Shown here: one piece after another, positions 1 through 35,766 of the stretch
Numbering within the stretch: the first letter of the stretch is position 1
Layout: every line of letters begins with the position of its first letter
Origin: Alicyclobacillus sp.
GTDB taxonomy: Bacteria > Bacillota > Bacilli > Alicyclobacillales > Alicyclobacillaceae
Direction: 5' to 3'
DNA: 35,766 nt
NCBI GenBank assembly: GCA_023512635.1
Contig: JAILZF010000005.1
Location: forward strand, 1 to 35,766
The notes under the pieces: model-generated
What the model was told of the DNA's origin: nothing
Database searches by the model: none
What the model saw: the letters and a program-made list of their open reading frames with translations, nothing else
Program-made: the position numbers and the translations under genes

Positions 1-251
1 CGGCCTTGGGCTGCTAGTCATGGGTCGCGGAAGCAGGAAGCGAGAAGTAGACATTTGTCCATGAATTGCAGAACGGTCACAAAGGGGATACCTACCGGGG
101 CTGTGGGAGGCGGCGGGCGTATTCGCGGGAGCGCGGGCCCAAGGCCTGGCGGAGCCGCCATCGCGGCAGGGGGTGGGCCCGCGCGGCCGAAGCAGCGCTG
201 CGGCGGGCGCTACCTGCGGATGGTGTGGACGAGTGAAAAGGGGGATGCTTG
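1..251. other. Left-edge region with no assignable gene
   Basis: No reading frame here has a convincing ribosome binding site or family resemblance. The stretch is GC-rich, and its last bases carry the Shine-Dalgarno sequence of the following peptidase gene. It may hold the promoter of that gene, but I cannot point to a clear -35/-10 pair. Confidence 0.4.
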
Positions 252-2390
252 GTGTCAGAATCATGGCGCTGGGATCTACAAAGCCTTGCCCATCCAGAGG
301 ACGAACATCCCTGGGCCGCGTTGCAGCGCCTCCTCTCCCGTTTAGGGGTGACCCTACGACAATGGGAGACCTGTCTCCAAGATGCCAGGTCTGTCTTGCT
401 GAACAGGACGACACCGCCGGCACCCGAGGGCAAACCAGCGCCTGTTACACCTTCCATACCCATCACACCGGCTGTCCCCCCTACAGCACTCAACCAGCCC
501 GCTGCTCCCCAGCCCACCGCATCTCCCGCGGCTCGCCAGACAGAAACCTTGCTTTCCTTGATCTCCCTTTGGCAAACGGCGCGTGCACAATGGCGCGAGG
601 CGACCTCGCTGGTGACTTGTTTGACGCTTTACCCAGTGTCTGTGCAACAACAAACTGCGGACACCGCTTCCAGTCTGACGAAACAACTCTGCCGCCTGGG
701 GGAGCCAATCACAACGCTGCAGGCCGCCACAGAAAGCTGCCTGGCTGGCGTGGATGAATCCGTTTGGCAGACCGCCTTGGCTCAGCCAGCGTTGCGCCCG
801 TTGGCGCGTGTCTTGACCGAATACCGGCAGCGCGGACAAGCGCAGTTGCCAGGAGACAGTGCACGCCTCTTGGCGATGATGTTGCCAGACGCTTACCATG
901 CCTGGGAGCAGATGTACAAGGAGCTGGTGGCACGGATGCGGATTCCTGTTGCAGGGCTGCCCCTGTCCTCCGTGCGTCCAGGAGGCTCCTCCGGGGTTCC
1001 CCCTTCCCGCCCGTCAGCCGACCCCGCTGCTGCGGGCTCCCCGGTCGACAACCAGGCTGAATCCGCAGCTTCTCTGGCCAATCCCGCGGCCTCTGCCCGG
1101 CTGCTCACAGCGGACCAACTGCGGCCCTGGTTGTACCACCCCCACCGATTGCTGCGGGCAGCGGTGTGGCGCACCTGGGAACAGGCCTGGCAGCAGTACG
1201 AGGACCTGCTGGCCCGCTGCCTTAACCACCTGGCTGGGGTCCGGCTGGCGGTGTATGCGGCACAGGGCCGGCCAGATGCCCTGGACGAACCGTTGCAGAT
1301 CAACCGCTGTAGTCGCGAGGTTCTGGCCGCGATGGAGGCTGCGGTGGCCGAGTTACAGCCGCTGTTGCACACCGTGGTACGGCAACGCGCACGCCACCTA
1401 GGCAGTTCATCCTTGGACTGGCACGACCTGACCGTTCCTTTGGTCCGCTGGCAGGGCCCAGTGCCCTGCCCAGGTGTGGAGCTGGCAACCTGGATCACGG
1501 AGGTTTTCAGCCACTGGAACAAGGCTTGGGGAGAACGCGTGAAACAGTGGATCACCCAGGGCGGGATACAGGTGGGGCGTCCAGCTTTGGATGGCAGCGG
1601 CCCACAGCCCGCACACCAGGAAGACAGGCGCGCGCCGGGTGCGCAGTTCTCCTCGTTCTCCATCACCGCTCAGGAGGCGTTTTGTGTACACTTTCCTTTG
1701 CACCGCCAGGTGCGCATTCACGTCCCTTCCGTCCACGGCTGGCCGGGCGTCTTGATGCTTGCTCACGAGCTTGGTCACGCCTGCCACCAGGCGGAGTTGA
1801 TGGAGCTTCCGCCGTTGTTGCAGTCGCCCGCCGTGTGTGTCGCAGAAGCAGCCGCCCTCTGGGCGGAGGGGTGGGTACTGTCTGCTGCGCTGGCGCAGGT
1901 CCGCACCCCCAGGCAGCGCCAGTATTTGTTGGACCTCAAGGCGCGGCGGGTCCTCGACCTGTTGGCGGCCGCGCGCGCCCGGCTGCAGTTTGAGCGGGCG
2001 TTTTACACCGCCCGGCAACACGGTTGGGTCCCAGCCGCTCAACTCAACGAACTGACTCTTTCTGCCCAACGGACCGCCTTCGGCCCAGGTTTGCGGCAGG
2101 GGTTCCCGCTTGCCTGGGCCGCCCAGGGGCACGCGTTTAACACCCGGACCCCCTTTTATGACTTGGCCTATTTCATGGGGTACTTGCTCAGCGCTGCGCT
2201 GCACCAGCGCACGCAGCAAGAAGGGCCGGCGTTTGCTCCCGCGTTGAACGCACTGTTACGCGACAGCGGCCAGTTGCCGGTGGCTGAGTTGGTACACAAG
2301 ACCTTGCATGCCGATGCTGGCGATCCCGCCTTTTGGGTGGCCGCTCTGCGCCATGTGCTGGCTGATTTGACGGGCGGGATCACGTCATGA
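252..2390 (+). CDS. M3-family zinc metallopeptidase (oligoendopeptidase-like)
   Basis: Probable cytoplasmic zinc endopeptidase that cleaves short peptides. The zinc motif HELGH lies at residues 505-509 (bases 1764-1778), and the Glu of the CVAEAA segment at about residue 532 fits the third metal ligand that M3 enzymes place some 25 residues later. The C-terminal part (HxFNTRTPFYDLAYFMGY) resembles the substrate-binding end of oligoendopeptidase F. I chose GTG at 252 because a GGGGG ribosome binding site ends seven bases before it; TTG at 249 is the alternative. At 712 residues it is longer than typical PepF proteins of about 600, and two low-complexity inserts account for the excess: a Pro/Ala/Thr-rich stretch at about residues 51-97 and a Pro/Ser/Ala-rich stretch at about 232-285. 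No signal peptide is visible. The true substrate is unknown. It is convergent with the thi operon. Confidence 0.85.
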   Translation: MSESWRWDLQSLAHPEDEHPWAALQRLLSRLGVTLRQWETCLQDARSVLLNRTTPPAPEGKPAPVTPSIPITPAVPPTALNQPAAPQPTASPAARQTETLLSLISLWQTARAQWREATSLVTCLTLYPVSVQQQTADTASSLTKQLCRLGEPITTLQAATESCLAGVDESVWQTALAQPALRPLARVLTEYRQRGQAQLPGDSARLLAMMLPDAYHAWEQMYKELVARMRIPVAGLPLSSVRPGGSSGVPPSRPSADPAAAGSPVDNQAESAASLANPAASARLLTADQLRPWLYHPHRLLRAAVWRTWEQAWQQYEDLLARCLNHLAGVRLAVYAAQGRPDALDEPLQINRCSREVLAAMEAAVAELQPLLHTVVRQRARHLGSSSLDWHDLTVPLVRWQGPVPCPGVELATWITEVFSHWNKAWGERVKQWITQGGIQVGRPALDGSGPQPAHQEDRRAPGAQFSSFSITAQEAFCVHFPLHRQVRIHVPSVHGWPGVLMLAHELGHACHQAELMELPPLLQSPAVCVAEAAALWAEGWVLSAALAQVRTPRQRQYLLDLKARRVLDLLAAARARLQFERAFYTARQHGWVPAAQLNELTLSAQRTAFGPGLRQGFPLAWAAQGHAFNTRTPFYDLAYFMGYLLSAALHQRTQQEGPAFAPALNALLRDSGQLPVAELVHKTLHADAGDPAFWVAALRHVLADLTGGITS

Positions 2391-2433
2391 AGCAGGTGCG
2401 TTGGACAGTCACTCAACACTCGGCTGTCGCTGG

Positions 2434-3222
2434 TTAACTGGTGGCTGGTTGACCGATGCGGCCAGCCACCGGGCTGGAGGGGGAGGGGACGTCCGACTTC
2501 GGGATGCGCCCAGAGCGGTAGGCCAGCCGGCCCGCTTCGACGCCCAAGGCCATGGCTCGGGCCATGCCCACAGGGTCTTGCGCGCAGGCAATGGCGGTGT
2601 TAATCAGCACCGCGTCCGCTCCCAGCTCCATGGCCAAGGCGGCGTCGGACGGTGCACCGATGCCGGCGTCCACCACGACAGGAACGCGACCGTCCACCAA
2701 CTCGACAATCCGCCGCAGCCGTTCTGGGCTGGGTAGGCCTTGACCCGTGCCGATGGCTGAGCCAAACGGCATGATGGCCGCGCAGCCCGCCTCCAGCAGC
2801 CGGCGTGCCACGGTGTGGTCGTCTGTGGTGTACGGCAACACCACAAACCCTTCCGAGACGAGGATACGTGCCGCCTCAAGGGTGGCCACTGGGTCTGGTA
2901 AGAGGGTGCCGTCGTCAGGAATGACCTCCAGTTTGACCCAGTTGGAGAGGCCAGCGGCGCGCGCCAAGCGGGCAGTACGCACCGCTTCTTCGGCCGTATG
3001 GCAACCTGCGGTGTTGGGCAGCAAAAAGTAGCGGTCCACATCAATGTACGACAGCAGCGACTGCTCGCGCTGATCCAGGTTGACGCGGCGCACGGCCACG
3101 GTCACAATCTCCGCACCAGAGGCAGCCAGGGCCTCGCGCATCTGTTCAAACGTCGCGTATTTGCCCGTGCCAACCATCAAGCGCGAGCGAAACGTCCGGC
3201 CAGCAATCCGCAATTCGTCCAT
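2434..3222 (-). CDS. thiG: Thiazole synthase ThiG
   Basis: Catalyses formation of the thiazole phosphate ring of thiamine from 1-deoxyxylulose 5-phosphate, dehydroglycine and ThiS thiocarboxylate. The 262-residue protein is full length. The WVKLEV segment carries the Schiff-base lysine (Lys97), and the glycine-rich segments [12 protein letters not shown] and [13 protein letters not shown] form the phosphate-binding part of the TIM barrel. I start at the ATG of MDELRIAG, which has GGAGGAGAG just upstream; a longer in-frame start at 3276 would run through that ribosome binding site. It is the last gene of tenI-thiO-thiS-thiG, 57 bases after thiS. Its final codons form a 9-bp hairpin with the sequence just before (see 2440-2470). 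The short Ser/Pro-rich C-terminal tail is variable in the family. Confidence 0.96.
2440..2470 (-). terminator. Hairpin at the end of thiG, no U-tract
   Basis: Inverted repeat GGTGGCTGG (2440-2448) / CCAGCCACC (2462-2470), 9 bp with a 13-base loop, overlapping the last thiG codons. It lies between two convergent genes (peptidase and thiG), so it could end transcription from either side, but no run of T follows on either strand. Terminator function is an inference. Confidence 0.35.
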
Positions 3223-3279
3223 GTTCTCTCCTCCTCGGCCCTGTGGCCCTCCGCGCTTCCAGCCATTCCTGCTCAAGCA

Positions 3280-3480
3280 TCAACCACCGCCGACAAAGCG
3301 CACCACTTCCAGTACGTCCCCCGGCTGCAGCACGTGGGTTGCAAACCCGGAGCGGTCGAGGATGGCTCCGTTGCACTCGACGGCAACGCGCTCTTCCCCG
3401 AGTTCAAACCACTCGAGCATCCCTTGCACAGTCAGGCCGTCCGGGATTTCACGCGGTTGGCCGTTGACGGTCACGCGCAT
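3280..3480 (-). CDS. thiS: Sulfur carrier protein ThiS
   Basis: A 66-residue ubiquitin-fold sulfur carrier. Its C-terminal glycines are adenylated and converted to the thiocarboxylate that donates sulfur to ThiG. The sequence starts MRVTVNGQPRE, has the LLxxL-like and NGAIL segments of the family, and ends RFVGGG, so the essential Gly-Gly tail is intact. The ATG at 3480 is preceded by GGAGGTGACGCTG, which lies inside the end of thiO; the gap between the two genes is 5 bases, indicating translational coupling. The upstream in-frame start at 3591 lies within thiO and is not used. A ThiF-like activating enzyme is encoded at 7171-8202 on the other strand. Confidence 0.95.
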   Translation of the reverse strand: MRVTVNGQPREIPDGLTVQGMLEWFELGEERVAVECNGAILDRSGFATHVLQPGDVLEVVRFVGGG

Positions 3481-3485
3481 CAGCG

Positions 3486-4664
3486 TCACCTCCGTTCCGA
3501 TAGATGGGCGGCAGATGCGGCTGCCGTGGCGGGGGTTGCGCGGGACTGGCCAGCGAGGGCGCCGCGCGCCTGGGGTAAGAACGCCTGCCACTGCACAGGC
3601 CAGGGCTGACTCGTGACCGAGCGGCAGACCAGCTCAGCCGTGATGGGTGTCAACAGGATGCCGTTGCGAAAGTGACCCACGGCCAGGTGCACTGGCACGT
3701 CAGGGAGTGCGCCCAGCACGGGCTGGCCCAGGGGGGACCCTGGCCGGAAACCGGTCCAGGTCCGCTCCACGGCAGCGTCGGCCAGGCCAGGGACCGCCCG
3801 GCAGTAGGCGTCCAACAGCCAAGCCAGCCCAGCCGCGGTCACGTCCCGCTGAAACCCTGCGTCGTGCTCTTCTGTGGCACCCACCACCACCGTGCCATCG
3901 CGCTTTGGGACCAAGTAGACCTCCCCGCTGTGGAGGACGCGCTGCAGGCGCAGCGCGCCCCTGGGGCGCACGGCCATCAACTGGCCCTTCACCGGCACCA
4001 CCGGGAAGGAGACGCCAAGCTGCGGCAACAGCGTCCCTGCCCAGGCTCCCGCCGCCACCACCAGAGCGCCAGCCGCCACCGTGCGCGCCGGGGTCTGCAG
4101 CAGCACGCTGTCACCCATGCAGCGCACTGCGAGCACCGGTTCGCCACAGAACACTTGACAGGTCTGGTGAACCGCCCGGGCCAGCGCCTGGACGAGCAGC
4201 GGCGCTTGGACATGGCCGTCCTCCGGCAGCCACAGCCCGCCACAGCCCGCCGACGCCGCCGGTTCGAGATGGGCCACCTCCGCCGCACTCAACCATTCTG
4301 CCCGGCTTCCTGCCGCCCGCTGCCAGGCGGCTTGCGCTTGCAGAGCCGCTGCCTGGTCAGGTGCAGGGGCCACTTTTAAAATTCCGCTGCGCACGTACTG
4401 GATGTCAATCCCGGTTTCCGCCAACAACTCCTCGGCAAACGCCGGGTAGCGTTCCCGGCTTTCCACACAAAGCTGATAGAACGGTCCTGGCTCGTGCACC
4501 TCCAATTGCGCGCCCAACATCCCTGCGGCAGCGCTCGACGCCTCCGCTCCGAGCCGATCCCGCTCAAACACGGCAACATTCAACCCGGCTTGTGCCAAGC
4601 GCCAGGCGCTCGCCATGCCAATCGCACCACCGCCCGCAACCGCGACATCGCAGACCAGGCTCAT
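3486..4664 (-). CDS. thiO: Glycine oxidase ThiO
   Basis: FAD-dependent oxidase that converts glycine to the dehydroglycine (iminoglycine) needed by ThiG in aerobic Bacillota. The 392-residue protein opens with the dinucleotide-binding segment VAVAGGGAIG (Gly11, Gly13, Gly16) and the ribose-binding Glu34 at the end of the second strand (VFERD). Near the C-terminus, GHFRNGILLTP matches the substrate- and flavin-binding motif of DAO-family glycine oxidases. Its ATG overlaps the tenI stop codon by four bases (ATGA), and GGAGGGATACGCC lies just upstream. The last about 25 residues are Ala/Ser-rich and variable. Having ThiO rather than ThiH points to aerobic thiazole synthesis. Confidence 0.95.
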   Translation of the reverse strand: MSLVCDVAVAGGGAIGMASAWRLAQAGLNVAVFERDRLGAEASSAAAGMLGAQLEVHEPGPFYQLCVESRERYPAFAEELLAETGIDIQYVRSGILKVAPAPDQAAALQAQAAWQRAAGSRAEWLSAAEVAHLEPAASAGCGGLWLPEDGHVQAPLLVQALARAVHQTCQVFCGEPVLAVRCMGDSVLLQTPARTVAAGALVVAAGAWAGTLLPQLGVSFPVVPVKGQLMAVRPRGALRLQRVLHSGEVYLVPKRDGTVVVGATEEHDAGFQRDVTAAGLAWLLDAYCRAVPGLADAAVERTWTGFRPGSPLGQPVLGALPDVPVHLAVGHFRNGILLTPITAELVCRSVTSQPWPVQWQAFLPQARGALAGQSRATPATAAASAAHLSERR

Positions 4665-5356
4665 GGCGTATCCCTCCTCTTGACCTTCGGCGCCAGTGCC
4701 CGTGCAAACGGGACCTTGGGACGGCCTGTTGCTTTTGCCATCTGCTCTTTCAGAGCCGCCGTTGCCGCCTCCGGGTCCGGGTGGTTAAGGACGGCGCCAA
4801 TCACCGCGACCCCTGCGCAGCCTGTCGCCAAGACTGCGCCCACGTTGTGCGGGTCAATGCCGCCGATGGCGATGACAGGGACGTCGACGGCTTCCACCAC
4901 CCGTTGCAAGGCCAGCAATCCGCGTGGCGGCAAGCCGGGGTGGGATTCGCTGGCGTAGATATGGCCAAACGTCACGTAGTCCGCACCCGCTGCAGCCGCT
5001 GCCAACGCTTCTTCCACTGAATGCACAGAGATGCCCAGCAGACCCCGCCACTGACAGCGGCCTGCGACCGCCCGCACCGCGTCCACCGGCAGGGACTTGG
5101 CGGCCAGGTGGACCCCGTCTGCACCAGCGGCCATGGCCACGTCCAGGCGGTCATTCACGAGCAGCAGCGGTTGCCGCCCGACGGTCTCGCAGAGCTGTCG
5201 CAAACGATGGCAGAAATCGTAGATGTCAGCGGCAGGGGCCCGCTTCTCCCGCACTTGGATCACGTCAGCGCCGCCGCGTACGCTTGCCACCAGCGCGGTT
5301 TCCAACGGCAACGCGTGGCGCTGACGGTCACTCAGCACGTGCAGTACCGCGTCCAC
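4661..5356 (-). CDS. tenI: TenI-type thiazole tautomerase (ThiE family)
   Basis: TIM-barrel protein of the thiamine phosphate synthase superfamily, 231 residues from a GTG start that has AAGGAGG seven bases upstream. Several features fit TenI, the thiazole tautomerase, better than ThiE: GISVHSVEEA where ThiE usually has a GxSTH motif, FGHIY (His132 corresponds to the catalytic histidine reported for B. subtilis TenI) where ThiE has GPIF, and GVHLAAKSLP lacking the GQxD motif of ThiE. Gene order tenI-thiO-thiS-thiG also matches the B. subtilis tenA operon. However, QVREK and VNDR are ThiE-like, so some synthase activity is not excluded. It is the first gene of the operon, behind a roughly 230-base leader with a terminator. 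The basic tail after about residue 205 is unusual. Confidence 0.8.
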   Translation of the reverse strand: MDAVLHVLSDRQRHALPLETALVASVRGGADVIQVREKRAPAADIYDFCHRLRQLCETVGRQPLLLVNDRLDVAMAAGADGVHLAAKSLPVDAVRAVAGRCQWRGLLGISVHSVEEALAAAAAGADYVTFGHIYASESHPGLPPRGLLALQRVVEAVDVPVIAIGGIDPHNVGAVLATGCAGVAVIGAVLNHPDPEAATAALKEQMAKATGRPKVPFARALAPKVKRRDTP

Positions 5357-5495
5357 GGGCAATCCTCCTTTGGTCAACCCCTGTCCTCTGGCTCGTGTTG
5401 AACACGGCCTCCTGGCCCGCACCAGGGGAGTATGCTGAGACCGTACGGTGCCTGGGTGTTTCCTGGACCGTCTTGCGCAGACCTGAAGGCCACAA

Positions 5496-5526
5496 CAAAA
5501 AACCGCACCCCGTCAGGGAGGTGCGG
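5496..5526 (-). terminator. Intrinsic terminator in the thi-operon leader (candidate attenuator)
   Basis: On the minus strand CCGCACC (5526-5520) pairs with GGTGCGG (5509-5503), followed directly by six T and TTGTTG. It lies about 140 bases upstream of the tenI start and downstream of the likely promoter, so it could end transcription before the operon. Two further hairpins precede it (5526-5549 and 5550-5576 in plus coordinates). Confidence 0.75.
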
Positions 5527-5589
5527 CGAGCTTCCAGTCTGAGCTGCGCAAACGACACCAAGAGGGATTCTCGTTTCACAACCTTGCCG
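5527..5589 (-). promoter_or_regulatory. Structured leader upstream of the thi-operon terminator
   Basis: Two stem-loops can be drawn in the transcript: AAACGA/TCGTTT (plus positions 5550-5555 and 5571-5576), and GCG-AGCT/AGCT-CGC with one bulged base (plus 5526-5532 and 5542-5549). The conserved boxes of a TPP riboswitch are absent on this strand. An alternative short pairing between GGTGT in the first hairpin and GCACC of the terminator stem is possible. Regulatory function is inferred from position and structure. Confidence 0.45.
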
Positions 5590-5624
5590 ATTGTAGGCTA
5601 ACACGCCTCACCGTCCAGCGTCAA
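5590..5624 (-). promoter_or_regulatory. Probable promoter of the thi operon
   Basis: On the minus strand a -10 box TACAAT (5595-5590) follows TGGACG (5617-5612) by 16 bases. A TTGACG (5624-5619) lies just upstream and could instead serve a weaker -10 TAGCCT (5600-5595) with 18-base spacing. Transcription would start near 5583. Confidence 0.55.
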
Positions 5625-5800
5625 GAGAGCGCAGGCTGCGGCGGGGGCGGAGAGGAGGGGGGATGACAGCGGGATCGCCCATCCTCGCGGCGTCAAGGGA
5701 AAGGTTTTTTGATAGCATAAGGGGGGCAGCATTGGGTCAAGGAAGCAGGCGACGCTGCTTGCGGTTTTGCGCGGGCGTTCGGAAAAGGGAGGGGAAAGGC

Positions 5801-6916
5801 GTGGCGGCGCCGACGTACACGTTCGTCCAAACCAAACAGGCTATGAACCGGGTACAGTCCCCAGGCATGCCCTTTCGCTGGTCGCTTAACCCGTACCGCG
5901 GGTGTACCCACGGCTGTAGTTTTTGCTATGCACGCAGCACGCACAGCTACCTAGGATTTGCGGCCGATGACACGTTTCGCACCCAGGTGCTGGTCAAAGA
6001 CAACGTCGCAGACGCCTTAGCAGAGCAGTTGGAGCAGCTGCTCAGTCGCCATCGCGGAGACCTGCAGGCGTTGCGAGCAGCTCTGGGTCCGCTCGCCATC
6101 GGCACGGCGACAGACCCGTATCAGCCTGTTGAGGCCAAAGCCCGCCGAACGCGCGCCTGTTTAGAGGTGTTGGCGCATTACCGTATTCCCGTGTCCATCA
6201 CCACCCGGTCCCCCCTGATTCTGCGCGACGTGGACTTGCTGAAGCGAATGGACGTCCAGGCCATCAACGTCAGCGTACACACCCTGGATACACAGGTCTG
6301 GCGCCGGCTGGAGCCGGCAACACCAGCCCCGCTGAAGCGTCTGCAAGCGGTGCAGCACCTGGTGGCGCACGGCCTGCCGGCGGGCGTCTTCCTGGCCCCC
6401 ATTTTGCCATGTTTGACAGATCAGACCTCGGCGCTCGAGGCGTTGGTGAAAGCCGCTTCCGTGCACCAGGCGCGTTTTGTCATTCCCTCCGTGTTGCGTT
6501 TAACCCCAGAGGTAAAGAGCTGGTTTTTTCAAGTCATAGCCGCGCATTACCCGCAGCTGTTGCCGGCACTCCAGCGTCTTTACCGTGCAGCGTATCCGCC
6601 GCAGGCGTACACCCGCCCGTTGTTAGCGCGCATCCGACGATTGCTGGCGCATTACCATGTAGCGGATCGCTGGCCTGATGCCACACAGCCCATCCCTGAT
6701 CCACCGGTTGCACCGCGTGACAGGCCATGGGCCCCGGTGGCCCGTGAACGAGCCGCGGGGCAGGGTGATGGCGTGGGCGGGGAGGCGCGGAGAAAGGCGG
6801 GAGCAGCGGGTGTGCCGGTGGATGGCAGGGCATGGGCAGAGACAGAGGCGGACACCACTGTCAAACCAAGGGATAGCATGCAGGGGCCGGTCCAGCTGAC
6901 CCTGTCGCTTTTCTGA
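5801..6916 (+). CDS. SplB-like radical SAM protein (COG1533 / Rv2578c type)
   Basis: Radical SAM enzyme with the cluster motif Cys35-x3-Cys39-x2-Cys42 (CTHGCSFCYA), the C-x3-C-x2-C spacing. The sequence WSLNPYRGCTHGCSFCYAR, the GTATDPYQP segment and the ITTRS strand are typical of the SplB-like family COG1533. These proteins resemble spore photoproduct lyase but mostly have no proven reaction. I start at GTG 5801, which has GGGAGGGG eight bases upstream; upstream in-frame codons (from 5663) look non-coding. The product is 371 residues. After about residue 300 it has a low-complexity Gly/Ala/Arg-rich tail, then ends with QLTLSLF. No photoproduct-lyase function should be assumed. A GC-rich gap follows before the ThiF-like gene. 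Confidence 0.85.
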   Translation: MAAPTYTFVQTKQAMNRVQSPGMPFRWSLNPYRGCTHGCSFCYARSTHSYLGFAADDTFRTQVLVKDNVADALAEQLEQLLSRHRGDLQALRAALGPLAIGTATDPYQPVEAKARRTRACLEVLAHYRIPVSITTRSPLILRDVDLLKRMDVQAINVSVHTLDTQVWRRLEPATPAPLKRLQAVQHLVAHGLPAGVFLAPILPCLTDQTSALEALVKAASVHQARFVIPSVLRLTPEVKSWFFQVIAAHYPQLLPALQRLYRAAYPPQAYTRPLLARIRRLLAHYHVADRWPDATQPIPDPPVAPRDRPWAPVARERAAGQGDGVGGEARRKAGAAGVPVDGRAWAETEADTTVKPRDSMQGPVQLTLSLF

Positions 6917-7170
6917 CCCTTCCCTTGGCCGGGCTCGCACACCCGCGGGTAGCGCTCGCTGTAGCTGCAAGGGGATAGAAGCCACCGTGGGAGACCATGA
7001 TTTGTCAACCACGCAGACACCACTCTGAGAACGTGATAAGATAGGTACAATCGTTCAACCGGCCGTCACCCAGCCACAGCCCTTGTGCCCACCGGCCGGG
7101 TGCAACCTGTCCACAAGCTAGGCAGCCTACCGGCTGGGCCCAAGGGTGCACCATCCGAGGGGGTGAGCAC
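6917..7170 (+). promoter_or_regulatory. Long, possibly structured leader before the ThiF-like gene
   Basis: A -10-like TACAAT lies at 7046-7051 without a good -35. The following leader can fold into nested stems: CCCAGCC (7069-7075) with GGCTGGG (7132-7138), CTTGTG (7082-7087) with CACAAG (7112-7117), CACC/GGTG (7090-7093/7099-7102) inside it, and AGG/CCT (7120-7122/7126-7128). This would be a closed multi-branch shape ending about 30 bases before the GTG start. No known riboswitch consensus is recognised. GC-rich sequence can pair by chance, so confidence is modest. Confidence 0.35.
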
Positions 7171-8202
7171 GTGACCGAGCAGAACCAAGCAGATCGCTAC
7201 TCTCGACAGGTGTTGTTCCGGCCCATTGGGCAAGCGGGCCAGGCCAAGCTGGCCGCCGCCCGGGTCGTCGTAGTGGGAGCGGGAGCGTTGGGGACGGCGA
7301 GTGCCGCCCAACTCGTGCGTGCAGGGGTAGGCCAGGTACGCATCATCGACCGCGACATCGTAGAACCTTCCAATTTGCAACGTCAGCTGTTGTACGATGA
7401 GCACGATGCTGAACAAGCCTTGCCCAAGGCCGAGGCGGCTGCCGCCAAGTTGCGTCAAGCCAACCGTGCTGTCACCATAGAGGCGGTGGTCGCCGACCTG
7501 ACCTGGCGGAACGCTGAGAGCCTGTTGACGGATGCTGATGTCGTTGTCGACGGTACCGACAATTTTCAAGTCCGGTATTTGATCAACGACGTTTGTGTGA
7601 AACACCATATCCCCTGGGCATACGGCGGTGCGGTGAGCTCCTACGGCACCACCGCCTTCTTGCGACCCGGGACAACCCCTTGCCTGGTTTGCCTGTTTGG
7701 GGACGATCCCGGTGGCGGACACGACACTTGCGATACGGTAGGCGTCATCAGTCCTGTCGTACAAATCGTGGCGGCATTGCAAGTGGCGGAGGTGTTGAAG
7801 TACCTGACAGGCAACCTTGCTGCGCTCAGCCCCGGGTTGACCACGCTCGACGTCTGGCGCAACACATGGCGGCAAGTCTCTTTCGGCGCCCGCAAAGCCG
7901 ATTGCCGGTGCTGTGGGCAGCGGCAGTTTTCCTTGCTTGCCCCCGCCGCAGACAGTTTGACCGTCTCGTTGTGCGGCCGCCGCACTGTGCAGGTGCGCCC
8001 AGCTGCCGGGAACGTTGCTGAGCTGGAGCGAATTGCCCAGCGTCTGGCGGCGGTCGGTGCGGTGCGCCACAACGGTTACTTGTTGCGTTGTGACCTGGGC
8101 GATGTCCAAATTACGCTGTTTGCAGATGGCCGGGCGCTCATTCACGGCGTGGAGGAGGAAGCCGAGGCGCGCAGCCTGTACGCCCGTTACATCGGCATGT
8201 GA
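7171..8202 (+). CDS. ThiF/MoeB-type E1-like adenylyltransferase
   Basis: ATP-dependent enzyme that adenylates the C-terminal glycine of a ubiquitin-like sulfur carrier, ThiS or MoaD, so that it can accept sulfur. Visible features are the nucleotide-binding GAGALG (36-41), the NLQRQLLY arginine segment, DGTDNFQVR for ATP/Mg binding, two zinc-ligand pairs C171xxC174 and C245xxC248, and a candidate catalytic Cys187 in DTCDTVGVISP. It has 343 residues. The C-terminal segment with LCGRRTVQV and LFADGRALIHG resembles the extension of Bacillaceae ThiF, not a rhodanese domain. The GTG start has GAGGGGGTGAG upstream. It lies close to, but divergent from, the thi operon, which encodes ThiS without an adjacent thiF, so ThiS is its likely partner. 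MoeB activity cannot be excluded. Confidence 0.85.
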   Translation: MTEQNQADRYSRQVLFRPIGQAGQAKLAAARVVVVGAGALGTASAAQLVRAGVGQVRIIDRDIVEPSNLQRQLLYDEHDAEQALPKAEAAAAKLRQANRAVTIEAVVADLTWRNAESLLTDADVVVDGTDNFQVRYLINDVCVKHHIPWAYGGAVSSYGTTAFLRPGTTPCLVCLFGDDPGGGHDTCDTVGVISPVVQIVAALQVAEVLKYLTGNLAALSPGLTTLDVWRNTWRQVSFGARKADCRCCGQRQFSLLAPAADSLTVSLCGRRTVQVRPAAGNVAELERIAQRLAAVGAVRHNGYLLRCDLGDVQITLFADGRALIHGVEEEAEARSLYARYIGM

Positions 8203-8285
8203 CCGGGCTTACCCTCAACAGCGGGCTTATCATCAAGACGGTCCATGCGGCCGAGGCCTGCCCCTGAGGCATGTGCCCTGGGTCA

Positions 8286-8303
8286 GGACATGGGTCCATG
8301 TCC
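8286..8303. promoter_or_regulatory. Perfect inverted repeat upstream of the MFS gene (possible operator)
   Basis: GGACATGG (8286-8293), GT, CCATGTCC (8296-8303): an 8+2+8 dyad about 75 bases before the likely MFS start. Its symmetry and position suggest a repressor site or an RNA hairpin, but no adjacent regulator gene or promoter is visible. Confidence 0.3.
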
Positions 8304-8375
8304 AGGTCAGGGATTCAGCGGCCGGGATGCGCAGGTGCCGGCGCCCTATGCGGGGACAGGGGAGGGGATGCTTCG

Positions 8376-9803
8376 TTGGCAGGAGCTTGGCGGCGGGGGC
8401 TGGGCCGGTTGCTGGTAGATACCCGGCCGCTACGGGAGTCACGCGATTTCCGTTTGCTGTTCAGTGGTCAGGTGGTCAGCCAAATCGGCAACCAGCTGCG
8501 GATGGTGGCGCTGCCCTATCAAGTCTATCTGATCACGCACTCTCCAGGCATGGTGGGCGTGTTAAGCCTCGTCCAGTTTCTCCCTTCTATGGTGGTGGCC
8601 CTGGTGGCCGGGGCTGTCGCGGATGCAGCGGATCGGCGCACCATCTTGTTAGGCTCCCAGCTTGGGCAGTTGGTGACCTCCAGCGCTTTGGCGGTGTTGG
8701 CTTGGACTGGCACAGGGCGGCTGTGGGGTCTTTTCCTGATTGCCGGGCTGGCAGCCGCATTCCAGGCGTTTGAAAACCCGGCGCGGCGTGCCGCCATTCC
8801 ACGTATGGTAGAACGGTCCCAAGTGACGGCCGCCATGGCGCTCAACCAGGTGTTGAACCAACTTAGCAGCGTCCTCGGACCCGCGCTGGGCGGGGTGTTG
8901 ATTGCAGCACTCGGTTTAGGCGTGGTCTACAGCCTGGACGCGTGTAGTTTCCTTGCTGTGTTGGCAGCAGTGTGGCGGATGTCCCCGATACCACCGGAGC
9001 TGGCGGAGCCTTCCCCAGCGGCTGCCGCACCCCTGACCCGAGGCGAATCTGCAGGGGTGGCAGAAGCTGCAGCTTCAGCTGCCGCGCCTGCTCTTCCTGC
9101 GTCGATTCGAACGGGCAGCAAGACGCGGGCAGGCCAGCGGCTGCCGCGAGCGTGGCGCAGCCTGGCCAGCGGACTGCAGCGGATTGCCGAAGGATTTGTG
9201 TTTCTACGGGCGCAACCGGTGCTGCTGGCGGCGTTTCTGATTGACCTGGACGCCACCTTTTTTGGCAGTCCGGTGGCGCTGTTCCCAGCGTTGGCCGACA
9301 GCACGTTTCACGTGGGGGCGGCGGGGCTGGGACTGCTCTACGCCGCCCCTGCGGTGGGGGCATTGGTCTGTGCCCTGGCCAGTGGGTGGGTCAGTCGTGT
9401 CTACCGCCAGGGCCTGGCGGTGGCCGTCATGGTCTTGGTCTGGGGGGCAGGCATCACCGCGTTTGGCTTGCTTGACAGGTGGTTCTGGCTGGCACTGCTC
9501 ATGCTGGCTGTGGCTGGCGCCGCTGACATGGTGAGTGCCATCTTGCGCAGCACCATTCTGCAAATCACGGTCCCAGACAGGCTGCGCGGCCGGCTGTCCG
9601 CGCTCTATTTCATCTTTATCAGTGGCGGTCCGCGCCTGGGCGATGTAGAGGCCGGTTGGGTGGCACAGTGGACGAGCGCAGGCTTCTCTGTTGTGTCCGG
9701 CGGCCTGGCGGCTGCGCTGGGGGCGTTGTGGGTGGTGTGGCGTTTTCCGGCGTTCCGCCGTTTTGACGCCCGCACGGTGGGAGAGCCAGCCACCGCTGGT
9801 TGA
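8376..9803 (+). CDS. MFS transporter (EntS/MFS_3-like)
   Basis: Major facilitator superfamily exporter of the EntS-like type. About twelve hydrophobic segments can be seen in 475 residues, with the loop 2-3 motif GAVADAADRRTILL matching the family A motif (GxxxDxxxRR). The N-terminal RDFRLLFSGQVVSQIGNQLRM is typical of this subfamily. I chose TTG 8376 because GGGGAGGGG lies eight bases upstream and the conserved protein begins soon after; the ATG at 8271 would add a non-conserved Cys/Gly-rich leader. The central cytoplasmic loop between the two halves is enlarged by an Ala/Pro-rich disordered stretch (about bases 8986-9170). Substrate is not predictable. It is convergent with mnmA. Confidence 0.82.
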   Translation: MAGAWRRGLGRLLVDTRPLRESRDFRLLFSGQVVSQIGNQLRMVALPYQVYLITHSPGMVGVLSLVQFLPSMVVALVAGAVADAADRRTILLGSQLGQLVTSSALAVLAWTGTGRLWGLFLIAGLAAAFQAFENPARRAAIPRMVERSQVTAAMALNQVLNQLSSVLGPALGGVLIAALGLGVVYSLDACSFLAVLAAVWRMSPIPPELAEPSPAAAAPLTRGESAGVAEAAASAAAPALPASIRTGSKTRAGQRLPRAWRSLASGLQRIAEGFVFLRAQPVLLAAFLIDLDATFFGSPVALFPALADSTFHVGAAGLGLLYAAPAVGALVCALASGWVSRVYRQGLAVAVMVLVWGAGITAFGLLDRWFWLALLMLAVAGAADMVSAILRSTILQITVPDRLRGRLSALYFIFISGGPRLGDVEAGWVAQWTSAGFSVVSGGLAAALGALWVVWRFPAFRRFDARTVGEPATAG

Positions 9804-9804
9804 C

Positions 9805-9831
9805 GGCAGGCCGGCGTGACACCAGCCTGCC
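9805..9831. terminator. Convergent-end hairpin between MFS gene and mnmA
   Basis: GGCAGGC (9805-9811) pairs with GCCTGCC (9825-9831). It starts immediately after the MFS stop codon and lies four bases from the mnmA stop codon. No T-run on either strand, so it is at best a weak or factor-dependent terminator. Confidence 0.4.
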
Positions 9832-9835
9832 AGGA

Positions 9836-10999
<1,164 letters not shown>

Positions 11000-11020
11000 T
11001 CACCCCTCCTTTTCGTTCGC

Positions 11021-11049
11021 ATTGTAAATCGCGGACGGTACCACGTCAA
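11021..11049 (-). promoter_or_regulatory. mnmA promoter
   Basis: Minus-strand TTGACG (11049-11044), 17-base spacer, TACAAT (11026-11021): a near-consensus SigA-type promoter leaving a very short leader before mnmA. Confidence 0.8.
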
Positions 11050-11121
11050 ACCTGGTGCGGCAGGAGCGGGGAGGAGCGGGCTGAGTGCTGCGCGGTGGCC
11101 CGCCCCTCGGAGTACCTGCCA

Positions 11122-11150
11122 TTGTCTTTCGATTTTTAACACTTTACAAT
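11122..11150 (+). promoter_or_regulatory. Promoter of the glycolate oxidase operon
   Basis: TTGTCT (11122-11127), 17-base spacer, TACAAT (11145-11150). Transcription would begin near 11157, about 90 bases before the likely glcE start. It sits in a locally AT-rich patch of an otherwise GC-rich region. Confidence 0.7.
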
Positions 11151-11247
11151 CTATTTAGGATACGTGAGGAGACAAAGGTTGCGCAGGATGGAGCCGAGAA
11201 TCGGCCTTGAGAACCATACGGACAGGCCGCCACGAGGGGGACACCAG

Positions 11248-12627
11248 GTGTCGTGGTCGACAGATCGAATCGCGGGTGCCCTTGAATCGGCACTGGGCCG
11301 CGCGGCGGTGCGGGTGGTACTGGATTCTGCGGCGGGGGGAGACTCGCCAGCACCCGTCGCTTGGACCGAGCCGTTCAGTGAAGAAGAGGTCGCCGAGGTG
11401 TTGCGTCTGGCGCACGCGCATCGTTGGACCGTGCAGCCGCGCGGCGCCGGTACGCAACTGGCGACTGGCAACCTGCCGCAGCCGGTGCAGGTGGTGTTGT
11501 CGCTAGCGCGGTTGCACCGCTTGGTCAGCTATTCCCCCGCCGATTTGGTGGTGACGGTACAGGCGGGGATGCCGTTGGCCACCTTGGCCGCCGAGTTGGC
11601 AAGGTCGGGGCAGATGCTGCCGTTAGACCCCCCGGTGAACCCGGCGGCCACCGTGGGTGGGTTGGCAGCCACTTCAACGGCCGGTCCGCGCCGGCTGTTG
11701 TACGGGTCTTGGCGCGACCAGACCATTGCCCTGCGCGTGGTTTGCCCAGGCGGAAGCATCGTGCGGACCGGTGCCAAGGTGGTGAAAAACGTCGCAGGGT
11801 ACGACATGACCAAGCTGTTTCTCGGTTCATTCGGCACCCTCGGCGTGTTGACTGAAATCACGTTCAAACTGCGCCCCTTGCCGCCGCACCGCGCCACCTG
11901 CGTACTGCACGGGCCCGCGGGGGCGGTGGCGGCGCTGCGCCAGCGGTTGGCAGCCTCGCCGCTGATACCCAGCCGGTTGGAAGCCCTCACTCCGGCAGCG
12001 GATGGCACAGGCGGTGCCTGGACGTTGGCCGTAGACTGCGATGAGCCGCAGGCGGCGGCGTCCCGTCAGACGGAGCGGTTGCTCCAGTGGGCGAGCGATT
12101 TCGGATTGCAAGCGCTGGTCCACCAGGGGTTGGCGGCAGACGCCTGGTGGCAGGCTTGGCAGCAACGCTTGCTGGCCGCGCCGTTGCGTGCACGCCTGGC
12201 CTTTCCCCCTGCAGCTGGCGTTGCCGTCGGGGAGTGGTTGCGGCAAGACGCAGCTTTGCGCGGATGGGACATTCACCTGTCGTTGGGCGTGGGCCACGGC
12301 TGCGGTTGGCTGACGCTGCCCGCACCCGGCCAGACGGGGGCGGCAGAACCCGCGTCCGCCGCGGCGACGGCGGCAGACTCAGGGGAGGCCGGGCCGGCCT
12401 GGTTAGCCGGCCGCACAGCCGAGTTGGCGGAGGCCCTGCGCGACTGGCGCGAGACACTGCGCGCCCAAGGGGGCAGCCTGGTACTGGAGGCTGCCCCGCG
12501 CGCACTGCGCCGCACCATAGACAGCTTTGGGCCGGTGGGTAGCAGCTGGCGGCTGCAACAGCAGATCAAGCAGCAGTTTGACCCGTACGCCATCTTGAAC
12601 CCAGGCCGGTTTGTAGGAGGGATGTAA
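11248..12627 (+). CDS. glcE: Glycolate oxidase FAD-binding subunit GlcE
   Basis: FAD-binding partner subunit of the GlcDEF glycolate dehydrogenase. The N-terminal FAD_binding_4 (PCMH) domain shows QPRGAGTQLA and GAKVVKNVAGYDMTKLFLGS, which with the following FGTLGVLTEITF are hallmarks of GlcE; the C-terminus ends DPYAILNPGRFVGGM. I use GTG 11248, seven bases after GAGGGGG, giving 459 residues. TTG 11179 behind GAGGAG, or GTG 11164, would add an Arg-rich stretch unlike the family. An Ala-rich insert (about bases 12325-12405) separates the halves of the second domain. It is followed by glcF after a single base, as part of glcE-glcF-glcD. Confidence 0.9.
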   Translation: MSWSTDRIAGALESALGRAAVRVVLDSAAGGDSPAPVAWTEPFSEEEVAEVLRLAHAHRWTVQPRGAGTQLATGNLPQPVQVVLSLARLHRLVSYSPADLVVTVQAGMPLATLAAELARSGQMLPLDPPVNPAATVGGLAATSTAGPRRLLYGSWRDQTIALRVVCPGGSIVRTGAKVVKNVAGYDMTKLFLGSFGTLGVLTEITFKLRPLPPHRATCVLHGPAGAVAALRQRLAASPLIPSRLEALTPAADGTGGAWTLAVDCDEPQAAASRQTERLLQWASDFGLQALVHQGLAADAWWQAWQQRLLAAPLRARLAFPPAAGVAVGEWLRQDAALRGWDIHLSLGVGHGCGWLTLPAPGQTGAAEPASAAATAADSGEAGPAWLAGRTAELAEALRDWRETLRAQGGSLVLEAAPRALRRTIDSFGPVGSSWRLQQQIKQQFDPYAILNPGRFVGGM

Positions 12628-12628
12628 G

Positions 12629-13963
12629 GTGGCGAGCGACCAGGTGACCACCGCCGCACCGCGCAACGGCGCGTTTCTCTGGCCGGATGCACCTGCCCCG
12701 GAGCAGTATGAGGTGTGTGTGCACTGTGGGTTTTGTCTGGAAGTCTGCCCCACCTATCAGGAGTGGCGGGACGAAAACCATTCCCCGCGCGGCCGGGTGT
12801 TTCTCATTCAAGCGGCGGCAGAGGGGCGTCTGTCCTTGGACGCAGCGGTGGTCGACCCGGTGTTCACTTGCTTGGACTGCCGCGCTTGTGAGTCGGTTTG
12901 CCCCTCAGGTGTGCCGGTGGGGCACTTGATTGAAGCGGCGCGCGGCCAGGTCTATCACGCCGACCCGCCGCGCGGCTGGCGCGGGGCGCTGGCCCGGCTG
13001 TTTTTGCGCGGGCTGTTTCCGCACCCGCGCCGGCTGGGGGTGGTGCGTGCGCTATTGCGCCTCTGGCAGCGTTTCGGGCTGCAATGTCTGGCCCAGAGGC
13101 TAGGGTTGCTGCGCCTGTTGCCGCCGCACCTGCGCGCCCTGGCGGTAGCCCTGCCGGAGGTGACAGCGCGCCCGGCGCGGTTGTCCTTGCCAGAGCGGTT
13201 GCCCGCGGCCGGTCCGCGTAAAGGCCGGGTGGCGCTGTTTACCGGGTGTGTCATGGATGTCCTGTTTACCCCGGTCCATGAAGCGACCGTGCGCGTGGCC
13301 CAGCGCCACGGGCTGGAGGTGGTGGTGCCGCGGGACCAGGTGTGTTGCGGGGCACTGCAGGTGCACGCTGGCGATCGCCCCCAAGCGCAGGCGTTGGCAC
13401 GCCGAAACATCACTGTGTTTGCGGAGAGCGGCGTGGATTACATCGCCGTGAACGCCGCCGGTTGTGGCGCCATGTTAAAAGAATACCCCGAGTTGTTCCG
13501 CGGCGATCCCGCTTGGCACGCGCGCGCCCAGGCGTTTGCGCAGCGCGTACGCGACATCGCCGAGCTGTTGGCCGAAGTGGGGACTGAACCGCCGCGCGGC
13601 CGGGTACCGCAGCGCGCGACGTACCACGACGCCTGCCACCTGTGTCACGCCCAAGGTGTGCGTGTGCAGCCGCGGCAGCTGTTGCGCAGCGTCCCCGGCT
13701 TAGAACTGGTGGAAATGCCCGATGCTGAGCGCTGCTGCGGCAGCGCCGGGGTGTACAACCTGACGCATCCGGAGATGGCCCAGACGCTGTTGACGCGCAA
13801 GCTGGATGACCTGCCTCCGGGGGTGGAGATGGTCATCACCGGCAACCCGGGCTGTATCTTGCAACTGCGCGCCGGCTTGGCCCAGCGCGGACAGCGGATT
13901 GCCGTCCGGCATACAGTGGAAGTCTTGGACGCCGCCTATCAGCAGGAGGAGGAACAGGCATGA
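12629..13963 (+). CDS. glcF: Glycolate oxidase iron-sulfur subunit GlcF
   Basis: Electron-transfer subunit of glycolate dehydrogenase, passing electrons from the flavin subunits toward the quinone pool. The 444-residue protein has two ferredoxin-type 4Fe-4S motifs: C30-x2-C33-x2-C36-x3-C40-P and C81-x2-C84-x2-C87-x3-C91-P. They are followed by two cysteine-rich (CCG) domains with VCCGALQVHAGD and ERCCGSAGVYNL. The GTG start is one base after the glcE stop and has GGAGGG upstream; the gene overlaps glcD by four bases. These spacings indicate one translationally coupled operon. LutA/LutB-type lactate enzymes share the CCG domains, but the flanking genes identify GlcF. Confidence 0.95.
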   Translation: MASDQVTTAAPRNGAFLWPDAPAPEQYEVCVHCGFCLEVCPTYQEWRDENHSPRGRVFLIQAAAEGRLSLDAAVVDPVFTCLDCRACESVCPSGVPVGHLIEAARGQVYHADPPRGWRGALARLFLRGLFPHPRRLGVVRALLRLWQRFGLQCLAQRLGLLRLLPPHLRALAVALPEVTARPARLSLPERLPAAGPRKGRVALFTGCVMDVLFTPVHEATVRVAQRHGLEVVVPRDQVCCGALQVHAGDRPQAQALARRNITVFAESGVDYIAVNAAGCGAMLKEYPELFRGDPAWHARAQAFAQRVRDIAELLAEVGTEPPRGRVPQRATYHDACHLCHAQGVRVQPRQLLRSVPGLELVEMPDAERCCGSAGVYNLTHPEMAQTLLTRKLDDLPPGVEMVITGNPGCILQLRAGLAQRGQRIAVRHTVEVLDAAYQQEEEQA

Positions 13964-15489
13964 GTGGCACAGCCCAGGTGCTCGACGCCAGACTGCTGCA
14001 GGCGTTGCTGCAGACGCTCGGACCGCGCCGAGTCCTGCACCAACCAGCACATCTGCACGCGTACGCCTGTGACGGATACGTCGCGCAGCAGGGGTTGCCG
14101 AGGGCGGTGGTGTTCCCTGAGACGACGGAGGAAGTGGCCGCGGTGGTAAGCCTGCTCAACCAGTACGACGTCCCGTTTTTACCGCGCGGCGCTGGGACAG
14201 GGTTGAGCGGCGGAGCCACGCCGCTGCACGGTGAAGTGGTGATCAGCTTGGCGCGCATGAACAAGCTGTTGGCGGTCGATCTCGAAAACCTGCGCGCCGT
14301 GGTCCAGCCGGGGCTGGTCAACCTGTGGCTGACCAAGCGGGTGGCGCACGCCGGCTGCTATTACGCACCAGACCCGTCGAGTCAGTCGGTTTGCACACTC
14401 GGCGGTAACCTGGCCGAAAACGCTGGCGGATCGCACTGTTTAAAGTACGGGGTGACCACCAACCACGTGTTGGCGGCCAAGGTCGTGTTGCCGAACGGCG
14501 AGGTGGTGGACCTGGGAGCGACGTACGGCGATGCCGTTGGGTACGACCTGTTGGGATTATTGGTGGGTTCGGAAGGTACGCTGGGGATTGCGACAGAAAT
14601 CACCGTCCGGCTGCTCAAAAAACCAGAGGCGGTGCAGACCGCGCTGGCGCTGTTCGACCGCGTGGCCGATGCCTCGGACACCGTCTCCGCCATCCTCAGG
14701 GCGGGCATCGTGCCAGCGGCTATTGAAATGATGGACCAGCTCGCCATGCAAGCGGTAGACAAGAGCCATTACCATGTCGGTTACCCGCCAGACGCCGAAG
14801 CGGTGTTGTTGATTGAAGTGGATGGCTTGGCGGGCGGTGTAGAGGAGCAGATGCGGCGAGTGGTGGAGTTGTGCCGGCAACACGCGGCGCGGTCGGTGCA
14901 GGTGGCGCAGTGTGAAGAGGAGCGAGCGCTCTGGTGGAGCAGCCGCAAGATGGCCTTTGGCGCCACCGGCCGGATTTCGCCAGATTACATCGTCCAGGAC
15001 GGCGTGATTCCGCGCACCCGCCTGACCGAGGTGTTGCAGTACATTGCCGACTTGAGCCGGAACTCTGGGTTGCGTATTGCCAACGTGTTTCACGCCGGCG
15101 ACGGCAATCTGCACCCGTTGATCTGTTACGACGCGCGCATCCCCGGCCAGGCTGAACTGGCGGCTGCCGTGGGATCACAAATCTTGCGGGCGTGCGTGGA
15201 CGCCGGGGGCTCTATCACGGGTGAACACGGCGTCGGGGTGGAAAAACGGGCGGAGATGACATATCAGTTTTGTGACGCGGACCTGGCCGCCCAAGAGGCG
15301 GTGCGCCTTGTCTTCAACCCGCGTAACCTGTGCAATCCGGGCAAGCTGTTTCCGACACCCGGCCGCTGCAGCGAGGTACGGCAGTCTGCCTGGCTGGCCG
15401 CACAGTTTGCTGCGGTCAGCGCCGGTTTTCCTGAACAGACTCGGATTCTGGCGCCAGACAGACAGGGCCGACAGGATGGTGTATATTGA
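13960..15489 (+). CDS. glcD: Glycolate oxidase catalytic flavoprotein subunit GlcD
   Basis: FAD-linked 2-hydroxyacid dehydrogenase that oxidises glycolate (possibly also D-lactate) to glyoxylate. Its 509 residues include the PCMH FAD domain with PRGAGTGLSGGATPL and DPSSQSVCTLGGNLAENAGG, and the FAD-oxidase C-terminal domain with NVFHAGDGNLHP (metal/substrate histidines) and SITGEHGVGVEK. The ATG overlaps the glcF stop (ATGA) and follows AGGAGGAGGAACAGGC. About 30 residues after NPGKLFPTPG are a variable tail. D-lactate dehydrogenases of the same family look very similar, but accompaniment by glcE and glcF favours glycolate. Confidence 0.93.
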   Translation: MSGTAQVLDARLLQALLQTLGPRRVLHQPAHLHAYACDGYVAQQGLPRAVVFPETTEEVAAVVSLLNQYDVPFLPRGAGTGLSGGATPLHGEVVISLARMNKLLAVDLENLRAVVQPGLVNLWLTKRVAHAGCYYAPDPSSQSVCTLGGNLAENAGGSHCLKYGVTTNHVLAAKVVLPNGEVVDLGATYGDAVGYDLLGLLVGSEGTLGIATEITVRLLKKPEAVQTALALFDRVADASDTVSAILRAGIVPAAIEMMDQLAMQAVDKSHYHVGYPPDAEAVLLIEVDGLAGGVEEQMRRVVELCRQHAARSVQVAQCEEERALWWSSRKMAFGATGRISPDYIVQDGVIPRTRLTEVLQYIADLSRNSGLRIANVFHAGDGNLHPLICYDARIPGQAELAAAVGSQILRACVDAGGSITGEHGVGVEKRAEMTYQFCDADLAAQEAVRLVFNPRNLCNPGKLFPTPGRCSEVRQSAWLAAQFAAVSAGFPEQTRILAPDRQGRQDGVY

Positions 15490-15548
15490 CATGGAACACG
15501 AGGTTCAATGACCTGTGGACAGGCGGTTGTGACCATGGAGGTGGGCAC

Positions 15549-16442
15549 GTGGAACTGACGCCGGGGAACGCGGAGATTGGCTTTATCGGGACAGGTGTGA
15601 TGGGGAGTGGGATGGTGCGCAACCTGCTGCGCAAGGGCTACCGCGTGACGGTGTACAACCGCACGCGCAGCAAGGCGGCCGCTGTGTTGGCAGAGGGGGC
15701 ACGCTGGGCAGACAGCCCTGGCGCGTTGGCGGCAGCGTGCGACGCGGTGTTGACCATCGTCGGCTATCCGCAAGACGTGGAACAGGTGTACCTCGGGCCG
15801 GACGGGTTGGTGGAGCGCGCGCGGCCCGGGACGTATTTGGTCGACCTGACCACGTCTACGCCATCGCTCGCGCAGCGCATCGCCGCGGCAGCGCAGGCGC
15901 GCGGGCTGTACGCCCTGGATGCCCCTGTCTCAGGCGGGGATACAGGGGCACGCAACGGCACTCTGTCCATCATGGTGGGCGGGGATGAGGAGGCGTTTCA
16001 AGCAGTCTTGCCCGTTTTGCAGGCCATGGGACAGAACATTGTCAGGCAAGGCGGCCCAGGCGCTGGCCAACATACCAAAATGTGCAATCAGATTGCGATT
16101 GCAGCCAACATGGTGGGGGTCTGCGAGGCGCTTGCCTATGCCCAACGCGCAGGGCTGGACGCCCAGCGCGTACTGCAGAGCATTGCCACGGGCGCGGCGG
16201 GCAGTTGGTCGCTCAGCAACCTGGCGCCGCGTATGTTAAAAGGTGACTTTGCGCCGGGTTTTTACGTGAAGCACATGATCAAGGATTTGGGCATCGCGTT
16301 GGCGGAGGCTGAGCGGTTGCGGCTAGACCTGCCAGGCGTGGCGCTGGCCAAGCGGTTATATGAGCAGTTGGCGGGCCAGGGCGGAGCAGATGACGGTACC
16401 CAGGCCCTTTACAAGCTGTATGCCGCGGCTGGGCCAGCGTGA
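15549..16442 (+). CDS. Beta-hydroxyacid dehydrogenase (tartronate semialdehyde reductase-like)
   Basis: NAD(P)-dependent reductase of the 3-hydroxyisobutyrate dehydrogenase family. It starts with GFIGTGVMGSGM (cofactor binding), followed by the substrate motif DAPVSGGDTGARNGTLSIMVGG and the catalytic Lys177 with Asn180 in GAGQHTKMCNQ. At 297 residues it is full length. GTG 15549 is chosen because GGAGGTGGGCAC precedes it and the conserved domain follows directly; the in-frame ATG at 15486 overlaps glcD and lacks such a site. It follows glcD by about 60 bases and probably shares the operon. That context suggests reduction of tartronate semialdehyde to glycerate downstream of glycolate oxidation, but 3-hydroxyisobutyrate or a related acid could be the substrate. 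Confidence 0.8.
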   Translation: MELTPGNAEIGFIGTGVMGSGMVRNLLRKGYRVTVYNRTRSKAAAVLAEGARWADSPGALAAACDAVLTIVGYPQDVEQVYLGPDGLVERARPGTYLVDLTTSTPSLAQRIAAAAQARGLYALDAPVSGGDTGARNGTLSIMVGGDEEAFQAVLPVLQAMGQNIVRQGGPGAGQHTKMCNQIAIAANMVGVCEALAYAQRAGLDAQRVLQSIATGAAGSWSLSNLAPRMLKGDFAPGFYVKHMIKDLGIALAEAERLRLDLPGVALAKRLYEQLAGQGGADDGTQALYKLYAAAGPA

Positions 16443-16519
16443 TGGGCCAGAGGTGCGGATGGCCAGGGAGGGGGATGACGCGGGTCCATCCCTGTGCGCT
16501 GAGGCGGACAGGCGCCAAC

Positions 16520-16548
16520 TTGCGGGAAACTAATTAAACAAGTAAAAT
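16520..16548 (+). promoter_or_regulatory. Promoter upstream of the c-di-AMP riboswitch
   Basis: TTGCGG (16520-16525), 17-base AT-rich spacer, TAAAAT (16543-16548). It would start a leader of about 190 bases containing the riboswitch. Confidence 0.6.
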
Positions 16549-16622
16549 GATCACGTGTGGAAGGAATGCATCAGGACCAAGGCTGCAGCCGTCACCGGAC
16601 GTTCTCCGGCGCGGTCAGCCTC

Positions 16623-16730
16623 ACGCTGAATTCCGCCAGGAAGCGGGGGACCCACGACTGGGGTGAATCCGGCGACATTCAGCCGGTAGGGCTGCCTCGG
16701 CCCGAACCCGTCAGCTAACCTCGTAAGCGT
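16623..16730 (+). promoter_or_regulatory. ydaO-type c-di-AMP riboswitch
   Basis: The region shows the conserved blocks of the ydaO/yuaA aptamer in order: AGCGGGGGACCCA, GGGGTGAATCC, TAGGGCTGCC, CCGAACCCGTCAGC and TAACCTCGTAAGCGT. The closing stem P1 is ACGCT (16623-16627) with AGCGT (16726-16730). In known cases these aptamers bind cyclic di-AMP and switch off genes for potassium uptake, osmolyte transport or cell-wall hydrolases. Here no terminator stands between the aptamer and the next ORF: its ribosome binding site begins directly after P1. Confidence 0.93.
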
Positions 16731-16743
16731 TGGAGAGGAGAGG

Positions 16744-16908
16744 ATGGAAGTGCGAGAAGCGGTACCAGAGTTGAACCAGTTGTTGCGCGATGCTGAGATT
16801 CAGGAGCGGCTGCGGCAGCTGTTGCCGAAGCCACCGGTGCCGGCAGCGGTGCTGCCTTGGCGCTGGCGGCGTGTCCAGGCAAAGCGTATCGTGGTCCACA
16901 GCCGTTAA
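16744..16908 (+). CDS. 54-residue protein directly under c-di-AMP riboswitch control
   Basis: Small ORF from ATG 16744 to TAA 16908, preceded by the very strong GGAGAGGAGAGG. It begins 13 bases after the closing stem of the c-di-AMP aptamer. The N-terminal half (about residues 2-28) is charged and Leu/Gln-rich and should form an amphipathic helix. It is followed by a Pro-rich hinge (LPKPPVP) and a basic, Trp-containing tail (PWRWRRVQAKR). No transmembrane segment or signal peptide is visible, and I recognise no family. An 11-bp hairpin follows 12 bases after the stop. It could be a genuine c-di-AMP-responsive peptide or only an element in the leader of the downstream gnd gene; the ribosome binding site argues for translation. 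Confidence 0.6.
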   Translation: MEVREAVPELNQLLRDAEIQERLRQLLPKPPVPAAVLPWRWRRVQAKRIVVHSR

Positions 16909-16920
16909 CCCCCTGGCGTT

Positions 16921-16957
16921 CGGCCCGTCCGTGCGGTGGCTCCGTGCGGACGGGCCG
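16921..16957 (+). terminator. Very strong hairpin after the 54-residue ORF
   Basis: CGGCCCGTCCG (16921-16931) pairs perfectly with CGGACGGGCCG (16947-16957), and weaker pairs can extend the stem inward. No T-run follows; instead ATGTGTATAATG. It could end transcription from the riboswitch or be a dyad in the control region of gnd. Confidence 0.5.
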
Positions 16958-16962
16958 ATGTG

Positions 16963-16968
16963 TATAAT
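16963..16968 (+). promoter_or_regulatory. Candidate -10 box of gnd
   Basis: Perfect TATAAT about 100 bases before the gnd start. The -35 position falls inside the hairpin at 16921-16957 and does not match consensus, so an activator-dependent promoter or chance match is possible. Confidence 0.35.
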
Positions 16969-17066
16969 GGGGAGGGAAGAGCTGGACCTCTCATGAGGTA
17001 CATGGCACGATGCACGTGAGATGACGCTGCAGGATGTGCGTGGATGACGCTGCTGGAGATGATGGC

Positions 17067-17963
17067 ATGGACGTGGGGCTGTTTGGGCTTGGTAAAATGG
17101 GCTTTAACCTTGGTTTGAACCTGATGGAACACGGTCACCGCGTCCTGGCGTACGACCTTGACGCGGCAGCCCGGCGCCGATTCACCGAGGCAGGTGGTGA
17201 AACGGCAGATTCGCCTGCTGCCGTGGTGGCGCAACTGGCTTCACCGCGAACCCTTTGGCTGATGGTGCCACAGGGCAATCCTGTGGATCAACTGCTGGCG
17301 CAACTGCAGCCGTCCTTGGCAGCGGGGGATGTGGTGATTGACGGCGGCAATTCCCACTACCGGGACACCTTGCGACGCGCGGCTGCCCTGCGGGCACAGG
17401 GGATTGCGTACCTGGACGCGGGCACCTCGGGCGGCGTCGAAGGGGCTCGCCATGGCGCGTGCTACATGGTGGGCGGCGACGAAGAGGCGTTCCGCCGCGT
17501 GGAGCCGTTGTTCCGAGACACCGCGGTCGCAGGCGGATACCTGTACACCGGTCCTGCCGGGAGCGGTCACTTTGCTAAAATGGTGCACAACGGCATTGAG
17601 TACGGGATGATGGCAGCGGTGGGGGAGGGTTTTGAACTCCTGGCCAAGAGCCCGTTTGCTTACGACCTTGCCCGGTTGGCAGAGGTTTGGACGCACGGGT
17701 CGGTCATCCGGGGCTGGTTGCTGGAACTGACCGCCCGGGCCCTGGCCAAAGACCCGCACCTGGAAGGTATCAAAGGTGTCATGCATTCGTCAGGCGAAGG
17801 CAAATGGACGGTTGAAGAGGCCTTGGATTTGCAGGTGGCGACACCGGTGATTGCGCTGTCGCTGCTGATGCGGTATCGGTCCTTGAGCGATGATACGTTT
17901 GCAGGCAAGGTGGTGGCAGCCTTGCGCCGCGAGTTTGGCGGTCATGCGGTGGAAACGCGTTGA
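17067..17963 (+). CDS. 6-phosphogluconate dehydrogenase, decarboxylating, short type
   Basis: Converts 6-phosphogluconate to ribulose 5-phosphate with CO2 release (oxidative pentose phosphate pathway). At 298 residues it belongs to the short class, lacking the long C-terminal helical domain of E. coli Gnd. Visible motifs are GLGKMG (7-12), MVPQG, IDGGNSHYRDT (91-101), the GTSGGVEGA substrate loop, and catalytic Lys171 with Asn175 in KMVHNGIEYGMM. Asp30 ends the second strand of the Rossmann fold (AYDLD), which in this family suggests NAD rather than NADP. I start at ATG 17067, with GGAG upstream; earlier in-frame codons are not conserved. It lies downstream of the riboswitch-sORF unit, and the small membrane protein gene follows by 27 bases. 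Confidence 0.9.
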   Translation: MDVGLFGLGKMGFNLGLNLMEHGHRVLAYDLDAAARRRFTEAGGETADSPAAVVAQLASPRTLWLMVPQGNPVDQLLAQLQPSLAAGDVVIDGGNSHYRDTLRRAAALRAQGIAYLDAGTSGGVEGARHGACYMVGGDEEAFRRVEPLFRDTAVAGGYLYTGPAGSGHFAKMVHNGIEYGMMAAVGEGFELLAKSPFAYDLARLAEVWTHGSVIRGWLLELTARALAKDPHLEGIKGVMHSSGEGKWTVEEALDLQVATPVIALSLLMRYRSLSDDTFAGKVVAALRREFGGHAVETR

Positions 17964-17990
17964 CGTCCAGCAGGCTGGGAGGGATGCAGC

Positions 17991-18245
17991 GTGATCATCG
18001 GTTTTGGTTTTGGCAATCCGTTGACCGCCCTGCTGATGTTGGTGGCCACCAGCCTGTTAAGCTATGGACTGTTCCGGGCCATCTCTGGCCGCGGACGGCC
18101 GGTAGACCCGGAGCAGCGGCGTGAAGAACTGCGCCGCTACTACATGGAGCAGCGGCAGCGGGCCCGCCGCATGGCGCAAGAGTTTGACGTGAGCGACGAA
18201 GAGATTGAGCGGCGGGTGGAAGAGGACCTGCGCCGCGGCCGCTAA
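17991..18245 (+). CDS. Small membrane protein, unknown function
   Basis: An 84-residue protein from a GTG start with GGGAGGG about eight bases upstream. Residues 8-30 form one hydrophobic segment (PLTALLMLVATSLLSYGLF). The remaining roughly 50 residues are a highly charged helix rich in Arg and Glu, containing VDPEQRREELRRYYMEQRQRAR. I recognise no family. Closeness to gnd suggests co-transcription. A hairpin without T-run follows at 18294-18319. Confidence 0.7.
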   Translation: MIIGFGFGNPLTALLMLVATSLLSYGLFRAISGRGRPVDPEQRREELRRYYMEQRQRARRMAQEFDVSDEEIERRVEEDLRRGR

Positions 18246-18293
18246 AGTGCTCGGCAGAAGGCATCGCCGTGGCTGCTGTAGGGGGTCCGGCAT

Positions 18294-18319
18294 GCCAGCC
18301 ACCGGTGGCGAGGGCTGGC
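18294..18319 (+). terminator. Hairpin downstream of the gnd unit, no U-tract
   Basis: GCCAGCC (18294-18300) pairs with GGCTGGC (18313-18319), 12-base loop. No T-run follows. It separates the gnd unit from the opposing gene at 18383-18706. Confidence 0.3.
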
Positions 18320-18382
18320 GCGACCGTTGTCAACACGGGTGAACCCGCGGTATCGAACAGGTGGAGGGTGAATCAGGGACCG

Positions 18383-18706
18383 TCAGAGTTCGGTGACCGA
18401 TTCCACCACCCAGATGCCGCGCGGGCCCTGTCGCTCTGGTTGGTAAAGCTCGACCAAGTAGGTGCACCCGCGGTGTTGCACGCGTACCACGGCGTGCATC
18501 AACCCTGACCCGGCATCTCGGTATTGTTCAACGAAAGTATACGCATCATCAGGGCGTAAGCCTAGGTGCCGGCTGCCAACCACTTGGGCCGTGCGTACCG
18601 GACTGAGGCGCCACAGGTTTTGCCCGGCGTCTACAGCTTGTTGGATACGCTGGTAGTCTTCTCCGAGGATTTCGACGCGGCCAGTGACGACTTCTGGACA
18701 CGGCAT
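18383..18706 (-). CDS. Conserved-looking 107-residue protein, unknown function
   Basis: ATG 18706 follows GGAGGAAAGGCT on the minus strand, a strong ribosome binding site; an in-frame start at 18775 would run through it. The protein has no signal peptide or membrane segment. The stretch DYQRIQQAVDAGQNLWRLSPVRTAQ resembles a Q-x-x-V-x-x-G-x-x-x-W-R-L-x-P motif that I recall from proteins of unknown function in Bacillota and clostridia, often in secreted ones. The second half (YTFVEQYRDAG, VVRVQHRGCTYLVELYQP, IWVVESV) looks like a small alpha/beta domain that ends on the last strand. It stands alone between the gnd unit and a sulfurtransferase gene. Function unknown. Confidence 0.7.
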   Translation of the reverse strand: MPCPEVVTGRVEILGEDYQRIQQAVDAGQNLWRLSPVRTAQVVGSRHLGLRPDDAYTFVEQYRDAGSGLMHAVVRVQHRGCTYLVELYQPERQGPRGIWVVESVTEL

Positions 18707-18977
18707 AGCCTTTCCTCCTCCGCGCGCTCTTCGCGCCATGGCGTCTGGGCGCCGCGCACTGGTGTGACCGGACAAACGTCGGAGTTAGGTATGAGACATC
18801 GTATGCCACCTCACAGCGGGCCCGCGCGGCGTTTGCCTAGCGCTTGCAGCGGGCGCTCTTCGCGGGCACGCGAGTCCAGGGTTGGCGGATAAGGCCCCGC
18901 GGAGCCACTCACGCGGCGGCGGGCGGGCCCGCGGCCATCGTCTGTACACATGCCCCTATACATAAGGAGGGAATCAC

Positions 18978-19814
18978 GTGCTCATCCGCGCGAGTGAGTT
19001 GCAAACGCATCTGCAAGACCCCAGGTGGGTGGTGTTTGATTGTCGTTTTACCTTGGCCAATCCGGCCGCAGGCCGCCAGCAATACCTTGAGGGACACATC
19101 CCAGGGGCGTATTACCTCGACATGGAGCATGACTTGTCAAGCCCGCAGCAGGCGCACGGCGGCCGCCATCCGTTACCAGACCCGCAAGAGTTGGCGTCTA
19201 AACTCAGTGCGGCGGGTGTGACGGACGCTTCCCACCTCGTCGTGTACGACGAGGGCGGCGGCATGGCCTTGCGCGCCTGGTGGCTGTTGCGCTACCTAGG
19301 AGCGGACCGGGTGTATGTGCTGGACGGCGGATGGTCGGCCTGGCTGGCGGCGGGCGGTCCCATCAGCCAGGAAGTTCCAGGTCCACGAGCGGGATCGTTT
19401 CCGTTGCAGGTGCATCACGATTGGCTGGTACCTGTTGAAGAAGTCGAGCGGATTGCCCGCGGCGAACAGCCAGGGATGCTGATTGACGCGCGGGCGGCCG
19501 TACGCTTCCGCGGGGAACAAGAAACGGCCGATCCGGTGGCGGGACACATCCCGGGTGCCTATAACGCGCCTTGGGAAGAGGGCATCACAGCGGACGGCCG
19601 TTGGCGTGATGCAGCGGCACAGCGGCAGCGCTTTGCCTTTGTGAAAGACCCCCAAGAGGTCGTGATGTATTGTGGTTCAGGCGTGACCGCCTGTGCCAAC
19701 CTGTTTGCCATGGAGCTTGCCGGACTGCGCGGTGCCCGGCTATACGCAGGCAGCTGGAGCGATTGGATATCGTATCCGCACCACCCTGTAGAGGTTGGTC
19801 CCGGGCGGGGCTGA
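18978..19814 (+). CDS. 3-Mercaptopyruvate/thiosulfate sulfurtransferase (two-domain rhodanese)
   Basis: Transfers sulfane sulfur from thiosulfate or 3-mercaptopyruvate to cyanide or thiols. It has two rhodanese domains (about residues 1-125 and 145-275): the first is inactive and carries GHIPGAYYLDMEHDLS and VYDEGGG; the second has the active Cys232 in CGSGVTAC. That loop is of the mercaptopyruvate type rather than the CRKGVT of classical thiosulfate enzymes. The GTG start has AAGGAGG eight bases upstream. At 278 residues it is full length. No operon partner is evident. Confidence 0.92.
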   Translation: MLIRASELQTHLQDPRWVVFDCRFTLANPAAGRQQYLEGHIPGAYYLDMEHDLSSPQQAHGGRHPLPDPQELASKLSAAGVTDASHLVVYDEGGGMALRAWWLLRYLGADRVYVLDGGWSAWLAAGGPISQEVPGPRAGSFPLQVHHDWLVPVEEVERIARGEQPGMLIDARAAVRFRGEQETADPVAGHIPGAYNAPWEEGITADGRWRDAAAQRQRFAFVKDPQEVVMYCGSGVTACANLFAMELAGLRGARLYAGSWSDWISYPHHPVEVGPGRG

Positions 19815-20008
19815 CAGGAGTCACGCGGGGCTGCAGGATTGATCCGGGTGCCCCGCAGGTGGGTTTCCTCGGGAACCGGCACGCCTGAACGGGTATCTCG
19901 GGACGGGTGCTGCGGTGACCACGGTCTTGTATCGCTTGTGAGAGGTGGGTACGAAGGGGAATCCTAGGATGCGTTGGGTGGAAACAGCGTGGCAAAGGGG
20001 GATGTGTC

Positions 20009-21520
20009 GTGCCCAACACAGCAGAAGCCGCGGCCGCGTTCCGGGAGCTGCTGCGGAAAATCAGCCACTACGAGGAAGCCCTCGCGTTGATGGCGTGGGA
20101 CCTGCGCACGGGAGCACCGAAAAAGGGCGTTCCTCTGCGCTCGGAGGCGATGGGAACGCTGGCATCCGAAGCGTTTGCCCTGCGCACTTCGGCAGAGATG
20201 GGGGAGCTCCTGGCGCAGCTGACGGACGGCGCGGCGGCGGCCGAGCTAGACCCGGTCGTACGCGCGGCGGTGCATGAGGTACAGAAAGAGTACGACCGTT
20301 TCCGTAAAATTCCTCCCGACAGGTACCAAGCGTATGTGGTCTTGACGACCCAGGCAGAGTCAGTCTGGGAAGAAGCCAAGCACACCTCCGATTTCCGTTT
20401 GTTTCAGCCGTATCTAGAGAAGATTGTGGCGATGAAACGCGAGTTTGTCGAGTATTGGGGGTATCACGGCCACCCGTACAATACGTTGCTTGACCAGTAT
20501 GAACCGGGGATGACCGTGGATCAACTGGATGCGTTGTTTACCCCGCTGCGCCAGCAGACCGTGGAACTGGTCCAGGCCATTGCAGGCAGCGGCGTGCGCC
20601 CGGATGTGCGGCCGTTCCGCGGCAGCTTTGACAAAGAGCGGCAACGTCACCTTAGCCGCTGCCTGTTAGAACGGATGGGGTATGATTTTAGCGCTGGCCG
20701 CTTAGATGAGACGGTGCATCCGTTTCAGACCACGCTCAACCGCTATGATGCGCGCGTGACCACCATGTTCGTGCCTGACGACGTCCGCCCGGCCATCTCC
20801 AGTACCTTGCACGAGGGCGGGCATGCGCTCTACGAGCAAGGCATCGACCCTGCCCTTATCGGTACGCCGCTCAGCCAGGGTGCCTCCATGGGCATCCACG
20901 AGTCGCAGTCGCGGTTTTGGGAGAACATCATCGGCCGATCCCGCGAGTTTTGGGAGGCTCAGTTGCCGCTGGTACAACAGGTGTTTCCCGAGCTATCTGG
21001 GGTTTCTGCCGAGCTGTTTTACCGCGGGATGAACGACGTCGCGCCGTCGCTGATTCGGATTGAAGCTGACGAAGTGACGTACAACCTGCACATCATGGTG
21101 CGCTATGAGTTGGAAAAAGGGTTGATGAGCGGGGACCTGCGCGTGGCCGACCTGCCTGGTCTGTGGCGTGAGAAGATGCGCGAGTACCTCGGCGTAGAGC
21201 CAGACGCTGACGCCACCGGCGTGTTGCAGGATGTGCACTGGTCGGGCGGTGACTTCGGCTACTTCCCGTCCTATGCCTTGGGTAACCTTTACGCTGCCCA
21301 GTTTCGCAGTGCACTGGCTCGCGACCTGCCAGATTACCGCGAACAGGTGCGGCGCGGTGAACTGGGCGGTATCCTCGCCTGGTTGCGCGAGCATATCCAT
21401 CGCTACGGCAAAACGCGGACGCCAGCGGAACTGGTGCAGCAGGTGACAGGACAGCCGTTGCGCGCCGACGACTTGGTGGCGTATCTCCACGAGAAATTTC
21501 GGCCGCTGTACGGGTTATAA
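20009..21520 (+). CDS. M32-family carboxypeptidase (carboxypeptidase Taq type)
   Basis: Metallo-carboxypeptidase, probably cytoplasmic, that removes C-terminal residues from peptides. The 503-residue protein has the zinc motif HEGGH at 268-272 and the third-ligand segment IHESQSR with Glu298, both diagnostic of M32. Further family marks are NMxDR-like FDKERQ, the FVPDDVRPAISSTLHEGGHALYEQG region, and DVHWSGGDFGYFPSYALGNLYAAQ near the end. The GTG start follows GGGGGATGTGTC. No signal peptide is seen. It is the second metallopeptidase in the window. A 195-base gap upstream holds no clear promoter. Confidence 0.95.
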   Translation: MPNTAEAAAAFRELLRKISHYEEALALMAWDLRTGAPKKGVPLRSEAMGTLASEAFALRTSAEMGELLAQLTDGAAAAELDPVVRAAVHEVQKEYDRFRKIPPDRYQAYVVLTTQAESVWEEAKHTSDFRLFQPYLEKIVAMKREFVEYWGYHGHPYNTLLDQYEPGMTVDQLDALFTPLRQQTVELVQAIAGSGVRPDVRPFRGSFDKERQRHLSRCLLERMGYDFSAGRLDETVHPFQTTLNRYDARVTTMFVPDDVRPAISSTLHEGGHALYEQGIDPALIGTPLSQGASMGIHESQSRFWENIIGRSREFWEAQLPLVQQVFPELSGVSAELFYRGMNDVAPSLIRIEADEVTYNLHIMVRYELEKGLMSGDLRVADLPGLWREKMREYLGVEPDADATGVLQDVHWSGGDFGYFPSYALGNLYAAQFRSALARDLPDYREQVRRGELGGILAWLREHIHRYGKTRTPAELVQQVTGQPLRADDLVAYLHEKFRPLYGL

Positions 21521-21530
21521 AGCGTTCTCC

Positions 21531-21552
21531 GCATCCGGCAGCACCCGGATGC
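21531..21552 (+). terminator. Hairpin after the M32 gene
   Basis: GCATCCGG (21531-21538) pairs with CCGGATGC (21545-21552), six-base loop, ten bases after the stop codon. A run of six T occurs only at 21572-21577, too far for a classical terminator. Confidence 0.4.
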
Positions 21553-21644
21553 AGGGCGAGCGAGGCGAAGACCGGGACGGGTTTTTTCTCCAAGGGCTCG
21601 CAGGCAGCCAGGCAGGCTGCGGGAGAGGGAGAGGAGGTTGTGCG

Positions 21645-21989
21645 ATGACGGTGGCATCCGTGACATCCTTGGACGAGTATTTTACCCTGGTGCGTGGAGC
21701 GGACCCGGTGGTGATGGTGTTTTCTGCCGACTGGTGTCCCGACTGCCGTTATTTAGACGGGTTTTTAGCGGACGTGGCAGCGGCCCGGCCGCAGTTTGCG
21801 TTTTATAAAGTAGATCGCGATGCGTTCCCGGAGCTCTGTGAGTCTCTGGACATCTTAGGAATCCCCAGTCTGCTGGCCTACCAACATGGGCGCGTGCTGG
21901 GCCGGTTTGTGAGCAAACTGCGCAAAACGCGCGCAGAGGTGGAGGCGTTTTTGGACGACGTGGCGCAGCGTCTGCCAGCTGCGCCGTGA
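21645..21989 (+). CDS. Thioredoxin-fold protein with WCPDC active site
   Basis: A 114-residue thioredoxin-like protein with redox motif Trp30-Cys31-Pro-Asp-Cys34 ([12 protein letters not shown]) and the cis-Pro loop GIPS. It has no signal peptide and so is cytoplasmic, likely a disulfide reductase or a thiol-persulfide handling protein. ATG 21645 follows GAGGAGG; an in-frame start at 21549 would add a Gly-rich, non-conserved stretch. It is followed after 14 bases by an acyl-CoA dehydrogenase gene, probably co-transcribed. The specific partner is unknown. Confidence 0.88.
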
Positions 21990-22003
21990 GGGGGAGCGAG
22001 CAG

Positions 22004-23224
22004 ATGGACAGCGAGCATTGGTTTGTGCGGTCGCCAGCGGAGCAGGCCCGGCATGAGCAGGTGCGGGCACTGGCGCAGGTGTTTGCGCAGCGCGCGGCGG
22101 CGCACGACGAGGACGCGAGTTTTCCACATGAAAACATCGCCGACCTCCGGGCTTGCGGGTACGTGGCGTGGACGGTACCGAAGGAGTACGGAGGGCAAGA
22201 GATCTCCCTCTACGAGATGTTGTTGCACCAAGAGCAGTTGGCCCGCGGAGACGGTTCCACCGCGCTCGCCGTGGGATGGCATGTGGGGATGATTTTGAAC
22301 TTGCGCGCCAGCCGCGCGTTTCCTGAGGAGCGGTTTGCCGAGGTCTGCCGCACGTGCGTCGAACAAGGGGCGCTGCTCAACAGCTGTGCCAGCGAGCCCG
22401 CCACGGGCAGCCCCAGCCGCGGTGGCCGGCCTCAGACCACCGCTTACCCGGTACCAGGCGGGTACCGCCTGCGCGGGCGGAAAACGTTTAGCACCTTAAG
22501 CCCGGCGTTGACATGGGTCCTGGTCACCGCAGGCATCGACGGCTCTCCGGAGGTCGGCGAGTTTCTCGTGCACGCACGCGACATTCAGATTGTCGAAACG
22601 TGGAACGTGCTGGGGATGCGCGCCACCGGCAGCCACGACATCGTGCTCGAGGACGTGTTTGTCCCCGAGGAGTACCTGGTGGGGCGCACCGCACCAGGCG
22701 GCCGGTCGCTGCGCAACCGCGACGGCGGCGGTTGGATGCTGCACATCCCTGCGGTGTATCTGGGGGTGGCGCTCAACGCCCGCGACATCGCCGTGCAGTA
22801 CGCCGCCCGCTACCAGCCCAACAGCTTGCCGCACCCGATTGCCCAGGTGCCGCACGTGCAGGAGAAAATCGGACAAATGGAGTTGAAACTGCTGGCGGCG
22901 CGCACGCTGATGTACGACCTGGCCAGGCGCTGGGATGAGGCGGGGGCAGCGGATCGCCTGCGGTTAAGACCGCAGCTGGCCGCGGTCAAGACGCTCGCCA
23001 CCAACAGCGCCATTGCGGTGGTCGACCTGGCGATGCGCATTGTCGGCGCGCGCAGCCTGTGGCGCGACTTGCCTTTGGAGCGGTTGTACCGGGACGTGCG
23101 GGCGGGCTTGCACAACCCGCCGATGGACGACGTGACGTGGCAGTGGTTGGCGCAGGCAGCGGTGGCTGAGTGGGCCGCAGATATCGCGTCTGGGGACGTC
23201 CCTGAACCGCGCGGGCTGGCCTGA
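22004..23224 (+). CDS. Acyl-CoA dehydrogenase-family flavoprotein, atypical
   Basis: A 406-residue member of the acyl-CoA dehydrogenase superfamily. N-terminal helical domain ([25 protein letters not shown]), middle beta domain ([19 protein letters not shown] and [21 protein letters not shown], the FAD/substrate region), and C-terminal helical bundle ([26 protein letters not shown]). Where typical dehydrogenases have the YEGT segment with the catalytic Glu, this protein reads HNPPMDD, so the usual base seems absent, as in flavin monooxygenase-like members (DszC type). It may therefore not be a beta-oxidation dehydrogenase. ATG 22004 follows GGGGGAGCGAGCAG; an upstream in-frame GTG at 21986 overlaps the thioredoxin-like gene. 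Confidence 0.8.
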
Positions 23225-23240
23225 AACAGGAGATCGCGGT

Positions 23241-24416
23241 TCAGCCGCGCAGCGGGGCGGGCAGGCTGGCCAACAGCGCTTCGTGCAGCTGTTGCACACG
23301 GGTGTCCCACGACTGTTGAGCGACAAACGCCGCCCGCCGTTGCGGCTCGGTACGGCATTCGCCCGCCAGGATGCGCTGCAGGGCCGCAGCCCCTTCCGCC
23401 GCTGTCCGCACCACCCAAACAAACTCAGCCAGTTTGTCGATCTCGTGCGTCGACGTGGCCACGACTTCTTTGCCTGCTGCCAGGTATTCGTACACCTTGA
23501 TAGGGTTGACGCTGTGCGCCAATTCGCTTGGCGCAAACGCCACGAGGGTGGCCTGCAGGCCGGCCAGGTACTGCGGCAGTTCGGCGTACGGTTGCAGTCC
23601 CAAGAAGTGGACGTTGCTGCGCCGGGCCAGGGCAGATACGTCCGTTTCTACCGGGCCAATCATCACAAATTGGACGTGAGGCAGGGCGTCCGCCAACCCG
23701 GCTAAGAAGTCCCAGTCGACCCAGGGACCGAGGCCGCCAATTAAGCCGACGCGCGGTTCTGGCAGGCTGTGCAGACGGGGGTGCACAGGGACACGGTGCG
23801 CGGTGGCAAAATGGTCGACTTCGGCGGCATTGGGCAGCAGCCGCACGTCCGGGTGCCAACGGCGCATCCGCGTAGCCAAGGTGTCGGCTGTGGCGAACAC
23901 GACGCGGCTCACCGCGGCTGCGTCAGCCTCCATTTGTTCCACCGTCGCAGGGCGCAACCAGCCGCGAAATCCCACGTGTAGGTCGACGCAGTCGTACAGC
24001 ACGGCCACAGGGTGCAGGTACGGTACGAGATCGACGGAACTGGGCAGCATCGGCAGCAAGACGTAAGGTCCTGGCGCGGCAAGGCGAATTTGCTGTGCCA
24101 ACAGTCGCTGGTTGCAGCGGTTGAGGATACGCCAGACGTTGCCAAAGGGCAGACTGGCCACAGGGGCAAGGACCCGCAGCCAGCCTTGGTTGGAGCCGTC
24201 TTCAAGGGCGGGGACGGGGATGTCCAGCAGAGGCTGCCGGGGCCACAGCCGCGGCCACAGGTCTCTGTTTTTCAACGGAGCCAACCAGGTGACCGGGCCG
24301 TTGACGTACAAGACAGGCCAGCCGCGGCGAGCGAGGCCGCGCGCAAAGTGCTGCGGCCTGGCGGTGGTGCCGTCCCACGGCACTGCGGCTGTCAGGACAA
24401 CCGTCGGCCGAGTCAT
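23241..24416 (-). CDS. Glycosyltransferase family 4, TuaH-like
   Basis: Predicted cytoplasmic glycosyltransferase of GT-B fold, 391 residues. The N-terminus (LTAAVPWDGTTARPQHFARGLARRGW) resembles TuaH-type proteins of teichuronic acid synthesis. The C-terminal donor-binding domain has LIGGLGPWVDWDF and the NPIKVYEYLAAGKEVV segment, the E-x7-E-like motif of family 4. ATG 24416 follows GCAGGAGGGGTAAT; its first base is one base after the TAA of the upstream CDP-alcohol phosphotransferase gene, showing translational coupling. It is the last gene of a three-gene unit and probably adds a sugar to a lipid or polymer made by the preceding genes. Donor and acceptor are not predictable. Confidence 0.8.
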   Translation of the reverse strand: MTRPTVVLTAAVPWDGTTARPQHFARGLARRGWPVLYVNGPVTWLAPLKNRDLWPRLWPRQPLLDIPVPALEDGSNQGWLRVLAPVASLPFGNVWRILNRCNQRLLAQQIRLAAPGPYVLLPMLPSSVDLVPYLHPVAVLYDCVDLHVGFRGWLRPATVEQMEADAAAVSRVVFATADTLATRMRRWHPDVRLLPNAAEVDHFATAHRVPVHPRLHSLPEPRVGLIGGLGPWVDWDFLAGLADALPHVQFVMIGPVETDVSALARRSNVHFLGLQPYAELPQYLAGLQATLVAFAPSELAHSVNPIKVYEYLAAGKEVVATSTHEIDKLAEFVWVVRTAAEGAAALQRILAGECRTEPQRRAAFVAQQSWDTRVQQLHEALLASLPAPLRG

Positions 24417-24417
24417 A

Positions 24418-25296
24418 TTACCCCTCCTGCGAGTTGGGTTTTGCGCACGGGTTTGAGGAACAGGTGTCGACCTCTGCCTCAGCCGCCTGGGCTGTTGGTT
24501 TGTTAGACAGACGAGCCCCTGCCTGCCGCCGCCGCAGAAACTTGACAGCCTCCACAAGCGGGCGGTACACCAGCATCAGGGTGCCCAGCAGGGTCACAAA
24601 CACCACCAGGCTGTAGACCGCGCCAAACGCCAGGAAGACCAGCAGGGTGAAGTACTGCTCGCCGATGATAAAGCCACGAAATGGAATCAGCGCACGCCAG
24701 CGGCGCAGGCGTGTAAACGTATCGGCCACCGTGGCTTGGGAGGCGGCGGGCTCGACTTCCACGGGCACGCCCGTCTCGTTCAGCAGACGGACAGGAGCTC
24801 GCCCGCGTTCCCGAAACATCGCGATTTGCCCCAGGTACTCCAACATGTACAAGACAAACACCGCGCACACGGTCCATTTCCAAAGCCCCACGGCGTCCGG
24901 GTGCCCGCGCGTGTATCCCCACGCCAGGCAGAAGTAAAGAGCAAACTCTTTGACCCTGTCCGCGACTTGGTCCAGCCAACCGCCAATCGGCGAGAACTGC
25001 TGGCGGTAACGCGCTAGTTGCCCGTCTGCACAGTCGAGAACATACGATACCTGTACCAGCACCAAGCCGGCGGTCAGGGCGGGGCGAGTCCCCACCAGCC
25101 ACACGCCAGCCCCCGCCAAGGCCAAGGCCAAGGCTGCCAGCGTTAACACGTTGGGGGTAATGGCGGAGCAGCGGCGGATGGCGTAGACCAGACGCAAAGA
25201 AAACGGGTAGTACACGTATTCCGTCCAGATGTCGGTGGGCCGTTTGGCGCAAGCGCGGACATGCTCCCAATCGCTGGTCCAAGCGCGCGAGGACAA
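24418..25296 (-). CDS. CDP-alcohol phosphotransferase, integral membrane
   Basis: Membrane enzyme that joins a CDP-linked alcohol to a second alcohol with release of CMP. The complete catalytic motif is present: Asp88-x2-Asp91-Gly92-x2-Ala95-Arg96-x8-Gly105-x3-Asp109-x3-Asp113. Several hydrophobic helices follow, including LTLAALALALAGAGVWLVG and LGTLMLVYRP. I start at TTG 25296, seven bases after GGGAGGG; ATG 25317 would overlap the end of the upstream nucleotidyltransferase gene. The product is 292 residues, longer than PgsA-type enzymes, with a charged C-terminal tail. With the nucleotidyltransferase gene directly upstream, the likely scheme is activation of a phospho-alcohol by CTP and then transfer by this protein, as in inositol-lipid, di-myo-inositol phosphate or phosphocholine-type pathways. 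Confidence 0.85.
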   Translation of the reverse strand: MSSRAWTSDWEHVRACAKRPTDIWTEYVYYPFSLRLVYAIRRCSAITPNVLTLAALALALAGAGVWLVGTRPALTAGLVLVQVSYVLDCADGQLARYRQQFSPIGGWLDQVADRVKEFALYFCLAWGYTRGHPDAVGLWKWTVCAVFVLYMLEYLGQIAMFRERGRAPVRLLNETGVPVEVEPAASQATVADTFTRLRRWRALIPFRGFIIGEQYFTLLVFLAFGAVYSLVVFVTLLGTLMLVYRPLVEAVKFLRRRQAGARLSNKPTAQAAEAEVDTCSSNPCAKPNSQEG

Positions 25297-25309
25297 CGCC
25301 GTTCCCTCC

Positions 25310-26056
25310 CTAACCATCCAATCCGCCAAGGGCGAAGGTACGCAAGACTTCGCGCACGGCGTACTCGTAGTCTTCGGGGAAGTCCACCTCGACACACGGC
25401 AAACCGGTGATATCCACCGCCGTCAGTCCCTGCTTATCCGCCATTTGGTCCAGAGCGTGTTCAAAAAACTTCATCTCGTTGCCGGCCACGGCTTCACGCA
25501 CCACAGCGGCGCGGAAGCGTTCAGCAAACGCCCCTGCGAACTTGGCGACGCCGATAAACTCTCCGTAGCTCACGGCCGGATCAAGGTGTTTGCCGATGGC
25601 GGTCACCTGCTGACCGTCGACCATCACCTTGACCTCTTCTTCGCGGCACTGCTTACGGTCTACAGCCAGGAACCCACCTTCGTGGAAGGGGGCGAGGCGG
25701 CGCAGGATCCGGTCATCGAAGACCACGTCGGCGTTCAAATAATAGAAGTCGCCGGTCAACACGTCGAGCGCCAGACGCAGGGAGAACAAGGTGTTGGTCG
25801 TGGCAAACTGCTCGTTGACGACATAGCGCACAGGCAGTTGAGGATAGTGTTCCTGGATATGCGCTTGAATCCGATTCCGTTGATACCCCACGACGAGCAC
25901 GACCTGGGTCACCCCGACGGCGGCGAGCGCTGCCAGCTGCCAATCGAGGATGGTCCGCGGGCCCATGGGCAGCAGGCACTTGGGAGAATCGTCAGTCAAA
26001 GGACGCAAGCGGGAAGATCGACCCGCCGCGAGGATCACAGCGTGCTCTGTGGGCAT
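25310..26056 (-). CDS. Nucleotidyltransferase, LicC/COG1213-like
   Basis: Sugar- or alcohol-phosphate nucleotidyltransferase of 248 residues. The N-terminus has AVILAAGRSSRLRPLT followed by SPKCLLP with the conserved Lys26; later VLVVGYQ, FATTNTLFSL and YLNADVVFDD (metal-binding Asp) match the phosphocholine/inositol-phosphate cytidylyltransferase-like group. GEFIGVAKF, TAVDITGLPCVEVDFPEDYE at the C-terminus also fit. ATG 26056 follows AAAGGAG nine bases upstream. It is the first gene of a three-gene unit, overlapped in control by the divergent metX promoter. The substrate could be phosphocholine, inositol 1-phosphate or another phospho-alcohol; the downstream CDP-alcohol phosphotransferase supports CTP as the nucleotide. 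Confidence 0.85.
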   Translation of the reverse strand: MPTEHAVILAAGRSSRLRPLTDDSPKCLLPMGPRTILDWQLAALAAVGVTQVVLVVGYQRNRIQAHIQEHYPQLPVRYVVNEQFATTNTLFSLRLALDVLTGDFYYLNADVVFDDRILRRLAPFHEGGFLAVDRKQCREEEVKVMVDGQQVTAIGKHLDPAVSYGEFIGVAKFAGAFAERFRAAVVREAVAGNEMKFFEHALDQMADKQGLTAVDITGLPCVEVDFPEDYEYAVREVLRTFALGGLDG

Positions 26057-26090
26057 AGATGGCAACTCCTTTTGTAAAAACATCCTTATT

Positions 26091-26120
26091 ACTGTACCGA
26101 AGCCTGTCGAAGCGCGTCAA
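26091..26120 (-). promoter_or_regulatory. Promoter of the nucleotidyltransferase operon
   Basis: Minus-strand TTGACG (26120-26115), 18-base spacer, TACAGT (26096-26091). It is back to back with the metX promoter, with about 20 bases between the two -35 boxes. Confidence 0.7.
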
Positions 26121-26140
26121 GCCACGCGGACGGGCGGCAA

Positions 26141-26170
26141 TTGACAGAGCGATTCTACGGGTGGTATAGT
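26141..26170 (+). promoter_or_regulatory. Promoter of the SAM riboswitch-metX transcript
   Basis: TTGACA (26141-26146), 18-base spacer, TATAGT (26165-26170). The -35 box is perfect. The aptamer begins about 25 bases later. Confidence 0.8.
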
Positions 26171-26196
26171 GGTCCTAAATTACATTGGCGGAACTT

Positions 26197-26327
26197 CTCT
26201 TATCTAGAGTGGCGGAGGGACTGGCCCGATGAAGCCCGGCAACCATCGCTGCCGCACGGTTGGGCAGCGAAGAGGTGCCAATTCCTGCAGTGCGTCCACG
26301 TTCCGTGGACACGCTGAGAGATGAGAG
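26197..26327 (+). promoter_or_regulatory. SAM-I (S-box) riboswitch
   Basis: The aptamer shows the diagnostic blocks GGAGGGACTGGCCCGATGAA, GCCCGGCAACC, AGGTGCCAATTCC and GAGAGATGAGAG. P1 is CTCTTATC (26197-26204) with GATGAGAG (26320-26327). Binding of S-adenosylmethionine is expected to favour the terminator at 26364-26387 and so lower metX expression. Confidence 0.97.
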
Positions 26328-26363
26328 GGTGCGCAGCGTCTACCATGTCTTAGAAGGGTGACG

Positions 26364-26387
26364 GCCGCTCCTCTCGGAGCGGCTTTT
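26364..26387 (+). terminator. Riboswitch-controlled terminator upstream of metX
   Basis: GCCGCTCC (26364-26371), loop TCTC, GGAGCGGC (26376-26383), then TTTT. It is the expression platform of the SAM-I riboswitch. Confidence 0.92.
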
Positions 26388-26559
26388 ATGATTCCTAACG
26401 GTGGATGTCACGTCATTCCGCATGCTTCCGCGTGCGCGGACCGGTTCGCTCCACGGCGACCTCGCCGCCGGCTGAGACCAGGCTTCCAGACACGTCAGAG
26501 AGGAGCGGCTCGCACGCATAGACGAGAGCGGATGCGTAGAGGGGTAAGGAGGGATTGGC

Positions 26560-27759
26560 ATGTCAGGGACGGTTCAGTCCTGGGCGCCAGGCGGCACACT
26601 GCACTGGCAAGACCGTGACGAAGCCAGCGGGTGTGCGCGGGGCATGTTCACGCTGTCCGATTTTCGATTTGAATGTGGCGCCGTGCTACCCTCCGTACAC
26701 ATTTACTTTGAGACGTGGGGAACGTTGGCCCCCGACGGTTGCAATGCGGTCGTCGTGTGTCACGCCTTGACCGGGGATGCCCATGTGGCGAGCGGGTATG
26801 GCCGCGATGGCTGGTGGTCAGGTTTGGTGGGGCCAGGCAAGGCCATCGACACGCGGCGCTGGTTTGTGATTGCCAGCAATGTGTTAGGGGGGTGCACCGG
26901 ATCGAGCGGTCCAGCATCCCTGGCGCCTGACGGGCAGCCGTATGCCCTGCGCTTCCCGCCGGTGACCATTCGTGATATGGTACGCGCCCAGGTGGCGTTG
27001 GTGCAGGCGCTAGGCGTACGTACCGTGGCCTTGGTTACGGGCGGTTCGCTCGGGGGAATGCAGGTCTGGGAATGGCCGCTGCTAGCGCCCGGGCTCGTGC
27101 AGCGGGCCGCGGTGATTGCAGCCCACGCAGCGTTCCCGCCGCTTGGCATTGGCTACAACGAGGCGATGCGGTTGGCCATCATGGCGGACGCGGATTGGCA
27201 AGGGGGCAACTACTACGGGACGGGACGGGCACCGCGGGCTGGGCTGGCGGCTGCGCGAGCCATCGGCATGTTGACATACCGGACGGACTTGCTGTTTGAC
27301 GAGCGCTTTGGCCGCCGCCTGGTGACGGCCGAGGTGGCACAGGCGGCAGGCGCGGCTGGCTGGGAGGTGCAACCGGACCCGGCGGAGTGGCTGAGCGGCC
27401 GTGAACCGCTGTACGAGGTGGAGGCGTATCTGCGCCACCACGGGGAGAAATTGAACGCCCGCTTTGATGCCAACAGCTATCTGTACCTGACACGGGCTAT
27501 GGACGTGCACGACATCGGCCGCGGCCGCGGCGGCTTGGAGTCGGCCTTGGCCAAACTGGCGTGCGACGTCACGGTCATCGGCATCGACACGGACTACCTG
27601 TACGCCGCCCGCGATTTGCGCCGGACGGCAGCGCTGGCACGCGAGTGTGGGGTCCGCTGCCGCTACCGGGAGATTGTCTCGAAGTACGGGCATGACGCGT
27701 TTTTAATTGAGTTTGACCAGCTCAGCCGGATACTCGCGGACGTCTGGGCGGCGCGTTAA
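26560..27759 (+). CDS. metX: Homoserine O-acetyltransferase MetX
   Basis: Acylates homoserine for methionine synthesis (acetyl-CoA is the usual donor). It is an alpha/beta-hydrolase-fold enzyme of 399 residues, with the nucleophile Ser163 in GGSLGGMQ, a likely acid Asp345 in TDYLY, and His378 in KYGHDAF. The family stretches HALTGDAHV, NVLGGCTGSSGP and FDANSYLYLTRAMD are intact. The ATG has AAGGAGGG upstream. It is controlled by the SAM-I riboswitch, which independently supports a methionine role. Some MetX-family proteins use succinyl-CoA; I cannot tell donor specificity here. No other methionine gene follows directly. Confidence 0.96.
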   Translation: MSGTVQSWAPGGTLHWQDRDEASGCARGMFTLSDFRFECGAVLPSVHIYFETWGTLAPDGCNAVVVCHALTGDAHVASGYGRDGWWSGLVGPGKAIDTRRWFVIASNVLGGCTGSSGPASLAPDGQPYALRFPPVTIRDMVRAQVALVQALGVRTVALVTGGSLGGMQVWEWPLLAPGLVQRAAVIAAHAAFPPLGIGYNEAMRLAIMADADWQGGNYYGTGRAPRAGLAAARAIGMLTYRTDLLFDERFGRRLVTAEVAQAAGAAGWEVQPDPAEWLSGREPLYEVEAYLRHHGEKLNARFDANSYLYLTRAMDVHDIGRGRGGLESALAKLACDVTVIGIDTDYLYAARDLRRTAALARECGVRCRYREIVSKYGHDAFLIEFDQLSRILADVWAAR

Positions 27760-28072
27760 TCCAGGCGGCTTTCAGCGCGCGCTTCCTCCGTTCACAGAGC
27801 GGGCCTGGCGGGCGTCTAGCATACGCTGCGGGTCTTTGCCACCGCGGCCGGGGACCCGGCGCGTGATAGCAGCTCCACGGGTCTTGTAACACGGAAACGG
27901 TTGGAGAATGGCGGATATCCTGCCATGTGCCGCCGAATCGCGGCAAGTCCTGCTTTGCCACCAAGCTGTGTAAAGGGTACAACACCCTGCTCAGTGTCAC
28001 GCAACCCTGCGCTGGATTGCCACAGTCAGGTAAAATATGGGCAACAGTTCACGACACGGGCGGTGGGAACCC
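27760..28072. other. Intergenic region between metX and the acyl-CoA synthetase gene
   Basis: About 310 bases with no supported gene. A minus-strand reading frame from 28000 down into the metX end lacks a convincing ribosome binding site. TAAAAT at about 28031 could be a -10 box for the downstream gene, but no matching -35 is seen. No hairpin with T-run marks the end of metX. Confidence 0.4.
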
Positions 28073-29959
28073 ATGCGAGACAACCAAGCCAACGCGAGCC
28101 AAGCCAATGAACCGCGCAACCTCTTAGAGCTGTTGGCCAGCGCGGTCGATCGCTGGCGGGAGCGGCCAGCGCTTTGGCAGCCGGAGCCGGACGGCGCAGT
28201 GCACATCTGGACGTATCACCATCTTTGGCAGGCCGTGTACCATGCGGGATCGCACCTGCTGGCCCAGGGGGTGGGACGGGGCGATGCGGTGGCGCTGTTG
28301 GCCCCCAACGGGGCTTGGTGGCCTGTGGCTGACTTTGCCATCCAGAGCACCGGCGCCATGACCGTCCCCCTCTATCCTGGGTTGCCAGACCTTTCCTTGC
28401 AACGCCAGCTTGCCCATTGTCAGGCGCGTGCCGCCCTGGTGGCTGGGGAGACGGGATTGCGCCAACTGTGTGCCGTCTGGCCTGCGCTCCCGGACCTGCG
28501 CTTTGTGGTCTGCATAGGCCCCGTGCCGCCCGCTGTCTTGGCACACGCCCGTGCTTGCGGCCCCGTTTACGAGTGGGCAGCCTGGCTGCGGAAGCCCGCG
28601 TTGCCGCAAACCGTCTGGGAGACGCAGTGGCAAGGGCTATGTGGCCACGACACCGCCACTGTGGTTTACACGTCCGGCACCACGAGTGATCCCAAAGGCG
28701 TCATCTTGACCCATGCCAACCTGTTGGCCAACATCGCTGGCATCCAAGCCCTCGTCTCTGTGCGGCCCACTGACCGCACCCTGTCCTACTTGCCGCTGTC
28801 CCATATCTTTGAGCGCACCGCAGGCCAATTCGTTCCCTTGTCCGCAGGGGCCGCCATTGCCTACACACGCGGTCTGGAGCACCTCATGGAAGACCTGCGC
28901 CGCTTACCGCCTACGCTGTTGACCACTGTGCCGCGCCTGCTTGAAAAATTGGCCGATCACGTGCGTCGCCAAGGGGCTGCCGGGCCCTCCTGGCGCCAGT
29001 CTTGGCTGCAGCGGGCGCTGGCTGACGGGGTTGCGGCGCGCGTTGACGGCCAAGCGCTGCCTCGCTGGCGGCTGTGGCTGGCAGACGCCCTGGTGTTACG
29101 GCGCATTCGCCAGGCGTTGGGCGGCCGCGTGCGCGCGGTGATTGTCGGCGGGGCCCCGTTGCCGCTGCAGGTGGGCCGCCTGCTGGCCGGGGCTGGGGTC
29201 AACATCCTGGAAGGGTACGGTTTGACTGAGACCGCTCCAGTGATTGCCGTCAACCCGCCGGATGCTCCGCGTTTAGGCACCGTGGGCAAGGTCTTGCCCA
29301 ACCTTCAGGTGAAACTCGCCGCGGATGGAGAAATCTGCGTGCGCGGCCCGAGTGTGACACCAGGCTACCTGTACGATGCAGAAGCCACGCGCCAGTTGTT
29401 GGATGCAGACGGATGGTTACACACAGGCGATGTTGGGGCATGGAGTGAAGAAGGGTATTTAATGGTGCGAGGCAGGAAGAAACACGTCATCGTCCTGTCC
29501 ACAGGGAAAAAGGTCTTGCCTGCGCCTGTTGAAAGCGCGGTCTTAACCAGCCCCTATATTGACCAGGTCTGCCTGGCCGGGGACGGGCGCAAGTTTGTCA
29601 GCGCCGTGGTCGTGCCTGACGAAGCGGCCGTTGCGGCGTGGCTGCAAGCGCGCGGCCGCAGTTTGGCGCGCACCGAATGGGCGCGCGACGATGAACTGCG
29701 GGCCTTGTTGCTGTCGGAAGTCAAACGGACCACAGCCGGCTTGCTTCCTCACGAGCAGCCCAAACAGGTGGTGGTGGCGGATGCCCCGTTTACCCTTGCG
29801 AACGGTTTGTTGACGCCCACCTTAAAGGTCCGGGGAGAAGCTGTCCTGGCCACGTACCAAGCGGCGCTCGACGCGTTGTACGCAACCGCCGAGTCAACGT
29901 CTGGCCCGGAGGAATCGGCCGTACCCCCCGCACCACCCGGCAGCGGCTACAGTGCATGA
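28073..29959 (+). CDS. Long-chain acyl-CoA synthetase (AMP-forming, FadD15-like)
   Basis: Activates fatty acids to acyl-CoA through an acyl-adenylate. The 628-residue protein has the AMP-binding signature YTSGTTSDPKG, the LSYLPLSHIFER segment, the acyl-binding YGLTETAPV, and GWLHTGDVG followed by RKKHVIVLSTGKKVLP, the hinge and ribose-binding part. These fit the long-chain group. ATG 28073 follows GGCGGTGGGAACCC; a start at 28037 has no ribosome binding site. The last about 20 residues are Pro/Ser-rich and variable. It stands alone and is convergent with folE. An acyl-CoA dehydrogenase-like gene lies some 5 kb upstream, but joint function is not shown. Confidence 0.92.
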   Translation: MRDNQANASQANEPRNLLELLASAVDRWRERPALWQPEPDGAVHIWTYHHLWQAVYHAGSHLLAQGVGRGDAVALLAPNGAWWPVADFAIQSTGAMTVPLYPGLPDLSLQRQLAHCQARAALVAGETGLRQLCAVWPALPDLRFVVCIGPVPPAVLAHARACGPVYEWAAWLRKPALPQTVWETQWQGLCGHDTATVVYTSGTTSDPKGVILTHANLLANIAGIQALVSVRPTDRTLSYLPLSHIFERTAGQFVPLSAGAAIAYTRGLEHLMEDLRRLPPTLLTTVPRLLEKLADHVRRQGAAGPSWRQSWLQRALADGVAARVDGQALPRWRLWLADALVLRRIRQALGGRVRAVIVGGAPLPLQVGRLLAGAGVNILEGYGLTETAPVIAVNPPDAPRLGTVGKVLPNLQVKLAADGEICVRGPSVTPGYLYDAEATRQLLDADGWLHTGDVGAWSEEGYLMVRGRKKHVIVLSTGKKVLPAPVESAVLTSPYIDQVCLAGDGRKFVSAVVVPDEAAVAAWLQARGRSLARTEWARDDELRALLLSEVKRTTAGLLPHEQPKQVVVADAPFTLANGLLTPTLKVRGEAVLATYQAALDALYATAESTSGPEESAVPPAPPGSGYSA

Positions 29960-29967
29960 GAACACCG

Positions 29968-29998
29968 GGCCGCGCGGGCCGGCCTTCGGCCAGCGGCC
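29968..29998. terminator. GC-rich hairpin between convergent acyl-CoA synthetase and folE genes
   Basis: Outer stem GGCCGC (29968-29973) / GCGGCC (29993-29998) encloses GGCC-TTC-GGCC (29981-29991). No adjacent T-run on either strand. A bidirectional terminator is plausible from position. Confidence 0.35.
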
Positions 29999-30073
29999 GT
30001 GCCGCCGGCAAACCGTTTTAGCACCATCCTTGCACGGGGGTATCCGCTGCCTTCAAGACCTCTGGAAAACATT

Positions 30074-30676
30074 TCAAGCGTGTCCAACCAGCTGCAAAAA
30101 CTCGCGGCGCAGCTCCGGGTTGTGACGGTAGTCGCCGCGGGCAGCGAGCGTCACCGTCCGTGACCCCGGCTTGCGAATACCGCGCGCGCACATACACGTA
30201 TGCTCAGCTTCCACCAAGGCTATGACCCCGTGCGGGCGCAACACCCGGTCCACAGCGTCCACCATCTGCTCGGTCATGCGTTCCTGCACCTGCAAACGCC
30301 GCGCCAACACGTCCACCAACCGTGCCAGTTTGCTGATGCCGACGATGGTCTGGTTGGGCAAATACGCGATGTGTGCCTTTCCAAAAAAAGGGACAAGATG
30401 GTGTTCACACAGACTGTAAAACGTGATGTCGGAGACCACCACCGGCCCTTCAGCCGTTTCCGCAAAGGTCGTCGAGAGCACACTCTCCGGCGAGACGCGC
30501 ATGCCCTCCAGCATTTCCTCATACATCTTGGCAACGCGCATGGGCGTGTCCGCTAAGCCCTCGCGGTTGACGTCCTCGCCCAACAGGCGCAAAATCTCCT
30601 GCACGTGCAAGGCAATCTGCGCGCGTTCACCCGCGAGCGCTTCCCCCGGCCGTTTGGTCCCGGTCTCCGTCCGCAT
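30074..30676 (-). CDS. folE: GTP cyclohydrolase I FolE
   Basis: Converts GTP to 7,8-dihydroneopterin triphosphate, the first step of folate (and queuosine precursor) synthesis. The 200-residue protein has the zinc ligands Cys90 and His93 in SLCEHHLVPF and Cys161 in EHTCMCARG, plus the family stretches LADTPMRVAKMYEE, GKAHIAYLPN and GISKLARLVD. The ATG at 30676 follows GGAGGGAGCCC. It is a type IA enzyme of normal length. It is transcribed away from pcrA and stands alone here. Confidence 0.97.
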   Translation of the reverse strand: MRTETGTKRPGEALAGERAQIALHVQEILRLLGEDVNREGLADTPMRVAKMYEEMLEGMRVSPESVLSTTFAETAEGPVVVSDITFYSLCEHHLVPFFGKAHIAYLPNQTIVGISKLARLVDVLARRLQVQERMTEQMVDAVDRVLRPHGVIALVEAEHTCMCARGIRKPGSRTVTLAARGDYRHNPELRREFLQLVGHA

Positions 30677-30805
30677 GGGCTCCCTCCTCCACGTCCTAAG
30701 GGGACGACGATATCAAGATGATGAACTTTTTTGTGGGACAAGGCAAGGGGGGCTTGCCTGGATGTGGTACCATGGGCGCAGACGCAAGCGAGGTGACAAG
30801 CAACG

Positions 30806-32953
30806 ATGGCTGGAACTGGTGCGGCGCCCATGGAGTTGGCAGCCGCGCTGTTGGAGGGGCTCAATCCAGAGCAGCGGCAGGCGGTGACCAGTACCGCAGG
30901 CCCTGTGTTGGTGGTGGCTGGAGCGGGGAGCGGCAAGACCAGCGTCTTGACGCGCCGCATCGCCTACCTGGTGCAGGTGGAACAGGTGCCTGTGCCGCAC
31001 TTGTTGTCCATTACGTTCACCAATAAAGCGGCACGCGAGATGCAGGGGCGCGTGCGCCAGCTGATTGGCAGGGCGGCGGACGACTTGTGGATGGGTACGT
31101 TTCACAGCGTGTGTGTCAAGATTTTGCGGCGGGAAGCGGATCGCCTGGGATACACCCCAGCGTTTACCATCCTCGATGCGGACGACCAACGCAGCACCAT
31201 CCAACAGGTGCTGCTCGACCTGCGCCTTGACCTCAAACAATGGGACGCGGCAGCCCTTCAGTTCACTCTGTCGCGTTGGAAAAACGAGCTGTGGACCCCG
31301 GGGCAGGCGGCCGCTGCGGCGCGCGGACCGCAAGCGCTGGTGGCGGCGGACGTCTACGACCTTTACCAGAAACGCCTGTTTGCCGCCAACGCCATGGACT
31401 TTGACGACCTCATCGGCAACTGCGTGCGCCTTTTTGAGACCTGTCCTGACGTCCTGGCACGCTACCAAGACAAGTTCCGCTACATTCTAGTCGACGAGTA
31501 CCAGGACACCAACCGCGCCCAGTACCGCTGGTTGCAGCTGCTGGCGGCAAAGCACCGCAACCTGTGTGCTGTCGGTGATGGCGACCAGGCCATCTACGGG
31601 TGGCGCGGTGCTGACAGCGGCAATTTGCTGGCGTTTGAGCGGGATTTTCCAGAGTGCCGGGTGGTTACCTTGGAGACCAACTACCGCTCCACCGAGACCA
31701 TCCTCGCGGCGGCCAACCACCTCATACGTCACAATACGCACCGCCGCGAGAAGTCGCTGCGATCCGTGCGTGGTCGCGGCGACTTGATTCAGGTGTGCAC
31801 CTTGGCAAGCGGTGAGGACGAGGCGCAGTACGTCGCCGAGCAGGTGCAGGCCTGGGTGGCCGCAGGCGGGACTTACGGTGACTGTGCCGTGCTATACCGT
31901 GCCAACGCTCAGTCGCGGGCGGTGGAAGAGGCGTTCTTGGCGGCCGCTATCCCGTATACGGTGGTCGGGGGATTGACGTTCTACGACCGCCGTGAGGTCA
32001 AAGACGCGCTGGCTTACCTGCGCGTCCTGGCTAATCCGCAAGACGAGATTGCGCTCTTGCGCATCCTCAACGTACCGCGGCGCGGGTTGGGCGAGCAGAC
32101 GGCCGGAAGGTTGTTGGACTTTGCGCACCAGGAGGGGATTCCCTTGCTGGCGGCGCTCGGCCGGGCGCATGAGGCAGGTATCGCCGAAAAAGCGGCCTCA
32201 GCCGCGCGCGAGTTTTACGACATGATGCAAGAGTTGGCGGGATGGATGGAAGGGCTGCCGGTGAGTGAGCTGCTGGCTGAGGTGTTGCATGCCTCCGGGT
32301 ATCGGGAGATGTATGCGCGCAGCGGCAAGAAGGAAGACCTGCAGCGCTTGGAAAACCTGGACGAGCTGTTTAGCGTCACGCGCTCTTTTGACCGCCGCAG
32401 GCAAGGAACGGTGTTGGAGTTTTTGGCGGAAGTCGCGCTGCTGAGCGAGATCGACAAAGAAAAAGGCACCTCTGACCAGGCGGTGCGGTTGCTAACCCTG
32501 CACGCCAGCAAAGGCCTCGAGTTTCCCGTGGTTTTCCTGATTGGCATGGAAGAGGGGGTGTTTCCGCACGCGCGCGCCTTGGACGATGAACGTTGGTTAG
32601 AAGAGGAGCGCAACCTTTGCTACGTCGGCATCACCCGGGCACAGCGCCGCTTGTATTTGACGCACTGCAGGGAGCGGTTGTTGTATGGCCAGTCGGTGGC
32701 GCGCGAACCGTCGCGGTTTTTAGCGGAGATTCCGCCTGAACTGACGGAACAGACGCAGCGCGACGACCCGTGGCAGGTGCCGCATCCCGGTCAACACGTA
32801 CGCCACCCGCGTTACGGGGAGGGCGTGGTGTTGGCAGTCAGGACGCCGGATGCGGCAGGCGAGGTGTTGGCCGACGTGATGTTTCACCCGTCCGTGGGGG
32901 AGCAAACGCTTTCGGCCCGCCAGTTGCGCCCGCTGGGGCAGAAGCGGCTGTAG
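30806..32953 (+). CDS. pcrA: ATP-dependent DNA helicase PcrA (UvrD/Rep family)
   Basis: Superfamily 1A 3'-5' DNA helicase for repair and rolling-circle replication. In 715 residues it has the Walker A motif AGAGSGKT (38-45), the Walker B VDEYQDTN (Asp230, Glu231), VGDGDQAIYGWRGAD (motif III), LETNYRST (motif IV), LLTLHASKGLEFPVVFLIGMEEG (motif V), and EERNLCYVGITRAQRRLYL (motif VI). The C-terminal segment HPRYGEGVVLAV with DVMFHPSVGEQTL resembles the Tudor-like RNA-polymerase interaction domain of PcrA. The ATG at 30806 follows GAGGTGACAAGCAAC. PcrA is often followed by ligA, but here an unknown membrane protein gene follows under its own promoter. Confidence 0.96.
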   Translation: MAGTGAAPMELAAALLEGLNPEQRQAVTSTAGPVLVVAGAGSGKTSVLTRRIAYLVQVEQVPVPHLLSITFTNKAAREMQGRVRQLIGRAADDLWMGTFHSVCVKILRREADRLGYTPAFTILDADDQRSTIQQVLLDLRLDLKQWDAAALQFTLSRWKNELWTPGQAAAAARGPQALVAADVYDLYQKRLFAANAMDFDDLIGNCVRLFETCPDVLARYQDKFRYILVDEYQDTNRAQYRWLQLLAAKHRNLCAVGDGDQAIYGWRGADSGNLLAFERDFPECRVVTLETNYRSTETILAAANHLIRHNTHRREKSLRSVRGRGDLIQVCTLASGEDEAQYVAEQVQAWVAAGGTYGDCAVLYRANAQSRAVEEAFLAAAIPYTVVGGLTFYDRREVKDALAYLRVLANPQDEIALLRILNVPRRGLGEQTAGRLLDFAHQEGIPLLAALGRAHEAGIAEKAASAAREFYDMMQELAGWMEGLPVSELLAEVLHASGYREMYARSGKKEDLQRLENLDELFSVTRSFDRRRQGTVLEFLAEVALLSEIDKEKGTSDQAVRLLTLHASKGLEFPVVFLIGMEEGVFPHARALDDERWLEEERNLCYVGITRAQRRLYLTHCRERLLYGQSVAREPSRFLAEIPPELTEQTQRDDPWQVPHPGQHVRHPRYGEGVVLAVRTPDAAGEVLADVMFHPSVGEQTLSARQLRPLGQKRL

Positions 32954-32965
32954 AACTGCGTCGAA

Positions 32966-32995
32966 TTGGAGCGGTCCCGTTGATCATGGTAGAAT
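32966..32995 (+). promoter_or_regulatory. Promoter upstream of the Lys-rich membrane protein gene
   Basis: TTGGAG (32966-32971), 18-base spacer, TAGAAT (32990-32995), just after the pcrA stop codon. It implies a leader of about 145 bases before the start at 33146. Confidence 0.6.
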
Positions 32996-33145
32996 ATCGT
33001 CAAGCAAGGGGGCCGTTGGCAGGGTACGGGCAAGGATAGAAGGTGCTAAGAAAGTCAGGCGCTTCTGCCGCAGGGGAAGAGAACCGCTGCGGGGGAACCC
33101 GGACCAGGCCGCGGACACGGCGGAAGACCCAGGGGGCAGATCCGG

Positions 33146-33730
33146 TTGGTGCGTTGGATCATCACAATCGTTGTCTTGCTGGTGTTGGCGGGCTTGTACG
33201 TGTGGGCGTACCGCTACGCCCGCAAGCGCCAGCAGGCGTTTGAAGCCCAGTACAACGCGGCCAAAGAACGCCACGAGGTGTTTGTCTTGCATAAGCGGAT
33301 AGTCCGCGAACGCCCGAAAACAGGCTGGTTGCGCTTTATCCGCGTAAAGAACTACCAGGTCGTCGGGAGGGTCAACGTCTCCCAGGCAGTACGCGGCATC
33401 CAGCTGAACCGGATGCAGACCGTCACTTTCCACACCACCAAAGGCGAATATGACAAGATTCAGCCCAACCACCGCTACAAGATGGACATTGCCGGCGACT
33501 ACATCGGTTATGTGGTGGCGCCGCCCGCCAAGGGCAAAGGCAAAGACGCGGGCAAAGGCAAGGAGGCGGCCAAGGCCAAGGACAGCGGCACGCCAAAGGA
33601 CGCCGGCAAAAGCCGCGACAGGGGCAAGGGCAAGGAACCGGAACATGGAAAAAACTCCGCGAAAGCGGTCGCTGGCAAGGGCAAAGACAACGGGCAAGAG
33701 AAAGACCACGCCAAGGTGAAAAAACCGTAG
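33146..33730 (+). CDS. Membrane-anchored protein with Lys/Gly-rich repetitive tail
   Basis: A 194-residue protein in three parts. Residues 4-24 form one transmembrane anchor (IITIVVLLVLAGLYVWAY), followed by a basic helix. Residues about 45-125 form a beta-rich domain (VLHKRIVRERPKTGWLRF, VKNYQVVGRVNVSQ, TVTFHTTKGEYDKI). From about residue 128 to the end the protein is dominated by Lys, Gly, Ala and Asp/Glu, with repeated GKGK and KAK units and no order expected. I do not recognise a family. The start is TTG 33146 nine bases after GGGGG, or GTG 33149. The topology would place either the tail or the N-terminus outside; I cannot decide, though lysines after the anchor favour the cytoplasm for the body. 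Confidence 0.7.
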   Translation: MVRWIITIVVLLVLAGLYVWAYRYARKRQQAFEAQYNAAKERHEVFVLHKRIVRERPKTGWLRFIRVKNYQVVGRVNVSQAVRGIQLNRMQTVTFHTTKGEYDKIQPNHRYKMDIAGDYIGYVVAPPAKGKGKDAGKGKEAAKAKDSGTPKDAGKSRDRGKGKEPEHGKNSAKAVAGKGKDNGQEKDHAKVKKP

Positions 33731-33765
33731 ACTGTCGCGCTCGCCTCTGGCGGCGGAGACATGCT

Positions 33766-33784
33766 GCCCGGGCATGGCCCGGGC
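33766..33784 (+). terminator. Perfect GCCCGGGC hairpin after the Lys-rich gene
   Basis: GCCCGGGC (33766-33773), ATG, GCCCGGGC (33777-33784). Each arm is itself a palindrome, so the arms are both direct and inverted repeats. No T-run follows. Confidence 0.4.
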
Positions 33785-33914
33785 GGCCGTGTCTTGGGAG
33801 AACCCGTGCAAACGCCCGAGCGGCCGCATCCGCTTGATCAAGATGACATGTGCCCGCGCTGGTGCATACGCTGTGGTGACCGCGCGCCTACGTGCGGATG
33901 AGGAGGTCACACAG

Positions 33915-34703
33915 ATGCGTGTGCAAGGGAAAGGGCAATCGGGTTCACGGCCGAATCCGGCAGCCGCGCTGGCCCGCTTGACGGAAGCGGTGGCCCGCGG
34001 CCCAGCTCCCGGTGCTGTGAGCGGACGCCGGCGGGCCACCGCCCGTACAGTCGGCAGCGGACGCAAGCGCGTGCAGAGCAGGCCGGGGCATCGTCCAGCG
34101 GGATCGGCCAAGCGACCGGCGTCGGCCGCCGAACCCCTGCAGTTTCGCCAGCGGACGCCAGGGGATGACGAGTTTATCTTGCAATTGACCGAGAGCCAGG
34201 TCAGCCGCGCGCACCAGCAGGCGTTCAATCAGCCTTTTTCACGGGAGGTGTTTGCGCGCTACCTGAACGCTGGGGCACCTGTGGTGGTGGTGGAACGCGG
34301 CAAGCAGCGCATCGGCTATTACACCTACGTGATGGGGCCAGAAGGGATGTTGCACATCAACGCCCTGGTCATCCACCCGGCGCATCAGTCTGACGCCACC
34401 GGCAACCAGGTGATGGCACAGATTGAACGGCAAGCGGTGGCGTTAGGGGCCCAGGGAGTCCAACTGTTTGTCGAGGCGGACAACGTGAAGGCGGTTGAGT
34501 TTGTGCGCCGTCACGGATTCGTCGAGCGGTACCGGCTGGGACCGGGCGCAGTCTGCTTCCAAAAGGTGTTGAACAGCACCGGGGGGGCTGGCGCAGTGCC
34601 TGGCGTGCCAAGCTACGAGTGGGCTCCACCCGCCGCGGGCGGCGAACAAACGCCAGTTCGTGGGGGCGGCGGGGCTGTGCCGGGCGGGGCACAGGGGCTG
34701 TGA
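33915..34703 (+). CDS. GNAT-family acetyltransferase with basic N-terminal extension
   Basis: A 262-residue protein. Residues about 1-75 are a disordered Arg/Ala/Gly/Pro-rich basic region. Residues about 76-215 resemble a GNAT fold: FRQRTPGDDEFILQL opens the domain, VVVVERGKQRIGYYTY and MLHINALVIHPAHQSDATGNQVM form strand 4 and the acetyl-CoA loop, and LFVEADNVKAVEFVRRHGFVERYRL is the typical C-terminal GNAT segment. A Gly/Pro/Ala-rich tail ends the protein. ATG 33915 follows GAGGAGGTCACACAG; an in-frame start at 33774 lies in the preceding hairpin. The acceptor is unknown. The charged extension could bind nucleic acid or a protein partner. Confidence 0.75.
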   Translation: MRVQGKGQSGSRPNPAAALARLTEAVARGPAPGAVSGRRRATARTVGSGRKRVQSRPGHRPAGSAKRPASAAEPLQFRQRTPGDDEFILQLTESQVSRAHQQAFNQPFSREVFARYLNAGAPVVVVERGKQRIGYYTYVMGPEGMLHINALVIHPAHQSDATGNQVMAQIERQAVALGAQGVQLFVEADNVKAVEFVRRHGFVERYRLGPGAVCFQKVLNSTGGAGAVPGVPSYEWAPPAAGGEQTPVRGGGGAVPGGAQGL

Positions 34704-34732
34704 TGCAGCCTGTGCCAAAGCAGGTGCGGCCT

Positions 34733-34749
34733 GCCGCCACCTTGGCGGC
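34733..34749. terminator. Hairpin between the convergent GNAT and coiled-coil genes
   Basis: GCCGCCA (34733-34739), CCT, TGGCGGC (34743-34749): 7-bp perfect stem, 3-base loop, about 30 bases after the GNAT stop. No T-run. Confidence 0.35.
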
Positions 34750-34814
34750 TAGTTGGGCAGCGGTACGCCTGCCAGCCGGTTGGGCGTTCGCGGCGCCTGG
34801 CTTGTCCTGCGGGT

Positions 34815-34901
34815 GGACACAGGCTGGGGACAGGGTGGACAGGCTGCCGCCGCCGATCTCGGGGGATTCGCCACCAGGCCGTGACCGGCGGGGACAGGCT
34901 G
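34815..34901. repeat. Short repeated motif GGACAGGCTG
   Basis: Two exact copies (34837-34846 and 34892-34901) and one variant with two extra bases (34815-34826) lie just downstream of the minus-strand gene at 34912. Too short to assign a function. Confidence 0.3.
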
Positions 34902-34911
34902 GGGCTGTGCT

Positions 34912-35727
34912 TCAGGAGCGCTGCAGCGGTGGGGTACCGTTGGAAGTCGGGGTGCTGCGGCCAGATGGGGCCGCAGGTGAAGCAGGCGCAGCAGACCCTG
35001 CCTCGTGCCGTCCACTGCCCACCTCGGCACTGCGCGCATGTTCCAGCCGTTCCAGCAGGGCTTGCAACTGTGCGCGGATGTCCGCTTGGGCAGACGCCAG
35101 TTCTTCTTGCAAAGCTTCCAATTGTAAAAGGGCGTTGCGGGTGGCGCGCAGTTCGCGCCACAAGGCGGCTGTACGGTCGGCTGCAGAGACGCGCACGCGG
35201 CGTGGCTCCGGCGGGAGGGCTCGCACGTCTGCGGGCGCTGCAACGGGGGCTGGCGCGCGCGCGGACTCGGTTTGTACAGGCTTGCTAGGGGTGGCTGCGC
35301 GTGCCGCAGACTGCGGCGATGGCGCGGCTCCGGTTGCGCGCGGGCGATGGGACGCAGCCCGGCGTGCTAGGTCCCTGCGCATCGCGGATTGGCCGGTGTC
35401 TGGCAGGTTCCGGACGGAACGGGCATTGCGTGGGTTGCGCGGGCGGCCGGGCAGGTTGTCCGAAGGGTTATCGGTGAGCCCAGGGCGCAACGTGCGGGCG
35501 TTCAGGCGAGGGGACTCCCCTGACACGGTACCGGCCATGGCCAGCCCGCGCCGGGAGGTCGCCCGTGCGCGCGACAGCGACAGGCGGTTGGGGGTGCCTT
35601 CCCGGTGGCTGCCACCGCCTTCGCCTGCCTCGGCTTCAGCGTGCGCCCGCGCGCGGGTCTGTTGCAAGGCTTGGTTGTAGGCTTTGACTATCATCGGGAT
35701 CCACTTGAACCGCTCCAGCGAGGGCAT
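34912..35727 (-). CDS. Basic, largely disordered protein with C-terminal coiled coil
   Basis: A 271-residue protein from ATG 35727 with GGGAG upstream. The N-terminus (MPSLERFKWIPMIVKAYNQALQQ) looks ordered and helical. Residues about 25-165 are Arg/Ala/Pro/Ser-rich and should be disordered and strongly basic. About residues 180-235 form a helical heptad-like stretch (AALWRELRATRNALLQLEALQEELASAQADIRAQLQALLERLEHA), a likely coiled coil. The final 30 residues are Ser/Gly/Pro-rich. No membrane segment, signal peptide or known domain is seen. It may be a DNA- or RNA-associated or scaffold protein, but this is only a guess from composition. It converges on the GNAT gene; its promoter may lie beyond the window. 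Confidence 0.6.
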   Translation of the reverse strand: MPSLERFKWIPMIVKAYNQALQQTRARAHAEAEAGEGGGSHREGTPNRLSLSRARATSRRGLAMAGTVSGESPRLNARTLRPGLTDNPSDNLPGRPRNPRNARSVRNLPDTGQSAMRRDLARRAASHRPRATGAAPSPQSAARAATPSKPVQTESARAPAPVAAPADVRALPPEPRRVRVSAADRTAALWRELRATRNALLQLEALQEELASAQADIRAQLQALLERLEHARSAEVGSGRHEAGSAAPASPAAPSGRSTPTSNGTPPLQRS

Positions 35728-35766
35728 GGAACTCCCGTCCTTCCGGGCTGGTAAGTCTTTCTTTGC

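Follow-up and report, generated by a model that had tools for sequence, protein, structure and literature searches.

We analyzed a 35,766-nt stretch of DNA from an Alicyclobacillus sp. (contig JAILZF010000005.1), hereafter the window. The genome from which it derives is a MAG of 1.76 Mb that is 63% complete and comprises 214 contigs. The region described here lies on the forward (+) strand between two genes: the first encodes a garR/3-hydroxyisobutyrate dehydrogenase-like protein (15486–16442; Pfam NAD_binding_2 and NAD_binding_11) and the second a gnd-like 6-phosphogluconate dehydrogenase (17034–17963; Pfam NAD_binding_2 and 6PGD). Between them are a c-di-AMP (ydaO) riboswitch aptamer (16614–16744), a gene for a 54-residue protein, designated ORF B (16744–16908), and a 17-bp GC-rich hairpin (16920–16958), with gnd being the next gene after the ORF. 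A possible promoter, TTGCGG-N17-TAAAAT, was read from the sequence at 16520–16553; it is putative, scoring under the threshold of a sigma-70 consensus scan.

According to an Rfam scan, the aptamer matched RF00379 over its full length (model positions 1–134) with a score of 106.1 bits, the gathering score being 38, and an E-value of 1.7e-24. The consensus core of the family was intact in the printed alignment. The clear ydaO-type aptamer described in the initial annotation was thereby borne out, and the riboswitch is an ordinary representative of a known class. The 3′ strand of P1 ends at 16729 and the ATG of the ORF starts at 16744, such that 14 nt separate the two, nearly matching the 13 first reported. 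The last modelled base of the aptamer, 16744, is the A of this ATG. The strong ribosome binding site ascribed to the ORF is likewise present, with TTGGAGAGGAGAGG just upstream of the start codon. Its Shine-Dalgarno sequence, GGAGAGGAGAGG, spans 16732–16743, and the ribosome binding site is supplied by the tail of the aptamer, GUUGGAGAGGAGAGG. The absence of a terminator between the aptamer and the ORF was upheld by inspection of the sequence and by a terminator-pattern scan, which detected no terminator-like site in 16430–17110. The very strong hairpin reported 3′ of the ORF was also found, as the GC-rich stem at 16920–16958, and is a possible 3′ end of the transcript. However, it lacks a U-tract and did not match the pattern of an intrinsic terminator.

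Three more RF00379 aptamers occur in the same genome. One (L003, 1501–1658) precedes a 356-aa ORF that starts 3 nt past the aptamer and has, by eye, a hydrophobic N-terminus. Another (L004, 247–425) precedes a gene that, also read by eye, encodes an ABC-transporter ATPase with the look of the osmoprotectant type. Elsewhere in the window, positions 26197–26327 hold an ordinary SAM (S-box) riboswitch (82 bits), downstream of which an ORF (26560–27759) resembles, by eye, homoserine O-acetyltransferase.

In the genomes G010, G021 and G028, the corresponding gene order is garR, riboswitch, terminator, ORF A, ORF B and gnd. In these relatives, ORF A, a second ORF, lies between the terminator and ORF B. 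Their garR genes are 73–75% identical to that of the window and gnd is 71% identical. Based on this identity and the common gene order, the window represents the orthologous locus minus the terminator and ORF A.

A single-sequence search of 61 relatives with the 54-aa ORF yielded only weak matches (E ≥ 0.02), three of which sit a few hundred bases behind riboswitches. At these three places, the riboswitch precedes a terminator, an ORF A of ∼180 aa and an ORF of ∼54–64 aa that has the core given below. A profile of the copies from ORF A loci found more small ORFs, located directly behind c-di-AMP riboswitches upstream of rplS. When a profile was built from the orthologous-locus copies and that of G016, leaving out the window sequence, it was the window ORF that came top of the window's 826 six-frame segments, at an E-value of 3.2e-6, better than expected by chance. 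A profile built from the independent rplS-locus copies only again placed it first among the 826 segments, with an E-value of 8.2e-4. These profiles excluding the window recovered the core PEL-x4-RD-x-(E)I-x3-L in the window ORF and, in the family alignment, ORF B belongs to the PEL-x4-RD-x-EI-x3-L family. The core reads PELNRLLRDEEIRARLDRL in G016, PELSKLLRDEAIAARLKEL in G028 and PELNQLLRDAEIQERLRQL in the window. The window ORF is a real gene, and its small product is predicted to be mostly helical.

AlphaFold2 predicted for the window protein one helix of fair confidence, residues 12–26, which coincides with the conserved core, and little else (mean pLDDT of 64.8, pTM of 0.32). The conserved part of the protein is its first ∼26 residues, a helix, and conservation is absent from the C-terminal half of the window protein. 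The Trp/Arg tail to which attention had been drawn proved to be peculiar to the window sequence; in the family alignment it is not common to the other members. No membrane segment is evident, and the protein is probably located in the cytosol. Searches of Pfam, NCBIfam and the sequences of the PDB returned no relative above the cut-off, and the weak matches to GerD (0.014) and RPN13_C (0.13) were dismissed as chance. No title or abstract found in searches on c-di-AMP riboswitches with a small protein or ORF, nor any on ydaO or c-di-AMP in Alicyclobacillus, reports the family; the early papers listing riboswitch targets lay outside the reach of this search. Judged by these databases and by literature titles and abstracts, the family appears to be undescribed.

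The combined profile matched 36 of the 41 Alicyclobacillaceae genomes in the set. Rfam scans placed an RF00379 aptamer upstream of the small ORF, in the same orientation, at 20 of 20 loci and then at 15 of 15 more, which with the window amounts to 36 of 36 genomes. G010 and G021 each carry an extra paralogue for which an aptamer is absent. A sample of 399 genomes of the class gave a single match outside the family, a weak one inside a 257-aa frame, and an aptamer was not detected at that locus. We also searched ∼85,000 species genomes with a composite DNA pattern in which the 3′ end of the aptamer is joined to the core of the ORF, a pattern that covers the rplS class only. It occurred in 18 places: 17 named or binned Alicyclobacillus and one unplaced Bacillota MAG. 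Together, the profile matches and the pattern places indicate that the family is one of the Alicyclobacillaceae; within the reach of the pattern, the pairing of aptamer and ORF appears to be confined to Alicyclobacillus-type genomes.

The distance from aptamer to start codon, which depends on our choice of start codons, is 56–105 nt at the rplS address and ∼640–670 nt where ORF A intervenes; in the window, the start falls at the last base of the aptamer. In the window's own genome, rplS lies ∼66 nt from the start of a contig. In most named species, the small ORF is followed by a GC-rich, terminator-like hairpin, usually with a T-run, and the unit in these species therefore appears to consist of a riboswitch, the small gene and a terminator.

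The loop of P6 was complementary to the 3′ tail of the aptamer in all 38 loci examined. The paired segments are CCUCUU and GAGAGG in the ORF A class, CCUAC and GUAGG in the rplS class, and CCUGC and GCAGG in G014. The mean pairing score of loop and tail was 14.2, as compared with 8.7 for shuffled tails (the maximum of 200 shuffles being 10.4) and 8.6 when tails were swapped between classes. In the window, the predicted pseudoknot joins CCUC in the P6 loop (16695–16698) to GAGG (16735–16738), the latter lying inside the Shine-Dalgarno sequence. At 4 bp, it counts as one of the shortest pseudoknots compared. Its arrangement and letters recur in the crystallised ydaO RNA, as ACUCCUUCG and CGAAGGAG (PMC5393176).

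Because the Shine-Dalgarno sequence doubles as the 3′ strand of the pseudoknot within the aptamer, translational control in the window is plausible. The ligand would stabilise the CCUC/GAGG pairing and so block initiation. Other ydaO switches are OFF switches; were the same to hold here, the small protein would be made at low c-di-AMP and hence at low K+. A comparable design has been described in Corynebacterium glutamicum, in which nlpC is governed by a translational c-di-AMP OFF riboswitch and a CTCC/GGAG pseudoknot has been proposed to cover the ribosome binding site (PMC9960051). That riboswitch resembles the window in lacking a terminator and in having a pseudoknot proposed at the ribosome binding site, but it controls a cell-wall peptidase, and in the window the tail of the aptamer is itself the Shine-Dalgarno sequence. 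The window likewise differs from the terminating ydaO riboswitches of the B. subtilis type, having no terminator between aptamer and gene and an ATG directly after the aptamer.

Folding calculations bear on whether the switch still operates in this manner. In the fold without ligand, the Shine-Dalgarno sequence paired with 16719–16722 and cost 3.8 kcal/mol to open; with the aptamer imposed, this cost fell to 1.6 kcal/mol, a value in which the pseudoknot is not yet counted. The folds do not show a switch: as the Shine-Dalgarno sequence is paired even when unliganded, both states may mask it, or the polarity may be reversed, and neither the polarity nor the strength of switching follows from the computation. 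Both values, together with the absence of a separate expression platform, would fit a real gene whose riboswitch no longer serves as an OFF switch in this lineage. Following loss of the terminator, the aptamer could then be a vestigial leader that keeps the Shine-Dalgarno sequence permanently and partly masked, or the polarity could be reversed, with the ligand freeing this sequence from its pairing with 16719–16722. We nevertheless consider loss of OFF switching unlikely, since the aptamer is well kept at 106 bits, as continued selection would give, and the pseudoknot over the Shine-Dalgarno sequence is conserved in every relative. Expression of the small protein is very probably set by the c-di-AMP riboswitch, and we favour a ydaO-like OFF switch.

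The layout of the window would have arisen through loss of ∼0.7 kb, comprising the terminator and ORF A, from the garR to gnd locus. In the relatives, GAGAGGAG occurs within the tail of the aptamer, and the ribosome binding sites of ORF B in G010 and G028 read GGGGGGAGAGCGATGGA. The junction in the window reads GGAGAGGAGAGGATGGA, as though the two had been joined at a GGAGAG repeat. Recombination between GGAGAG repeats, one in the tail of the aptamer and the other in the ribosome binding site of ORF B, may have caused the loss. We infer it from the sequence of one assembled contig of a 63%-complete MAG. Conversely, the window arrangement could be ancestral, ORF A and the terminator having been inserted in the relatives, a polarity that would agree with the rplS locus, where the small ORF directly follows the riboswitch. 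Such an order of events is unlikely: by its tail (GAGAGGAGAG) and its locus, the window aptamer falls into the ORF A class, all other inspected members of which have ORF A, and the junction resembles a join of two GGAGAG stretches. If deletion is the correct account, the window illustrates how a single such event could turn a transcriptional switch into a translational one.

ORF A has relatives of its own. The family, with members of ∼160–200 aa, was present in 23 of the 59 genomes of the order, which span two bacterial families, at loci L044–L050, L054–L055 and L057–L066 (for example, L066, 1464–1968, + strand). ORF A had no match in Pfam or NCBIfam. Of the 23 loci, 19 have an RF00379 aptamer upstream; on this linkage, ORF A is a second unknown family tied to c-di-AMP riboswitches, in both of these bacterial families. 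In G008, ∼1.1 kb separates a 6S RNA (L139, 977–1155) from the ORF A riboswitch downstream of it.

To evaluate coding conservation, pN/pS was calculated for pairs of ORF B homologues. The ratio was between 0.12 and 0.29 for most close pairs, including 0.12 for G063/G064, 0.14 for G018/G025, 0.19 for both G002/G024 and G026/G004, 0.22 for G031/G033 and 0.25 for G029/G026. Two close pairs lacked a low ratio: G010/G028, at 1.16 with 9 changes, and G027/G020, at 0.60. For the window against G016, pS was 0.66 and pN 0.24 over the 21-codon core, while over all aligned codons pN/pS was 0.75, indicating little synonymous bias. Overall, the codon comparisons indicate that the small-protein family is under purifying selection. 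The initial annotation had held that the ORF would be only leader sequence if neither a conserved frame nor synonymous bias could be found in related genomes. This check did not refute the gene: the frame and core are conserved, and selection is purifying.

That the small ORF is only leader sequence of gnd here and of rplS elsewhere, either a frame arisen by chance or a regulatory uORF, whose peptide lacks a function of its own, is highly improbable: the ORF is indeed short and lies upstream of gnd in the window and of rplS in many relatives, but its amino-acid core is kept over 36 genomes with low pN/pS, the family is present at two unrelated addresses, a terminator-like hairpin stands 3′ of the ORF in most species, and profiles built from the other address alone detect the window ORF. 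The suggestion that the ORF only lies in the leader of gnd is not supported, as most relatives have the homologue elsewhere than near gnd, with a terminator-like hairpin of its own behind it.

The probable explanation of the locus, and the best one, is that it contains a genuine small-protein gene of an undescribed family that is restricted to the Alicyclobacillaceae as far as searched, and that this gene is expressed under the control of a c-di-AMP riboswitch. The proposal that c-di-AMP riboswitches have, in a small protein, a novel type of output gained support from the family-wide conservation of frame and core, from purifying selection and from the riboswitch in 36 of 36 genomes. Known ydaO/RF00379 riboswitches act on transporters, kdp operons and cell-wall hydrolases, mainly large proteins. 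The window aptamer is of the same family as the ydaO/yuaA (kimA, ktrAB) riboswitches by covariance model, loop–tail pseudoknot included; by contrast, its only immediate target is a protein of ∼45–55 aa of no known family.

As judged from the switch class only, the small protein may have a role in K+ or osmotic homeostasis. As a guess drawn from the regulon, the conserved helix may bind a partner protein that acts in the homeostasis of K+/osmolytes or of the envelope. More tentatively, the family may be a dedicated, conserved c-di-AMP output throughout the Alicyclobacillaceae, acting as a protein-binding K+/osmotic regulator made at low c-di-AMP, with the pseudoknot strand now serving as the ribosome binding site in the window; we regard this full reading as possible but somewhat doubtful. 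KdpF and E. coli MntS are small regulatory proteins or subunits of ion transport. Their likeness to the window protein is that of small proteins under ion-homeostasis control, an analogy only, with no sequence similarity shown. The family-wide, conserved single-gene unit, composed of a riboswitch, a ∼45-aa protein and a terminator, suggests that the c-di-AMP response has a small-protein arm. It also offers a short candidate that can be tested in species amenable to culture, Alicyclobacillus hesperidum among them.

The loci at the rplS address have a design unlike that of the window, with a linker hairpin beside or over the Shine-Dalgarno sequence. In 31 of 31 such loci, the linker was unusually complementary to the 5′ strand of the aptamer, with duplex energy z-scores of −1.9 to −6.5 (median of −3.8). 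This complementarity is what an anti-aptamer switch would need, and the rplS-class linker, as in L098, L112 and L116, is likely an expression platform through which c-di-AMP riboswitches act on translation in Bacillota. Near rplS, the small ORF is present in a second copy in G021 (L133, 2348–2560) and in G010 (L134, ∼2247–2336), in reverse-complement coordinates. These copies have no detectable aptamer, yet a hairpin, CCCGCGATTG..CAATCGAGGGGGG, lies over the Shine-Dalgarno sequence and resembles that of the riboswitch-linked copies in other genera.
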